NCBI RefSeq assembly: GCF_000332075.2
Contig: NZ_ALVU02000001.1
Span: 2,306,324 to 2,370,323, forward strand
Direction: 5' to 3'
Length of the DNA: 64,000 nt
From: Synechocystis sp. PCC 7509
GTDB taxonomy: Bacteria; Cyanobacteriota; Cyanobacteriia; Cyanobacteriales; Chroococcidiopsidaceae
In this document: positions 1 to 64,000 of the stretch, one piece after another
Numbering within the stretch: the stretch's first letter is position 1
How the letters are laid out: each line of letters opens with the position of its first letter
The notes under the pieces: model-generated
Seen by the model: only the letters and a program-made list of their open reading frames with translations
The model's database searches: none
What the model was told of the DNA's origin: nothing
Position numbers and translations under genes: made by a program

Positions 1-558
1 ATTACTATAAACAGGACACTGGCGCATCTCCCACAGCTTTAGAACCGCAGGTACAGGCACTTTTAGCTGTCCGTGAGCGGCGCGGACATTGCCGCCTCCG
101 GTAGGAAAGGGCGAACAATATAGTTTTTCAATCCCCAGCCAATCCAAACCCAAACAAGTCCCCACAATATCGACAATGGCATCGATTGCCCCCACTTCAT
201 GAAAATGAACGCGATCGCTCTCTATGCCATGTACTGCCCCTTCTGCCTCTGCCAAACGGCGAAATACAGCTAAACTCCAAGCTTCGGCTTGGGGGGGCAA
301 TTGGGCATCAATAATTTGCTGTTCAATTTCTGGTAAATGCCGCCCATGATGCTGGTGATGGGTTAAATCTACATGAACTTTGGTTGCCCTTTGACCTTGG
401 CGATGGACGCTTTCAACCCGCAACTGGTAATCTTGGGCAATACCCAACCTATTGAGATTCTCTCTTAAATAGTCTACAGGAACTCCCAAGTCGGCGATCG
501 CCCCCAAGCACATATCGCCAGCAATACCCGTTGGACATTCTAAATAGGCTAGTTTCAT
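1..558 (-). CDS. larC: LarC-type nickel insertion protein (pyridinium dithiocarboxylate mononucleotide nickel insertion), N-terminal part
   Basis: The gene runs off the left edge; 186 codons remain, starting at the ATG at 558. LarC inserts nickel into the pincer cofactor of lactate racemase-type enzymes and is cytoplasmic. The visible protein opens with [20 protein letters not shown] and later has the [16 protein letters not shown] stretch typical of this family (formerly DUF111), plus a His-rich patch (THHQHHGRH) that could bind metal. It diverges from the Sua5-like gene with only 40 bp between starts, so the two promoters must overlap. Many cyanobacteria carry larC without an obvious racemase, so its client cannot be told here. 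The C-terminal half is outside the window. Confidence 0.9.
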
Positions 559-598
559 ACAGCAAGGGGCATTTTTAAGTTTCTTCAACACATTTATT

Positions 599-1255
599 AT
601 GGCGACTTTCTACAATCTTCATCCCGATAACCCTCAAACCCGCAGCATCGAACAAATTGTCAATCAACTGCGATCGGGGGCTGTGATGCTTTATCCTAGC
701 GATACCGTCTATGCGATCGGTTGCGATCTTAATGTTAAATCCGCCGTAGAAAGAGTACGACAAATTAAGCAGCTATCAAATGATAAACCCCTAACTTTTT
801 TATGTCCTTCCCTTTCTCAAGTTGCCACTTACGCAGTAGTTAGTGATGGTGCTTATCGAATTATGAAACACTTAATTCCTGGTCCCTATACCTTTTTGCT
901 ACCCGCCACAAAATTAGTTCCGCGCTTAGTTCTCAATCCCAAACGCAAAACTACAGGGATTCGCGTACCCGATAATCAAGTCTGTTTGGCTTTATTACAG
1001 GCTTTAGAAAATCCGATTATTTCCACGGCGGCTCATTTAACCGCCGCAGAAGATGAAATTACCCCCGTTTTGGACATAAATATTTCTCGCTTTGAACTAT
1101 TCGACCGTTTAGAAAAGCTAGTAGATGTAATTATCGATGATGGCTCTGAAAAAACAAGCGATCGCGTTTCAACCATTATTGACTTAACTGGCGACGCGCC
1201 AATCATCGCTCGTCGGGGTTTAGGGTGGGAGCAAGCTGTAGTTTGGGCTAGTTAA
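599..1255 (+). CDS. Sua5/YciO/YrdC-family protein (L-threonylcarbamoyladenylate synthase type)
   Basis: A 218-aa single-domain YrdC-fold protein. The family makes threonylcarbamoyl-AMP from threonine, bicarbonate and ATP for the t6A modification of ANN-decoding tRNAs. Recognisable features are the N-terminal [16 protein letters not shown] block, the KPLTFLC segment and the [12 protein letters not shown] block; TGIRVPDN and the near-terminal RRGLG are also family hallmarks. Its length fits the short YciO/YrdC class, without the C-terminal Sua5 domain. Cyanobacteria often encode more than one YrdC-fold protein, so this copy may be the YciO-like paralogue rather than the essential TsaC. It is followed after 4 bp by the convergent polysaccharide operon. 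Confidence 0.85.
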
Positions 1256-1259
1256 TATC

Positions 1260-2684
1260 TCAAACCGCCTGCTGCTTTTTGCGCGCCTTTTCATGGTGAT
1301 GATATTTGTTTGCTGCCATACTCATACCCAAAAAACTCCAGAAAACCACTCCACCAAGAGCCAGCAAGATATTAAGAGATAGCATCTGGGCTAAAACTCC
1401 CAAACAAATAGCGCGAGATGCGTTAGCAAAGCCATCAGAGCGGGCTTCAAAATTTGTAAATAAATCGATTAACGCAATAATAATCCCGCCAAAATAAGGC
1501 AAAGCCCCAAACCAACCCAAAGTAAAAAACACATCCAAAATGCCGCTATCAAGCGTCACTTCTTGAAGTAAACCTTTTTCATTGACAAAATATTTACTGC
1601 CGATGCCGTTGCCCAAACCACTAGAAAAGGCAATGCTTATATTTCTTTGGTAAAGTTTTGCTCTAGCATTAAAGCTAGTATCTTTTTTAAGATTGGTCAA
1701 AGATTCAATCCGAGCGTTAATAATTTCTGCAAATGGTTCAATAGTGGTCAACGGAACTACGCACAAAGCCATAACAATAATGCTGATAAATAGCTGCATC
1801 TGCAAGCGTGGTTTCAATGTTCCTAATAGACTAATTAAACTAATAAACCAGCCCAGCCAAGCCGTGCGCACTAATGACAATAATAAAGATAAATAGCCGA
1901 CAACCGAAGCTGGAACCCGGAGAAAATTATCGTTAGTCAGTAATATTAGCAATCCTGCTAGGAGAACATTGGCAAACGGGCTAGGAGAATTCATTGTACT
2001 AAATACCCGAATACCCAAGGGTTCTGGCGTACCATTGACCAGCAATCTAGTTTGAATAATCCAGTACCTGTCCCACTCTGGTGCTACTATGTACTGCACA
2101 ATCCCATAAATTCCTGTAACTAGCACTCCCCACATAAAAGTGTTTTCTATAGTCTGCCGATATTTGGGATAGTTTCGCCAGTTTGCAAATAAATAAAAAG
2201 CAAAGACAACTGGAGTTAGCCAGTCTAAAAGCGCTCTTAAAGATACGGCAAGCGGATTTTTGACTATACCGATCATAAATCCGTAAACTACCCCAGCAAT
2301 TGAGATTACAAGCGGCAATCCTCCCATGCGATAAGAGCGAGGTAGGTATTGAAAAAAGGCAATTAAGCTAATTAATGTCACTAAGAACGGCGCAGTCAAA
2401 ATTACACCGCTACCATCCCAACCACTGCGATAATCAATTACGCGACGCAGCCACGGGGTAACAAACCACAGCCACCATGTAAAGCCTACATAAATAGTCG
2501 GATACTTGCCATACAAAAATAAACCAACAATTAACGAGCCGAGGGGAAAGAGCAAGCGTAAAATACTGCCCGCGCCTGCCAAAACAGCTACCGCAGAAAA
2601 AATTACTAGCCCCGAAATTGCTATCCAAGCAAATAGTTGAGGCGCACCGGGATTAGTGCTAACGGAAGAACCACTAATACTCAT
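1260..2684 (-). CDS. O-antigen ligase/polymerase-like multispanning membrane protein
   Basis: A 474-aa very hydrophobic protein with about ten or more predicted membrane helices, for example the segments around residues 17-60 and 75-115. A larger hydrophilic loop lies in the C-terminal half (around ESLTNLKKDTSFNARAKLYQ), followed by GLGNGIGSKYF, a layout typical of the Wzy_C/O-antigen ligase superfamily. Such proteins polymerise or transfer lipid-linked glycans at the outer face of the cytoplasmic membrane. It is the last gene of the leftward polysaccharide operon, 163 bp downstream of the SDR gene. Sequence alone cannot separate a polymerase from a ligase. Confidence 0.7.
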   Translation of the reverse strand: MSISGSSVSTNPGAPQLFAWIAISGLVIFSAVAVLAGAGSILRLLFPLGSLIVGLFLYGKYPTIYVGFTWWLWFVTPWLRRVIDYRSGWDGSGVILTAPFLVTLISLIAFFQYLPRSYRMGGLPLVISIAGVVYGFMIGIVKNPLAVSLRALLDWLTPVVFAFYLFANWRNYPKYRQTIENTFMWGVLVTGIYGIVQYIVAPEWDRYWIIQTRLLVNGTPEPLGIRVFSTMNSPSPFANVLLAGLLILLTNDNFLRVPASVVGYLSLLLSLVRTAWLGWFISLISLLGTLKPRLQMQLFISIIVMALCVVPLTTIEPFAEIINARIESLTNLKKDTSFNARAKLYQRNISIAFSSGLGNGIGSKYFVNEKGLLQEVTLDSGILDVFFTLGWFGALPYFGGIIIALIDLFTNFEARSDGFANASRAICLGVLAQMLSLNILLALGGVVFWSFLGMSMAANKYHHHEKARKKQQAV

Positions 2685-2847
2685 ATATCTACACTTTTAA
2701 AAATATTTGATAGATGCGATCGCGCTCTTAACTACCGATAACGATTAGAGCAAATCTATTTTTGGTTAAAGGGTTTAAACTGGTCAAGTGTCTTTTACTT
2801 TAGCACCAAGAGAAATCAATTGCTCTACTCACGTTTTGCAGAGCTAT

Positions 2848-3582
2848 TTAGGTCTTTTGGAAGGGTCTAATATTGATATCCGTTACTTCCGCACTTCTTG
2901 GCATACTCAAAGCATTTACTACAACTAATGCTACGTCTTGGGCTTGTAGTAAGCGATCGCCTTGATATATTTTACCCTCCATAGCATGAATATTTGCTTG
3001 TCTTGGGGTCGCCGTGCGTCCGGGATACACACTCAAAACCCGCACTTGATCGGCATTTACTTCTTCTCTTAAACTATCAGCGATCGCTTTTAAAGCGTGC
3101 TGAGTGGCGGCAAATTGTCCAACTTTGCCCGCCGGACGCATAATCACACTTGAATTAATAAATACTATCTGTCCCTGCTGCGATCGCACCATCGGCAATA
3201 AAGCTTGAGTTAATAAATAGGGAGCGCGGACATTAGAGCGGTACTGCAAATCGAGATCGGCAATATTAGCCGTTTCCAGTTTTCCCGGCACATATACCCC
3301 CGCACAGTGAACTAAAATATCGACATTGCCAAAATCTGCCTCAATGCAGGTTTTTAGCCTATTTATTTCTGCATCAACTGTTAAGTCTGCGCCATAACTC
3401 ATAACTAATGAGCTAGTTTTTTTGGCGATATCAGCAGTTTTTTCTAAGTTTATTAAATTTCGTCCTACTAATCCTAACTTTGCTCCTGCGATCGCCAATT
3501 CTAAAGCGATCGCTTGACCAATGCCGCTACTTGCTCCGGTAACAACTGCAACTGCATCTTTTAAAGCCGTTTTTGCCGTCAT
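2848..3582 (-). CDS. SDR-family oxidoreductase with a degenerate catalytic motif
   Basis: A 244-aa classical short-chain dehydrogenase fold. The Rossmann glycine motif TGASSGIGQA lies near residues 15-24 and the NAG-equivalent is HCAGVY. The catalytic Ser is present (INSSV), but the YxxxK motif reads FAATQ, so the catalytic Tyr is Phe and the Lys is Gln. I rechecked this on the nucleotide sequence (minus strand ttt-gcc-gcc-act-cag). Normal SDR hydride transfer is therefore doubtful; the protein may bind cofactor only, or use another acid/base. Its ATG overlaps the stop of the DUF4910 gene (TAATG), so the two are translationally coupled within the polysaccharide operon. The obvious role, keto-sugar reductase, is questioned by the missing residues. 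Confidence 0.8.
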   Translation of the reverse strand: MTAKTALKDAVAVVTGASSGIGQAIALELAIAGAKLGLVGRNLINLEKTADIAKKTSSLVMSYGADLTVDAEINRLKTCIEADFGNVDILVHCAGVYVPGKLETANIADLDLQYRSNVRAPYLLTQALLPMVRSQQGQIVFINSSVIMRPAGKVGQFAATQHALKAIADSLREEVNADQVRVLSVYPGRTATPRQANIHAMEGKIYQGDRLLQAQDVALVVVNALSMPRSAEVTDINIRPFQKT

Positions 3583-4910
3583 TACGCTGTTTTTTCCTTT
3601 AATAAGTCGTGTTTTAATAAAGCGATCGCGGCTTTATTAATTACATCAATAGACATCTTCGATCTTTGCGCCATATCTAGTAAACTATGTTCGCCATCGG
3701 CTAAATTTAGCACCCACAATATAGCTAATTCGTTTATTGCCTCCTCCGCTTGTCCGCCTACAGCACGATACAAACCTCTTTTGCCTAATCTTGGTTCGCA
3801 TTTAGGATTTTGGTTTAAGTAAGTTTTATTATTTTCCAGAATGTGTAAAATTGATAAGCACTGATGATAAGAATCTGCTACATATTCTGGTTGAACAAAG
3901 TCTAAGTTATCTGCCGAGGTGTGGTACTCCGGGAAGCTACCATGAGGCGACCTCATAAAACAACCCACCGCCAAATTGAACCCTGGCGAACAGTATTGTC
4001 TTTCGTCATAGCCATAGGGAAAGAAATCAATTATTTCATACTCCTTGCCAGAATTTGCTAGTACGTATTCGGCAATTTTGTCAATCTCTGCCTCGCCTTG
4101 ACGGCTTTTTTTATAAGTAAACTTCCCCCCATCGCCTACGCAAGTTAGCACCAAACCATGTTTAATATTAGTAACTTTGGCTTCATTGTGACATAGCCAA
4201 GTAACAGAACCAATTGTTCCGGGAATAAACAAAAATCGGTAAGAATAACGATTTGGTAGCTTGTTTAAGTATTGAGCTAAAAATACCCCTACCGAGATTC
4301 CCGATAGATTATCATTACCTAAAGAAGGATGACAACTATGGCAAGAAATCAAAACTTCTTCCGTAGTTTCTCCAGCAATAAAATATTCTCCATAAGTTAA
4401 ATGCCCAGATTCTAAAGAAGAATCAATAACTACCTCATATTCTCCATCAGGCAATTCTAAATATTGTTTGTGAGTTAAACAAAATCCCCAACTTTCTTTG
4501 TAATAGGTAGTTCGATAAGGAATCCAATCTGGGGAGTCGGGCAATGTATATAAGTGTTCCTTCAATGCCTCTAAAGACATTTTTTGATTAACAGGGACGC
4601 TGTAACTAACAACGTGGAGATTGGAGTTTTTAAAGTCTACAACTTTCTCTCCCCGCTCATTTTTAATATAAGCATCTTTAATATTCCATTCCTTCGGCAC
4701 AGTCCAATCATATACCTCAGTTCCTGTCGGTACTTCCTGCACTTCAAGGGGAATATAACTTTTAATAATATTTAAAGTTTCGCGAAATCCATTCCCCGTA
4801 ATACTGCGGCAAATTGGATACAGTCTTTCCATCAACTGATACATACTTTGCCCAACATCTTCAGTTTGGTTGCGCTCAAAATCCAGAGATTTTACACTAT
4901 CTATAATCAT
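3582..4910 (-). CDS. DUF4910/DUF2172 aminopeptidase-like protein with C-terminal winged helix
   Basis: A 442-aa protein of the M28-like family common in polysaccharide gene clusters. The N-terminal segment MERLYPICRSITGNGFRETL is characteristic. Candidate zinc ligands sit in ISCHSCHPSLGNDNLSG (His and Asp), with further His/Asp/Glu residues in PHGSFPEYHTSADN. The last ~70 residues (GQAEEAINELAILWVLNLADGEHSLLDMA...) look like the winged-helix tail seen in this family. The real substrate is unknown; by fold it is a zinc-dependent amide hydrolase and may deacylate an amino- or N-acyl-sugar. It follows the nucleotidyltransferase by 37 bp and overlaps the SDR start by one base. Confidence 0.75.
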   Translation of the reverse strand: MIIDSVKSLDFERNQTEDVGQSMYQLMERLYPICRSITGNGFRETLNIIKSYIPLEVQEVPTGTEVYDWTVPKEWNIKDAYIKNERGEKVVDFKNSNLHVVSYSVPVNQKMSLEALKEHLYTLPDSPDWIPYRTTYYKESWGFCLTHKQYLELPDGEYEVVIDSSLESGHLTYGEYFIAGETTEEVLISCHSCHPSLGNDNLSGISVGVFLAQYLNKLPNRYSYRFLFIPGTIGSVTWLCHNEAKVTNIKHGLVLTCVGDGGKFTYKKSRQGEAEIDKIAEYVLANSGKEYEIIDFFPYGYDERQYCSPGFNLAVGCFMRSPHGSFPEYHTSADNLDFVQPEYVADSYHQCLSILHILENNKTYLNQNPKCEPRLGKRGLYRAVGGQAEEAINELAILWVLNLADGEHSLLDMAQRSKMSIDVINKAAIALLKHDLLKEKTA

Positions 4911-4947
4911 TTTTACCTTAATTAATTCAAATTATCCAGTTAGTTTT

Positions 4948-5736
4948 CTATACTTGTGTTAGCCCTTCGCGCACAGCACGAACTAAATCTTCAGGAGTAC
5001 CGATATCAAGAAAATTGCCATTTTCAAATACCTCCACTTCTACCTTTAACCCGCTATCAATAGCTGATTGAATCGCATCGTTAATTAAAACTTCTTCAAG
5101 TGGCACAATGGGCTGATTAGCTAAATATTGATGCAAAAACTCTGTAAAACTTGGTGTCCAAGCGGCGGTAAACCAGCTATAACGCAATGTGCTATGGGTG
5201 GGTTTATCGATTACTTTGCTAACACAACCTTTAGCGTCAAAATCAACCATCCCGCCTTTATAAGGTTGGTCTAAAGGCACAACTCCCAAAACCAAATCTG
5301 CTTCGCTATCACTAAGGTGAGCTAGTAAACGCACAAAAGCATCTTGGGGTTGAAAAATAATATCTGGAAATCCTAAAGTAACCACCGCATCTTGCACAAA
5401 CTCATAAGCGCGATCCAAAGTATAAGGAACGCCGTACAAAGAGGTGACAACTAAATAGCCCAAATTCATGCCTACAAGCGAACCATCACCCAAATAAGCC
5501 GGAATATCCCACTTATTGGTACGCAAAAGTACGTAGGCTTTGCGAATTCCCGCTAGGCGCATACTTTCTAGTAAGTAATGGCAAACTACTTTCGGGCGCA
5601 AGCTACCATCGGTTGCTACCCGAAAACCAATTGGATACAACTCTTTGCTTCCAGGTAAAGGCGAAATGCGTCTTCCTTCTCCGGCGGCTGGAATCAAGCC
5701 GATCGCGCTTTGAATATTGTAATTTCTAATTGCCAT
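4948..5736 (-). CDS. Sugar-phosphate nucleotidyltransferase (RmlA-like)
   Basis: A 262-aa NTP_transferase-fold protein. The nucleotide-binding signature is GLIPAAGEGRRISPLPGSKE near residues 13-32, and Asp residues for metal binding are available (GFPDIIFQ, FLDIGTPEDL). Family members activate a hexose-1-phosphate with dTTP, CTP or UTP. It is the second nucleotidyltransferase of the operon besides RfbF, which implies that a second activated sugar is made. Which nucleotide it uses cannot be read from sequence. Gaps to the neighbours are 42 and 37 bp, consistent with one transcript. Confidence 0.75.
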   Translation of the reverse strand: MAIRNYNIQSAIGLIPAAGEGRRISPLPGSKELYPIGFRVATDGSLRPKVVCHYLLESMRLAGIRKAYVLLRTNKWDIPAYLGDGSLVGMNLGYLVVTSLYGVPYTLDRAYEFVQDAVVTLGFPDIIFQPQDAFVRLLAHLSDSEADLVLGVVPLDQPYKGGMVDFDAKGCVSKVIDKPTHSTLRYSWFTAAWTPSFTEFLHQYLANQPIVPLEEVLINDAIQSAIDSGLKVEVEVFENGNFLDIGTPEDLVRAVREGLTQV

Positions 5737-5778
5737 GAGTTACCAGAAAGTATTAATGCGATCGCCTATGCAAGCTAC

Positions 5779-6708
5779 CTAACGATTTAAAACCGTAGGC
5801 TGGAAAATTAGCACATCGTCAGCGCTGGGTGGTTTGGTATCGTAAAGAGCGGCTATATCTTCGGGTATACGTGCGAAGTCATGACCGCGCAAGTAGTCTC
5901 TCATTGTCGTTCCTGTACAAGCAGAATCAACGTTTGGCGCACCTTGTTTGGCTACTACATCATCAAAATGCACGGTGCGAAAGTCGATGCTAAAGCGCGT
6001 CCTACCAGAAGTATTGGGTACTGTGGAGTGCATCTGTGCGCCGGAAAAAACCATCACTCCCCCTGGTGGAGGCACAATTCTTACCTGCGGCTCGACTTCC
6101 ATAGGTTCTTCGGCGTGGGGTTGTTGGCGCGTATCTTTTTTGATATGTTTGGTGGCGTTTTTGCGGCTTTCCTTGTTCCATTCATAATAATCGTAACCAC
6201 TTGAGCCATTTTTTACAGGTTGACTCCAATAGCGGGGATGGAAAGCCATCACATTATCTGGCTCCACATCATAAATGGGAAACCACCAATTTAGCTGACA
6301 AGTAGGCGCAGAATACCAAGTATCGCGGTGAGGGTGGAAAGCGTAAGCAATACCAGAAGTTAGGTAATTGTCGCTGGTGGAAGTTCTCATGCGCGGTACG
6401 TCGAAGTAAGTTTTATTCAAGTCGCAACCTAGGTCGCTCAAAATTCCTTGCAGAAATTCCTTTGACTTAGGATGATGAATAAAAGCCGGCTTCAATGTAG
6501 CCAAAATTGCTACGTATTCCTCGACTGGCAGGCTGTATTGGGCTTTTTGTGGATCTAAAGGTGCAAACGCTTCCTTAATCATCTGGCGGGCAAATTCAAC
6601 CATAGCGATCGCACTTGGACAAACAGAATAAACAAATATCTGTCCGTTGTATAGATGCTGTCTCCTATCTTCATCGCTTAATTTGGCATCAAAAAAAATT
6701 GAGTTCAT
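5779..6708 (-). CDS. Fe(II)/2-oxoglutarate dioxygenase-like (phytanoyl-CoA dioxygenase-like) protein
   Basis: A 309-aa protein with a plausible facial triad: His and Asp in FHPHRDTWYS near residues 122-131, the distal His in SGAQMHSTVPN, and the 2OG-binding Arg in TSGRTRFSIDFR about ten residues later. The family hydroxylates or otherwise oxidises small molecules and sugars. Within the CDP-sugar operon (60 bp from the GT2 and 42 bp from the nucleotidyltransferase) it may tailor a sugar or its acyl group. Substrate and true activity are unknown. Its base composition and HIP1 content look like its neighbours, with no sign of recent transfer. Confidence 0.65.
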   Translation of the reverse strand: MNSIFFDAKLSDEDRRQHLYNGQIFVYSVCPSAIAMVEFARQMIKEAFAPLDPQKAQYSLPVEEYVAILATLKPAFIHHPKSKEFLQGILSDLGCDLNKTYFDVPRMRTSTSDNYLTSGIAYAFHPHRDTWYSAPTCQLNWWFPIYDVEPDNVMAFHPRYWSQPVKNGSSGYDYYEWNKESRKNATKHIKKDTRQQPHAEEPMEVEPQVRIVPPPGGVMVFSGAQMHSTVPNTSGRTRFSIDFRTVHFDDVVAKQGAPNVDSACTGTTMRDYLRGHDFARIPEDIAALYDTKPPSADDVLIFQPTVLNR

Positions 6709-6768
6709 TTTGCCTTATCTCCTAACAAATTCATCTGTGCTGCTAAATAAATAGCTGATCGCCAACAT

Positions 6769-7650
6769 CTAAAATAAATATTCCATGCAACCTTGGATTT
6801 CACCAATTTTGCCGCCAAAACGCCGCATCCAAATTACCCGGTCTTCCTTAGTCCGAATTTTGACTAACAAGACTAACAAGCCTTTCCAGCCACCTAAAAA
6901 TAACTTCAGTTTAACGAATTTACCTTTTAACAATCCATACCTATTTTTGACTGCCACCGCCGCCTTTGCCCAATTACGGGACTGAATGTAGTTGGCAACT
7001 AAATCGTGGCGTAAGCGGTAATGAATAGTAGCTTCAGGAATAAAGTGAAGCTCAAAACCCCCCTGTTGCGCTCTCCAACTAAATTCAATATCTTCCCCAA
7101 AAATCAGCGACTCATCAAAGCTACCAATAGTCTCGATCAAAGTGCGGGTGAACCCAATATTGCAACCGTTTCCCCAAGCAAAAAAGGGAGTTTCTTGGTG
7201 CGATCCTGGTGGTTCTTTTTGTTTATCTTCATGCTTCTGCACTCGCCAAGGCTCGTTAAGTTGTGTAAATTCTAATGGGCCGGTGACAAAGTCATACTTG
7301 CTGAGGGCATCACCCATAGCTGCTAACCAGCCGGGAGAAACTTGATCGTCAGCATCGCAAATTACAAAGGCATCGCTACTATTAGCTGCGGCTATACCAA
7401 CATTGCGGACGTAGGCTACGCCTTGTTTGGCAAAAGCATCAACAATCCGCAGATTCGGTAATTTATCTGCATACTGTTTGACAACCGCAACGGTATTATC
7501 CGTTGAATTATTATTACAAACAATCACTTCCCACGCGCCAGACCATTGTTGCCGGGCTAGGGCTTCCAGTTGAAGTGCGATCGTATCAGCCCCATTGAAA
7601 CAGGGAATAATTATGCTTAACTGAGCTTTTTGAGTGAGTTTACTGTTCAT
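6769..7650 (-). CDS. Family 2 glycosyltransferase
   Basis: A 293-aa GT-A fold transferase. The N-terminal LSIIIPCFNGADTIALQLEA and EVIVCNNNSTDNT are the nucleotide-sugar-binding strands, and the metal-binding motif is VICDADDQVSPGW near residue 98. Downstream GNGCNIGFTR and FGEDIEFSWR (the ED acid motif) complete the GT2 pattern. It probably adds one sugar to the lipid-linked repeat unit on the cytoplasmic face. It is the only glycosyltransferase inside this operon, so other linkages would need enzymes encoded elsewhere (for instance the GT4 and GT2 at 50.8-53.7 kb). Confidence 0.88.
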   Translation of the reverse strand: MNSKLTQKAQLSIIIPCFNGADTIALQLEALARQQWSGAWEVIVCNNNSTDNTVAVVKQYADKLPNLRIVDAFAKQGVAYVRNVGIAAANSSDAFVICDADDQVSPGWLAAMGDALSKYDFVTGPLEFTQLNEPWRVQKHEDKQKEPPGSHQETPFFAWGNGCNIGFTRTLIETIGSFDESLIFGEDIEFSWRAQQGGFELHFIPEATIHYRLRHDLVANYIQSRNWAKAAVAVKNRYGLLKGKFVKLKLFLGGWKGLLVLLVKIRTKEDRVIWMRRFGGKIGEIQGCMEYLF

Positions 7651-7711
7651 TTGGATGCAATCTCTGCGGGGAACATTGTTGCTCGACCTAAATAGTATTT
7701 TCCTGTAAAAA

Positions 7712-8263
7712 TTATCTTTCTATTCCTACCAGCATCGACTCCAACAAAGACCAACTAAAGTCTTTATCAGCAATTTCAGTGACGGGTAATGGCCAATCAA
7801 TTCCCAAAATGGGATCGTCATAACGCAGCCCGCGCTCGTACCCAGGCTCATATAACTTATTCATTTGATACATAACTTCTGTATCATCTGTAAGCGTTTG
7901 GTAGCCGTGAGCAAACATTTCTGGGATGTAAAGACTCCACCGATTTTCGGCGCTTAATTCTACGCCAACATGAGCCAAGTAGGTAGAAGAATTTGGGCGC
8001 ATATCAACAATTACGTCATAGATAGCGCCTTGCGTACAGCGCACTAACTTGGCTTCGGTTAAGGGAGTGTCTTGATAGTGCAGCCCTCGGATAGTTCCCT
8101 GTTTGTGATTAAAGGCAATGCTACACTGAACATTTGCTACTTCTAAGCCACGATCGGTAAATTCTTGGGTGCAGAAAGTCCGAGCAAAGAAACCGCGACT
8201 ATCTGCTCTTGGCTCGATATCAATAATAAATGCGCCCTGGAGTTCAGTTGTTGTAAATATCAT
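7712..8263 (-). CDS. RmlC-like NDP-4-keto-6-deoxyhexose epimerase
   Basis: I place the start at the ATG at 8263 (183 aa). It overlaps the upstream methyltransferase stop as ATGA and gives the usual family N-terminus MIFTTTELQGAFIID; an upstream start at 8311 adds 16 residues that do not fit the family. The cupin core carries the catalytic His in GTIRGLHYQ and the catalytic Tyr in VMYQMNKLYEPGYE, plus FARTFCTQEF and FAHGYQTL. RmlC enzymes epimerise C3 and/or C5 of a 4-keto-6-deoxy sugar. Because it sits with rfbF/rfbG and a C-methyltransferase, it probably acts on the CDP-linked, C3-methylated ketosugar, where only C5 epimerisation would be possible. Confidence 0.85.
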   Translation of the reverse strand: MIFTTTELQGAFIIDIEPRADSRGFFARTFCTQEFTDRGLEVANVQCSIAFNHKQGTIRGLHYQDTPLTEAKLVRCTQGAIYDVIVDMRPNSSTYLAHVGVELSAENRWSLYIPEMFAHGYQTLTDDTEVMYQMNKLYEPGYERGLRYDDPILGIDWPLPVTEIADKDFSWSLLESMLVGIER

Positions 8264-9492
8264 GAATAGACTTGTACCTCTGGAATTGGCACTACAAAGC
8301 TTCCCCCCCACTCGCGAATAAATGCGGTTTGAGAGATAATTTCATCTTTAAGATTCCAAGGCAAAATTAGTAAGTAATCTGGCTTAGTTTCTTTGATATG
8401 GTCAGGGGACATAATTGGGATATGCGTACCGGGTAAAAACAAATTTTGTTTGTGAGGACTGCGATCAACGGTATAGTCAATAAAATCTGTCTTCACACCG
8501 CAGTAGTTGAGTAGCGTATTACCTTTAGCGGGCGCACCGTAAGCAGCGATTACTTTTCCTTGAGATTTTGCTTCAATTAAAAAGCTTAGGAGCTTGTGTT
8601 TTGTCTCTTTGACTTTTTCGCCAAAACTCAAGTAAGGCTCTAACTTATCTAACCCAGCTTCAATTTCCTTTTCTTTTAGCTTAATTGCGCGATCGCTTAT
8701 TTTGACTTCACTAGCTTCATGCTGTCCATAAATCCGCAAGGAGCCGCCGTGAGTCGGCAATTCTTCAACATCAAATAAGGTCAAACCATGAGCAGCAAAA
8801 ACTTGGCTAACCGTTAAAAATGAATAGTAAGAATAATGCTCGTGATAAATAGTATCAAATTGATTTTTCTGTATCAGTTGCAATAAATGGGGAAATTCCA
8901 TTGTAATAATGCCCTTTGGCTTTAAAACAATTTTCATTCCCGCTACAAAATCATTCAAATCGGGTACGTGAGCTAAAACATTATTTCCTAGTAACAAGTC
9001 TGCTTGTTTGCCATTGGCGACCAATTCAGTAGCCGTTTGTACGCCAAAGAATTTGACTAAACTAGGTATACCTTTTTTTTCGGCTACTTTAGCTGTATTT
9101 CCTGCGGGTTCTATACCTAAAACCGGGATACCTTTTTCTTTAAAGTATTGCAGCAAATAGCCGTCATTACTAGCAATTTCAATTACTTGGCTATTAGCAT
9201 CAAATCCAAATTTTTCTACCATCAAATCGGTATAACCTTTCGCGTGTTTTAACCAACTATCAGAGTAAGAAGAAAAGTAAGCGTAGTCTCCATCTCCAAA
9301 AATATATTCGCGAGACTCAAAGTCTTCTATTTGTACCAAAAAACATTTTTCACAAACATAGGTGTGTAACGGATAAAAGTTTTCAACTTTGTTTAGATGT
9401 TCTGGTTTTAAATAAGAATTGGATAATGGAGACATTCCCAAATCGGCAAAAGTATGCTTTAAGGTGGTTTTACAGAAGCGACACTGAGTCAT
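8260..9492 (-). CDS. NDP-4-keto-6-deoxyhexose C3-methyltransferase (TylC3/EvaC type)
   Basis: A 410-aa three-domain methyltransferase. The N-terminal zinc-binding domain has CRFCKTTL and CEKC pairs (residues ~4-58). The central SAM-binding Rossmann domain has VIEIASNDGYLLQYF near residue 100. The family signature YHEHYSYYS lies near residue 216, and the C-terminal Methyltransf_14-like domain contains GAPAKGNTLLNYCG. Characterised relatives (TylC3, EvaC, CloU) add a methyl group to C3 of a 4-keto-6-deoxysugar. Its start overlaps rfbG by 4 bp and its stop overlaps the epimerase by 4 bp, so it is coupled to both. This is the gene that predicts a branched-chain sugar. Confidence 0.88.
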   Translation of the reverse strand: MTQCRFCKTTLKHTFADLGMSPLSNSYLKPEHLNKVENFYPLHTYVCEKCFLVQIEDFESREYIFGDGDYAYFSSYSDSWLKHAKGYTDLMVEKFGFDANSQVIEIASNDGYLLQYFKEKGIPVLGIEPAGNTAKVAEKKGIPSLVKFFGVQTATELVANGKQADLLLGNNVLAHVPDLNDFVAGMKIVLKPKGIITMEFPHLLQLIQKNQFDTIYHEHYSYYSFLTVSQVFAAHGLTLFDVEELPTHGGSLRIYGQHEASEVKISDRAIKLKEKEIEAGLDKLEPYLSFGEKVKETKHKLLSFLIEAKSQGKVIAAYGAPAKGNTLLNYCGVKTDFIDYTVDRSPHKQNLFLPGTHIPIMSPDHIKETKPDYLLILPWNLKDEIISQTAFIREWGGSFVVPIPEVQVYS

Positions 9493-10568
9493 AATTTAGT
9501 AGTAAATTGATTAATTTGGGCTAGGGTTACATCTCTCATAGGGGCTGAACTTTGATAGGCTCTTGTCCAATCCACAACCCAAGCTAGGGCGTTTTTAATA
9601 TCCAATTTTGGGAACCACTTTAATTGATTGTGAGCCTTAGAACAATCTAGTTTTAAGTAGTTGGCTTCGTGAAGCTGGGGCAATGTTTCCACTGTCCAAC
9701 CGCTATTGCCTTCCCACAGATTACTCATCTCGTTGACAATCCAACTTACGGGTTTAGCATCTTCTTCTTTAGAACCAAAGTTCCACCCTCCGCTAAAAGA
9801 ACTGCCATAGTTGTAGAGATGCTCTGCTAGGGTGAGATAGCCATGCAAAGGCTCAAGAACGTGCTGCCAAGGGCGGGTAGCATTGGGATAACGGATAGTT
9901 ACAGTTTCTCCTGCTAGCCATGCTCTAAGGATATCGGGAATTAGGCGATCGCCCGCCCAATCTCCTCCACCAATTACATTTCCTGCTCTAGCCGTAGCAA
10001 TTCCTATAGAATTATCAGAATTACTAGCAGAATTTTTAAAAAAAGAATTTCTATAGGCAGCCGTAACTAACTCAGCACATCCTTTGCTACTACTGTAAGG
10101 ATCGTGGCCACCCATGGCTTCATTCTCTCGATAGCCCCACACCCACTCCCGATTTTCATAACATTTATCTGAGGTCACATTCACAAAGGCTCGCACTCCC
10201 CCAGCCTGTCGTACCGCTTCTAGAATATTCACGGTTCCCATAACATTTACTAAATAGGTGTCTACAGGGTTGGCATAGGACTGACGTACCAATGCTTGTG
10301 CTGCCATATGGATCGCAATTTCCGGCTGAAAATCTTTGACTACTTGCTGCAACTGACCTAGGTCTAGGATATCTGCAAATATTGAGTCCATGCCGTCTCC
10401 AACTTTAGCCAAATTAAACAAACTAGGCTTTGTAGCTGGAGGCAGACTATAACCTACTACCTGAGATCCCAGAGATTGCAACCAAATTGAGAGCCAGCTT
10501 CCTTTGAACCCAGTGTGTCCAGTTAATAGAACTCGTTTACCTTGCCAAAAATTTGGAGTCATTACCAT
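9489..10568 (-). CDS. rfbG: CDP-glucose 4,6-dehydratase
   Basis: A 359-aa extended SDR. The NAD-binding motif is VLLTGHTGFKGSWLS near residues 14-28, followed by IHMAAQALVRQSY and FVNVTSDKCYENREW; the active-site Tyr/Lys are in DPYSSSKGCAEL. RfbG converts CDP-D-glucose to CDP-4-keto-6-deoxy-D-glucose, the branch point to CDP-linked deoxysugars. Only 3 bp separate it from rfbF. The third codon is also ATG (10562), so the exact start is uncertain by two residues. No rfbH (CDP-4-keto-6-deoxyglucose 3-dehydrase) is present nearby, so the pathway does not go to 3,6-dideoxy sugars here. Confidence 0.93.
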   Translation of the reverse strand: MVMTPNFWQGKRVLLTGHTGFKGSWLSIWLQSLGSQVVGYSLPPATKPSLFNLAKVGDGMDSIFADILDLGQLQQVVKDFQPEIAIHMAAQALVRQSYANPVDTYLVNVMGTVNILEAVRQAGGVRAFVNVTSDKCYENREWVWGYRENEAMGGHDPYSSSKGCAELVTAAYRNSFFKNSASNSDNSIGIATARAGNVIGGGDWAGDRLIPDILRAWLAGETVTIRYPNATRPWQHVLEPLHGYLTLAEHLYNYGSSFSGGWNFGSKEEDAKPVSWIVNEMSNLWEGNSGWTVETLPQLHEANYLKLDCSKAHNQLKWFPKLDIKNALAWVVDWTRAYQSSAPMRDVTLAQINQFTTKL

Positions 10569-10571
10569 ACA

Positions 10572-11345
10572 TCACCATACCTTCCAAGGCGCTTTACCAC
10601 TTTGCCATTGTTCTTCAAGATAAGTTTTATCCCGCAGAGTATCCATCGGCTGCCAAAAATCATCATGTTTGAAAGCTGATAATTGTTCCATCTGTGCTAA
10701 TTTTTGTAGAGGTTCGTTTTCCCAAACTGTAGAATCATCTGCTATCAAGTCAATAACTTCTGGTTCTAAAACAAAATAACCACTACTTACCCATGCACCG
10801 TCACCTTCAGGTTTTTCCCGAAAGCTAGTAATTTTACTTTGTTCTTCTCCTAAACAAATTGCCCCAAATCTTCCTGGTGGTTGAGCAGCAGTTAAGGTTG
10901 CTAAAGTTTTTTGTTCTTTATGAAAAGCGATCAATTCTTGAATATTTACATTGCTGACACCATCACCATAAGTAAAGCAAAAAGTTTCATTACCAATATG
11001 CTCTCTTACTCTTTTTAATCGTCCCCCAGTCATTGTGCCATCGCCAGTATCTACTAACGTCACGCGCCAAGGTTCAGCATAGCCGCAGTGAACGTTCATT
11101 TGATTGAATCGCATATCAAAAGTGACATCAGACATATGTAAGAAATAGTTAGCAAAATACTCTTTAATTACATAGCCTTTATAGCCGCAACAAATAATGA
11201 AATCATTGATCCCATAAGTGGAATAAATTTTCATAATATGCCACAAAATCGGGTGACCGCCAATTTCTACCATAGGTTTAGGTTTAATGGTAGTTTCTTC
11301 ACTCAATCGAGTACCTAGTCCACCCGCCAATATTACTGCTTTCAT
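10572..11345 (-). CDS. rfbF: Glucose-1-phosphate cytidylyltransferase
   Basis: A 257-aa nucleotidyltransferase with the signature [14 protein letters not shown] and [17 protein letters not shown]. Also typical of RfbF are [21 protein letters not shown], the [12 protein letters not shown] metal-binding block and [11 protein letters not shown] near the C-terminus; the length matches the family. It makes CDP-glucose from CTP and glucose-1-phosphate. It is the first gene of the leftward operon, preceded by a 920-bp gap that must hold the promoter. Confidence 0.95.
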
Positions 11346-12265
11346 TGCATCACCTCAAATATACTCAAAAATGCGTTTTGTACTTTTGATAGAGCTAATT
11401 AGCACGTGCGCGAAAGTTAAGCAACATAAAAGTATTTAACTTACTAACTAACAATCTTAAGGCAGCAGTCTAGGAAGAACCGTAAAGTCAGAGTAAATCC
11501 ACCTCTGTATATGTAAACTTTTGGTGAAGCCTAACTGCGTCGATATGTAAATGTACTTGTCTTGTTTGTTTTAAATGAATTCCTAAATTAATTATTATCA
11601 ATATTATCCAAAAGTTACTAGAGCAAATGTTTTTTTTAATTTACTCATTTCTGTTAATTCGCAAAAGTAGGGCGATCGCTGTGCAAAGGTCAAATCTATA
11701 GCTCTAGGAGCGATCGCCTATTTTTACCTATACGTTGAGAGCGATCGCCCTTAGTGCTGGATGATAATTTTCTCCTAGCGGTGATTGGATATCCGACTTT
11801 TCGCGCCTTGCTGCTTTGACTTTGAAACTCAATTGCCAATATTTCTACAGAAAAGGCATGATTCCAGACTCTAACAAACACTAGCAATTTACAGCTAAAG
11901 TCTCTCCACAACTTACTCCTAGATATTTTAAGAGGATAATAAGCAACGTAGCCATACTTACGTACATCGCCGCGACTCTAAGTAAATTCAGTGTTGATAC
12001 GGATCTAGATTATTTAGAGGAATGTCATGATCGAAAAAACATTGGGTTTTGAGGTTATCAGCTTTTTAAATGTTAATGAATTCTATTTTAAATTTAAAAC
12101 TTGATATTTTTATCCATTACCTTGCTCAACCAATGTGGACAACAAACGTTTTCAGTAAAATTATCGTTGCTAATTTCTACTAGCAAATATCACACTAAAA
12201 CTATGGAGTTAAGTATATCCAACTAACAAAAAAAAACCGCCTATATTTGGAGCAAAAAAATAATT
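11346..12265. other. Divergent intergenic region between rfbF and the pix-like operon
   Basis: These 920 bases hold no convincing gene. Short ORFs here (for example 11696-11911 on the minus strand) overlap HIP1 repeats and match nothing I recognise. Three HIP1 octamers lie within 11669-11751, the outer two forming a 12-bp inverted repeat. The region must contain the promoters of both divergent operons, but I could not assign -10/-35 elements with confidence. Confidence 0.6.
11669..11751. repeat. HIP1-based inverted repeat cluster
   Basis: AGGGCGATCGCT at 11669-11680 is exactly inverted at 11740-11751 (AGCGATCGCCCT). A third HIP1 core lies between them at about 11710-11717 and is followed by a short T run. 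It could form a hairpin of 12 bp with a 59-nt loop. HIP1 sites are dispersed through the whole window, so clustering may be chance, although this gap is otherwise AT-rich. Confidence 0.5.
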
Positions 12266-13450
12266 ATGATTGCCGAAACTATGAATGCTAACGATTTAAT
12301 TAAAACCCTTGCTGGATTAAAACAAGAGCAGTTCAGTGGCAACTTGTTGGTAAAAAGCACAAGCACCGAGGGAAATTTAGCGCCAGATTGGAATTTTTGC
12401 TTGTTTCTGGGCAGAATTTTGTACGCCACTGGAGGCAATCATCCCGTTAGACGCTGGCAAAGAAACCTACTAGCTCAATGCCCGCAACTTGACATTGGGC
12501 AACTAAAACAATTGGTGGTCAATATTTCTAATCCAGCAACTTTGTCCGCCGTCACCAGTTGGGAATATCAACTATTACATTTAGGAGTAGAGCGCCACCA
12601 AATTAACCGCGAACAAGCAGCAAAAATCATCACTGCGATTGTTAGCGAAGTATTGTTTGATATTTCTCAAGCAACTCAAGTTAGCTTTCAAATCAAGCCA
12701 GAACATATATCAGTTCCCGTCCAACTGGCTTTGCTAGATCCAGGGCTAGTGCTGAGGGAAGTACAACAACAAAGAATGTTATGGCAAAAATCCCAAATTG
12801 GCGATCGCCATCCCAACCAAGCCCCTAACATTGCTCAAAAAGAACAATTACAACAACAAGTATCGGCTCCCGTTTACCAAAACCTTGTCAAACTGTTAGA
12901 TGGACATCGGACTTTGCGAGAACTTGGCATAGTCATGAAGCGCGATGCGGTTCAAGTTACTAGCTCTTTACTGCCATTTTTAAAATCGGGAATAGTAGAG
13001 CTAATCGAACTTGCGGATTTTCCCGCTCCAGTGTTTCCTACCGCTACAAAACCCGCCGTAGAAAGCACCCATGCACCGCTAATTGCTTGCGTCGATGACA
13101 GCCCTTTAGTTTGCCAAAGTATGGAAAAAATTCTCACTAGCGGCGGTTATCGGTTCTTAGGCGTGCAAGACTCCTTACGGGCGATCGCAACTTTACTTAG
13201 TCGCAAACCCGATCTAATTTTCTTGGATCTAATCATGCCTAACACCAATGGGTATGAAATTTGCACTCAGTTGCGTAAAGTATCAGCGTTCCGCGATACG
13301 CCGATTGTGATCTTAACCGGAAATGACGGTATTATCGACCGTGTACGCGCCAAAATCGTCGGTGCTTCTGGTTTTTTGAGCAAACCAGCCAATGCCGAAA
13401 CGGTGCTGGAAACAACCCGCCAGCACCTCCACGAATTTGTAGAAGACTAG
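12266..13450 (+). CDS. pixG: PATAN-domain response regulator (PixG/PatA-like)
   Basis: A 394-aa protein with an N-terminal PATAN/DUF4388 domain (residues ~6-110; LIKTLAGLKQEQFSGNLLV) and a C-terminal receiver domain (~270-390). The receiver has the acidic pair CVDDSPL, the phosphorylated Asp in FLDLIMPN, and the conserved Lys in FLSKP. This PATAN-REC architecture defines PixG, PilG and PatA and is the usual first gene of cyanobacterial pilus-chemotaxis operons. It probably relays CheA phosphorylation to the pilus motor. A second in-frame ATG five codons in (MNANDLIK) is an alternative start. The symbol follows gene order and the bilin-type receptors downstream. Confidence 0.85.
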   Translation: MIAETMNANDLIKTLAGLKQEQFSGNLLVKSTSTEGNLAPDWNFCLFLGRILYATGGNHPVRRWQRNLLAQCPQLDIGQLKQLVVNISNPATLSAVTSWEYQLLHLGVERHQINREQAAKIITAIVSEVLFDISQATQVSFQIKPEHISVPVQLALLDPGLVLREVQQQRMLWQKSQIGDRHPNQAPNIAQKEQLQQQVSAPVYQNLVKLLDGHRTLRELGIVMKRDAVQVTSSLLPFLKSGIVELIELADFPAPVFPTATKPAVESTHAPLIACVDDSPLVCQSMEKILTSGGYRFLGVQDSLRAIATLLSRKPDLIFLDLIMPNTNGYEICTQLRKVSAFRDTPIVILTGNDGIIDRVRAKIVGASGFLSKPANAETVLETTRQHLHEFVED

Positions 13451-13504
13451 CCTTAATTAAAGGCACGCTCACTTCAGTAAACATTTTTTTAACAGGACAA
13501 CACC

Positions 13505-13867
13505 ATGAGTACAGTTTTAGTCGTTGAAGATTCTCCTACCCAAATGGACGTAATTACTAGCTGCCTGCAAAAAGGCGGACTAACCGTAATGACCGCTATA
13601 GATGGCAAAGAAGCGATGACCAAAATTAGCAACCAAAAACCAGACTTAATTGTTTTGGACGTAGTATTACCCGATCGTAGTGGGTTTGAACTATGCCGCG
13701 ATCTCAAAGCCGAAAGTTCTACCAGTGGCATCCCTGTCGTAATTTGCTCTACCAAGTCAACAGACATGGATAAGTTTTGGGGCAAAAAACAAGGGGCTGA
13801 TGCCTACATTACTAAGCCCGTAGACCAAGAAGAACTGTTAAAAACAGTAAAACAACTGATTAAATAA
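13505..13867 (+). CDS. pixH: CheY-like single-domain response regulator (PixH-like)
   Basis: A 120-aa lone receiver domain. It has VVEDSPTQ for metal binding, the phospho-acceptor Asp in LIVLDVVLPD near residue 52, the switch Ser/Thr in VVICSTK and the Lys in AYITKP. An AGGA Shine-Dalgarno sequence lies about 10 bases upstream of the ATG. It is the second gene of the operon, 54 bp after pixG, the position held by PixH/PilH. It is a diffusible target or phosphate sink of the CheA encoded downstream. Confidence 0.88.
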   Translation: MSTVLVVEDSPTQMDVITSCLQKGGLTVMTAIDGKEAMTKISNQKPDLIVLDVVLPDRSGFELCRDLKAESSTSGIPVVICSTKSTDMDKFWGKKQGADAYITKPVDQEELLKTVKQLIK

Positions 13868-13903
13868 AGCGTTTATAAGAGCGCATTGCCGCAGGAGATA
13901 GCG

Positions 13904-14464
13904 ATGATATCTGAGTTTTTGTCTAAAGGCATTTCATTAGGATCGACAACTACCGAAGAAGCAGCAAAGGAGCAAGAGCAGTTTTTGCGCTTTCACCTAG
14001 CTCCCGACCTCAACGCCGCCTTGCCAGTGGAGCAAATGACCGAAGTATTCACCGTTTCCACTAATAAAGTTGTACCCATTCCTCATATGCCCCCTTGGGT
14101 AATTGGCGTGTACAACTGGCGGGGAGAAATTTTGTGGCTGGTGGATTTGGGCTACTTGCTAGGCGGTACGCCTTTGTACCAACAAGCGAGTAGCCGATCG
14201 CTTTACACGGCAATTGTGATCAATTCCCAGCAATCCGGCGGGCGACAAGGAGGCGGTAGCACGGCAGGAAAAAAAATGCTAGGACTTGCCGTTAATCGAG
14301 TAGAAGACATGGAATGGTTCAACTCTGACTTGATTCAATCGCCCCCAGAATCGGCGGTAAATGCGGCATTAGTGCCATTTTTACGTGGCTACTGGTTAAA
14401 AACTAATGGTGAAATTGTCGTTGTTTTAGACGGAAACTCAATTATCGCTGGAATGCCTAAATAA
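13904..14464 (+). CDS. pixI: CheW-like coupling protein (PixI-like)
   Basis: I choose the ATG at 13904 (186 aa) because AGGAG sits at 13893-13897 with a 6-nt spacer; the longer frame would need a TTG at 13886. The CheW fold is seen in LPVEQMTEVF, IPHMPPWVIGVYNWRGEILWLVDL and LGLAVNRVEDM. CheW docks chemoreceptors to the CheA kinase. A Gly/Gln-rich insertion (QQSGGRQGGGSTAGKK) lies around residues 110-125 and would form a flexible loop. A palindromic repeat begins immediately after the stop codon. Confidence 0.88.
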   Translation: MISEFLSKGISLGSTTTEEAAKEQEQFLRFHLAPDLNAALPVEQMTEVFTVSTNKVVPIPHMPPWVIGVYNWRGEILWLVDLGYLLGGTPLYQQASSRSLYTAIVINSQQSGGRQGGGSTAGKKMLGLAVNRVEDMEWFNSDLIQSPPESAVNAALVPFLRGYWLKTNGEIVVVLDGNSIIAGMPK

Positions 14465-14491
14465 TAGAGACGTAGCAGTGCTACGTCTCTA
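14465..14491. repeat. Palindromic repeat copy 1 (TAGAGACGTAGCA family)
   Basis: TAGAGACGTAGCA and its exact reverse complement TGCTACGTCTCTA flank a single G, forming a 13-bp inverted repeat one base after the pixI stop codon. Related copies follow a stop codon at 31641-31671 and at 44780-44830. It lies inside the pix operon, so if it acts as a terminator it can only be partial. Confidence 0.85.
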
Positions 14492-14595
14492 CATTTAATG
14501 TTAAACGCCTATGTTTTAGCTTTATAGCTTTTTGTATTTCTATTGATCGCAGTTCAGAAAATTATCACTACATCCCAAATTTTAAGGTTGATATC

Positions 14596-17500
14596 ATGAC
14601 TCAAACTTCTCCCAAACCCTCCGATCGCAATATCGCTAATGGTCACAATCAAGCCGATGGCGATACAGAGGTTAGCGGTTTTTTCAAGTCAGCATTTCCT
14701 TCCCCCACTACCGAATTATCTACCTCTAGTCCTCAATCTGCGCCCGCACGTAAATCGACCGTAAGGCAGATGCCCCAAGAGATGAAAAGTTTCTCGTGGT
14801 GGCAACGTCTAGGTTTAAGACCTAAGTTAACTTTAGGCGCGATCGCACTTGGGGTTATTCCCTTAGCCCTGCTCGGTACTATTGCTTACAACGTAGCTGA
14901 TAGAGAGATCGTTAACCAGCTTAATCAAACCAAAGAGGCTAAAGCCGTCGATTTAGCCAACCAGATGGAAGTTTTCTTACTCGAACGCTCTGCGGACGCT
15001 CTGTCTATAGCTGACTTACGGATTGTTGCCAATCCTAAAGGGCGAGCAACAGCTACCGCCAAAGAAAAGCAAGAGCAGTTAGATTCAATCGTCAAAAATT
15101 CCGGTTTTTATGACAGTATCGCCGTTTCCGATTTACAAGGGAACATTCTTCTGCAAAGTAGCGGCGAACCTGTCGCTACTTTAAGCGATAAAGATTATTT
15201 CCAAGAAGTCATCAAAACAAAAAAAGTAGCAATTACCGATCCACGACCATCGGTAGTTACTAAAAAGCTGTCCTTTTTCGTAGCTGCGCCAATTTTTGAT
15301 TCTGCCTCTGGCAAATTTATTGGTGTAGTGCGGACTCGAACCCCAGGAGAAAAAATCACGAAACTCCTAGAAAACTTCGCCAGAAATAATAATAAATACT
15401 ATGTTTTAGGCGCTGAGGGAGAGGTAATTCTAGCCAACGAACCGGAGCGTATTGGCAGAGATGCCAAGGCAGATTTCCCTAACCTAGCTAAACTCCAAGC
15501 CGCCAAAAAAACGGGTACAGCCTTGGGTAACGATGCCGTAAATAAAGATGAAGAATTAATTGGCTATACACCTTTTGAGAAATTTGAAGGTGTTCCAGAA
15601 TTGGGCTGGAGTGCGGTAGTTTCCGAGAAATCAGATAGCGCCTATGCCGCCCAGTATGTATTGATCTGGGCGCTAGGTCTAGGTACTTTGGCTACCGCAT
15701 TATTGGTAGGCGCTCTAGCAGCTTATGTTGCTAGACTTGCCACCCGCCCAATTTTAGAAGCTACCAGTACGGTAGAAAAATTAGGTAGAGGAGAATTTGA
15801 TAACCGCGTAGAAGTAACCGGAGGCGACGAAATCGCGGTACTAGGGTCAAACATTAATAAAATGGCAGACCAGGTACAAATCTTGTTACGACAGCAGGAA
15901 CTCGAATCTGAACAAGCCCGCTTATTTGCGGACGTTGCGAGTTCCCGCGCCGATAACGTCCAAGACGTAGAGGGAGTCTTCAACCAAGCTCTAGCCGGAG
16001 CTAAAGATATTCTTCAAGCCGATCGGGTAGTTGTCTATCGCTTCAAACCTGACTTTAGCGGCTATATTGCCAACGAATCGGTATCCCCTGGTTTTCCTCA
16101 AGCCCTTAATGACAAAATCGAAGACCCCTGTATCAGTGATGAGCTAATTGAAGCTTACAAACAGGGTCGAGTCGTGCCAACAAGTAATGTATTTGAAGCA
16201 GGTTTTCACCCCGACCACTTGGCATTGATGGAACGGCTGCAAATAATGGCAAATTTAGTTACGCCAATTATCAACAACAACGAACTCTACGGCTTGCTAA
16301 TTGCCCACCACTGCACTGCACCCCACGATTGGCAACAAACAGAAATCACCTTCCTAACACAAATGTCCGAGCGACTTGGAGTAATTTTGGGTCGCGTCAG
16401 CTTCCTAGAACAAAAAGAAGCAGAAGCTACGCGCTCGGCATTGCTCAAAGATATCACTGTTAGCATTGGTCAATCTTTAAGCCCTGAAGATATTTTTAAT
16501 CAAGCAGTTCAACAAGCCCGCCGCGCCATCAATTCTGACCGTGTAGTTATCTACAGCTTTAACGATAAATGGCAAGGCACAGTAACCGCCGAATCGGTAG
16601 GTGAAGGCTGGCCCAAAGCAATGGGAGCCAAAATCGACGATCCTTGCTTTGCCGACAAATACACCGAACGCTACAAAGCTGGTCGCGTCCAAGCTACCAA
16701 CAACATCTACAAAGCAGGCTTGACAGATTGCCACATCAAGCAACTCTCTATTTTTGGTGTTCAAGCAAACTTAGTAGCGCCAATTTTACGCGGCGGTCAA
16801 TTGCTGGGTTTACTTATTGCTCACCAATGCTCTGCTCCCCGCAACTGGGAGCAAGGAGAAATAGACTTGTTCTCCCAGCTTGCAACTCAAGTAGGTTTTG
16901 CTCTTGACCGCGCAAACTTGCTAGAGCAGCAAAGAGCGGCTAAAGAATTCCTGCAAAGACGAGCGCTAGAACTACTTATTGAAGTAGACCCCTTGAGCCG
17001 AGGCGACTTAACTATTCGCGCCAACGTAACGGAAGATGAAATTGGTACGGTTGCGGACTCTTACAACGCTACGATTGGTAGCTTGCGGAAAATTGTTACC
17101 CAGGTACAACTAGCAGCAATTCAAGTAGCGGCTACTACCACCGATAACCAAGGTTCTGTTCAAGGACTATCTTTTGAAGCGTTGCGTCAAACAAAAGAAA
17201 TTGCTGGCGCTTTAGAGGAGTTGGCACTTATGACTACTTCTATTCGCGCCGTAGCTGCTAACGCATCCCAAGCAGAAGCGGCAGTAAAACGAGCCACCGA
17301 CACGGTACGAGAAGGGGATTCGGCAATGAACCGCACGGTAGACGGTATCTTGGCAATTCGAGAAACGGTAGCGGAAACCTCGAAAAAAGTAAAACGATTG
17401 GGGGAATCTTCACAAAAGATTTCTAAAGTAGTAAACCTCATTGGTTCTTTTGCCGACCAAACGAACTTGTTAGCGCTAAACGCTTCGATTGAAGCGGCTC

Positions 17501-17937
17501 ACGCTGGAGAACAAGGACGAGGATTTGCAGTGGTAGCCGATGAAGTTCGAGTATTAGCGCGCCAGTCTGCCGCAGCGACGGCGGAAATTGAAGCGTTAGT
17601 AAAAGACATTCAAACAGAAACCAACGAAGTAGTAGCAGCGATGGAAGCTGGTACAGAGCAGGTAGTTACAGGTACGCGCCTAGTAGACGAAACTCGCCAA
17701 AGTTTGAATAAAATTACCGCCGTGAGTACCGAGATTAGTCAATTGGTAGCGGCGATCGCCCTCGCCGCCGTTGCTCAGTCCAAAGCTTCAGACTCGGTAA
17801 CGCACACTATGACCGACGTAGCCACTATCGCCGGAACAACATCAACAGAGGCTTCTAACGTATCTGCGTCGTTTACCGAACTACTAGCAGTAGCTCAAGA
17901 CTTGAGCGCGAGTGTAGGTCAATTCAAAGTCAAATAA
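14596..17937 (+). CDS. pixJ: PixJ-like methyl-accepting chemotaxis photoreceptor with two GAF domains (DXCF cyanobacteriochrome)
   Basis: A 1113-aa receptor: TM1 (~76-97), a periplasmic dCache-like domain, TM2 (~353-377), HAMP, GAF1 (~440-610), GAF2 (~620-770), a second HAMP-like stretch and a C-terminal MA signalling domain. GAF2 has the DPCF motif (Cys684) and the canonical bilin-binding Cys in TDCH (Cys712). The 28-residue spacing equals that in PixJ-type DXCF cyanobacteriochromes, which sense violet/blue to green light. GAF1 has DPCI (Cys512) but Asp540 at the canonical Cys position, so it probably carries no covalent bilin. The receptor hairpin reads [18 protein letters not shown], with His where Arg is usual. 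It is closely related to the next gene. Confidence 0.9.
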
Positions 17938-18018
17938 AAAGCCAATAAACGGGGAGGTAGAAATATTCTCCTCCTCTAACTATTTTCCATTCATACATAA
18001 AAAATTAGAGTAACCACC

Positions 18019-21000
18019 ATGTTAGAGCAGCGTCTTAAAAAACCTATCAATAACAGCAACACCACCAACGGCAACCAAGCATCAATAAAAAGTGCCGAAG
18101 CATTAAGCGCAAAGTTGCCGTTACTACCACCAGTGAAGTCTTCTACTTCTTTGTGGGAGCGGTTAATTCAACCCTGGAACAACTTAAACTTTCAAACCAA
18201 GCTGGCTTTGCTGTTAATAGTTAGTACGGCTGTGCCAGTAATTGCAGTCACTCAAGGACTCACTTCTATCAACCAAAAGCGTGAGTTTGGGCAACTAAAA
18301 GAAAGTCTGCAAAAGGATGGACGAGCCTTTGCTGGGGAGTACGTTCTCTGGACGCAGGTAGAAAGTCAATCCCAAGCCCAAAACTTAGCTAATCTGCTCC
18401 AGGCTACCAAAATTGATTTAAGTAACCCTCAGCAAGTATTAGCTAACCAGCAATTGTTGAGAAACTCCTTAATCTTTGAAAATGGCGAAGATCCCGAATC
18501 CAGCAAAAACTTTCAAATTTTTACCGATGCTCAAGGTAGAACGGTTGCTCAAAATATCAAAGTTATCGAAGATACTTCTAATAACACCCCATTACCTGTA
18601 AAAACAGGAGTTTTAACTCCGCAAAAATATCGCTCAGTGTCTTTGCCAACAGGAATTAATCTGGGAAATATTCCCATTGTGAAAAATGCTCTGCAAACTG
18701 GTCGTCCATTAGATGGCATAGAGTTAATTAAAAGCGAACCTCTCCAACTATTAGGGTTAGATAAACAAGCAAATATTGGTTTGCGATCGCAACCTACCGC
18801 CAATCTTCCCGTTGCCAAGCAACCATCTCCTCAAGGAACTTATGATATTGATGGTGGCAATACAGGCTTAGTTAGCATGGCGGTTTATCCCGTCAAAATT
18901 AATAACAAGTTAGTAGGAACAGTCATTGTTGGCTCGATGCTTAACCGCAACTACGGTTTAGTCGATAAATTTTCTCAAAACTACAACGTACCTACAGCCA
19001 CAGTGTTTGCTCAAGACTGGCGGGTAACTTCTAACGTTCCCTACAGCGATGGTAAAACTAGAGCTATTGGAACGCGGGTTGCTAGAGAAGTTGCCGAGAA
19101 AGTTCTCAATCAGGGGCAAGATTTTAGCGGACAAACTAATATTGTTGGTAAAAATTACCTGACGTTTTATACCCCAATCTACGATCATCAAAAAGCACTC
19201 AATCCAAGCCAAGCGAAGCCTGTAGGCATAGTCTACATTGGAACTTCACTAGCTGAGGTAGAGAGTTTAGCGAAAAATCAACAACTAACGGCTTACGGTA
19301 TTGGCGGCGGATTATTGCTATTGATTAGTTTAATTTCTATTCCGGTAGCTGGTTCTTTCTCGCGATCGCTCAAGCGTCTATCTGTTTTTGCCCAAAAGGT
19401 AGGAGATGGAGAACAAGGACTACGATTAGAAACAACGGAGCGCGCTGATGAAATTGGTGTTCTTACTCAAGAATTAAATCAGATGGCGGCTAGTATTGAC
19501 ACTAACTTGGATAGCCGTCGCCTTGAAGCAGAACGAGCCAGATTTTTTACAGAAATTGCCACCGCTCGTAATGCTGATGAAAAAGCTATATTTAACCAAG
19601 CTCTTACAGGTGCTAGAGAAATTCTGCAAGTAGATCGTGTAGTTATCTATCGCTTTAATTCTGATTGGAGTGGTTATATCTTAAGTGAGTCAGTATTACC
19701 TGGCTTTCCTCGCGCTCTCAATAACAAAATTGAAGATGCTTGTATCAGTCAAGAGCTAATTGCAGCTTACAAACAAGGTCGGGTTGTCCCCACTAACAAC
19801 GTATATGAAGCAGGTTTTCATCCCAAACATTTGCAATTAATGGACAAGTTGCAAATCAAAGCCAATTTAGTTACACCGATTGTTCAAGGAGAAGAATTAT
19901 TTGGCTTACTGATTGCTCACAACTGTCAAAATACTCACGAATGGCAGCCGCTAGAAATTGACTTTTTGACCCAAATGTCTGCTCAGTTAGGACTAATCCT
20001 CGATCGCGTAAACTCCTTAAAGCAAACCCAAGCTGCCGCCGATCGTGCAGGTTTAGTTAGAGACATCACAGTAAAACTAGCTCAAGCGACTCAAGCAGAC
20101 AATATTTTTGACACTGCTGTAACAGAGATTCGCACTGCTTTAAAAAGCGATCGCGTAGTTATCTATAGTTTTAACGACAAGTGGCAAGGTACTGTTACCG
20201 CCGAATCGGTAGACGCAAGTTTCCCTAAAGCAATGGGAGCCAAAATCGACGATCCCTGCTTTGCTGACAAATATGTACAACGTTACAAGGGTGGTAGAGT
20301 CCAAGCTACCAACAACATCTACAAAGCTGGATTAACCGAGTGTTACCTCAAGCAACTCTCGATCTTTGCTGTCCAAGCCAACTTAGTTGCGCCAATTTTA
20401 CAAAACGGTCAATTGCTCGGTTTACTAATTGCTCATCAATGCTCCGCTCCCCGCAACTGGCAGCAAGGAGATATTGACTTATTCTCTCAGCTAGCAACCC
20501 AAATCGGTTTTGCCCTCGACCGTGCTAACTTGCTTGAACAGCAAAAAACAGGTAAAGAATTACTACAAAAACGAGCGCTACAACTACTTATTGAAGTAGA
20601 CCCATTGAGCCGAGGCGACTTAACCATCCGCGCCAACGTGACAGAAGATGAAATTGGGACAGTAGCTGACTCTTATAACTCTACAATTAGTAGTTTGCGG
20701 AAAATTGTAACTCAAGTACAACAAGCCGCTATTCAAGTAGCCGCCACTACTACCAATAACCAAGACTCGGTACAAGGACTATCAACCGAAGCTGCGCGTC
20801 AAACGGAAGAAATTGCTTCCGCTTTAGCACAAATTGCCAAAATGGCTACTTCCATTCGCGCCGTAGCTGCTAACGCTTCTCAAGCTGAAGCGGCGGTACA
20901 ACGAGCCACCAATACAGTAGAAGCGGGAGACTTGGCAATGAACCGAACTGTAGACGGGATCTTGGCAATTCGCGAAACGGTAGCGGAAACCTCGAAAAAA

Positions 21001-21549
21001 GTAAAACGCTTGGGCGAATCTTCGCAAAAGATTTCGCAAGTAGTAAACTTAATTGGTCGATTTGCTGCTCAAACAAACTTACTGGCGCTCAAAGCTTCCA
21101 TTGAAGCAGCCAGAGCCGGAGAAGAAGGACGAGGATTTGCGGTACTAGCTGATGAAGTTCGAGTCTTAGCAAGGCAATCAGCCGACGCAACCGGAGACAT
21201 TGAAGCGCTGGTAAAAGATATTCAAACAGAAACTAGCGCTGTAGAAGCGGCAATGGCAACCGGAACAGAGCAGGTAGTTACCGGAACGCGCCTAGTAGAC
21301 GAGACTCGCCAAAGCTTAAACAAAATTACTGCCGTTAGTAGCGAGATTAGCCAATTAGTAGCGGCGATCGCATCGGCAGCAACCCTCCAGTCTGAAGCCT
21401 CAGACTCGGTAACGCACACAATGACCGACGTAGCCGCGATCGCTGGCAAAACCTCAACGGAAGTTGATTCGGTATCGGCTTCCTTTAATGACCTTTTAGT
21501 TGTGGCTCAAGAATTGAGTGCGAGTGTGGGTCAGTTTAAAGTCAGTTAA
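18019..21549 (+). CDS. Second PixJ-like chemoreceptor with two GAF domains (variant bilin site)
   Basis: A 1176-aa paralogue of the preceding receptor: TM1 (~61-83), a longer periplasmic domain, TM2 (~424-446), HAMP, GAF1 (~520-670), GAF2 (~690-845), HAMP-like and MA. GAF2 keeps DPCF (Cys747) and the canonical Cys775 at the same spacing, but the usual following His is Tyr (TECY). GAF1 has DACI (Cys575) and Lys603 in place of the canonical Cys. In the MA hairpin the invariant Asn is Lys ([18 protein letters not shown]). GAF2 and MA are nearly identical to those of the first receptor, while the periplasmic parts differ, suggesting tandem duplication with later gene conversion or sensor swapping. 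Confidence 0.9.
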
Positions 21550-21622
21550 AAGAGTGGGGCAATTGCCGCCGCTATTGCCCTTCTTTATCGCCCAATATAT
21601 TTATAAAAACCTGGTATTTAAT

Positions 21623-24600
21623 ATGGCAATCGATGCTGATATCCGCGACCACGCCTATCAATTTTTTATTCAAGAAGCGCCAGAGCTATTACAGTTAATC
21701 GAATCAGAGTTATTAACGGTAAAGAGCGATCGCAGTGTCTCTAAAGTTCATAATATGATGCGGGCGGCTCACTCCATTAAAGGGGGAGCAGCTAGTGTTG
21801 GGCTAGATACGATCAAAACTTTGGCTCATAGCTTAGAAGATATTTTTAAAGCTCTCCACCACCAAGAATTAGTCATTGATGACAAAATAGAAGGCTTGTT
21901 GCTCCAAGCTTATGACTGTCTGCGCGTACCTTTAATGGAACAGTTAGAGACAGGTTATTTTGACCCAGAGCAGGCAATGAGCGCCGCCGAACCTGTTTTT
22001 ACTCAAATTGAAGCTCAGTTAGGCGATTTTATTGGTGCAGAAGGGGACTTGCCTAGCTCTATTGATTTAGGAGTAGACATTGCTTTATCTATTTTTGAAG
22101 TAGATGTCGCCCAAGGATTGGAGCGTTTGGAAGCCGTTTTAGCTCATCCCCAGGAGGAAGAAGTCGCTGGAGAACTAAGAGCGCAAGCTGAAGTATTTTC
22201 TGGGCTTGCCGAACTGCTTTGTATGCCAGGATTTGGAAATATTGCCCACACGGCGATCGCTGCTTTGGACGCTCACCCCGATCGGGCTTTGGAAATTACT
22301 CAAGTCGCCTTTGCCGATTTTCAGGCAGCACGAACCGGAGTTATGAATGGCGATCGCACTAAAGGCGGCGAGCCTTCGGCTCAACTCCTAGCTTTGGCAA
22401 GTAGTGAGATACCCTTGCCAACCTCGCAACCAACCAAGTTACAGCAAACAACTACCTTTCAAGAGTTTTCAGAGTTTTCGCCGACAGAGTTATTCTCCGA
22501 ATCAACAGCAAGCGCCGACACGCATTTCTTTATTGATGCTGAAGATAACAGCATGATGTTAGATGATATATTTGGCGACTTGTCAAACACGGCAGAAGTT
22601 GCACCAATAGACAATATTGAAGTTATTACCCCACCGCTAACTTTAAAGAGCGAATTTGTAGCACCAAAGCTCGACTATGCCGATCCCGATCCAGGTGTAA
22701 TGAGCATTGATGATATGTTTGGGGGCTGGTCTGGTCTAGATACTACCGAAAATGCGATCGCCGCCCAGCTAAATCCAGCTAATAAAGTTGAAGTTGATCA
22801 AGATACAGCTTCGGTAGACGATATTTTTGGCGACCTAAGTACAAGCTTTTTAACTCCACCATCTCAAATTGTAGAAATTGAAGCAACGAAGGTTGAACCA
22901 CAGCTAGATTCTCAGCAGTTTGTTCAATCCATCGAGCAAGTATTCGATCGCCTCCCGTTAATGGCAGAGGGAGACTTACCAAAGCCAGAAAACCCCATTG
23001 CTATAGTACCTGCAAAAGCAAATTTACCTGTTACTAAGCAAGCTGCAAGCCACCGGGCTAAATCTAATTCACCCCAAAAAATCGAACCAAAAGCAATTCC
23101 CACCGCCGCAAATGCTCAAGCACAGCAGCAACTCTCAGTCAGAGTTGACTTAGAACGACTCGAACGAATGAACAATACCGTCGGCGAATTGGCGATCAAC
23201 CGCAATAGTTTGTCACTGCAAAACGAACAACTACAAGCCACTGTTCAAGACCTACTACGCCGATTTAGCCAGTTTCAGAGTATGGGCAACCAGTTACGCA
23301 ATCTCTCTGACCGGATGCTAGTTTCTCCAGAGCGGTATAACTCCAATACTCCCGATCGCAAATCCAACAACGAACCGTCAATTGCTGCTGTAAGTGGAGC
23401 TTCTTTTCGTCCGGTAGATTTTGACTCGTTGGAAATGGACAGCTACGGCGAATTGCACTCTTTGCTGCAAAAAACCTTTGAGGAAATTGTGCAGCTAGAA
23501 GAAACTGTTGGGGACGTAGTGCTACTAGCTGGACAATCTAGCCAAAGCGTAGACAAACAACGGCAAATGCTTTCTCACCTGCGAGATGACTTGATGTGGG
23601 CGAGAATGCTACCCATTGGCGAAGTGCTAAACCGTTTCCCCCGGATGTTGCGCGATTTGTCTACAAGTTATGACAAGCCAGCAGAGCTAAAAATCAACGG
23701 TACAGGTGTTTTAGTTGATAAGGCAGCTTTAGAGAAGCTCTATGACCCATTGCTACACCTAATTCGTAACTCCTTCGATCACGGCATCGAACGCCCGGAA
23801 GTGCGTCGCGAACAAGGTAAATCCGAGCGCGGACAAATTGAAATTAAAGCTTATCACCAAGGTAGCCAAACCATTGTTGAAGTTAGAGACGATGGGCGGG
23901 GGATAAATTTAGAACGCATCCGCAGCCGGGCGGTAGAAATGGGTTTATTGTCGGCAGACAAAGCCGACCATGCGTCAACTTCTAACTTATTAGAATTGAT
24001 GTTTGAACCAGGGTTTTCCACCGCCAACCAAGTTAGCGAACTTTCGGGGCGCGGTGTGGGGCTAGATGTTGTTCGCAGTCAATTAAGAAGTCTCAAAGGT
24101 AGCGTCAGCGTAATTTCCGAATCAGGAGAAGGGACTTGTTTTACATTACGTATTCCTTTGACCTTGACTTTGGCAAAATTATTAGTTTGCTTTGTGGGTA
24201 ATAGTGCCTTTGCCTTGCCTTCCGACAGTATCAAAGAAATTTTGATTCCAGAACCGGAACAAGTAAAGTTTTCTGGGGGAAAAAGATTTTTACATTGGCA
24301 AGGTCGCATTGCTCCTGCCTATCACCTCTCAGAACTACTAAGCTACGCGTGTCCTTTATCAGAATCTATGCCTAGCCAAGCCTTGGTAGCTGTTCCTTCT
24401 CCCGATGACTGGGCAGCGCCGATGTTATTGCTTGAGCAAGATGGTCAAATTTTGGCGCTGGAAATCGATCGCTTGGTTACTGAGCAAGAACTTGTAATTA
24501 AACCAATGGGAGATGCGATCGCATCTCCAAGTTATATCTACGGTTGTACAATCGTCGGGGATGGTAGCTTAATTCCGGTTATTGATGGGGCGGCGCTGCT

Positions 24601-25132
24601 AGAATCTTTTGTCGGACATGGTAAACATAAATCTGTAACAATTGGTAATGCTCAATTGCCTATGGCAAGCGAAAATGGAGCAGTAGCAATTTCTGTGCCA
24701 GCTTTGCCTCCGCAAAGAATCATGACAGAAACAGTTTTAGTAGTAGATGATTCAATTACGCTGCGGCAAACTTTGGCTTTAACTTTTGAAAAAGCTGGCT
24801 ATCGAGTATTGCAAGCGCGAGATGGACGCGAGGCGATCGAACAGTTGCAAAAAAATTCGGCAACCATAAACTTAGTAGTCTGCGATGTAGAAATGCCCAA
24901 CATGAACGGCTTTGAATTTTTGAGCCAGCGCCGACAAGATCCGGTAATTTCTAAGCCGCCAGTAGTAATGCTTACTTCTCGCAGCAGTGACAAACATAGG
25001 ATGTTGGCAAAGCAATTAGGCGCTAGAGACTACTTTACTAAGCCTTACATTGAGCAGGAATTTTTGAGCGCAATTTCAACTATTATCAAGCAGGAAAATC
25101 CTTTGGGAGTGCCTGCCCTGAGCGGAAAATAA
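21623..25132 (+). CDS. pixL: CheA-type hybrid histidine kinase with C-terminal receiver (PixL-like)
   Basis: I choose ATG 21623 (MAIDADIRDHAYQFF), which gives an HPt domain at the extreme N-terminus; an upstream frame start at 21518 overlaps the receptor gene and adds 35 unrelated residues. Domains of the 1169-aa protein are HPt with His50 (AAHSIKGGA), an acidic linker (~250-480), dimerisation and HATPase (RNSFDHGIERPE, DDGRGI, LSGRGVGLDVV), a CheW-like domain, and a receiver with Asp1088 (VVCDVEMPN). The kinase autophosphorylates and passes phosphate to the PixG/PixH receivers and its own receiver. The linker has three copies of a short DDIFG-type motif at residues 314, 363 and 399. Confidence 0.93.
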   Translation: MAIDADIRDHAYQFFIQEAPELLQLIESELLTVKSDRSVSKVHNMMRAAHSIKGGAASVGLDTIKTLAHSLEDIFKALHHQELVIDDKIEGLLLQAYDCLRVPLMEQLETGYFDPEQAMSAAEPVFTQIEAQLGDFIGAEGDLPSSIDLGVDIALSIFEVDVAQGLERLEAVLAHPQEEEVAGELRAQAEVFSGLAELLCMPGFGNIAHTAIAALDAHPDRALEITQVAFADFQAARTGVMNGDRTKGGEPSAQLLALASSEIPLPTSQPTKLQQTTTFQEFSEFSPTELFSESTASADTHFFIDAEDNSMMLDDIFGDLSNTAEVAPIDNIEVITPPLTLKSEFVAPKLDYADPDPGVMSIDDMFGGWSGLDTTENAIAAQLNPANKVEVDQDTASVDDIFGDLSTSFLTPPSQIVEIEATKVEPQLDSQQFVQSIEQVFDRLPLMAEGDLPKPENPIAIVPAKANLPVTKQAASHRAKSNSPQKIEPKAIPTAANAQAQQQLSVRVDLERLERMNNTVGELAINRNSLSLQNEQLQATVQDLLRRFSQFQSMGNQLRNLSDRMLVSPERYNSNTPDRKSNNEPSIAAVSGASFRPVDFDSLEMDSYGELHSLLQKTFEEIVQLEETVGDVVLLAGQSSQSVDKQRQMLSHLRDDLMWARMLPIGEVLNRFPRMLRDLSTSYDKPAELKINGTGVLVDKAALEKLYDPLLHLIRNSFDHGIERPEVRREQGKSERGQIEIKAYHQGSQTIVEVRDDGRGINLERIRSRAVEMGLLSADKADHASTSNLLELMFEPGFSTANQVSELSGRGVGLDVVRSQLRSLKGSVSVISESGEGTCFTLRIPLTLTLAKLLVCFVGNSAFALPSDSIKEILIPEPEQVKFSGGKRFLHWQGRIAPAYHLSELLSYACPLSESMPSQALVAVPSPDDWAAPMLLLEQDGQILALEIDRLVTEQELVIKPMGDAIASPSYIYGCTIVGDGSLIPVIDGAALLESFVGHGKHKSVTIGNAQLPMASENGAVAISVPALPPQRIMTETVLVVDDSITLRQTLALTFEKAGYRVLQARDGREAIEQLQKNSATINLVVCDVEMPNMNGFEFLSQRRQDPVISKPPVVMLTSRSSDKHRMLAKQLGARDYFTKPYIEQEFLSAISTIIKQENPLGVPALSGK

Positions 25133-25161
25133 TTATTTATTAACGGGGAGGCAACTAATTT

Positions 25162-25674
25162 ATGAAAAATACTCTAGTCAAATCAAAATCTGCTAATTTG
25201 CAACAATCTTCTAGAAGCGATCGCACTGCATCGGTAAAAATGATTGTGTTTACAATCGGTAGTTTCGCTCTAGCTTTGCCTATTGAGATTGTCCACAAAG
25301 TTTTAAACCAAATTCCTGTTTATGGCAGTGGGTTAAATGGGGTAGGAGTTGCCCACGTGGGCGATCGCGAAGTTACGGTTATTGACTTGCATCGGCAATT
25401 ATTTCAATCCAGCATCATCAATGAAACATCACAAAAAGGTTATTTGCTGATTCTCCATAGCAAAAGCGGCGAATTGTACGGCATTCCCGTAGCATCAGTT
25501 CCTCTGTTGATGGATTTACCTCTCTCTACTATTCGCGTGTTACCTGAGTCTTACCGTAACGGTGACATTCTCCAAATGGCTACTCATGTCTGTTATTTGC
25601 CGGAGGAAGAACCACCACTAACAATATTTTTAGTCAATCCTGAGCAAATGTTGCAAAGCAGTAGCAAGGAATAA
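25162..25674 (+). CDS. Additional CheW-like protein at the end of the pix-like operon
   Basis: A 170-aa CheW-fold protein: KMIVFTIGSFALALPIEIVHKVL, GVGVAHVGDREVTVIDLHRQL and GIPVASVPLLMDLPLSTIRVLP. GGGGAGG lies about ten bases upstream of the ATG, a strong ribosome-binding site. It follows the CheA gene by 29 bp and precedes a strong terminator, so it belongs to the same transcript. The standard Synechocystis-type pixGHIJJL order has no such gene at this position to my knowledge. It may couple one of the two receptors specifically or compete with PixI. Confidence 0.82.
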   Translation: MKNTLVKSKSANLQQSSRSDRTASVKMIVFTIGSFALALPIEIVHKVLNQIPVYGSGLNGVGVAHVGDREVTVIDLHRQLFQSSIINETSQKGYLLILHSKSGELYGIPVASVPLLMDLPLSTIRVLPESYRNGDILQMATHVCYLPEEEPPLTIFLVNPEQMLQSSSKE

Positions 25675-25697
25675 AAAGTAATTATTGTTATTTATAT

Positions 25698-25738
25698 AGT
25701 GCGATCGCATTTTTGGGGAAGTGCGATCGCACTTTTTT
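25698..25738 (+). terminator. Rho-independent terminator built from two HIP1 palindromes
   Basis: AGTGCGATCGCA at 25698-25709 pairs perfectly with TGCGATCGCACT at 25722-25733 around a 12-nt loop, and five T residues follow. It lies 23 bp after the last gene of the pix-like operon. Both arms contain a complete HIP1 octamer. Confidence 0.8.
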
Positions 25739-25833
25739 AGGCATTGTTGATTAAATGTATGAATTTTGGCAACGAGACGTTGCTTTATATTCCGTGCGAT
25801 CGCTAATTTTTCGATGCTGCCTTTAATACTTTA

Positions 25834-26257
25834 CTAAATTGTCCAATCTTCTACTTTTAAATTGGGGACTTTCTTAAAATCTTGCATATTTCTAGTTACA
25901 AGAACCCCATTATAAGCCAGCACAGTTGAGGCAATACGCAAATCCTGTGTCCCTATTTTAATTCTTTGAGCCTTGAGCGACTCGTAAATGATACAGGCAT
26001 ATGCATTATATTGAATTATCTGAAATTCAGATAATAGCATTACCGTTTCTACTAATCGCTGGTACGCGTTCGTCAATGCTTGGTCTGTTTTTTGCTTTAG
26101 CTTCTGCAACCTGTGCTAAACGTCCTCGCAGTTGTTCTTCGACATTAATTGCCGTCGTCGCTAAGGGTTCCGAATTTGCCCGCATGAGCGCAATAATTTG
26201 TGGGTGATTGCGTCCATACAAACTCAAATGGTCTGTATCCAAAACATAGAGATTCAT
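25834..26257 (-). pseudogene. VapC-like PIN-domain toxin, frameshifted
   Basis: The N-terminal part starts at ATG 26257 and carries the first PIN acidic residue in LYVLDTDHLSLYG and the Glu in INVEEQLRGR; its frame stops at 26027. The C-terminal part, in another frame down to 25834, has YRLQL-like helical residues and the remaining acidic residues in IGTQDLRIASTV. Removing one A from the six-A run (plus-strand T6 at 26088-26093) joins the frames into 140 codons reading AEAKAKTDQALTNAYQRL, as expected for the family. PIN toxins cut tRNA or mRNA. The start overlaps the antitoxin stop (TAATG). Most likely an inactivated toxin; ribosomal slippage or a sequencing error is possible. Confidence 0.85.
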
Positions 26258-26601
26258 TAGTCATCCGTCTCTGCATTCGCTTCGGAGCGAATCTGTGCCA
26301 ATTTTTCTACCCAATCATCAAAACTGGGATCGTCAGCAAAAATTCCAGCTTGCTGCATATTCAAGCTTGAAAAATGCGGTGTAGTCGGCGGTTTTTGACT
26401 ACCCCTAAGCTCGTTGGCGGCAGTTTGGGGAAGTTCAATAGTAATTAGCTTTCCCCTAGCAAGTTGAGTTTCTAAAGCTGCTTTGGCTCTAGAAACTGCT
26501 TCTTCTTCCGTTGCTCCGTACTCGCTAACTGTTGGCATTCCCATCACTAATGCCACAAATCTTTGTTCTGCTAAATTTTGAACAAATACCTGATATTGCA
26601 T
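26257..26601 (-). CDS. HicB-like antitoxin partner of the PIN toxin
   Basis: A 114-aa protein whose first 60 residues (MQYQVFVQNLAEQRFVALVM, YGATEEEAVSRAKAALE) resemble the HicB partial RNase H-like fold. A Pro-rich linker and an acidic C-terminal tail (FADDPSFDDWVEKLAQIRSE) follow and would wrap the toxin. It is translationally coupled to the downstream PIN toxin by a one-base TAATG overlap, the standard antitoxin-toxin order. The reading frame is intact although its toxin is broken. HicB-fold antitoxins normally pair with HicA, but cyanobacterial PIN toxins with this type of partner are common. Confidence 0.7.
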   Translation of the reverse strand: MQYQVFVQNLAEQRFVALVMGMPTVSEYGATEEEAVSRAKAALETQLARGKLITIELPQTAANELRGSQKPPTTPHFSSLNMQQAGIFADDPSFDDWVEKLAQIRSEANAETDD

Positions 26602-26619
26602 ACTTAAATCCTCTCTACC

Positions 26620-26928
26620 TTATATACATATTTTGTAACAACGGCGAGTATTTTCCGGCGCGCGCAATAATAATGCTTCCCAATCTCGATTAACTCGCCG
26701 ATTGAGAGCTACTACTAACCAAGGTGACACAGCTACAGGTTTTTCTTGTTCGGCTTCGTTTTCTTCAGTAGATAACAGCCTTGGTGCTGTTATTATTTCT
26801 TCTGGCGGTACTACTACCGATACAGGTGCTTGTGCTTGTTCAACTTTGGGCGGCGTTAGTGGATTTGTCAGTTGTTCTTCTGGCGGTACTGCACTTTCTT
26901 CTTCTGGAGTTGCTTCGGAATGCGTCAT
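26620..26928 (-). pseudogene. RelE-like toxin remnant with proline/glutamate-rich N-terminus
   Basis: 102 codons. The first ~68 residues are low-complexity Pro/Glu (PEEESAVPPEE, PPEEIITAPR). The end, ALNRRVNRDWEALLLRAPEN then TRRCYK, resembles the first helices of cyanobacterial RelE/ParE-type toxins, which normally continue for about 60 more residues with the β-sheet core. Here the frame ends after six codons and the next antitoxin gene begins 18 bp later, so the catalytic core is missing. It follows the Phd-type antitoxin by 2 bp, the usual toxin place. I infer a deletion that fused two toxin-antitoxin loci; the family assignment rests on a short match. Confidence 0.6.
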
Positions 26929-26930
26929 AT

Positions 26931-27437
26931 TTATGACTGAGCCAATTCATTAGTGCTATCAACGATTGGTGTCAGTAATACTTCGTCAACTTCGTCACTA
27001 AAAGCCGCAGCGAGTTCTGGGCTAGAAATTGCTAAAGCACTCTCGTGCCACTCATGTATCAATACATCAAGCCTATCTATAGCTCCAATCTCCGATCCTA
27101 CAAGGCGAAAAGCCCTCTCTAACTCTGTGATTAATTCATTTAGCTCCTGAGAGTCAAATACTTTCAGCCATTTATGGGGATGCTCCTCAGCAATCTGCTC
27201 TCCAAGCTGCAATCGGTAAGCAACGTTAACTATGTCAAACACAACTTTTGCTTGCGTAGCTGACTTTACCCAAAATGTCATATCATCACGAGGCAACAAG
27301 GCAAAATATTCATCGTTGCGAGTGATAGTTACTGGATGCTCTCTAGCCCGATCTAAAATTCGACCCGGTTGCCGATTTAACTCCGTAGCTGTAACTAATT
27401 CATCACCGTAAACACTACTTGAGGCAGAGATCACCAT
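26931..27437 (-). CDS. Phd/YefM-family antitoxin
   Basis: A 168-aa protein. The N-terminal Phd/YefM DNA-binding fold is seen in ELVTATELNRQPGRILDRAR and HPVTITRNDEYFALLPR. The C-terminal half (LGEQIAEEHPHKWLKVFDSQ onward) is a long helical, acidic extension that would neutralise the cognate toxin. The gene is intact, while the toxin directly downstream is truncated. Two perfect palindromes lie 44-78 bp upstream of the ATG and are candidate autoregulatory operators. Confidence 0.82.
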   Translation of the reverse strand: MVISASSSVYGDELVTATELNRQPGRILDRAREHPVTITRNDEYFALLPRDDMTFWVKSATQAKVVFDIVNVAYRLQLGEQIAEEHPHKWLKVFDSQELNELITELERAFRLVGSEIGAIDRLDVLIHEWHESALAISSPELAAAFSDEVDEVLLTPIVDSTNELAQS

Positions 27438-27480
27438 AGCCCAAAAGCCTCTTGCTAAGAGTCAAAATGTTCTTCAATTT

Positions 27481-27515
27481 ATATAATTGTAATTATATAC
27501 GTATTATTATACGTA
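27481..27515. promoter_or_regulatory. Candidate operator palindromes of the Phd-type antitoxin
   Basis: Two adjacent dyads: ATATAATT-GT-AATTATAT at 27481-27498 and TACGTAT-TATT-ATACGTA at 27498-27515. Both arms are exact, and they sit 44-78 bp upstream of the antitoxin ATG at 27437. Phd/YefM proteins repress their own promoters by binding such dyads. Assignment as operator is inference from position and symmetry. Confidence 0.6.
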
Positions 27516-27769
27516 AAGCCGCAAAGAGTTTTTAGCGATTAGCAACAGTGATGGCACAAAAAATCAGTGCGATCGCATTTTTTTATTGATATAACCTCAC
27601 AAGGTAAAGCGATTTCAAACAGTGCTTTTACGGGATAACCACAAGATACTTACATCAATCAAGTATAATTACTGAACTTTGAATATAGGTGATAGGAATG
27701 TTGTTTGAGGTGGGTAAGTTATTAGTAACAGGGAACGAAAGCCACACACCACCCAACGGACACACTCAA

Positions 27770-28321
27770 ATGAAAACTGAACTACAAGCCAAGTACATCC
27801 AATTTCTTAACAACAAAAAGAACAAAGACGGCAACAAAGGTTTCACCTTAATCGAATTATTAGTTGTAATTATCATTATCGGTATTTTAGCTGCGATCGC
27901 TCTACCTAACTTCCTTAGCCAAACTGCTAAAGCCAAGCAATCTGAAGCCAAGAACACTATCAGTTCTGTTAACTCTGCTCAAACTGCTTACCGCCAAGAC
28001 AAGGCTGTATTTGCTGGTGGTACTAACGGCATGGCAGCATTGGCTCTTGGTTTGCCTACAACCACTGCTAACTACTCTTACACCTTTGGTGCTGCCGCCT
28101 CAGACCTCGTTGCAATTACCGCTGCAAAAACTGATGCTGCTCTTAAAGCTTATACAGGTGGAAGTGCAAGATATACGGATGCCACAGTAAGCGAGAGCAT
28201 CATTAATAGCGTTATATGTGAGTCCAAAACAACAACTGTTGATGCTACTACTCCTACAGGTGGTACTACAGTCAAAGCTACTTGCAATACGGCTAACGCA
28301 GTTGAACTTGGTCAACCATAA
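27770..28321 (+). CDS. Type IV pilin (PilA-like major pilin)
   Basis: I start at ATG 27770, giving a 24-residue leader MKTELQAKYIQFLNNKKNKD-GNKG before the prepilin peptidase site G|FTLIELLVVIIIIGILAAI; Glu5 of the mature protein is present. The longer frame from 27689 adds residues unlike any pilin leader. Mature length is about 159 residues, Ala/Thr-rich, with two Cys near the C-terminus (VICESK and KATCNT) for the usual disulfide loop. The protein is assembled into pili at the inner membrane. A terminator follows at 28367, so this gene is probably expressed separately from the next pilin. Confidence 0.92.
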   Translation: MKTELQAKYIQFLNNKKNKDGNKGFTLIELLVVIIIIGILAAIALPNFLSQTAKAKQSEAKNTISSVNSAQTAYRQDKAVFAGGTNGMAALALGLPTTTANYSYTFGAAASDLVAITAAKTDAALKAYTGGSARYTDATVSESIINSVICESKTTTVDATTPTGGTTVKATCNTANAVELGQP

Positions 28322-28366
28322 TAGCTACTAAAACCTATTTACTCCAAAGATAGCTGCCAAGCGGCT

Positions 28367-28400
28367 AAAGGCAACTCTTTTCAAGGGTTGCCTTTATTTT
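28367..28400 (+). terminator. Rho-independent terminator after pilin 1
   Basis: AAAGGCAAC at 28367-28375 pairs exactly with GTTGCCTTT at 28387-28395; inner CTT/AAG pairs lengthen the stem, and ATTTT follows. It lies 46 bp after the first pilin stop codon. Confidence 0.8.
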
Positions 28401-28491
28401 ATGGATTTAATCATTCAGATAAAAAATTGCTTTAGTGGTAAGTCAATAAATCCACTTATGTCTAAATTACTAATTTATTCAAATAAAACTT

Positions 28492-29010
28492 ATGAAACTA
28501 CACTTTAAAGCAAAATATCTGCAATATCTAAATAATAATTTGACTCAAGGTTTTACTTTAATTGAACTTCTAGTTGTGATTATTATTATTGCTGCACTGG
28601 CGGCTATTGCGTTACCTAGCTACCTCAATCAAACAGTTAAAGCCAGACAAGCTGAAGCTAAAAACACCATTGGTGCTATAAATTCTTCCCAGACAGCTTT
28701 TAGAGTTGCCAACCCTAGCTTTGCTAATAGTATTGCTCAATTAGCAGTGGGATTGCCAGACGATACAGTCAACTACACTTATCAAGTTACCAGCACATCA
28801 GATTTTAGCCAAACTACTGCTCAAGCAAAAAATCCTGCTCTCAAAGGTTATTCTGGAGCTTTAGAAAGTTATGCTGACACTTACCAACACCCACTAATCA
28901 CAAGCGTTCTTTGTGAAGCTGCCCTCCCTGGAATATCGCTACCTAGTGTACCTGCTCCTGGCGCACCTCCCGACTGTGCAACGGTGGGGATGGTGACTGT
29001 TGGTAGATAG
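28492..29010 (+). CDS. Type IV pilin-like protein (second copy)
   Basis: A 172-aa prepilin with a 20-residue leader MKLHFKAKYLQYLNNNLTQG and cleavage before FTLIELLVVIIIIAALAAIA. It resembles the first pilin through the helix (SEAKNTI/AEAKNTIGAINSSQ) but diverges in the globular part and ends with a Pro-rich stretch between two Cys (LCEAALPGIS...PPDCATVG). It may be a minor pilin or an alternative major pilin. It stands alone between terminator and glycosyltransferase gene. Confidence 0.9.
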   Translation: MKLHFKAKYLQYLNNNLTQGFTLIELLVVIIIIAALAAIALPSYLNQTVKARQAEAKNTIGAINSSQTAFRVANPSFANSIAQLAVGLPDDTVNYTYQVTSTSDFSQTTAQAKNPALKGYSGALESYADTYQHPLITSVLCEAALPGISLPSVPAPGAPPDCATVGMVTVGR

Positions 29011-29073
29011 TTTTTTTGAATTTGCTTACAACTGATGCAAAACATCTGGTTAGACGCTTAATTTGCTCTTATC

Positions 29074-31293
29074 ATGGCATCATCCCTTTGTAATTTGCTA
29101 ATGATGAATTTGCAAGCACAGACTTATCAATTGCTAAATGACGGCAACTATAATCAAATTGCAAGTCTTTACGAACAGGCTATCGAAACTGAACCTAATG
29201 TAATGTCTCATTACTGGTATCTGGGTTTAGCCTACTTACTGCAAAATTATGAAGAAGATGCCCAAGCAACCTGGATGTTAGCCATAGCCGAAGGCACACC
29301 GGAAGAAGTAGAAGAATGGACAACAGAATTAGTCAATATTCTCGATTTTGAAGCTCAACGGCAAGTAAATATTTCTAACCTTAAAAATAGTTGGTTAATT
29401 CGACAGCATATTAGGGAAATCACTCCAACTTTTGTTAATAACTTATTACACTTACTACAGCTTTCAATTGATTTAGATGAATTAAATCCAGAAATTTTTG
29501 AAAACTGGCAATTAGCAACAGTTATAAATCAAGCAGATTCAACAGAAATAGATACAGATTTATTGTTGCGGGTAATAAAAAAAATTATTAAGTTTCCAAT
29601 TCCAGAAGTTTTAGAATTTGTTGAAGCTTGTCTACCTCATCAAGCCCAAAATCCCACGGCATTAATTGATACTATAATCCCCGTTGCGATCAAAGTTGCT
29701 TATCAAGCTCGAAGACCAGATTTTGCTGCCAACTTAGCCCAATTATGTCTCAAACTAGAGCCAAACCATTCAGAAGCATTGAGACATTTATCTTGTTTTT
29801 ATTCCAATGCTAGGTTACATCAACAAGCGATAGAAACAGCTAAACGTTTTTTTACTAACTCTACTAACACTTCTTGGCAACTTCAAGGCAGTTATCTAAT
29901 TTTACGCGCATTGCTTACTTGTGGAGCTTGGTTAGAAGTAGAACCCGTTGCCCAACGTCACAAATCCTTAGTTAGAGACTTGGTACAAAATCCACCTCAA
30001 GATTTAGAACCAAGTGAAGCTAGTTTGCTTTTATCTAGCAACTTTTTCTTGCCATACATTCAAGACATACCCAAAGAAACCCATTGGCTACAAAATCAGA
30101 TTGGCAAAATATTTCAAGTAAGTTTACAAGCTGGTAGTTCTGATTTTGTGAATCTACCTTACACTAATACCAAAGAAACAACTAGACCTCTCAAGATTGG
30201 TTATATTACCCATGCTTTCGTGGGTCATTCCGTCGGCTGGCTGGGTCGCTGGCTAATCCAGTACCATAACAAAGAAGATTTTAAAACTAACCTCTACCTA
30301 ATTCATCAAAATTTAGAAGAGTATGAGTGGTTGAGAGACAAAGTAGAAGATATTTATAACTTTGACTCCAACTATCAAGAAATTGCTAAACAAATCAAAG
30401 CAGACGAAATTGATATTCTAATTGATTTAGACAGTCTCACTCTAGATACAACCTGCAAAGTTTTAGCCCTCAAACCTGCGCCTATACAAGTTACTTGGCT
30501 AGGTTGGGATGCTTCGGGAGTTCCAGCAATTGACTACTTTATTGCCGACCCCTATGTATTGCCTGAAAACGCTCAAGACTACTACAGCGAAAACATTTGG
30601 CGCTTACCTCAAACTTATGTGGCGGTAGATGGTTTTGAAGTGGATGTACCAACACTACGCCGCGAACATTTAGAAATTCCCCCAGATGCGGTAATTTACT
30701 ATAGCGGTCAAACGGGCTACAAACGCAATCCTGAAACAGTCCGTTTACAAATGCAGATTATTAAACAAGTTCCCAATAGCTATTTTTTAGTCAAAGGCAA
30801 AGCAGACGAGACATCAGTTAAGCAATTCTTCACCCAAGTTGCTGAAGCTGAAGGAGTAGATCCAAATCGATTAAAATTCATACCTAGAGATGAAAGTGAG
30901 TTAGTACATAGAGCAAATTTAGGCGTTGCTGATGTAGTTTTAGATACCTATCCTTATAATGGCGCAACCACAACCTTAGAAACTCTATGGATGGGCGTTC
31001 CTCTAGTCACAAGAGTTGGCGAACAATTTTCCGCTCGTAATAGCTACACTTTTATGATGAATGTAGGCGTAACTGAAGGCATTGCTTGGACAGATGAGGA
31101 GTATGTAGAGTGGGGTGTACGCCTAGGCAAAGAGCCAGAATTACGGCAACAAGTAGCTTGGAAACTGCGCCAATCGCGGCAAACTTCCCCTTTATGGAAT
31201 GCAAAGCAATTTACCTGCGAAATGGAAAAAGCTTACAAGCAGATGTGGCAAAATTATATTGATAACTTGAGCCAATCTAGTGAGGGAAAGTAA
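29074..31293 (+). CDS. TPR / SPINDLY-type O-GlcNAc transferase-like protein (GT41-like)
   Basis: A 739-aa protein with N-terminal TPR-like helical repeats (roughly residues 15-340; YLGLAYLLQNYEEDAQATWM) and a C-terminal GT41-like catalytic region from ~370. Motifs are PLKIGYITHAFVGHSVGWLG, APIQVTWLGWDASGVPAIDY, YYSGQTGYKRNPETV and VLDTYPYNGATTTLETLWMG. The family transfers a sugar from UDP-sugar to Ser/Thr of proteins. Directly downstream of two pilins and on the same strand, it is a good candidate for pilin or pilus-protein glycosylation; that link is inferred from position only. Internal ATGs at 29101 and 29104 are alternative starts. Confidence 0.82.
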   Translation: MASSLCNLLMMNLQAQTYQLLNDGNYNQIASLYEQAIETEPNVMSHYWYLGLAYLLQNYEEDAQATWMLAIAEGTPEEVEEWTTELVNILDFEAQRQVNISNLKNSWLIRQHIREITPTFVNNLLHLLQLSIDLDELNPEIFENWQLATVINQADSTEIDTDLLLRVIKKIIKFPIPEVLEFVEACLPHQAQNPTALIDTIIPVAIKVAYQARRPDFAANLAQLCLKLEPNHSEALRHLSCFYSNARLHQQAIETAKRFFTNSTNTSWQLQGSYLILRALLTCGAWLEVEPVAQRHKSLVRDLVQNPPQDLEPSEASLLLSSNFFLPYIQDIPKETHWLQNQIGKIFQVSLQAGSSDFVNLPYTNTKETTRPLKIGYITHAFVGHSVGWLGRWLIQYHNKEDFKTNLYLIHQNLEEYEWLRDKVEDIYNFDSNYQEIAKQIKADEIDILIDLDSLTLDTTCKVLALKPAPIQVTWLGWDASGVPAIDYFIADPYVLPENAQDYYSENIWRLPQTYVAVDGFEVDVPTLRREHLEIPPDAVIYYSGQTGYKRNPETVRLQMQIIKQVPNSYFLVKGKADETSVKQFFTQVAEAEGVDPNRLKFIPRDESELVHRANLGVADVVLDTYPYNGATTTLETLWMGVPLVTRVGEQFSARNSYTFMMNVGVTEGIAWTDEEYVEWGVRLGKEPELRQQVAWKLRQSRQTSPLWNAKQFTCEMEKAYKQMWQNYIDNLSQSSEGK

Positions 31294-31295
31294 GT

Positions 31296-31628
31296 ATGTC
31301 TCAGCCATACCCAATTGAACAAATCTCTTTCAACTTAGACAAGATTCTTCAAGAAGTCGAACAAGGCGAACCAATACAAATTAGTTGGCAAGGTAAGCAA
31401 GTTGCGGTCATGCTTTCAGCATCAGAATACGAGCGATTGCTGAATAAACAAATAGGATTTTGGGAATCTGTAGAACAGTTTCGCCAAGAATACGAAATAG
31501 AAAAAGCTGATATCGATCCCGATCAAGTCTTTGCAGATGTACGAGATAAATTTACGACAAAAATAAATAATCATGGGCAAATTGAGCGGATGTTGCTAAA
31601 TTCAGAGCATGAAAATGATTTTGTGTGA
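31296..31628 (+). CDS. Phd/YefM-type antitoxin, without an adjacent toxin
   Basis: A 110-aa protein with the Phd core QISFNLDKILQEVEQGEPIQ and VAVMLSASEYERLL, followed by a helical toxin-binding segment ending in DPDQVFADVRDK. In related proteins the chain usually ends a few residues after VFADVRDK; here ~22 unrelated residues (FTTKINNHGQ...) follow, suggesting an altered 3' end. No PIN or RelE toxin follows; instead a palindromic repeat and a coiled-coil gene are found. It starts 2 bp after the glycosyltransferase stop. Confidence 0.75.
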   Translation: MSQPYPIEQISFNLDKILQEVEQGEPIQISWQGKQVAVMLSASEYERLLNKQIGFWESVEQFRQEYEIEKADIDPDQVFADVRDKFTTKINNHGQIERMLLNSEHENDFV

Positions 31629-31640
31629 TTTCAAAATCAA

Positions 31641-31671
31641 TGTAGAGACGTTGCATTGCAACGTCTCTACA
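31641..31671. repeat. Palindromic repeat copy 2 (TGTAGAGACGTTGCA family)
   Basis: TGTAGAGACGTTGCA and its exact reverse complement flank a single T: a 15-bp inverted repeat that starts 12 bp after the stop of the orphan antitoxin gene. It shares the TAGAGACGT core with the copies at 14465 and 44780. Confidence 0.88.
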
Positions 31672-31748
31672 CCAAAATTAGTACATCTAATCAGCAACGC
31701 CATTGAGTATCTATCCCAGTAATTACGGTCAATATCAGGATAAAAATA

Positions 31749-32051
31749 ATGGAATTTGTTGAATTAAAACAACTTGTAGAGAGTAATGCTAAAAGTATTG
31801 AAGCTTTGGCGAATGAAAGCAGTCAATCTCTGCAAAGGTTTGAGCAAAGGTTTACAGTTTTGGGTAATGAAATTAGCGATCTTAAAGATACCGTTTTTAC
31901 GCTTGCCCAAATAGCAAGCGACCATGAAAAGCGGCTTACACAATTAGTCGGCTACTCAATTACAGGCGAAAGCGACAGATTGGACTTGCTGCAACGTCTT
32001 CAAAAATTAGAACGCCGAATTAATCAACTAGAAGAAGGCGATCGCACGTAA
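31749..32051 (+). CDS. Small coiled-coil protein of unknown function
   Basis: A 100-aa, mostly helical protein with heptad spacing throughout (ELKQLVESNAKSIEALANES, LQRLQKLERRINQLEEG). There is no signal peptide, membrane segment or catalytic motif. It looks like a short cyanobacterial coiled-coil scaffold. I do not recognise a family. It stands between the palindromic repeat and a membrane-anchored protein, with a HIP1 site overlapping its 3' end. Confidence 0.6.
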   Translation: MEFVELKQLVESNAKSIEALANESSQSLQRFEQRFTVLGNEISDLKDTVFTLAQIASDHEKRLTQLVGYSITGESDRLDLLQRLQKLERRINQLEEGDRT

Positions 32052-32112
32052 TTAGGAGAAACCGCTATAAGAATAAAATAGCGATCGCGCTGTCAATTAG
32101 GAGTTAGCAACG

Positions 32113-32919
32113 ATGGGTTTTCAATTTAAGCAAAATTTTAGCCAACTGATAGGCGCGTCCGTTGCATCCCTACTATGCACGGGAGCAATAGTTGCTTTAC
32201 AATTGCCTCAATTAACCAAGCTAAACAATAAAGCAAAAACTGCTTCAGTAGCAGATTTTCAAAAACAAGTAGAGTCCGAAAAGCTACAGTTGCAATTGCT
32301 GCGTAAAATTCCTAGCTTGGGATTTGATCGTGCGATCGCAGATTGGACTTTTATAAACTTCCTCCTCTATTTTGGCGACGACGATGCGCGGGAAAAAACT
32401 GGCTATAGTCTTAGCCCAGAATACTTTGAAGTAATTATTGACCGCGATCCATATTTTTTGAGGTCTTACTTATTCCTTTCTTCTAGCACAACTCTATATG
32501 CAGGAATGCCTGAAAGGTCGGTCGCTTTGATGAATAGGGGGTTAAAATCTCTGTCTCCTCAAATCCCTGCCAAGTCTTATTATGTTTGGCGCTATAAAGC
32601 AATAGACGAACTACTATTTCTTGGGGATGCTAAAGCTGCTAAAAACTCCTATACCAAAGCCGCCGAGTGGGCGAGTACCTACTCAGACGATGAGAGTAAA
32701 TATGTAGCTCTTTTTTCTCGCCAAACCGCAGCCTTTTTAGCTGCTAACCCCAATAGTAAAATTGCTCAAATTACTTCTTGGACATCGGTTTTAGGCAATG
32801 CTTTTGACGATCGCACTCGTCGCCGCGCCATTAGCCAAATTCAAAAATTAGGTGGTATAGTTACGGTCACACCAGAAGGAAAACTTAACGTACAACTTTC
32901 TAAACAAGTAAGTGATTGA
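32113..32919 (+). CDS. Membrane-anchored TPR-like protein of unknown function
   Basis: A 268-aa protein with one N-terminal hydrophobic segment (residues ~10-30, LIGASVASLLCTGAIVALQL), probably a membrane anchor or uncleaved signal. Helical repeats follow that resemble TPR units (RSVALMNRGLKSL, AAKNSYTKAAEWAS, SRQTAAFLAANP). The block IADWTFINFLLYFGDDDARE is a recognisable feature of a conserved cyanobacterial family without known function. It is convergent with the FkbM gene, with 16 bp between the stops. Confidence 0.7.
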   Translation: MGFQFKQNFSQLIGASVASLLCTGAIVALQLPQLTKLNNKAKTASVADFQKQVESEKLQLQLLRKIPSLGFDRAIADWTFINFLLYFGDDDAREKTGYSLSPEYFEVIIDRDPYFLRSYLFLSSSTTLYAGMPERSVALMNRGLKSLSPQIPAKSYYVWRYKAIDELLFLGDAKAAKNSYTKAAEWASTYSDDESKYVALFSRQTAAFLAANPNSKIAQITSWTSVLGNAFDDRTRRRAISQIQKLGGIVTVTPEGKLNVQLSKQVSD

Positions 32920-32935
32920 ATACTCAATATTATTC

Positions 32936-33916
32936 TTACTTCAAATTACCTTCAGTAACATAATCTCTAATATTTGCTACCACAGCTAAAGAACTTAATC
33001 CTTGCTCGACTAAATCGGGAAACTGGCTTAAACTTTCCACAATATTATCAGCAAAATTGTATCCATTATTACCATAATTGAGGGTTAAATACTCTAGCAA
33101 CTCTAAAGCGTAATCGCCAAAATTCATAATGTCCGCAATACAAGCTAACTTAAATATCTTTTCTGGTGTTTTTAAAGCTGTGTTTACCCCCTCACCAATT
33201 AAATCGCGGAAGTAAAAAGCATCTCCCCAAAGTATTTGACCAGGATGTGCATTTGATGTCACAGGCGATCGCTTACGCGCACGACGAGCAGTATACAAAT
33301 CAAATAATGTAAATCCTTGTTTTCGCATAAAAGTATCTACATCTGCAAATAATGGTTGGTTTACATATAAATGTGAAAACTCAACTTCCACTTGCACCGC
33401 CAAAATACTGTTTGCTAATACTTGAGATGCACCTTGCAAAACCTGCACATCTGCCCCTTGAACATCTACCTGTAAAAAATCAATTTCCTTTATTCCTTCA
33501 CTTTGACAAAAAGTATCTAAAGTTGTTGTAGGAATGTCTATAGTAAAATCTAATTCCATCACTTCATCAATTCCCATAAACCTCTGCAAATAATTTTCAT
33601 TGGGTAAATATAAAGAACTGCACATAGGATGTTTTGTTACATACAATGTGCGATCGCCCTCGGATTCACTAAGCGCTAGAGGTATGTGTTTTTCATTCCA
33701 ACTTACTTGTCTTACTTCAATTTCATTATTTGCTTGTTCGCAGGCATCTTCATCTGCATCAAAGCCATAAATAGATAAACGCGAACCAAATATATCCCAT
33801 CCTTTACTAGCATAGTCATCTTCTTTTTCTAACTTCCGTGAGCCAACATTGCAAATTGTTAGATAGGTTTTATTTAAACGACCACTTTTGTTTAGACTTT
33901 CCAGAAAGATAGACAT
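32936..33916 (-). CDS. FkbM-family methyltransferase
   Basis: A 326-aa SAM-dependent methyltransferase of the FkbM type. Recognisable are the SAM-region acidic residues in YGFDADEDACEQANNEI, and the hallmark LQVDVQGADVQVLQGASQVL followed by VQVEVEFSHLY. FkbM proteins O-methylate sugars or other small molecules, often in glycan clusters. It diverges from another methyltransferase gene at 34043 with 126 bp between starts. The substrate is unknown, possibly a glycan. Confidence 0.82.
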   Translation of the reverse strand: MSIFLESLNKSGRLNKTYLTICNVGSRKLEKEDDYASKGWDIFGSRLSIYGFDADEDACEQANNEIEVRQVSWNEKHIPLALSESEGDRTLYVTKHPMCSSLYLPNENYLQRFMGIDEVMELDFTIDIPTTTLDTFCQSEGIKEIDFLQVDVQGADVQVLQGASQVLANSILAVQVEVEFSHLYVNQPLFADVDTFMRKQGFTLFDLYTARRARKRSPVTSNAHPGQILWGDAFYFRDLIGEGVNTALKTPEKIFKLACIADIMNFGDYALELLEYLTLNYGNNGYNFADNIVESLSQFPDLVEQGLSSLAVVANIRDYVTEGNLK

Positions 33917-34042
33917 AATAATTTATTACTAATTCAATACAGATCGTTTGATAATTGAGTATACTAGCAGAAAATATTAACAAAAAAATTATTATGGAAA
34001 ATACCAATTTTTCATAAATCGTACTAACAAATAAGAAATAAA

Positions 34043-34573
34043 ATGAGTATAAAACTACATATTGGTGGTAAAGAAACCCATCCTGATTGGAAAATATTAG
34101 ATGTTGAACCACGCCCAGAAGTTGATTATGTAGGCAATGCTTTAGACTTAAGCCAATTTCCAAGCGATTCTCTAGATGCCATTTATGCAAGTCACGTATT
34201 AGAACATTTTTTTTACAACATAAATAGTGAATTAATTACTACCCTCCAAGAGTGGCATCGGGTACTCAAGCCAGGCGGCAAACTTTTGATTAGTGTACCT
34301 GACTTAAAAACCTTATGCTGGCTCTATATCAATCCGAATATGATGCCGATGGAGCGTTACCACTTGATGCGGATTATATTTGGGGGGCAAACAAATATTT
34401 ACGACGTGCATAAAGTAGGTTTTGATTTTGAAATCTTAGCTATGTACTTAGAAGATGCTGGTTTTGAAGCTTACGAGCAAGTAGCTGAATTTGGGATCTT
34501 TAATGATTGCAGTAATTTACGAATATTAGATACTTTGATCAGTTTAAATGTAGTAGCAACTAAATCGTCATAG
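34043..34573 (+). CDS. Class I SAM-dependent methyltransferase
   Basis: A 176-aa short Rossmann-type methyltransferase. LHIGGKETHPDWKILDVEPR is the modified motif I seen in glycan-cluster methyltransferases, followed by SLDAIYASHVLEHFFYN and EWHRVLKPGGKLLISVPDL (Methyltransf_11 signature). It is about 60-80 residues shorter than a full class I enzyme, as is usual for this subgroup. The substrate is unknown. It is divergent from the FkbM gene, so both may serve the same glycan. Confidence 0.8.
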   Translation: MSIKLHIGGKETHPDWKILDVEPRPEVDYVGNALDLSQFPSDSLDAIYASHVLEHFFYNINSELITTLQEWHRVLKPGGKLLISVPDLKTLCWLYINPNMMPMERYHLMRIIFGGQTNIYDVHKVGFDFEILAMYLEDAGFEAYEQVAEFGIFNDCSNLRILDTLISLNVVATKSS

Positions 34574-34823
34574 CAACGTTCACTCCGAATAGATTAATTT
34601 GTCGTCTATCTTGAGTGGTAATATCTTAAGCAATAAAAAAACTACGCAAGATCATACCAAAACTTTCTCTTGCGGTAGTAATTACCGCACCCCTTGCGCC
34701 GAGAGCTAAGTCTTGTGATAGTGTAGAAAAGTAGAAAGGCGATTCCCATACATCATACATCCGCGCTTAGGGAACACTTCTCACCAAACATTTACCCAAC
34801 TCAATCGGAATTTAATTGAATTT

Positions 34824-35042
34824 ATGGCTCAACAAGTCACTCACCCCATGGTGAAGTTGCAGCGCCACGCGCACTCACTTGTAGAATCCAAAATCCTTAA
34901 GCTAACAGATAGCATCTCGAAAATGGCACTGCTTTACGGTAGCGAATGGGCTTACTGGAAAAAAGAACTACTAGATTTTGGCTTTACGACTCAAGACCCC
35001 ATAGGCGACCTCTTAGCCGTAGAAAATTGGGACGATGAATAA
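34824..35042 (+). CDS. DUF4327-family small protein
   Basis: A 72-aa protein matching the cyanobacterial DUF4327 family from end to end: HPMVKLQRHAHSLVESKIL near the N-terminus, then ALLYGSEWAYWKKELLDFGF and the acidic tail LLAVENWDDE. Function is unknown; the family is restricted to cyanobacteria. It is convergent with the FHA-kinase gene, 6 bp away. The 250 bp upstream hold a small hairpin (GCGGTA-GTAAT-TACCGC near 34673) but no gene. Confidence 0.82.
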   Translation: MAQQVTHPMVKLQRHAHSLVESKILKLTDSISKMALLYGSEWAYWKKELLDFGFTTQDPIGDLLAVENWDDE

Positions 35043-35048
35043 TCGCTC

Positions 35049-36269
35049 TCAAAGGCAAGCTGCTAAGGCTTTAGAGAGTTGTTTAGCGCTAGTATAGCGA
35101 TCGCCAGGGAGGGGTTCGGTAACGCAATCGATCACCTCCCGCAATTGGGGAGTAATTGTTAATAAACCATCAATATTGAAACGATAACTTTTACCCCGTT
35201 GGCGGAAAAACTTAAACGGAGTTTCCCCCGTCAATAAAAAGATCAACGTCGGCCCAATAGCGTACAAATCTGACTGAATCAATGGTTGTCCGCGTTCCTG
35301 TTCGGGAGCGCAATAACCTTCTGCGCCGATTCGCGTCCCCGCATAAGTGCCAATCTCTTTAACCGCGCCAAAATCTAACACAACAATTTGCCGATCAAAA
35401 GTGCGTAACATCAAGTTGGCGGGCTTAATATCGCGGTGAATTAAAGGGGGCTGTTGATGGTGAATATAGTTTAAAACATCGCAAGTTTGAATCATCCAGG
35501 CGATCGCTTTTTCTGGACTTACCGCGCCTTGCTCGTGAACTATGTGTTCCAAGTCTTGACCGTGAATTAGCTCCATTGCCAAGTATTTTTTGCCCGCTTC
35601 CAAAAAGAAATCATAATACTTAGGAATCCCCGAATGATGCAGCGTCTTTAAAGTCCGGGCTTCTCGCTCAAATAACTCTTGCGCCTTGGCGATTTTTGCC
35701 ATATCTGCATTCATTTCTTTTAAAACTAGCAGTTGCGGCGTACCCGCAACCGATCTAGCTTTATCCCAAGCTAAATAAGTAGTCCCCATCCCTCCTTGTC
35801 CTAAAGTCCGCAATATATGATACTGACGAACTACTCTTTGTACCAAAATCGGTTCGCCGCAATGAATGCAAAATAAATTGTTGGGAGGGTTGCCACTATG
35901 TTGACAATGGGCTGAAGATGGATAAAGACTTTTTGCGGTTACTGGTATTTGTGCCTGAAGTTGAAACTTCAAAATAGGGCCGCCCTTGGCTAATTGCAAC
36001 AAGCAACCATCAGTAATGGGAGTTTGAGCAACCAAAATGCCATCTACAAAAGTTCCATTTGTGCCTTGATTAATCGCCTGCCAAGCACTAGGATGAGGCA
36101 AAGAATTAATTTTACGCAGTTCTAAATGATGCCGGGAAACCAAAGGTTCTGTTAAGATTACATCATTATCTGGCGATCGCCCAATCCGAACGACCGACGT
36201 TTTGTCAGTAAATTTCCACTCTTTGATAGTGGTGTTTTGCCCAGGATGTAATAACGACAGCGTGACCAC
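35049..36269 (-). CDS. FHA-domain serine/threonine protein kinase
   Basis: A 406-aa cytoplasmic protein that starts with GTG. The N-terminal FHA domain (VVRIGRSPDNDV, LVSRHHLEL, GTNGTFVDG; residues ~5-100) binds phosphothreonine. A zinc-ribbon-like stretch (CQHSGNPPNNLFCIHCG) follows, and then a complete kinase domain (~148-405): glycine loop GQGGMGTTYLA, Lys in VLKEMN, catalytic HRDIKPANLM and DFGAVKE. It lies 15 bp downstream of the PP2C phosphatase gene on the same strand, a kinase-phosphatase pair that probably sets phosphorylation of shared targets, including each other. Confidence 0.9.
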   Translation of the reverse strand: MVTLSLLHPGQNTTIKEWKFTDKTSVVRIGRSPDNDVILTEPLVSRHHLELRKINSLPHPSAWQAINQGTNGTFVDGILVAQTPITDGCLLQLAKGGPILKFQLQAQIPVTAKSLYPSSAHCQHSGNPPNNLFCIHCGEPILVQRVVRQYHILRTLGQGGMGTTYLAWDKARSVAGTPQLLVLKEMNADMAKIAKAQELFEREARTLKTLHHSGIPKYYDFFLEAGKKYLAMELIHGQDLEHIVHEQGAVSPEKAIAWMIQTCDVLNYIHHQQPPLIHRDIKPANLMLRTFDRQIVVLDFGAVKEIGTYAGTRIGAEGYCAPEQERGQPLIQSDLYAIGPTLIFLLTGETPFKFFRQRGKSYRFNIDGLLTITPQLREVIDCVTEPLPGDRYTSAKQLSKALAACL

Positions 36270-36284
36270 ATTGATATTGTATAT

Positions 36285-38177
36285 TTAAAATTGCGAGGAG
36301 TTGCGAGGAGCGACTTTTGCCCGAACCAAGACTGCCGTAATATTATCGTGACCGTTGTACTGATTTGCCAGATCAATTAAAGCATTAACTCCTTGGTCTA
36401 AATTACTACTAGAACTTAATAGCGGGTCTAAATGGCTTTTCCAATATTGTTCGACTAAATTGTTGTCTGATAGACCGTCAGAAGCCAAGATAAATAGAGT
36501 ATCTTCATTTAATTCTAAAAATTTCACATCAGGATTGACGTAGTTTTCATCTCGTGGGCCCAAGGCTTGGGTAAGTTGGTAGGCATCGGGACGCGCATAA
36601 GCAATAGATGGTTCTACTCCCCGTAAAATCTCTCTTTGCCCCACTTCATGGTCTAAAGTTACCTGCTCTATGCCAATTTTCCGATTTAGTCTATACAAAC
36701 GGCTATCGCCTACATGAGCCACAGCTACTTGATTATCTTGCAGCAATACCATTACTAAAGTTGTTCCCATGCGTCCTACTCCCGAACGAGCATCTTGTTG
36801 ATTGGCATCGTAAATTACTTTATTTGCCAACTGTACCGCCTCGCGGATGACTTCTTCGCTGGGGAGTTGCGCCGATTGCCAGTTGGATTGAAAGTATTGT
36901 TGTAGTGTTTTTACTGCTAGACTACTTGCCACTTCGCCGCCTGCGTGTCCGCCCATCCCATCACAGAGAATATATAACCCTCGTGCTTGAATATTTTTGC
37001 CTCGCGGAAATTCCAGCTTATTTACTGCTGTCTCAATGCCAAAACAATCTTCGTTGTGTTGGCGTTGACCGCCTACGTCTGTAAGACCAGCATCTTCTAA
37101 GCCGATCAATTGCATCGGCAAAACAATAGTTGGTGTATCATCTGTCTGCATAACGTTAGTTGAGGGTTTATCGAGTTGGATAACGGTGGAAGGATCGATA
37201 TCACTACTACTAGAACTAATTTCTGCTTGATTAGTTGCCGCAGTAGAGACGGGCGACGTTGCTGGTAAAGGTGGTAATTGACTAATTATTTCCATTAACA
37301 GAAATTGCAATTGTTCTACAGTGTGAATTTCACCTGCTTGCATTTGCGCTAGTAATTCAACCATAGCGCCAACTTTAGTTCGTTGGGATTCACCAAATAA
37401 ATGTTGCCATAGTTTTCCTAGTTCTTGTAAAGACGTTGCTTGCTCGTTATTAATACTGCCAATAGGTTCAAGGTACAAGCGTTGTAAAGCCAAAGTCCCT
37501 TGAGAGTTTATTCGCAAATTGGATAATTCCAACAAGCTACGACAAGCATTCCAGGGAATCAATGCCGCCCATAGTTCGGTCATTGCTAACAGCAATTGAT
37601 CGATTTGTAGTGCTGTAGTGTTGTTATCCTGCCACACTTCCGGCAAATGTCGCCACAAAGAGCGATCGCTCAATAATAATACTTGTCTACCCTCGTGCTG
37701 CCAAGCATCGTGTAGCTGAGGAATTACTTCCCCTAATTGAGAGTGCAAAAGTAAATAAGTTTTTGCGGTTTCGCCAATTTCTACCGTATTAGTGGTATCG
37801 GCTTTGAGGAGCGATATTTGTAATGGCTGACAATCTAATACTTTACACTGGATTTCTTTAGGCGCAGGCGGGGGCAATGGTTCAAGTACCTGATAGCGCT
37901 GCTGAGAGTCTAAATATAATCCGATGGTTAATAGCGAACTTGAAACGTCGCTATTTGCTTCTTGACTCGCCACCATAGGCGCAAGTTGTTTATTTTTGGA
38001 GATAATTGCCCACCAGACTAAACCTGTTTTAGTGCCGCAATTGTCACACTTATTTTGATTTAACGCTACCTTACTGCTACATTGCGGACAAATTTTGTAG
38101 CTCAACGATGTACCGCAATTTTGACAAAACTTGTTTTTAGCTGGGTTTTCACTCTTACACTGGGGGCAAATCAGCAT
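36285..38177 (-). CDS. PP2C-type protein phosphatase with N-terminal zinc ribbons
   Basis: A 630-aa protein. The N-terminus has two zinc-ribbon units (CPQCKSENPAKNKFCQNCG and CPQCSSKVALNQNKCDNCG). A ~300-residue middle region without clear motifs is followed by a PP2C catalytic domain (~365-620) with TDVGGQRQHNEDCFG, LCDGMGGHAGGEVAS, VAHVGDSRLYRL and LASDGLSDN, the metal-binding Asp residues being present. It removes phosphate from Ser/Thr and is probably the partner of the FHA kinase downstream. Zinc ribbons in both proteins could let them dimerise or bind the same scaffold. Confidence 0.9.
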   Translation of the reverse strand: MLICPQCKSENPAKNKFCQNCGTSLSYKICPQCSSKVALNQNKCDNCGTKTGLVWWAIISKNKQLAPMVASQEANSDVSSSLLTIGLYLDSQQRYQVLEPLPPPAPKEIQCKVLDCQPLQISLLKADTTNTVEIGETAKTYLLLHSQLGEVIPQLHDAWQHEGRQVLLLSDRSLWRHLPEVWQDNNTTALQIDQLLLAMTELWAALIPWNACRSLLELSNLRINSQGTLALQRLYLEPIGSINNEQATSLQELGKLWQHLFGESQRTKVGAMVELLAQMQAGEIHTVEQLQFLLMEIISQLPPLPATSPVSTAATNQAEISSSSSDIDPSTVIQLDKPSTNVMQTDDTPTIVLPMQLIGLEDAGLTDVGGQRQHNEDCFGIETAVNKLEFPRGKNIQARGLYILCDGMGGHAGGEVASSLAVKTLQQYFQSNWQSAQLPSEEVIREAVQLANKVIYDANQQDARSGVGRMGTTLVMVLLQDNQVAVAHVGDSRLYRLNRKIGIEQVTLDHEVGQREILRGVEPSIAYARPDAYQLTQALGPRDENYVNPDVKFLELNEDTLFILASDGLSDNNLVEQYWKSHLDPLLSSSSNLDQGVNALIDLANQYNGHDNITAVLVRAKVAPRNSSQF

Positions 38178-38530
38178 GATGTACTAATAAATCCTCTATT
38201 GCCGCTTTGTAGGGCTTGGAACCTCTGAATTCATAGCGTTTGTTAACGCAATACATTTAAGTTGCCACAATTAATTATTTTTTTCTCATAGTAAAATCAA
38301 AATATGTTAATTAGCGATCGCCACCCTGTCGAAGTGCTATCACTTGATTCTAATTCATAGGTGCTTATTTTGACAAACAATAAATAAAGTCAATTGCGAA
38401 TTTTTTAGTTTATATTGTCTAATCGCTTAGTATATAGTAATCCTAAATCAATTGTGAACGTTGTAGAGATAATGTTTACGAATCAAATAGGATTGCTATA
38501 TCTCTTAGAATGTATCTAAGTAAGTAAAAA
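38178..38530. other. Intergenic region with a fold-back repeat
   Basis: No gene is visible in this 353-bp AT-rich gap between the PP2C gene start and the pseudouridine synthase stop, both on the minus strand. It holds one HIP1 octamer near 38314 and the fold-back element at 38432-38501. The PP2C promoter should lie near 38180-38300. Confidence 0.6.
38432..38501. repeat. 70-bp fold-back (MITE-like) element
   Basis: ATATAGTAATCCTA at 38432-38445 pairs with TAGGATTGCTATAT at 38488-38501 with one G-T mismatch. The inner part GTGAACGTT/AATGTTTAC also pairs with two mismatches, so nearly the whole 70 bp folds into one stem. A lone copy of the right end (TAGGATTGCTATA) occurs at 52413-52425. It has no coding capacity, so it is a small dispersed repeat or MITE remnant. 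Confidence 0.7.
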
Positions 38531-39151
38531 CTATTTAAGCAAATCTTTGACTTCGTTTTCCGTAAGATTACGTAGACAACCTGGTTGTAAGTTATGTAAA
38601 GTCAATTGATTGATAGCGACTCTAACTAAACGTAAAGTAGGAAAGCCAACTTTAGCAGTCATGCGCCTTACTTGGCGGTTGCGTCCTTCAGTTAAAGTTA
38701 TTTCTAGCCAAGCTGTAGGAACATTTTTGCGAAACCGAATTGGGACATCTCGCTCTGGTAGGAGGGGTTCATCGGTTAATAGCTTGACAATAGCAGGACG
38801 AGTAAGGCGATCGCTTATCATAACTCCAGATTGCAATTGATTGATCGCATTAACATCAGGAATCCGTTCTACCTGCACCCAATAGGTGCGAGGATGTCCA
38901 AACTGAGGATGAGACAGACGGTGCTGCAATTGTCCGTTATCGGTCAATAACATTAGCCCTTCGCTGTCCCAATCCAAACGCCCTACCGGGTAAACATCTG
39001 CTACCGATATATAATCTTTTAACGTCCGCCTCTTGAAAAGTTTTGCGCCGGGAGACCCGGACGCGCAAACTTTCCGCTTTTCGCCGCTACTGTCGGTAAA
39101 CTGACTTAAAACGCCGTAGGGTTTATTAAACAAAATATATCGGTAACTCAT
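38531..39151 (-). CDS. rluE: RluE-type 23S rRNA pseudouridine synthase with in-frame repeat insertion
   Basis: A 206-aa member of the RsuA/RluB/RluE family without S4 domain. [11 protein letters not shown] begins the fold, [17 protein letters not shown] holds the catalytic Asp, and [12 protein letters not shown] is the RNA-binding motif; the architecture fits RluE, which modifies 23S rRNA (U2457 in E. coli). Between SSGEKR and TLKDYI lie 16 extra residues ([16 protein letters not shown]) encoded by a 48-bp palindromic repeat that keeps the frame. The insertion falls in a loop between early strands and is probably tolerated. Confidence 0.88.
39026..39073. repeat. 48-bp palindromic repeat inserted in frame in rluE
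   Basis: Within the insertion, AAAGTTTTGCGCCGGG (39037-39052) and CCCGGACGCGCAAACTTT (39056-39073) form an imperfect inverted repeat around AGA. The flanks read CCGC on both sides (short direct repeat), and removing 48 bp leaves the expected rluE frame SGEKR-TLKDY. It encodes [16 protein letters not shown] on the minus strand. Confidence 0.8.
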
Positions 39152-39157
39152 CAGTGT

Positions 39158-41254
39158 TTACGCCGCTTTTACTAAGCCGCTATGCTTGAGTAAAGGCTCA
39201 GTGCTGGGTTCGCGCCCTCGAAAAGCCTTAAATACTTCCATAGGGTGTTGGCTGCCGCCTAATGCTAATACTGTATCGCCAAAACGTTTTCCGGTGGATG
39301 CGATCGCCTCCTCTGAATCTAGCCCCGCTTCTTCAAAAGCCGCAAAAGCATCAGCACTCAAAACTTCCGCCCATTTGTAGCTGTAGTAGCCCGCAGCATA
39401 GCCGCCAGCGAAAATATGACCAAAAGCACATAAAAACGCATCTTCCGGTAGCGGTGGCAACACGGTATTAGTTTGGGCGATGCGGTTGCGGAAATCGTTG
39501 GCGCTTTCGCCTTTTCCTGGTTGGTAGCGGTGGTGCAGTTGAATGTCTACACTACTAAAGTAAACTTGTCTGAGCATGACACTACCGCTCATATAGTTTT
39601 TAGCCGCTACTAGCTTGTGGTAATAATGCTCTGGTAAAGCTTCCCCCGTTTCGTAGTGTTTTGCCATCCCCATTAAAGTTGGGTAGTGATAGCACCAGTT
39701 TTCCATAAACTGACTGGGCAATTCTACCGCGTCCCACTCAACATTGTTAATCCCAGAAGCATCGGCATAATCCACTTTAGTTAGCATATGCTGCAAACCG
39801 TGACCAAATTCATGAAATAGCGTTTCTACTTCACCAAAGGTCATTAAGCTAGGTTTGCCATCTACGGGGGGCGATTGGTTGCAAACTAAGTAAGCTACGG
39901 GTTTACGCAGAGTAGTTGTGCCATTTTCGGTAATTTTTGCTCTCCCCATACAATCATCCATCCAAGCACCGCCGCGCTTTTCGGCGGGACGGCTATAAGG
40001 GTCAAGATAAAAATGGGCGATTTCTGTACCTTTTTCGTCTGCTACTTGGAAATATCTAACATCTTCGTGCCAAACTGGGGCTTGACCGTCCGCCGCCGTG
40101 ATAGTTACGCCAAATAAGCGGTTGACTAAAGAAAACAAGCTTTCTAATACTTGCTCTAAAGGAAAGTAAGGGCGCAATTCTTCGGCGCTAAAGTCAAACT
40201 TTTCTTCGCGCTGGCGTTCTGACCAAAAACTAATATCCCAGTGTTTTAAGTCGCTATTGGCGGGGTTTTTGCTTGCTGCAAAAGCTTTTAATTCTTCTAA
40301 GTCTGTTTTAGCCGCTTCGTAGCTAGTCGCGCGTAATTCTTCTAGTAATGCCTCTACCGCTTCGACGCTGGGGGCCATTTTTCGCGCTAGACTCAATTCG
40401 GCAAAACTATCAAAACCTAGCAACGGAGCTTTTTCTTGGCGCAACTGTAAAATGCGTTCAATTAAGGGCGTATTATCTAATTCGCCACTAGATGCGCGAC
40501 TAATAAAAGCTTTGTAGACCTTTTCCCGTAAGTCGCTACGGGTGCTGTGCTGCATGAAAGGGCCAAAGCTGGGAAAATCTAGCGTAATCCGCCAAGGGCC
40601 GTTTTCTGGGGTGGCATTTTCTTGCCCAGCATCGCGGGCAGTTTGAGCCGCTAAACTAATTAAGCTAGGGGGTAAACCATCAATTTCTTCTTTTGTAGTC
40701 AAATCCAAGCTAAAAGCTTTGGTTGCATCCAAAACGTGGTTAGAGAATTTAGTCGAAAGCTCGCCTAATTCTAGTTGGATAGTATTAAAACGCTCTCTTT
40801 TTTCTCCTTCTAAGCCAATTCCCGATAGTTCGGCATCTTTAATTGCTGCTTCCACAATCCGTTTTTGGGCGGGTTCTAATTTATCCCAATCTTGGCTAGA
40901 GTGCAGTGCTTTGAAGGCGTTGTAAATGGGTTGACTTTGACTGAGTTTGTTAAAAAATTGGATAACTTGCGGTTGGACGCTTTCGTAAGAAACGCGCAAT
41001 TCGGGGCTATTTTTGACACCCATTAGATGTCCTACTATACCCCAACTCCAAGTTAAGCGATCGCTTAATCGGTCTAAGGGTTCTACTAAGCCGCTCCAAG
41101 TAGGCTGTACTTTAGCTTCTAACTCTGTAAGTTCTTGGTCTACTTGCGCCAATAACTGGGTCATTGCGGGGACAATCTGCTCTGGCTTAATTTCGGCAAA
41201 AGGTGGCAATCCCTTACCGATTAGCAATGGATTTTCAGTAGTGGTTGTACTCAT
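39158..41254 (-). CDS. prlC: M3-family zinc metallopeptidase (oligopeptidase A)
   Basis: A 698-aa cytoplasmic oligopeptidase. The zinc site is FHEFGHGLQHML near residues 475-485, with the downstream Glu in NNVEWDAVELPSQFMENW. The N-terminal helical region and total length match oligopeptidase A/PrlC, which degrades short peptides including cleaved signal peptides. C-terminal GGYAAGYYSYKWAEVLSADAF is the substrate-binding block of M3 peptidases. It stops 6 bp before rluE starts, on the same strand, so the two may be cotranscribed. Confidence 0.93.
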   Translation of the reverse strand: MSTTTTENPLLIGKGLPPFAEIKPEQIVPAMTQLLAQVDQELTELEAKVQPTWSGLVEPLDRLSDRLTWSWGIVGHLMGVKNSPELRVSYESVQPQVIQFFNKLSQSQPIYNAFKALHSSQDWDKLEPAQKRIVEAAIKDAELSGIGLEGEKRERFNTIQLELGELSTKFSNHVLDATKAFSLDLTTKEEIDGLPPSLISLAAQTARDAGQENATPENGPWRITLDFPSFGPFMQHSTRSDLREKVYKAFISRASSGELDNTPLIERILQLRQEKAPLLGFDSFAELSLARKMAPSVEAVEALLEELRATSYEAAKTDLEELKAFAASKNPANSDLKHWDISFWSERQREEKFDFSAEELRPYFPLEQVLESLFSLVNRLFGVTITAADGQAPVWHEDVRYFQVADEKGTEIAHFYLDPYSRPAEKRGGAWMDDCMGRAKITENGTTTLRKPVAYLVCNQSPPVDGKPSLMTFGEVETLFHEFGHGLQHMLTKVDYADASGINNVEWDAVELPSQFMENWCYHYPTLMGMAKHYETGEALPEHYYHKLVAAKNYMSGSVMLRQVYFSSVDIQLHHRYQPGKGESANDFRNRIAQTNTVLPPLPEDAFLCAFGHIFAGGYAAGYYSYKWAEVLSADAFAAFEEAGLDSEEAIASTGKRFGDTVLALGGSQHPMEVFKAFRGREPSTEPLLKHSGLVKAA

Positions 41255-41396
41255 AAGCTAATTAATGTTTATCCTTTTTTCTATTGTTACTGTTTCCGAA
41301 AAATACCTGTTTAGTAATTACCGTCAATACATTTAACAGCATTACAAATTCTAGGTTATACTAATTAAAACGTAGTCGTTATGAGTTTATTATATT

Positions 41397-42764
41397 ATGG
41401 CAGATAACACCACAGAAAATCTAGTAATTATTGGTTCAGGCCCGGCGGGTTATACGGCGGCGATATATGCAGCTAGAGCAAACTTGAAACCATTAGTATT
41501 TGAGGGTTTTCAAGCGGGAGGATTGCCAGGGGGTCAGTTGATGACGACGACGGAAGTTGAGAACTTTCCAGGATTTCCCCAAGGGATTACTGGACCCGAA
41601 TTAATGGATAACATGAAGGCTCAAGCCGAGCGTTGGGGAGCGGAACTATATACAGAAGATGTAATTTCTGTAGACTTTAGCCAGCGTCCTTTTGTGGTGC
41701 GTTCGGAGGAGCGGGAAGTTAAAGCCCATAGTATTGTAATTGCTACGGGAGCGACGGCAAAAAGATTAGGTTTACCCGGAGAACATCAGTTTTGGAGTCG
41801 GGGAATTTCCGCTTGTGCAATTTGTGATGGTGCTACGCCAATATTTCATCGCGCTGAATTAGCGGTAATTGGTGGCGGCGATTCGGCGGCGGAAGAATCA
41901 ATTTATTTGACTAAGTACGGCGATACAGTAAATATGCTGGTGCGTGGGGACAAAATGCGCGCTAGTAAAGCGATGCAAGACCGCGTATTGAGCAATCCCA
42001 AAATTACCGTCCATTGGAATAGCGAAGTTGTAGATGTGTTTGGAAATGACAAGCACATGGAAGGAGTAAAAATTCGTAACCTTAAAACCAATGAGGAAAA
42101 GGATTTACACGTTAAAGGATTATTTTATGCCGTCGGTCATAAGCCAAATACCGATTTATTTAAAGGGCAATTAGAACTAGACGATGTTGGTTACATTGTC
42201 ACTAAGCCGGGTTCAGTAGAAACTAGCGTTGAAGGCGTATTTGCGGCGGGAGATGTGCAAGACCATGAGTTTCGCCAAGCAATAACGGCGGCGGGAACAG
42301 GCTGTATGGCGGCAATGTTGGCGGAAAGGTGGTTGTCGGTGAATGATTTACTGCAAGAATTTCATCAAGTACCAGCAACGGCAAATAATGAGTTAGAGCA
42401 TGAAGCCCAAAAGCCAAGTACAGAATCACAGGAGTTTAACGTACAGGCTACACGCCATGAAGGAGGCTATGCTTTACGTAAATTATTCCATGATAGCGAT
42501 CGCTTGTTAATAGTTAAATACGTTTCCCCTGGTTGTGGCCCTTGTCATACCTTGAAACCGATTTTGAACAAAGTAGTTGATGAATTTGATGGTCAGATTC
42601 ACTTTGTAGAGATTGATATTGAAAAAGACCGAGATATTGCCGAAAACGCTGGAGTTAATGGTACGCCAACGATTCAATTGTTTAAGAATAAGGAATTATT
42701 GGTTGAATCTAAAGGTATCAAGCCAAAAAGTCAATATCGCCAGTTAGTAGAAAGTCATTTGTAA
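41397..42764 (+). CDS. ntrC (NTRC): NADPH-thioredoxin reductase C (thioredoxin reductase-thioredoxin fusion)
   Basis: A 455-aa fusion. The N-terminal flavoprotein part (~1-315) has the FAD motif [16 protein letters not shown], the redox CAICDG pair and NADPH motif [16 protein letters not shown] linker (~316-350) leads to a thioredoxin domain with active site [12 protein letters not shown] and the cis-Pro in GTPTIQLF. This is the NTRC architecture of cyanobacteria and chloroplasts, which reduces 2-Cys peroxiredoxins with NADPH. It is not the nitrogen regulator also called NtrC. It diverges from prlC with a 142-bp gap. Confidence 0.93.
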
Positions 42765-42812
42765 TATCGGCAGCACAAAATCTTGCGGACTTCAAGATAA
42801 GACCCTTTTGCA

Positions 42813-42868
42813 GGGGGTTTGGGGGAGGCAACTCGTCCCCCAATGGGGGGTCTGCCCCCCAAACCCCC
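42813..42868. repeat. G/C-rich inverted repeat downstream of NTRC
   Basis: GGGGGTTTGGGGG at 42813-42825 is exactly inverted at 42856-42868 (CCCCCAAACCCCC). Between them, CCCCCAATGGGGGG forms a second small hairpin. The G-runs could also form a G-quadruplex. It lies 49 bp after the NTRC stop and 105 bp before the ABC permease start, so it may separate two transcripts. Its composition is unlike the surrounding AT-rich spacer. Confidence 0.75.
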
Positions 42869-42972
42869 CATTTCTTGGTTTTTCTTAAAAAGTAATCGGA
42901 TTGAATTAGCTTCCCAAATCCTGTATATTTGCGACACGCCCAAGCCGCAAATACTACTGCAATTTAATTTAT

Positions 42973-43872
42973 ATGACTGCCACCAAACGCAAGCTACCCA
43001 ACATTTTTTCCTCGGCGGCGCGTCCTAGTATTTCCCAGCGATTAATGCTGATAGGCTTAGTTATGAGCCTATTTTTTTTGTTAATAGCTCTATTTGGTTC
43101 GGTGTTTCAGGGTTGGGGATGGTTGCAAAACCCCTCCGAGTCGCTAAGTAATCCAATTCACGAACCGCCGTCAATTAGTCACTTTTTTGGCACAAGCCAG
43201 CAAGGTTATGATGTATTTTCCCGGACTTTATTCGGTACGCAAGCTGCTTTACAAGTAGTGATTTTGGCAACGGTGCTGAGTGTCGTAATTGGCGTTCCTT
43301 TGGGACTTGTGAGCGGTTATATTGGCGGCAGACTTGATCGCATATTATTATTTTTAATGGATACTATCTATACGCTGCCAGGACTATTGCTATCAGTGAC
43401 TTTGGCTTTTGTTGTGGGTAGAGGTATCTTAAATGCGGCGATCGCCATTAGTATTGCATACATACCCCAATATTATCGAGTTGTGCGCAATCATACGGTC
43501 AGCGTCAAAACCGAGCTTTTTATTGAAGCAGCGCAATCAATGGGGGCTTCTACTTGGCGGATACTATCGCGCTACTTGTTTTTAAATGTAATTGCCAGCG
43601 TTCCGGTATTATTTACCCTAAATGCGGCGGATGCGATTTTAACTTTGGGTGGCTTGGGCTTTTTGGGGTTAGGATTGCCCGAACAAGTACCAGAATGGGG
43701 TCACGATTTGCGTCAAGCACTAGAAGCTTTACCTACAGGTATTTGGTGGACGGCGTTATTTCCAGGATTAGCAATGACTTTAATGGTTGTTGGTTTGTCT
43801 TTGGTGGGAGAGGGATTAAATGATTTCATTAATCCCCGGTTGCGGAAAGAAAATAGTAATTTTGTACCTTAA
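42973..43872 (+). CDS. ABC transporter permease (DppC/OppC-like)
   Basis: A 299-aa inner-membrane protein with about six helices. The N-terminal OppC_N-like helix (LMLIGLVMSLFFLLIALFGSV) is followed by a periplasmic loop with FGTSQQGYDVFSRTLFGTQ and the EAA loop EAAQSMGASTWRILSRYLFL that contacts the ATPase. The family imports peptides or nickel. No ATPase, second permease or binding protein is encoded nearby, so it is an orphan subunit whose partners lie elsewhere. Its stop overlaps the ROK kinase ATG (TAATG), implying translational coupling. Confidence 0.88.
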   Translation: MTATKRKLPNIFSSAARPSISQRLMLIGLVMSLFFLLIALFGSVFQGWGWLQNPSESLSNPIHEPPSISHFFGTSQQGYDVFSRTLFGTQAALQVVILATVLSVVIGVPLGLVSGYIGGRLDRILLFLMDTIYTLPGLLLSVTLAFVVGRGILNAAIAISIAYIPQYYRVVRNHTVSVKTELFIEAAQSMGASTWRILSRYLFLNVIASVPVLFTLNAADAILTLGGLGFLGLGLPEQVPEWGHDLRQALEALPTGIWWTALFPGLAMTLMVVGLSLVGEGLNDFINPRLRKENSNFVP

Positions 43873-44783
43873 TGAGCAATATGGGTAATGTTGATATAGA
43901 GTCTCAAGTAATTGGGATTGATTTAGGTGGTACGGCAATTAAATTGGGGCGATTTACAGCCGATGGTACTTGCTTGCAGTCATTAAGCGTTGCTACACCT
44001 CAACCAGCGACACCAAGCGCCGTTGTTGAAGCTATCTTAGACGCGATTTCCTTAATTGACCCCCAAGGATATAGTAAAGCGATTGGTGTTGGCACTCCAG
44101 GAGCCGTTGATGTAACCGGACGCATTGCGGTAGTGGCAATTAATCTATCTAATTGGCACAATGTCCCCTTAGCGGACTTGTTAGAAGCTAAATTAAACTT
44201 GCCTACACTTCTAGCCAATGATGCCAATTGTGCGGGTTTAGGGGAATATTGGCTAGGTGCAGGGAAACAGTTTCAAAACTTAATTCTAATTACCCTCGGT
44301 ACGGGAGTAGGTGGGGCGATTATTCTTGATGGTAAATTGTTTACCGGACATCGCGGCGCGGCGGGAGAATTGGGATTAATTACTTTAAATCCTGATGGTC
44401 ATAGATGTAATAGCGGCAATCAAGGTTCTTTAGAGCAATATGCTTCAGCCCCAGCTATTCGCCGCCGTACAGGTTTAGAACCTTCTCAGTTGGGCGAATT
44501 AGCAAGTTCTGGTGACGAAAAAGCCTTAACTTTTTGGCAAGAATATGGCAAGGACTTAGGGGCAGGAGTTGCAAGTTTAATTTATATTTTGACACCAGAA
44601 GCGATCGCAATTGGCGGCGGTGTATGCGCTAGTTTTGAATTTTTCTTACCTTCTATGCAAGCAGAGATTGAACGCCGGGTTTTGCCTAGTTCCCGTGCGG
44701 GTTTGCAGATACTCAGGGCGCAACTAGGCAATAAGGCCGGAATGGTAGGCGCGGCTAAATTGGCTTGGTCTTTATTACCGTAG
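43872..44783 (+). CDS. ROK-family sugar kinase (glucokinase-like) lacking the zinc site
   Basis: A 303-aa ROK kinase. The phosphate loop is IGIDLGGTAIKLGRF, ANDANCAGLGEYW holds the catalytic Asp, and TLGTGVGGAIILDG binds ATP. The ROK zinc site (His, Cys, Cys, Cys in Mlc-type proteins) is mostly lost: GELGLI replaces GELGH, and CNSGNQGSLE replaces CxCGxxGCxE, leaving one of four ligands. The family phosphorylates glucose or related sugars; there is no N-terminal helix-turn-helix, so it is not a repressor. It is coupled to the upstream permease. Confidence 0.85.
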   Translation: MSNMGNVDIESQVIGIDLGGTAIKLGRFTADGTCLQSLSVATPQPATPSAVVEAILDAISLIDPQGYSKAIGVGTPGAVDVTGRIAVVAINLSNWHNVPLADLLEAKLNLPTLLANDANCAGLGEYWLGAGKQFQNLILITLGTGVGGAIILDGKLFTGHRGAAGELGLITLNPDGHRCNSGNQGSLEQYASAPAIRRRTGLEPSQLGELASSGDEKALTFWQEYGKDLGAGVASLIYILTPEAIAIGGGVCASFEFFLPSMQAEIERRVLPSSRAGLQILRAQLGNKAGMVGAAKLAWSLLP

Positions 44784-44830
44784 AGACGTTGCACGATTAT
44801 TGTAGAGACGTTGTACCGCAACGTCTCTAC
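44780..44830. repeat. Palindromic repeat copy 3 plus a half copy
   Basis: A half copy GTAGAGACGTTGCA starts at 44780 and contains the ROK kinase stop codon. A complete inverted repeat follows at 44802-44830: GTAGAGACGTTG, loop TACCG, CAACGTCTCTAC. It lies between convergent genes, 7 bp before the end of pyrG, and belongs to the family seen at 14465 and 31641. Confidence 0.85.
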
Positions 44831-44837
44831 CCAACGC

Positions 44838-46481
<1,644 letters not shown>

Positions 46482-46605
46482 TTAGCCGTAAAAACAATTA
46501 TAGAAATCCACCCCGTTAATTGTGCCACAATACTCGCTGTTAGCTTTTGTCGGGAAAAGTAATCGCATCAATGGCAATATCATAAATATCTATTACTATT
46601 TTGGC

Positions 46606-48351
46606 GTGAGAAAACTTTTAGGATCGGCATTATTCGGGATAGTTTCCATGACATCCCCGGCGTTAGCACAACAAGCATTAACGGTGGTTTATCCTCCTTC
46701 TGAACATCAAACTACCGCTAACCAAATATTTTTGATTGGTACAGCGCCAAAGGGCGAAGTATTAGTAAATGGTAAACCTATCAACCGCAGTCCGGCGGGA
46801 CATTTTGCCCCTAGTTTCCCGTTAAAAGTGGGAGATAATTTATTTACTTTGCGCTACCAAAACCAGCAGTTAGAAATTAAAGTTAAACGCTTATCTACCA
46901 TTCAATCGCCGCCAAAAGGATTAGCTTTTGCACTCGATTCTCTAACGCCATCGGTAGATATAGCAAGGCTTCCAGGGGAAATTATTTGTTTTGGAGCGAT
47001 CGCGCCCGTCAATGCCAAGGTTAGTATAAACTTAGCTAGTCAAACTATTGCTTTACTTCCCCAATCCCAAAATGTCCAACTACCGCCCAATTGGGCGGCG
47101 CTGACAGAGCAAAACCGACCGATTACAGCATCGGTCGCCGGGAAGTACAAGGGGTGTACAACGGCTTTGCAACCCGCTAGTTTAGGATTACCAGAATTTC
47201 AGCTAACTATTGATGGCAAAACAACAAAGCAGCTAGGTAAAGGTAAAATAACCATCCTTTCCCCCTTACAGCTAGAAGTTGCCGAAGTTACAGCCGTTTC
47301 TGGGGTAGCGCGGACGGGTGCGAGTACCGATAATTCTCGGCTTACTCCTTTACCCAAAGGGACGCAGGCGACAATTACCGCCAAAGAGGGAGAATGGTTA
47401 CGTTTAGATTATGGCGGTTGGATTAATAGTAAAGAAACCCGGATTTTAAAAGGTGTAACGCCGCCTACTTCAATTATTCGTAGCGTCCGCGCTCGTCAAG
47501 TAGCGGGAGCAACAGAAATCGTATTTCCTTTGCAAGTACCCGTACCTGTAAGCGTCCAACAAGGTGAAAAATCTTTTACCCTAACCCTCTACAACACTAC
47601 CGCCGAAACTGATATTATCCGCTTAGATGATGACCCGCTAATTTCTCGCCTAGATTGGCAACAGGTGGCTACTAAACAGGTGCAATATACCTTTAACCTC
47701 AAAAATGATCAACAGTGGGGTTACAAGCTCAGATACGACGGTACGAGCTTAGTTTTAACTATGCGTCATCCACCAAAAAAGGGACAAGAAACCCCACTTA
47801 AAGGGATTAAAATTTTGCTCGATCCCGGTCATGGTGGTAAGGAATTAGGTTCAAGAGGCCCCACAGGTTATCCCGAAAAAGATATTAATTTGTTGATGTC
47901 TAAGCTAGTGCGATCGCATTTAATCGCCAAAGGCGCAACAGTATATATGACGCGGGAAGCAGATATTGATGTTGGTTTGGGCGATCGCGTGGCAATGATT
48001 GATAAACTAGAACCGGCGATCGCTCTTTCTATCCACTACAACGCTTTACCTGATAGCGGCGATGCTATAAACACTAAAGGAATAGCTACTTTTTGGTACA
48101 ACGCCCAAGCCCACAGTTTAGCTTTATTTATGCATAATTATTTAGTCAAAAAGCTGGCTCGTCCTTCCTACGGCGTGTACTGGAATAATTTAGCCTTAAC
48201 TCGTCCCACTGCTGCGCCTTCAGTGTTGCTAGAACTAGGTTTTATGATTAATCCCAACGAGTTTGAGTGGATTACTAACGCGCAAGAACAACAATTATTA
48301 GCAACAACAATTTCCGATGGTGTAACCGAGTGGTTTGACGTTAACCAATAA
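46606..48351 (+). CDS. N-acetylmuramoyl-L-alanine amidase (AmiC type)
   Basis: I choose the GTG at 46606, which gives a proper signal peptide (MRKLLGSALFGIVSMTSPALAQQ); the longer frame from a GTG at 46522 precedes it with 28 hydrophilic and aromatic residues. The exported 581-aa protein has an N-terminal β-rich region (AMIN/SH3-like, ~25-390) and a C-terminal amidase_3 domain: LLDPGHGGKELGS, EKDINL, LSIHYNALPD and LLELGFMINPNEF, containing the zinc His/Glu residues. It cleaves the bond between muramic acid and the peptide stem and is needed for cell separation. It diverges from pyrG. Confidence 0.9.
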   Translation: MRKLLGSALFGIVSMTSPALAQQALTVVYPPSEHQTTANQIFLIGTAPKGEVLVNGKPINRSPAGHFAPSFPLKVGDNLFTLRYQNQQLEIKVKRLSTIQSPPKGLAFALDSLTPSVDIARLPGEIICFGAIAPVNAKVSINLASQTIALLPQSQNVQLPPNWAALTEQNRPITASVAGKYKGCTTALQPASLGLPEFQLTIDGKTTKQLGKGKITILSPLQLEVAEVTAVSGVARTGASTDNSRLTPLPKGTQATITAKEGEWLRLDYGGWINSKETRILKGVTPPTSIIRSVRARQVAGATEIVFPLQVPVPVSVQQGEKSFTLTLYNTTAETDIIRLDDDPLISRLDWQQVATKQVQYTFNLKNDQQWGYKLRYDGTSLVLTMRHPPKKGQETPLKGIKILLDPGHGGKELGSRGPTGYPEKDINLLMSKLVRSHLIAKGATVYMTREADIDVGLGDRVAMIDKLEPAIALSIHYNALPDSGDAINTKGIATFWYNAQAHSLALFMHNYLVKKLARPSYGVYWNNLALTRPTAAPSVLLELGFMINPNEFEWITNAQEQQLLATTISDGVTEWFDVNQ

Positions 48352-48869
48352 TTTTCTTGACGTGCTGCCTTATTTTGGTTACAACCGATTCAAAACTCCA
48401 AAACAAAAACATGGTTTTGATAAATTATGCCCAAGCACCCCAAATCGCAAAAGTAATCCCAGGATCTTGGATATTGAGAAACATTGTCCGACCATCGGGA
48501 GAAAAGCAAACTCCACAAAGTTCTGAACTGTTGAGGGCGTTTCGAGCAAACTGATACAGTTCTCCTTGAGAATTAACGCCAACAATGCGATCGCTACCTT
48601 CTCCATCTTCGCACAAGAATAAATCGCCAGCCGGTGACAAAGTGACATTATCTGGGCTTTCTAGTACCGTTCCACTGTTTGGCTCTACAAATAGCTCAAT
48701 AGTACCGCCATCAATTGCCTTTTTCCCAGGAATATAGCGCCAAACTTGTCCTTTTTGAGCCGCACCGCCATTAGTGCAGGTAAAGTACACTTCGCCATTG
48801 CCATAAATTATTCCTTCCCCACGCGAAAACTGAGCCGCCCCTTTATTAAAACCTTCAACTCTTACAGTA

Positions 48870-49786
48870 GACCTCTTGCAAAAATAAGCTTTAAGATTGA
48901 TTTGCGTTTAAGTTAAGCTCATAATTATAAATAGAAGCTATTAAATTAAACCTTAATCCAAATCGTTTCCTTCTGTTTCTATATCGCCCTTGTAAAATCC
49001 TAAATCTTTTCAAATGGGCAAAAACATTTTCAATAATTATTCTCTCTTTTGCTAGTTCTCTATTCTCTTTTTTCTCGGCTACAGAAAGCTTATCTTTTCT
49101 TGGCTTCTTTTTAGGTATTTGACTAAAATGATGATGCTTTTTAATTCCTTGATATCCCTTATCTGCTAAACATTTAACCTCTTTTTTAATCCTGATTTTG
49201 CTTCTTTTATATAACTTGAAATCATGTTCAGAACCCTTGCCATAGTACGTACACAGTATTTCTCCATTTCTTTGATCGATAACTACTTGGGCTTTCAACG
49301 TATGTCTTTTTTTCTTGCCACTATAATAGCTCTTTTGTTTTTTTTAGGTCTTTCTATGGGGGTCTCACTTACATCTATTACTACCGTTTCTAGCTGATAA
49401 TCATCGTCAATCAATCTCTTTTTCCCTGGTAGTCTTAGTTGAGGAGCTTTAATTAAAATATTTTCTATTTTTTGAATAATTCGGTAGGCTGTAGATTCGT
49501 TTATTCCCCAAGTAGCACCTAAATGAAAAAAAGTTCGGTACTCTCGTAAATATTCTAAGACCATTAAGATTTGGTCTTCTACCTTTAGTTTTGGCGGTCT
49601 GCCAGTTTTCTTCCTTGATTTTTCCGCTTCCTTGACTATTTCTACCATTTGATTAAAAGTGTCAAAATGCACTCCAGTCAAACGTTTAAATTCTTCCGCC
49701 TTTAATTTTTTTACCTTTTTATAAGTCACTTTTACTTCTACTTAGTCACTTCCCTACGATTTTATCATTAACTTTTGCAAGAGGTC
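48870..49786 (-). mobile_element. 917-bp IS5-type insertion sequence
   Basis: The ends are inverted repeats GACCTCTTGCAAAA (48870-48883) and its exact complement at 49773-49786. The flanking TA at 48868-48869 and 49787-49788 is the probable target duplication. Two overlapping frames encode a DDE_4-type transposase joined by a -1 frameshift. It is inserted in the DUF839 gene. The IS427-like group of IS5 fits the size, TA target and frameshift; the group is inferred. Confidence 0.9.
48891..49729 (-). CDS. IS5-type transposase, two frames joined by -1 frameshift
   Basis: Frame A (49729-49295, 144 aa) has the helix-turn-helix part (RLTGVHFDTFNQMV, WGINESTAYRIIQKIE) and the first catalytic Asp (VVIDVSETPIERP). 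Frame B (to 48891) has the second Asp in CLADKGYQGI and the Glu in IIIENVFAHLKRFRIL. The frames meet at an A8 run (plus-strand T8 at 49338-49345); slipping back one base gives RPKKKQKSYYSGKKKRHTLK, the expected continuation. All three DDE residues are present, so the element may be active. Confidence 0.88.
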
Positions 49787-50810
49787 TAGTATCGAGGGCG
49801 GGGTTTACGTCTTCAATGCGTACCCATTCAACGTCCATTGATTCGCCTATAGCAAAACCTGTTTTGGTAATGGCTTGGGGTCTATTTTTAATTTTTAATG
49901 CTTCTAAAACTCCTCCTGCTTGTAATATTCCGGGTTGAGTAGGAATAAAACGATAAAACAGGCTATCGCCTCGATCTTCAGTTTGATAAACAATTCCGGT
50001 GCGCGGATCTACGGCGATCGCTTCGTGGTTAAATCGTCCCATACTTACAAGCGGTATCGGCTTTACAAGTCCTGTAGCGCGGGATGAAACTTCAAAATTG
50101 TAGCCGTGAAGCTGAGAAATATTATCGGGATTATCTGGCGTATTAGTTTCGGGAGTAGAGGTATTTTCTTCGCAACTAATCCACGAACCCCAAGGAGTTG
50201 CGCCCCCCGCACAATTGCGATAAGTTCCAGCAAGAGAAGCATAATCTTTTATTAGTTGGCGATTTGCGCCCACAATTAACGTAGTTGTACCACCAGAGGC
50301 GAGGGGATCGTATTTCTGATTTTCTGGCGCTATAACTTTTGTCATAGAACTGGGGCTAAGTTCGTGATTGCGAACTAAAATTGTTGTTCCGTTAGTACCT
50401 GTAAAGGCTGCCATGCCATCATGATTACCAGGAACAGAATTGCGATCGCTCATAGTATCCCCAGTCTTTGAAAAAGCTCTATACTGAAAGCCTTTAGGCA
50501 AATCTAATAAGCCATTAGGATCGGTTTGCAGCGCCCCGTAGCCTTTGCCAATTACTTTTTTACCTATGGCTTCTCTAGAGTACAAAGCTCTTAAAGGAGC
50601 CGCAAGCAGCGCAGAAGTTGCTCCAGCGCCTATTAAAGTGAAAAACTGGCGACGCGATACAGTCATAGAGATTTTGGAGATTTTTTCTATATACGTCCAT
50701 ACTTTAGTCAATTTCCATGGCGATCGCACAAAGGGCAGGTTAATTTATGGTTAACCAAAAGTGGTGTGTTGTCTCAAATTAGTCAATTTAATTTGTAAGG
50801 CGATGGTAGT

Positions 50811-52067
50811 TTACCCTAGTTTTTGCTCGGCTTTCCCTTTCATAACTTGTTGATAAATCTCTATAGAGCGATCGTTGAGTTTGTTGGTGTCATAGTGCTT
50901 TTCTACATAAGCCCTACCTGCTTGACCCATAGTCACCCAATTAAGGGGATTTTCTATTAATAGCGCCAATTTTTCTACTAAAGCATCCACATCTTTCTCT
51001 GGAACTAGAAAGCCAGAAACCCCATCTTCAATAAGTTCGGGAATCCCAGCGTGCAATGTTCCAATCACGGGCATTCCCATCGCCATTGCTTCTTTCAATG
51101 TATTAGGAATACCCTCTTGATTGCCGTCTGATGCGGTTACACTCGTGGCTATAAATATAGAGGAGCGATTGAGAATCTCTACAACTTCTGGCTGCCGTTT
51201 CCAACCTAAAATTTTTACTTGCTCGTTTACCGCTAACTCGTCTATTAATTGCTGTAACGATGATCTCAATACACCATCACCAATGATGTTATATTCAATT
51301 TTTTTATGGCTTTTAGCAAGCTTTGCCACTGCACGAATACAATATTCTATACCTTTTTTTTCGACCAAGCGACCAGTGGTTACAAGTCGCACAAATCCGT
51401 CTACAGGTATTCGAGGAGTATAAGCAAACTTACTGCAATCTATACCTGATTCTAAAACAGCTAACTTGTTTTGATCGCAACCAAGTTTGAGTAATATATT
51501 TTTGAAGTAGTTACAGTTTGGCAGAAAAAAATCCCCAGTTGGAAATAGTTGACGATAAATATTTTCTCCCTCTTTGTAGATAAATTCAGTAATATCATAA
51601 CCGCGAAAAGATGTAACTAATCTACCTTCAATCGCACCGAGTTCGCGCAATACCATTATCGGCAGCGCTAACGTACCAAACTGGCAGTGAATGATGTCAT
51701 AAGGTTCTTTCCCTACTAAAGATTTCGCTCGGTAAAGCAGTCGCAATGATAGTGCTTGAGTGCCATATTTGAAGATATTGAGGCTTCGCAACGCCACTAA
51801 AAGATTTTGAGAGAAATTAGGTAATAAAGTTATGCCTTTAAGCAAACGAAGTAAAAAATTTTTGGGAATTTTAGGTACGTAGTAAGTGCGTTCAAGTAGA
51901 TGATATTTTTCTACATTTGGATGTACGTTAGTTGTCTCTAATTCTACATTCTCTTGAATTGCATAAATATCAATCGTAAAACCACGATCAATTAATCCTA
52001 CAATTTGATTTAATATAAATGTCTCCGATAGAACCGGAAAACTAGCAACAACAAAAGCAACTCTCAT
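50811..52067 (-). CDS. Family 4 glycosyltransferase
   Basis: A 418-aa GT-B fold transferase resembling colanic-acid-type (WcaL-like) enzymes. FPVLSETFILNQIVGLIDRG is the N-terminal signature, followed by IHCQFGTLALP and RGYDITEF; the C-terminal domain has TTGRLVEKKGIEYCIRAVA and EGIPNTLKEAMAMGMPVIG, with the EX7E-type glutamates. It probably builds exopolysaccharide on the cytoplasmic side. A 590-bp gap upstream separates it from the GT2 gene on the other strand. Confidence 0.88.
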   Translation of the reverse strand: MRVAFVVASFPVLSETFILNQIVGLIDRGFTIDIYAIQENVELETTNVHPNVEKYHLLERTYYVPKIPKNFLLRLLKGITLLPNFSQNLLVALRSLNIFKYGTQALSLRLLYRAKSLVGKEPYDIIHCQFGTLALPIMVLRELGAIEGRLVTSFRGYDITEFIYKEGENIYRQLFPTGDFFLPNCNYFKNILLKLGCDQNKLAVLESGIDCSKFAYTPRIPVDGFVRLVTTGRLVEKKGIEYCIRAVAKLAKSHKKIEYNIIGDGVLRSSLQQLIDELAVNEQVKILGWKRQPEVVEILNRSSIFIATSVTASDGNQEGIPNTLKEAMAMGMPVIGTLHAGIPELIEDGVSGFLVPEKDVDALVEKLALLIENPLNWVTMGQAGRAYVEKHYDTNKLNDRSIEIYQQVMKGKAEQKLG

Positions 52068-52657
52068 AGGTTTTTTCTGTTTTTTATTTTAAAAAAATTT
52101 ATTTGTTACTTTTTTAAACTATTTTTCAAGTAAAATGTAAATTTTAATGCTGTTTTTAAAACATTTTTTATAGCAATAAATTTTAGCTTCAGTTAGTTTC
52201 TTTATCTAAATTAGCATCTTGTAAATATTTGGTAAAGATGAAAATTTTGAGTAAATGCGAACTTATAATCTATCTTAGAGAAGATTTTTCAATATATAGA
52301 ATCCTTTTTGAGTTATAAAATATGGATAGCCCCCAAGGCTGGCGGATAAAAATCCGGTTTCCCCAAAAAAGGGGCTACGGAGCGGAACCAACTTGCTTTT
52401 TAAGCGCTGATTTAGGATTGCTATAGGCGCAATTTGTTTATAGCTTAAATTAAACGAGTTAAGTCAAGCTTAAGTAATTCAAATTAAACCAAAGGCTTAA
52501 ATGTCTAATGTCTTACAAAACTTAATTAAAAACTTTTGTTTTGTCAAATTCTAAGCGTAAAAAAGAAGTCTATAAGTTTATAAATAGACGCTCAAATCAA
52601 ATTTTTGCAAATGAAAACTTTTGTGTTAAAGCATTAGCAATCGAGTAAAAAAAGCCT
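52068..52657. other. Intergenic region with a structured repeat
   Basis: This 590-bp, mostly AT-rich gap separates the divergent GT4 and GT2 genes. No gene is visible. At 52327-52377, TAGCCCC and GGGGCTA enclose a hairpin CGGAT-AAAA-ATCCG and a CCCC-A6-GGGG stem. At 52413-52425 there is a lone copy of the end of the fold-back repeat found at 38488-38501. The GC-rich core stands out from its surroundings. Confidence 0.6.
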
Positions 52658-53698
52658 ATGCCAACAGTTTCAGTAGTTATTCCTACTTACAATAATATAA
52701 CTTACTTACCAGAAGCTCTAGAAAGCGTCCTCAATCAAACTTTTACCGATTTTGAAGTCATAATTATTGATGATGGAAGTTTGGATACAACCCAAGAATG
52801 GATTAGCAACTTGGTAGATGCGCGGATAAAAACAATAGTGCAAACTAATCAAGGTGCGGCAGTAGCTCGAAACACTGGAATTGCTTTTTCTTCAGGAGAT
52901 TATATAGCCTTCTTGGATAGTGACGACTTATGGGAGCCAACAAAACTAGAAAAACAAGTGCAGTGTTTAGCAGCAAATCCCGATGTCGGTTTGGTAAATA
53001 CTTGGATTAAGAATATAGACAATCAAGGTAATTATTTAGCTATTGTGCCAGCACCGGACGCAGAGGGCAATGTCTGGAATCAGATCATAGAGGAAAATCT
53101 AATTTTGTGTGGTAGTGTGCCAACAATCCGTCGTCGTTGTTTTGAAGAAGTTGGTGTATTTGACCCCGATTTGCTGTCGGCAGAAGATTGGGATATGTGG
53201 ATTCGTCTAGCCGCAAATTATTCTTTTGCGTTGATTAAAGAACCTTTAGTTTTATACCGCCAGCATTTAGGAAGCAAATCTAACAATTTAGAAAAGCATT
53301 TATTATATCGATTGAAAACAATTGATAAAACATTTCAATCTGTTTGTCCCCAATTAAAATATTTAAAAAAGCGTGCGGTGGGGCGGGCTTATTTGGCAAT
53401 AGCTTGGAAATCGCTGCTCCAAAATAATTACAAAGCAGTTAATAAGTACCGCCAGCAAGCATTGACCTACTTCCCAGAATTACAAAGCAGCTATAGCTAC
53501 AAGCGTTTGATTTTATTAACCTTGGCAAAACAGTGGTTAAGTAATGAAACTTATACTTTTTTGAAAAGGTTGGTACAAAGATTTTCTCTTGACCAAAGGA
53601 AAGGGGAAAAGGAGATTTTTGCGATCGCTGTCCGCGCCTATACTAAAGTTATCACCTATGGCGATCGCTCTTTTATAAGTTCAAAAAGCCGTCTGTAG
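52658..53698 (+). CDS. Family 2 glycosyltransferase
   Basis: A 346-aa GT2. VSVVIPTYNNITYLPEALES, FEVIIIDDGSLDTT, the DXD in FLDSDDLWEP and the LSAEDWDMWIRLA acid motif give a complete GT-A catalytic domain (residues 1-~210). The last ~130 residues are basic and helical. It probably contributes to the same exopolysaccharide as the neighbouring GT4. Three HIP1-type cores lie in the last 150 bases. Confidence 0.9.
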   Translation: MPTVSVVIPTYNNITYLPEALESVLNQTFTDFEVIIIDDGSLDTTQEWISNLVDARIKTIVQTNQGAAVARNTGIAFSSGDYIAFLDSDDLWEPTKLEKQVQCLAANPDVGLVNTWIKNIDNQGNYLAIVPAPDAEGNVWNQIIEENLILCGSVPTIRRRCFEEVGVFDPDLLSAEDWDMWIRLAANYSFALIKEPLVLYRQHLGSKSNNLEKHLLYRLKTIDKTFQSVCPQLKYLKKRAVGRAYLAIAWKSLLQNNYKAVNKYRQQALTYFPELQSSYSYKRLILLTLAKQWLSNETYTFLKRLVQRFSLDQRKGEKEIFAIAVRAYTKVITYGDRSFISSKSRL

Positions 53699-53705
53699 CA
53701 AATCC

Positions 53706-54587
53706 TTAATTAATTGTGGGGAATGGCAGCCACCGCGCGATCCAAAATATAATCAATAAAGCGATCGCCATGCCATCAGTAGTTTTTAATCGTAATTGTT
53801 GCCATTGAACTCGATGAGTATTCGGGCTTGTAAAACCCCGGACTGTCATCGCATTTGCCATTTGCTCGGCTCGCAGTAACAAATTTTCTAATAAGCGCTC
53901 GGCGACTAGCATCCAGACTCTAATTGCTCCCTTGACACCGAGCTTTTTCCAATTGATGGCGCGGGTATTGACGGAGCGAATTAGGTTTTGCACTTCTTCT
54001 AAAACTAGCGGAATAAACCGCAAAGATAGAGTTAGGGTCAAAGCAATTTCTGTCACCGGAACTTTAAAACGGCGCAAAGGACGCATCAAGCTTTCAATTC
54101 CGGCGGTAATTTCTTCAGGAGCGGTAGTTAGTAAGTAGAGATTGCTGCTGTAAATGACATTAAATATTAGTGTACTGACGCGAATAGCTAGTTCTAGACT
54201 TCGCCTAGTAATTGTAAATCCCTTGATTTGAAATAGTACATATTGGTAATCTGAGGCAATAGCAAGACTAGGATCGATTGGTGGTAGCCGGGGTTGGTAC
54301 TTGACATTGAAGGAGTCGGGGACAAAAGCACCTAAAAGAAACACAAAGCCAGACAGCATCAATAGCCAACCCATTTGTTGCTTCCAGGCGCGGAGCGGAA
54401 TTTTAGCAGTTAGAGTAATCGCAATTAGCATTAATACTAAAGCAATCCGCCAAGGCGAACTAGCTAGAATAGGCGCAGCTAGAAAACTTAAGAGCCAAAT
54501 TAGCTTGACTCTAGGATCGAGTTTGTGCAGCCAAGTAATCGGTTGTTCTAGGTATAACCCTAAAGGAAGATTTCGCAGTAAATCCAT
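53706..54587 (-). CDS. ecfT: ECF transporter transmembrane protein EcfT (CbiQ family)
   Basis: A 293-aa membrane protein with about five helices. KLDPRVKLIWLLSFL is the family N-terminus and LLRAEQMANAMTVRGF carries the Ala-Arg-Gly coupling motif that contacts the ATPases; the preceding LSLRFIPLVLEEVQNLI is also typical. EcfT is the shared scaffold of energy-coupling factor vitamin and metal importers. No ATPase or S component is encoded nearby. It is followed upstream by der on the same strand, 79 bp away. Confidence 0.9.
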   Translation of the reverse strand: MDLLRNLPLGLYLEQPITWLHKLDPRVKLIWLLSFLAAPILASSPWRIALVLMLIAITLTAKIPLRAWKQQMGWLLMLSGFVFLLGAFVPDSFNVKYQPRLPPIDPSLAIASDYQYVLFQIKGFTITRRSLELAIRVSTLIFNVIYSSNLYLLTTAPEEITAGIESLMRPLRRFKVPVTEIALTLTLSLRFIPLVLEEVQNLIRSVNTRAINWKKLGVKGAIRVWMLVAERLLENLLLRAEQMANAMTVRGFTSPNTHRVQWQQLRLKTTDGMAIALLIIFWIARWLPFPTIN

Positions 54588-54666
54588 TCGTGCAAATTGT
54601 AGCGCTGTAATCCAAGATAATTGACTTCAGGGGAAAACTTATCAAAATTTCCCCAAGGACTTATTG

Positions 54667-56043
54667 CTAATGACTTTTAACGCGAGTAGCACGATTAGTT
54701 GGACTGCCAGTATTTTCAACCTCACGGACTTTTTTGCTGCGCCAAAATAAGCGGATGGGTGTACCAACAAAGCCTAGCTGCTGGCGAAACTGCCTTTCAA
54801 TATAACGCTTGTAGTTTTCAGGAAAGCGGGAGGCTTCATTTACAAATAGGGCGATCGCCGGAGGCTGTGTACTTACTTGCGTACCGTAATAAATTTTACC
54901 TTGACGACCTTGGCGGCTAGTAGGTGGTGAATGCCAGCGTACAGCTTCTTCTAGCACTTCGTTAATTACCGAAGTAGTGACGCGGCGTTTGTGAGCGGCG
55001 GCGGCGACATCGGCTAATTCGAGGATTTTTTCGACTCTTTGCCCAGTTTTGGCGCTGACAAAAATCATTTCTGCCCATTCTATAAAATATAGTCGCTCTT
55101 TAAGAGTTTTTTCGTGGTCGTAAATAGTATAGGAATCTTTTTCGACAGCATCCCATTTATTTATTACGACGACACAAGAGCGCCCTTCTTCTTCAATTCG
55201 CGCCACTAATTTTTGATCTTGCTCCGTAACTCCATCTTCCGCATCAAGTACCAATAAAACTACATCGGCGCGGCGAATAGCTTTAAACGCGCGGTTGATG
55301 CCAAAAAATTCTGCACCGTATTCAACGTTTTTCTTGCGACGAATTCCGGCGGTGTCGATTAAACGGTAAGTTTTGCCATCGCGTTCAATTACAGTATCGA
55401 TCGCATCGCGGGTAGTACCAGAAATTGGACTAACGATCGCTCTATTTTCCCCGACAAAAGCGTTTAGTAAGCTAGACTTGCCCACATTTGGTCGTCCAAC
55501 GATCGCAATTTTTACTTCATCTACGTCGGGAAGATCCTCAGCAAGCGGTAAATGAGCAACTACAGCGTCTAATAATTCTCCTGTACCATTGCCATGAATC
55601 CCAGACATGGGGAAAGGTTCGCCCAATCCCAGTTCCCAAAATTGCGAGGCTTGGGATAAGCCTAGTTCGGCAGATTCGCATTTATTGACAGCTAGAACCA
55701 CTGGGACGCTTTGTTGGCGCAACCATTGGGCAATTTCTTCATCGGCGGCGCAAATTCCCGCTTGACCGTCTACGATGAACAGGGCGGCACTAGCTTCTTT
55801 GAGAGCTAGGGCAGCTTGTTCGCGGATTTGGGGTAAAAATTCGGTATCGTCGTCAAATACTAACCCGCCCGTATCGACTACAACAAAATCACGATCGCCC
55901 CAGTAGGCATTAACATAAGTGCGATCGCGGGTAATTCCTGGTTCATCGTACACAATAGCCGCCCCCGTCCCTGCCAGACGATTTACTATTGTAGATTTGC
56001 CCACATTGGGACGACCGATAATTGCGACTATTGGTAGAGACAT
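54667..56043 (-). CDS. der: Ribosome assembly GTPase Der (EngA)
   Basis: A 458-aa protein with two tandem GTPase domains and a C-terminal KH-like domain. The first P-loop is [15 protein letters not shown] near residue 7 with DEPGITRD and DTGG; the second is [16 protein letters not shown] near residue 180 with [18 protein letters not shown] and NKWD. It is required for 50S subunit maturation. Length and order are normal. It diverges from chlD across 97 bp. Confidence 0.97.
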
Positions 56044-56140
56044 AAAAGTAAAAAATGCTTAGTTATTTATATTTTAGCTGTCTCTTTAGTGGGGTAGTTA
56101 AATTTGATATGCTGATCGGAAGCAACTAACCATAAAAACC

Positions 56141-58096
56141 ATGTCTGTACTCTCCATTCCTACTTTTCCCTTAACGGCGGTAGTGGGTCAAGAAGCCATA
56201 AAATTAGCTTTATTGCTAGTAGCTGTCGATCCAGGATTGGGGGGAATTGCTATTGCTGGTAGGCGCGGTACAGCTAAATCAGTTATGGCGCGTGCGCTTC
56301 ATGCTCTGTTACCACCGATTGAAGTAGTTAAGGGGAGCATATTTAACGAAGAAACAGGAATTGATAATGTTGATACCCAAATAATTCCCGCTCCCTTTAT
56401 TCAAATTCCCCTGGGTATTACTGAAGATCGTTTGCTTGGCTCGGTAGACGTAGAACAATCGGTAAAAACTGGAGAATCAGTTTTTCAGCCAGGTATACTT
56501 GCTCAAGCCAACCGGGGAGTTTTGTATGTAGACGAGATTAATTTATTAGATGACCAAATTAGCAATCAACTATTGACGGTTTTAAGCGAAGGGCGCAACT
56601 TTATTGAGCGAGAAGGGATTAGTTTTGAGCATCCCTGCAAACCTTTATTTGTGGCTACCTACAACCCCGAAGAAGGTACTTTAAGGGAGCATTTACTCGA
56701 TCGCATTGCGATTACTTTGAGCGCCGATGCAGTTTTAGGTTTAGATCAAAGAGTCCAAGCGGTAGACCAAGTTATTCAATACTCTGCGTCTCCTCAAGAG
56801 TTTCTGCAACAGTACGACGAAGATTTAGACAACCTCAAAACTCAAATTATTTTGGCGCGAGAATGGCTTAAAGATGTCACGATTAGCCAAGAGCAAATTA
56901 TTTATTTAGTTGATGAAGCTATCCGCGCGGGAGTGCAAGGACATAGAGCCGAACTATTTGCCGCTAAAGTAGCTAAAGCGGCGGCGGCGATTGATGGACG
57001 CAATAAAGTAAACGCCGAAGATTTGCGCCGAGGAGTGGAACTCGCGATCGTTCCTAGAGCTACAACCATTCAAACGCCCCCAGAGGACGCGCCACCGCCA
57101 CCGCCACCACCTCCCCAGAATCAAGAAGAATCCCAGCAAGAGCAAGAGGAGCAAGAAGAACCGGAAGAACCCCAAAAAGAGGAAGAAGAAACGAGTATTC
57201 CTGAAGAATTTGTTTTTGACGCGGAAGGCGTAATTTTAGATCCCAGCGTGTTGTATTTTGCTCAAATGGCGCAAAGGCGAGGAAAATCTGGCGCTCGAAG
57301 TGTAATTTTTTCCGACGATCGCGGACGTTATATTAAACCAATGTTGCCTAAAGGTACAGTGCGCCGCATTGCTGTAGATGCAACTCTTAGAGCCGCCGCA
57401 CCTTATCAAAAAGCCCGTCGAGAACGTCAACCAGATAAGCGGGTAATTGTCGAACAATCAGATGTACGTGTCAAACGTTTAGTCCGTAAAGCTGGAGCGT
57501 TAATTGTCTTTGTTGTCGATGCGTCTGGATCTATGGCATTAAATCGGATGCAGTCGGCTAAAGGTGCGGTTTTACGCCTGTTAACCGAAGCTTACGAAAA
57601 CCGCGATCAAATATCATTAATTCCCTTTCGCGGCGAACAAGCAGAAGTTTTACTACCTCCAACTCGTTCTATTTCCGCCGCCAAAAAACGCCTAGAACGA
57701 ATGCCTTGCGGTGGTGGATCTCCCTTAGCACACGGCTTAACTCAGGCGGTAAGAGTCGGCACTAATGCCCAAATGAGCGGCGATATTGGGCAAGTTGTAA
57801 TTGTGGCAATTACCGATGGACGCGGGAATATTTCTTTGTCGCGCAGTTTGGGCGAACCTTTAGCTGAAGGTGAAAAGCCCGATATTAAAGGAGAATTGCT
57901 TAATATTGCGGCAAGAATTCGGGCTTTAGGAATGCAGTTATTGGTAATTGATACGGAAAATAAGTTTATTTCTACAGGGTTTGCGAAGGAACTAGCGACA
58001 ACATCTGGCGGGAAGTATTATCATTTACCAAAAGCAACAGATAGCGCGATCGCATCGGTAACTAAAGGCGCTATGGCAGATTTGCGATCGCGTTAG
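56141..58096 (+). CDS. chlD: Magnesium chelatase subunit D
   Basis: A 651-aa protein with an N-terminal AAA+-like domain (residues ~1-300: [37 protein letters not shown]), a Pro/Glu-rich linker (~308-350, with a run of nine prolines nearly uninterrupted, then Glu/Gln repeats) and a C-terminal von Willebrand A domain with the MIDAS motif [13 protein letters not shown]. With ChlI and ChlH it inserts Mg2+ into protoporphyrin IX, the first committed step to chlorophyll. Its stop codon overlaps the convergent NACHT-remnant gene. Confidence 0.95.
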
Positions 58097-59205
58097 AAAG
58101 GAATTAATATGTTTTCGCTTATTTCTTCGCGGACTTCCCGACTAACGTAACGCGCATGATGGAGACAATCTACCAATAGCTTATTGGCATAATAATATTG
58201 CTTCAATACTTGCTTTTGATGTTTGCTAAATCGACAATTTTTTAGCTGTTGAGTATAGCTGTGTAAATGAGCAGTATTTGAGCCTACTTCGCCAGCAAAA
58301 TCATTATCCAATGTTAAAGCAAAGTCAAAGTCAAGGTTAAGGATAAATTCTAAAGATAAAGCCCGAAAAGCTGAGGATTTTAATGGTATTTTAATTTCTT
58401 CAGATTTTTGCTTATTCCAATTGAGAAAATGCAATAAAATTTCGTCTTTGGCAATTATCGCATTAGCTCGGTATTTGATTAAGTTGAGCAAATAGTCGGC
58501 ATTACGTAACATCCCAGCTAACAATAAAAATACTTCTCTCCAGCGATTTTCAGTCAAACGCTCGACTAAATTTTGCAAAGATTGTTCTAATAGTTGGGGC
58601 GTAGCACTATTGACGATTTCTCTAGCTGCAAAATACTCGTGCAGTGCCAAATCGGAGAAGGAGTAGATACCTTTTGACTGCTGTACAACTACGCCATGCT
58701 GTGCCTCAATAGATTTTAATACTGCTGTGCTGTTAAGTTTTACTTCTTGGCAATTAGTTGTGGCATTAGGTAAATTAGTGATGTAGTCGCTAATATAGTC
58801 TTCTACAACTTGCTGAGTAAAAAAATAGTCGCCAGTATTAAAAGTTTTAAAGGCGATGTAACTTAACAAATCTTGCTTGCTTTGCAAAGATATTTTTTTA
58901 TATATTTCACTTCTTTCTAAATCGTATTTACTATCCCACTGTTTCAATAATATTTCTAATCCATCACTAAAAAATTGCGAGTTATTTAAGGGAAACTCGG
59001 AAACTTCTTCAAATACTAAGTCAAGCATTGTTAGTAACAATGAATTTGTATTATTTTTTTTAATACTTTCATGCTTGCCACTTTTGTCTACACTAGCTAA
59101 CTTTTTTTGCTCTACCCATCTATGAGTAAAGTTAGTAATATGCATTTTATCTATTGTCATTAATTTTGAAACATTTAATTCTAAAGTGTTCACTAAGTTT
59201 TTCAT
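58093..59205 (-). CDS. NACHT-family protein remnant lacking the NTPase domain
   Basis: A 370-aa protein matching the part C-terminal of the nucleotide-binding domain in cyanobacterial NACHT NTPases: [39 protein letters not shown] and [19 protein letters not shown]. No Walker A or B motif is present; the frame begins at [15 protein letters not shown], close to where the helical region should start. NACHT (NLR-like) proteins are signal-transducing ATPases, several in antiphage defence. This is therefore either a decayed gene or a free-standing adaptor. It lies 47 bp downstream of sigF on the same strand and overlaps the chlD stop by 3 bp. Confidence 0.7.
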
Positions 59206-59252
59206 AATAATATTTTTATATCTGTTTGTTTATTGGAGATTTAAAACCCTTG

Positions 59253-60038
59253 TTAAGCGCCTTTGCGCACCATTTGAGGTTGCAGCAAAGATACTAATTG
59301 CTCTTTTCCTCTTTGCAAGTATCTAGTTACAGTCATTGGGCTAATACCAATTTTTTTTGCAGCTTCTTTGCGCGATAGTTCTTTAAGAAATACAAATTCA
59401 ACGGCGGTTCTAGTATTTTCTTCTAACTGACTCATTGCCCCTTGTAGTTGTTCGCGATCTTCAGCTTGTTGTTGCAGATTAGTAGCTTGAAAATCGGGTA
59501 AAATATCCCCCAAAGTTATCGGACAATCAAAATTTTGTACCATTGTGCTATCTAAACTCAAAGCCATGCGATTTTGAGCAGCTAAATTGCTGTCGTACCA
59601 CTCTTGAACAGATATATTAAGCTGACGAGCAAGTTCAATATCTGTAGGACAACGACCTAAAGTTATTGTTAATTCTCTACGAACTTTTTGTCCTTGATTA
59701 TAAACTTCTTGCCAACGACGAGGTATTTTTACAAGCCCAGAGCGATCGCGTAAAAAGTGCATAATTTCACCGCGAATATAAGGTACAGCAAAAGAACTAA
59801 ACGCATAGCCTTGTTTGGGATTAAATCGCTCGATTGCCCGAATCAAACCGAAATATCCAATTTGTTCTAGGTCTTCGTAAGGCTCGGTGCATTGATGGCT
59901 AAATTGATGAGCAATTTTACGGACTAATCCTGTATGCAGATTTACTAATCTATTGCGAAGTTCAATAGAGGGATTTTGATAATATGCAACTAATAATTCT
60001 AGGCTGTCGGACTTGATACAAACTTGAGTTGCCGCCAT
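59253..60038 (-). CDS. sigF: Group 3 RNA polymerase sigma factor (SigF-like)
   Basis: A 261-aa sigma-70 family factor with regions 2-4 but no region 1.1: GLVRKIAHQFSHQC, EDLEQIGYFGLIRAIERFNP (region 2), region 3 RSGLVKIPRRWQEVYNQGQK, and the region 4 helix-turn-helix SRKEAAKKIGISPMTVTRYL. Length and sequence fit cyanobacterial SigF, which in Synechocystis is needed for pilA expression and phototaxis. A long-range inverted repeat lies 93-168 bp upstream. A NACHT remnant follows 47 bp downstream. Confidence 0.88.
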   Translation of the reverse strand: MAATQVCIKSDSLELLVAYYQNPSIELRNRLVNLHTGLVRKIAHQFSHQCTEPYEDLEQIGYFGLIRAIERFNPKQGYAFSSFAVPYIRGEIMHFLRDRSGLVKIPRRWQEVYNQGQKVRRELTITLGRCPTDIELARQLNISVQEWYDSNLAAQNRMALSLDSTMVQNFDCPITLGDILPDFQATNLQQQAEDREQLQGAMSQLEENTRTAVEFVFLKELSRKEAAKKIGISPMTVTRYLQRGKEQLVSLLQPQMVRKGA

Positions 60039-60452
60039 ATAAATCCTACTTTAAATAATAATCTCTTTACCTAAGTAATAATTGAGGACTGGTTACTTAA
60101 ACTTTCCTCAAATCGCTGAGATTATTGTCCGTAGAATAAGCGGATCAAACCATCGTTGTTTTACTGAAATTATTAAAGGAATGACAGGCTAACCGCTTAT
60201 TTCTACGTATATTCTCTGAGTAATTGAATAAACGGTTAAGTTTAATAGAGAAAAGAAGTGTCCCAATGTAAAGGGAGAAGACTAGAGCAGGTAAGGAAAA
60301 AGATTATTTTTTAGCGGTTGTCCACAAGCAAGTTAGGCGTAAAGTTGGATAAGGGAAAGTTTTGGCAGGGAAATTTGAGTAAATACAATCTCCGTACTAA
60401 GCTATAGCTAAAATAGAGGATGCACGTATATGTACATAAAAGCGCGATCGCT
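60039..60452. other. Divergent intergenic region between sigF and prfB
   Basis: About 414 bp without a gene. It contains the inverted repeat at 60131-60206 near sigF and a HIP1-type core just before the prfB start (60443-60450). Promoters for both genes must lie here. No tRNA or conserved small RNA could be recognised. Confidence 0.55.
60131..60206. repeat. Inverted repeat upstream of sigF
   Basis: GTAGAATAAGCGG at 60131-60143 is repeated in inverted orientation as CCGCTTATTTCTAC at 60193-60206, identical except for one inserted base; 49 bases lie between. It is 93-168 bp upstream of the sigF start. It may be a leader structure or two operator half-sites. Confidence 0.6.
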
Positions 60453-61566
60453 ATGGACATTTTAGAAATCAAGCGCGAAGTTGCCTTATTGTCTAACCGC
60501 CTGGGTAAAACTCAGGACTATCTTTGACATCCCAGCCTTAAACGCCAAAATTCAAGACTTAGAACAAGTAGCTTCACAGCCGGAATTTTGGGAAAACCAA
60601 GAAGCGGCGCAAAAGACGTTGCAAGAGCTTGGCAGCCTCAAAGATCATTACAGCCAATACCACCAATGGCAGGCTAGTTTAGAGGATACCAAGGCAGTTG
60701 TAGAGCTATTAGAGCTTGAAAATGATGAGGGATTACTCACCGAAGCTCAAACCAATGTCCGCCACCTGCACAAGGAACTCGACGGGTGGGAATTGCAACA
60801 ACTCCTATCAGGGACTTATGACGAAAAAGGCGCAGTTTTGACTATTAATGCTGGCGCCGGCGGTACAGATGCTCAAGATTGGGCGGAAATGCTGCTCCGA
60901 ATGTATACCCGGTGGGCAGAAGAACAGGGCTACAAAGTGACATTAGAGGAAATTTCCCAAGGAGACGAAGCGGGGCTAAAATCTGCCACTATAGAGATTG
61001 CTGGACGCTATGCTTACGGTTATTTGCGATCGGAAAAAGGTACTCATCGTTTAGTGCGAATTTCACCTTTTAACGCCAATGATAAGCGGCAAACAAGTTT
61101 TGCGGGGGTGGAAATCATGCCTTTGATTGACAACAGCGTACATTTAGATATTCCCGAAAAAGATTTGGAAATTACAACAACCCGCGCTGGTGGTAAAGGT
61201 GGGCAAAATGTCAATAAAGTAGAAACCGCCGTAAGAATTGTTCACATCCCGACAGGGGTTGCCGTGCGTTGTACCCAGGAAAGAAGTCAACTGCAAAATA
61301 AAGAAAAAGCTCTAGCTATTTTGAAAGCCAAGCTATTAATTATCGCGGAGGAGCAACGCGCCCAAGAAATTGCCGAAATTCGCGGCGATATAGTAGAAGC
61401 AGCTTGGGGAAACCAAATCCGCAATTACGTATTTCATCCGTACCAGATGGTCAAAGATTTACGTACTAATGTAGAAACAACGGCAGTGACTGATGTCATG
61501 AATGGGGAGATAGATTTATTTATTCAAGCTTATTTGCGGCAGGAAAATCACTTAGTCGATAGCTAA
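60453..61566 (+). CDS. prfB: Peptide chain release factor 2 with +1 programmed frameshift
   Basis: The true start is ATG 60453 ([20 protein letters not shown]), 24 codons to CTT at 60522-60524, followed by TGA (60525-60527) and C. Shifting +1 at CTT-T continues with GAC at 60526 (DIPALNAKI) to the stop at 61566, 370 aa in total. This is the classical RF2 autoregulatory site CTTTGAC; a short purine stretch (CAGGA at 60512-60516) lies just upstream where E. coli has its Shine-Dalgarno-like stimulator. The domain 3 GGQ motif is in [18 protein letters not shown]2 releases at UGA and UAA. Confidence 0.96.
60522..60528 (+). promoter_or_regulatory. RF2 +1 frameshift site CTTTGAC
   Basis: The in-frame TGA at 60525 is bypassed by slippage of the CTT tRNA onto TTT, so low RF2 raises its own synthesis. 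The exact heptamer is conserved with E. coli prfB. Confidence 0.93.
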
Positions 61567-61574
61567 AAAATAGA

Positions 61575-61589
61575 CGCTCCGCCGGAGCG
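61575..61589 (+). terminator. Possible terminator hairpin after prfB
   Basis: CGCTCC at 61575-61580 pairs with GGAGCG at 61584-61589 around GCC; the following sequence CTTCTGTT is only weakly T-rich. It lies 9 bp after the prfB stop and 46 bp before the DUF3285 gene. Position favours termination, the tract does not. Confidence 0.45.
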
Positions 61590-61635
61590 CTTCTGTTAAA
61601 TTGATTGAGTAATCCGTCATAAATATAAAGCCAAT

Positions 61636-61806
61636 ATGAACTCACAAACCACCCAAAAGCCAGAACCAACAGCAGCAAAACCAAGTTATGTTAAGCTTGC
61701 CATGCGCAATATGGTACAAAAAGGGGGAACTTCTGTACAACATTTTGCTTTGACAGCGATCGCTTTATTAGTAGTATTGGTAGGGCTTGCCTACCTAACG
61801 CGCTAA
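61636..61806 (+). CDS. DUF3285-family small membrane protein
   Basis: A 56-aa gene too short for most ORF cut-offs: [20 protein letters not shown], then [13 protein letters not shown] and a C-terminal transmembrane helix ([21 protein letters not shown]). The [11 protein letters not shown] core and single C-terminal helix are those of the cyanobacterial DUF3285 family. Function is unknown; a thylakoid or plasma-membrane location is likely. The stop is 4 bp before the first possible ybeY ATG, the common prfB-DUF3285-ybeY-dgkA-trpG order in cyanobacteria as I recall it. Confidence 0.9.
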
Positions 61807-61822
61807 TAAAATGGAGAAAATA

Positions 61823-62335
61823 ATGTGCAAGGTAGAAGTAAGCGTACAAGACACTCGCCCTGAAAACCTTACAGAGACTGCGATTCCTTGGGAATTGTGG
61901 TTTGAGTGCTGGATTACCCACTTAGAAACTCAATTACCTCTGGCAAATATTTACGAACTTAGTTTGCGCTTAACTAACGATGCCGAAATTAGAGTTCTTA
62001 ACCAGCAATACCGCCATCAAGATAAACCTACCGATGTATTGGCTTTTGCCGCTTTAGAAGTGGATTTTCCCATGACTGAAGAAATGCGATCGCATCAGCC
62101 GTTATATCTTGGTGATATTGTTATCTCAGTAGATACTGCTAGTCGCCAAGCTACTGAGCAAGGTCATTCATTGCAAACAGAATTGGCATGGCTGGCAACT
62201 CACGGTCTACTTCATCTTTTAGGTTGGGATCATCCTGATGAAACTAGCCTATTACAGATGCTAGATCAGCAAGCTGTTTTATTGCAACTCATCGGGTTGA
62301 CCATTAATGACCAATACAATTCCCCATCGGCATAA
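61823..62335 (+). CDS. ybeY: Endoribonuclease YbeY (16S rRNA maturation)
   Basis: I prefer ATG 61823 ([10 protein letters not shown], 170 aa) because GGAG lies 6 bases upstream at 61813-61816; an ATG at 61811 would add four residues. The zinc motif [15 protein letters not shown] has all three His of HGxLHLxGxDH, and [27 protein letters not shown] is the family core. YbeY processes the 3' end of 16S rRNA. It is followed by dgkA after 94 bp. Confidence 0.93.
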
Positions 62336-62429
62336 AAACCTTAATTTTCACCTGCTACAGGCGTAATTTGCTCGTGACTGCTATAGCAATTCAACTAACA
62401 ACTACTTTTTCGGTTGTCGTCTCCTGTCT

Positions 62430-62882
62430 ATGCCTCCAAACCCTCCGACATCAACGCCTAGCCGACCAGAGAAGGTTGCTCCAGTGCGCGAGTTATCCTG
62501 GCTTGTCGCCGCAAATTTGTTTGTTAGCTTTAAATACGCTTGGTGCGGAATAACTTATGCTTTTCAAACTCAGCGTAATTTTCGCATTCATGTAGGGGTA
62601 GGCGTTTTAGCAATGGGGTTAGCAATTTTTTTACGATTGCAACTTCTGGAAATGGCAGTAATTGGACTTACTAGCGGTTTAGTGCTAGTGATGGAGTTAC
62701 TAAATACAGCTATAGAATCTGTGGTTGATTTGACCGTTAAGCAGTCTTACCACGACTTAGCAAAAATAGCTAAAGACTGTGCGGCGGCGGCGGTTTTAGT
62801 TTCAGCACTGGTAGCTGTTTTAGTGGCAGGCGTTTTGATTATGCCTCCTTTAATTGTGCTAATGCGAAGTCACTGGGGATAA
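62430..62882 (+). CDS. dgkA: Diacylglycerol kinase family protein
   Basis: A 150-aa integral membrane kinase of the DgkA/undecaprenol kinase family. The N-terminus is Pro-rich (MPPNPPTSTPSRPEKVAP), the amphipathic start helix is AFQTQRNFRIHVGVG, and the catalytic motif MELLNTAIESVVDL contains the key Glu and Asn. Three helices are visible. In Gram-positive relatives the substrate is undecaprenol rather than diacylglycerol, which remains open here. It lies 61 bp upstream of the trpG/pabA gene on the same strand. Confidence 0.9.
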   Translation: MPPNPPTSTPSRPEKVAPVRELSWLVAANLFVSFKYAWCGITYAFQTQRNFRIHVGVGVLAMGLAIFLRLQLLEMAVIGLTSGLVLVMELLNTAIESVVDLTVKQSYHDLAKIAKDCAAAAVLVSALVAVLVAGVLIMPPLIVLMRSHWG

Positions 62883-62943
62883 AAAAGCTGATTTTGCCCG
62901 CTCTTGACTTAAACCCAACCTAAAATTAGGAGAAAATTGATTT

Positions 62944-63546
62944 TTGATTATAGTTATTGATAATTACGATAGCTTTACTTATAACTTGGTGCAGTATTTA
63001 GGAGAACTAGGAGCGAAGTTTCCTGTTGCTCGTGATATCCAAGTTTACCGTAACGACCAAATTTCTCTGGAGCAAATCCGCCAATTGCAGCCGGAAGGAA
63101 TAGTTATTTCTCCAGGACCCGGCCGCCCAGAAGATGCGGGAATTTCTCTAGAGATAATTCGTCAGCTTGGGCAAACTGTACCAATTTTGGGGGTGTGCTT
63201 GGGACATCAAAGCATCGGGCAAGTTTTTGGGGGTCAGATAGTCTTGGCTCCTGAATTAATGCACGGCAAAACCTCACAAATAACTCATACTGGTGTAGGA
63301 GTTTTTCGCGGTTTAGATAATCCCATGACCGCAACTCGGTATCATAGTTTAGTAATTGAGCCGCAAACTTGCCCGGAAGTGTTAGAAGTTACGGCTTGGG
63401 TTGAAGATGGCACAATTATGGGAGTTAGACATCGCAACTACCCTTATATTGAAGGCGTACAGTTTCACCCCGAAAGCGTACTGACTACTTTAGGTAAGCA
63501 ATTATTGCGAAATTTTTTGGCACAACTACCGTCGTCTATAGGGTGA
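62944..63546 (+). CDS. trpG/pabA: Glutamine amidotransferase of anthranilate/aminodeoxychorismate synthase (component II)
   Basis: A 200-aa class I amidotransferase. The start is TTG at 62944, preceded by AGGAGA at 62928-62933, and gives MIIVIDNYDSFTYNLVQYL. The triad is Cys in GVCLGHQSIGQVFGG, and His/Glu in VQFHPESVLT. It supplies ammonia to TrpE or PabB for tryptophan or folate synthesis; sequence does not decide which, and the same subunit often serves both. It precedes an MBL-fold gene by 10 bp. Confidence 0.93.
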   Translation: MIIVIDNYDSFTYNLVQYLGELGAKFPVARDIQVYRNDQISLEQIRQLQPEGIVISPGPGRPEDAGISLEIIRQLGQTVPILGVCLGHQSIGQVFGGQIVLAPELMHGKTSQITHTGVGVFRGLDNPMTATRYHSLVIEPQTCPEVLEVTAWVEDGTIMGVRHRNYPYIEGVQFHPESVLTTLGKQLLRNFLAQLPSSIG

Positions 63547-63556
63547 GGAGAAATTG

Positions 63557-64000
63557 ATGAAAAGGCGACAGATACTAGGCTACGCGGGGGCGGGGTTAGC
63601 AATAACCCTATTGACAAGTTTACAGTCCCAGGGTGTGGCACAAACCGGGGAATCTTTATCGATTCAATGGCTAGGTCATACTTGTTTTTTGTTTAGTAGT
63701 GGCAAAACGCGAATTTTGGTTAATCCCTTTCGGACTCTTGGTTGCACGGCAAAATACCGCGCTCCTAAAGTGGAATCGGGTTTAGTGCTAATTAGCAGTC
63801 AGCTATTGGATGAGGGAGCGGTTGAAGGTTTGCCAGGTAAGCCGCAGCTAATTTACGAGCCTGGGGTTTATCGATATAATGACATTCAAGTTCAAGGAAT
63901 TAATACTATACACGATCGCGTTAATGGGAGAAGATTCGGCAACAATGTAGCTTGGCGCTGGAAACAAGCGGGAATAAATATCTTGCATCTAGGTGGCGCG
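63557..64000 (+). CDS. Secreted MBL-fold hydrolase, N-terminal part
   Basis: The gene runs off the right edge; 148 codons are visible. It begins MKRRQILGYAGAGLAITLLT, a Tat-like signal with an Arg pair, cleaved probably after QGVAQ. SLSIQWLGHTCFLFSSGKTR and ILVNPF resemble the first strands of metallo-β-lactamase-fold (UlaG-like) proteins in which the first His/Asp motif is displaced. The HxHxD motif is not seen in the visible part (VLISSQLLDE stands where it is expected), so zinc binding is uncertain. It is 10 bp after trpG/pabA. Confidence 0.8.
   Translation, partial: MKRRQILGYAGAGLAITLLTSLQSQGVAQTGESLSIQWLGHTCFLFSSGKTRILVNPFRTLGCTAKYRAPKVESGLVLISSQLLDEGAVEGLPGKPQLIYEPGVYRYNDIQVQGINTIHDRVNGRRFGNNVAWRWKQAGINILHLGGA

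Follow-up and report, generated by a model that had tools for sequence, protein, structure and literature searches.

A Pix-type operon in Synechocystis sp. PCC 7509 encodes two cyanobacteriochrome chemoreceptors with reciprocally different signalling tips that may co-assemble

In the 64,000-nucleotide stretch of Synechocystis sp. PCC 7509 DNA that we analysed (contig NZ_ALVU02000001.1; hereafter the window, within which all positions are counted), we found a Pix-type operon with two paralogous cyanobacteriochrome chemoreceptors, for which gene content and order predict a role in pilus-based phototaxis. Pfam matches and the gene order conserved across loci identify, all on the forward (+) strand, a PixG-like PATAN/response-regulator gene (DUF4388 and receiver; 12266..13450), a PixH-like CheY-type receiver (13505..13867), a PixI-like CheW (13886..14464), receptor A (14596..17937), receptor B (18019..21549), a PixL-like CheA with a C-terminal receiver (21518..25132) and a second CheW-like protein (25162..25674). 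The operon has one CheA gene, with the two CheW genes flanking the set; the CheA start at 21518 is the mechanical start of the open reading frame, and the true start probably lies 3′ of the receptor B stop. The succession of a PatA-type regulator, CheY, CheW, MCP receptor(s) and CheA, which marks Pix-type operons, is present in full. By locus number in the gene table of PMC7076178, Synechocystis pixG, pixH, pixI, pixJ1, pixJ2 and pixL (sll0038-sll0043) follow the same order of PatA-type regulator, CheY, CheW, two MCPs and CheA. Unlike that operon, the one in the window adds a CheW after CheA and displays two bilin-type GAF domains in both of its receptors.

Both receptors combine a Cache domain with HAMP, GAF1, GAF2 and MCP domains (open reading frames and Pfam), but the Cache type differs: receptor A (1113 aa) features dCache_1 and ends in an N/H-type tip, whereas receptor B (1176 aa) features sCache_3_3 and a K/R-type tip. 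Their DNA is mostly 0.7-0.9 identical per 60-base block from GAF2 onward, as against mostly <0.5 in the N-terminal parts. The original prediction of two tandem receptors with DXCF-type GAF2 domains, sharing an operon with one CheA gene, agrees with the Pfam matches and the residues, and every residue and position it named is in place in both receptors on reading the translations and re-reading the codons. Two features went beyond it: the His beside the lost Cys is kept in both GAF1 domains, and the MCP tips of the two receptors differ.

The motif Cys is separated from the canonical Cys position by 28 residues in all four GAF domains. GAF2 of receptor A (16420..16929) has DPCF with Cys684 (codon 16645-16647) and Cys712-His713 (16729-16734), and GAF2 of receptor B (20032..20541) has DPCF with Cys747 (20257-20259) and Cys775-Tyr776 (20341-20346), such that both possess the DXCF Cys and the canonical Cys characteristic of DXCF cyanobacteriochromes. 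The GAF domain of TePixJ (3vv4, 4glq), a DXCF blue/green cyanobacteriochrome, likewise has DPCF with the canonical Cys 28 residues on and the same flanks; it is the best solved relative of the three domains compared, namely GAF2 of B (3vv4, E 1.7e-46), GAF1 of A (E 3.9e-37) and GAF1 of B (E 5.3e-36), values given which chance does not explain the GAF identity. Both GAF2 domains are of the DXCF type, are predicted to bind a bilin and probably sense blue/green light. The original prediction went further in reading Tyr776 as a sign that receptor B may sense a second, shifted colour: the residue itself does differ from TePixJ, which has His after the canonical Cys, but its value as a colour mark is weakened, as His and Tyr flip between close relatives. 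The canonical Cys is present in all 155 DXCF GAFs of the surveyed loci and is followed by His in 128, Tyr in 24 and another residue in 3. Within the window's genus, receptor A has Cys-Tyr at loci L127 and L129 and Cys-His in the window and L128. In receptor B, the window and L127 share Tyr, L128 has His, and the GAF2 of L129 has lost both Cys (DPSF, ESY). Across two-GAF receptors, GAF2 has Cys-His in 33 and Cys-Tyr in 3 of the A-type (N/H tip) as against 22 and 12 of the B-type (K/R tip), a difference with Fisher p 0.008 that is uncorrected for kinship and leaves out three B-type domains with SY, FH and CD. The Tyr/Leu position near ring D, five residues after the canonical Cys, which is described as tuning colour in PMC7504144, is Leu in both receptors. 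Tyr776 was therefore set aside as a hallmark of B, since the residue is labile among relatives and Tyr is neither rare nor B-specific; a colour difference between the two GAF2 domains is possible but not indicated.

The GAF1 domains belong to a different class. In receptor A (15916..16410), DPCI supplies Cys512 (16129-16131), and the canonical Cys is replaced by Asp540 with the adjoining His541 kept (16213-16218); in receptor B (19528..20022), DACI supplies Cys575 (19741-19743), and Lys603 takes the canonical place with His604 kept (19825-19830). The original prediction was right that DPCI/DACI occur here without a canonical Cys; that the site is thereby lost does not stand, since all 58 DXCI GAFs of the surveyed loci lack the canonical Cys and yet keep the following His, which fits a maintained bilin site in GAF1 of both receptors. 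In a FastTree of 465 GAF domains of at least 140 residues (a length that leaves out 2 of the 58 DXCI domains; midpoint root), all 56 DXCI rows, the window's two included, sit in a single set of 70 rows, whose other 14 members include none of the DXCF type (support 94); the tree holds no named DXCIP reference, and the grouping is judged on the DXCI rows. A receptor reportedly described by Fushimi in 2016, cce_4193, has a DXCIP GAF1 followed by a DXCF GAF2. DXCIP cyanobacteriochromes, as the review PMC5578081 describes them, lack the first Cys, bind their chromophore through the Cys of the DXCIP motif and have a green-absorbing dark state. The GAF1 domains of the window resemble them in the DXCI Cys kept, the canonical Cys absent and the GAF1 place, and differ in having Ser rather than Pro after the Ile (DPCIS, DACIS), a position that is S or G in 20 of the 58 DXCI GAFs. 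From the DXCI clade and this description we infer that GAF1 is a light-sensing domain of the DXCIP type in both receptors, probably with a bilin bound through a single Cys. An inactive GAF1 was considered and dropped in view of the clade and the kept His.

The conserved difference between A and B lies in the signalling tip of the MCP domain, which is a stronger signal than the GAF2 residue. The hairpin tip aligns without gaps to that of Tsr (1qu7), whose numbering we use throughout after checking the spacing of E385, R388 and F396 and of F373 and N381. Receptor A (17446..17535) has S370, D373 (residue 954), N381 (962), H388 (969) and V399; receptor B (21058..21147) has R370, A373 (residue 1017), K381 (1025), R388 (1032) and L399, all read from the alignment and the codons. 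The canonical trimer-contact tip with both Asn381 and Arg388 is found in neither, A being without Arg388 and B without Asn381. We surveyed tips in the window and the loci from L046 on, leaving out L043, L044 and L045, which are the same contigs as L127, L129 and L128, and dropping before any count GAF matches of <91 profile positions and MCP rows with >5 gaps at the tip. The 216 aligned rows gave 214 tips and, after removal of duplicates, 208, which by residues 381/388 comprise 96 N/R, 56 K/R, 44 N/H, 9 N/N, 2 N/K and 1 N/G; every one of the 56 K381 tips also has R388 and A373. A K/R, N/H or N/N tip occurs at 57 loci (55 genomes, nine families), 51 of which pair K/R with N/H or N/N, although retrieval of the loci relied on similarity to receptor B or a K-tip profile, which over-represents the pair and makes these counts no estimate of prevalence. 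Of the six loci with one type only, five (L155, L156, L160, L162, L171) lie close to the end of a contig. The sixth, L126 (genome G391), is a true exception: its complete operon includes both CheW genes and a single receptor, which matches A over its length at 61% and carries a K tip. Because a K-tip receptor stands alone there, the A/B pair is not strictly obligate.

A comparison blind to the tip gives the same picture. When the last receptor is set against the preceding one in 55 tandem MCP clusters, the best-separating of 320 columns are 370, 399, 373, 381 and 388, with a residue overlap of 0.05-0.11 as against 0.25 for the sixth column (408). The same five lead both in the 32 clusters chosen mainly via the K-tip profile and in the 23 from a plain receptor search, there with a small margin to the sixth (0.17 vs 0.22). 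The tip code is found in 50 of the 55 clusters, as NH-KR in 41, NR-NN-KR in 8 and KR-NH-NN in 1, the eight triple clusters of the second kind carrying an additional N/R receptor; its absence from the remaining five (L061, L107, L121, L124, L144) indicates that a tandem arrangement does not by itself force the code. If tips are instead grouped by residues 381 and 388 (53 A vs 56 B tips), columns 370, 373, 381, 388 and 399 alone have no residue in common between the groups, three of the five not having been used for the grouping. On an ideal coiled-coil helix (3.5 residues per turn), 370, 373, 381 and 388 fall within an arc of ~103 degrees.

At some loci the second gene retains its tip but, to judge from its sequence, has not kept a light sensor. 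In five of them (L054-L057, L063), the K-tip gene is a bare frame of 173-224 residues between A and CheA, in which no GAF is matched and no strongly hydrophobic stretch occurs (best mean over 19 residues 1.17-1.31 vs 2.04-2.19 in the window receptors). These frames cover the hairpin end only, with an intact tip motif set between strongly diverged flanks. In three others (L064, L066, L180), the K-tip receptor has a single GAF that lacks the bilin Cys motifs.

The MCP domains outside the tip have a different history from the tip itself. In a tree without the tip columns (50 rows from 29 loci picked for spread), the six A and B rows from the window's genus form one group (support 100/98), and a 206-row FastTree (over-gappy rows out; few columns) likewise mixes tip types. 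We dropped the idea that the K tip arose once and was then inherited vertically, as an AU test on the same 50 rows rejects one K-tip clade (p-AU 1.2e-45; tip columns out, long branches present). Either the domain bodies have been homogenised between neighbours with the tips kept apart, or the tip pair has more than one origin, and both routes suggest selection on the tip. Kinship-corrected contrasts are underpowered sign tests: four are supported among those listed, at best with p 0.125, and in these R388 goes with K381 in one or two while the others show no difference. Conversion tracts that visibly skip the tip were also sought and dropped as a candidate, the third-position (silent-site) identity between A and B having no clear dip or tract boundary there.

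Several of the tip positions are known from other receptors. PMC8466855 singles out Phe373, Asn381, Glu385 and Arg388 of Tsr as residues that matter for cluster formation and for function; in TlpA, replacing an Asn at the trimer interface with Arg blocks trimers, as is cited for Tsr too, from a paper with N381 in its title (PMC4632190); and E385-R388′ is presented as an inter-dimer salt bridge or ionic lock in a homologous model (PMC8144572). The two partners of the window carry reciprocal changes at such trimer-contact positions, which otherwise hardly vary, A having an acidic 373, Asn381 and His388 and B a basic 370, Ala373, Lys381 and Arg388. By analogy, Lys381 would weaken pure B trimers and His388 pure A trimers, and the acidic 373 of A could form new contacts with the basic 370 and 381 of B in mixed trimers. 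Dimers of A and B would thus join in mixed trimers around CheA/CheW, and the light signals of both would therefore be delivered to one kinase by a fixed team. Mixed teams of receptors, such as the mixed trimers of Tsr and Tar dimers, are known from E. coli. The trimer contacts of the E. coli receptors are, however, described as identical (PMC3676780), whereas here the two partners differ reciprocally. We posit that the paralogues A and B act as co-receptors, their tips coming together in mixed trimers, a reading that we hold to have an even chance of being right. Two points count against the reciprocal-trimer mechanism, namely that an Agrobacterium receptor tolerates Ala in place of Phe at position 373 (PMC8466855) and that the K-tip receptor of L126 is alone.

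The reciprocal charges could equally disfavour mixing, in which case the tip types would stop A and B from mixing and keep them in separate arrays, perhaps each with its own CheW. The two CheW genes that flank the receptor set, and the tips that stay distinct even though the domain bodies group by genus, are in keeping with such insulation. A bare K-tip segment with neither GAF nor strongly hydrophobic stretch is hardly sensible as a separate sensory array, however; there is a single CheA gene in the operon, and L126 keeps both CheW genes with just one receptor. We regard insulation as unlikely. Heterodimers of A and B could also account for unequal partners, given that the two subunits of a dimer sit in different places in receptor trimers (PMC4692393) and that A and B have C-terminal seed parts of equal length (321 aa). 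The bare K-tip proteins speak against them, covering the hairpin end only with strongly diverged flanks; the more natural partner for a long A helix would be a second A, and we judge heterodimers improbable. About as doubtful, in our view, is that the tips set a different docking or kinase bias at CheA/CheW (e.g., one activating and one inhibiting) with no special contacts between A and B: the K tip is retained even alone in L126, as such a bias would allow, but the narrow helix arc of 370, 373, 381 and 388, of which the last three are named trimer-cluster residues in PMC8466855, points to a trimer contact instead.

A comparison of two colours, with B shifted by Tyr776, would be compatible with any of these readings, and Tyr is indeed commoner in B-type than in A-type GAF2 domains (12/34 vs 3/36 of those with CH or CY, in the kinship-uncorrected Fisher comparison above). 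As the main function of the pair it nonetheless appears rather unlikely: His and Tyr flip within the genus, neither Cys survives in GAF2 of B at L129, A and B share the ring-D tuning Leu, and the K-tip partner is without any GAF at five loci and has a single GAF without bilin Cys motifs at three more. Finally, the tips might differ merely by descent from one old duplication, with no selection, a view to which the few supported independent contrasts lend themselves. We consider this very improbable, as a single K-tip clade is rejected with the tip columns out, long branches notwithstanding, and A373 and R388 accompany K381 in 56 of 56 tips, including those of bare segments diverged elsewhere.

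Beyond the window, we tentatively propose, as a possibility that we do not yet favour over its negation, that cyanobacterial Pix systems use a two-part receptor code, in which a receptor with an acidic/His tip and a partner with a basic/Lys tip signal as a mixed trimer, and in which the Lys tip is an essential scaffold that can shed its sensor to become a soluble bare tip. The operon type, the cyanobacteriochrome classes and mixed receptor trimers are already known; a reciprocal tip pair was not described in the literature searched, where coverage of subscription journals is thin. Receptor arrays are usually described as teams with interchangeable, near-identical tips, and conserved reciprocal tips would, if the proposal is true, constitute a naturally enforced team composition. 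They would also account for the retention, in some Pix operons, of a second receptor gene with no recognisable sensor, and would offer a design for orthogonal receptor teams. For tandem light receptors, the question shifts from colour alone to how the two share one kinase.

The mechanically called CheA reading frame of the window (21518-25132) starts within the 3′ end of receptor B, and the true CheA start likely lies downstream of 21518.

In a genus relative (locus L129, 5481-9026), the GAF2 domain of receptor B has lost both bilin cysteines (DPSF, ESY), while its K tip is intact. At five loci (L054-L057 and L063), in genomes of one family that are 3.7-4.6 Mb in size, the K-tip MCP is a bare frame of 173-224 residues, which is placed after receptor A and before CheA. 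Synechocystis may be among these genomes, in which case the frame would correspond to pixJ2. A single receptor at L126 (5466-8822) is A-like along its full length, yet features a K-type tip, and the Pix operon around it is complete in its other parts. The receptor pair is fragmented in one genome (L132, 5584-10924), with both members in pieces. Relatives from the same family (L053 and L133-L139) display three tandem receptors with N/R, N/N and K/R tips, with Asn instead of His at position 388.
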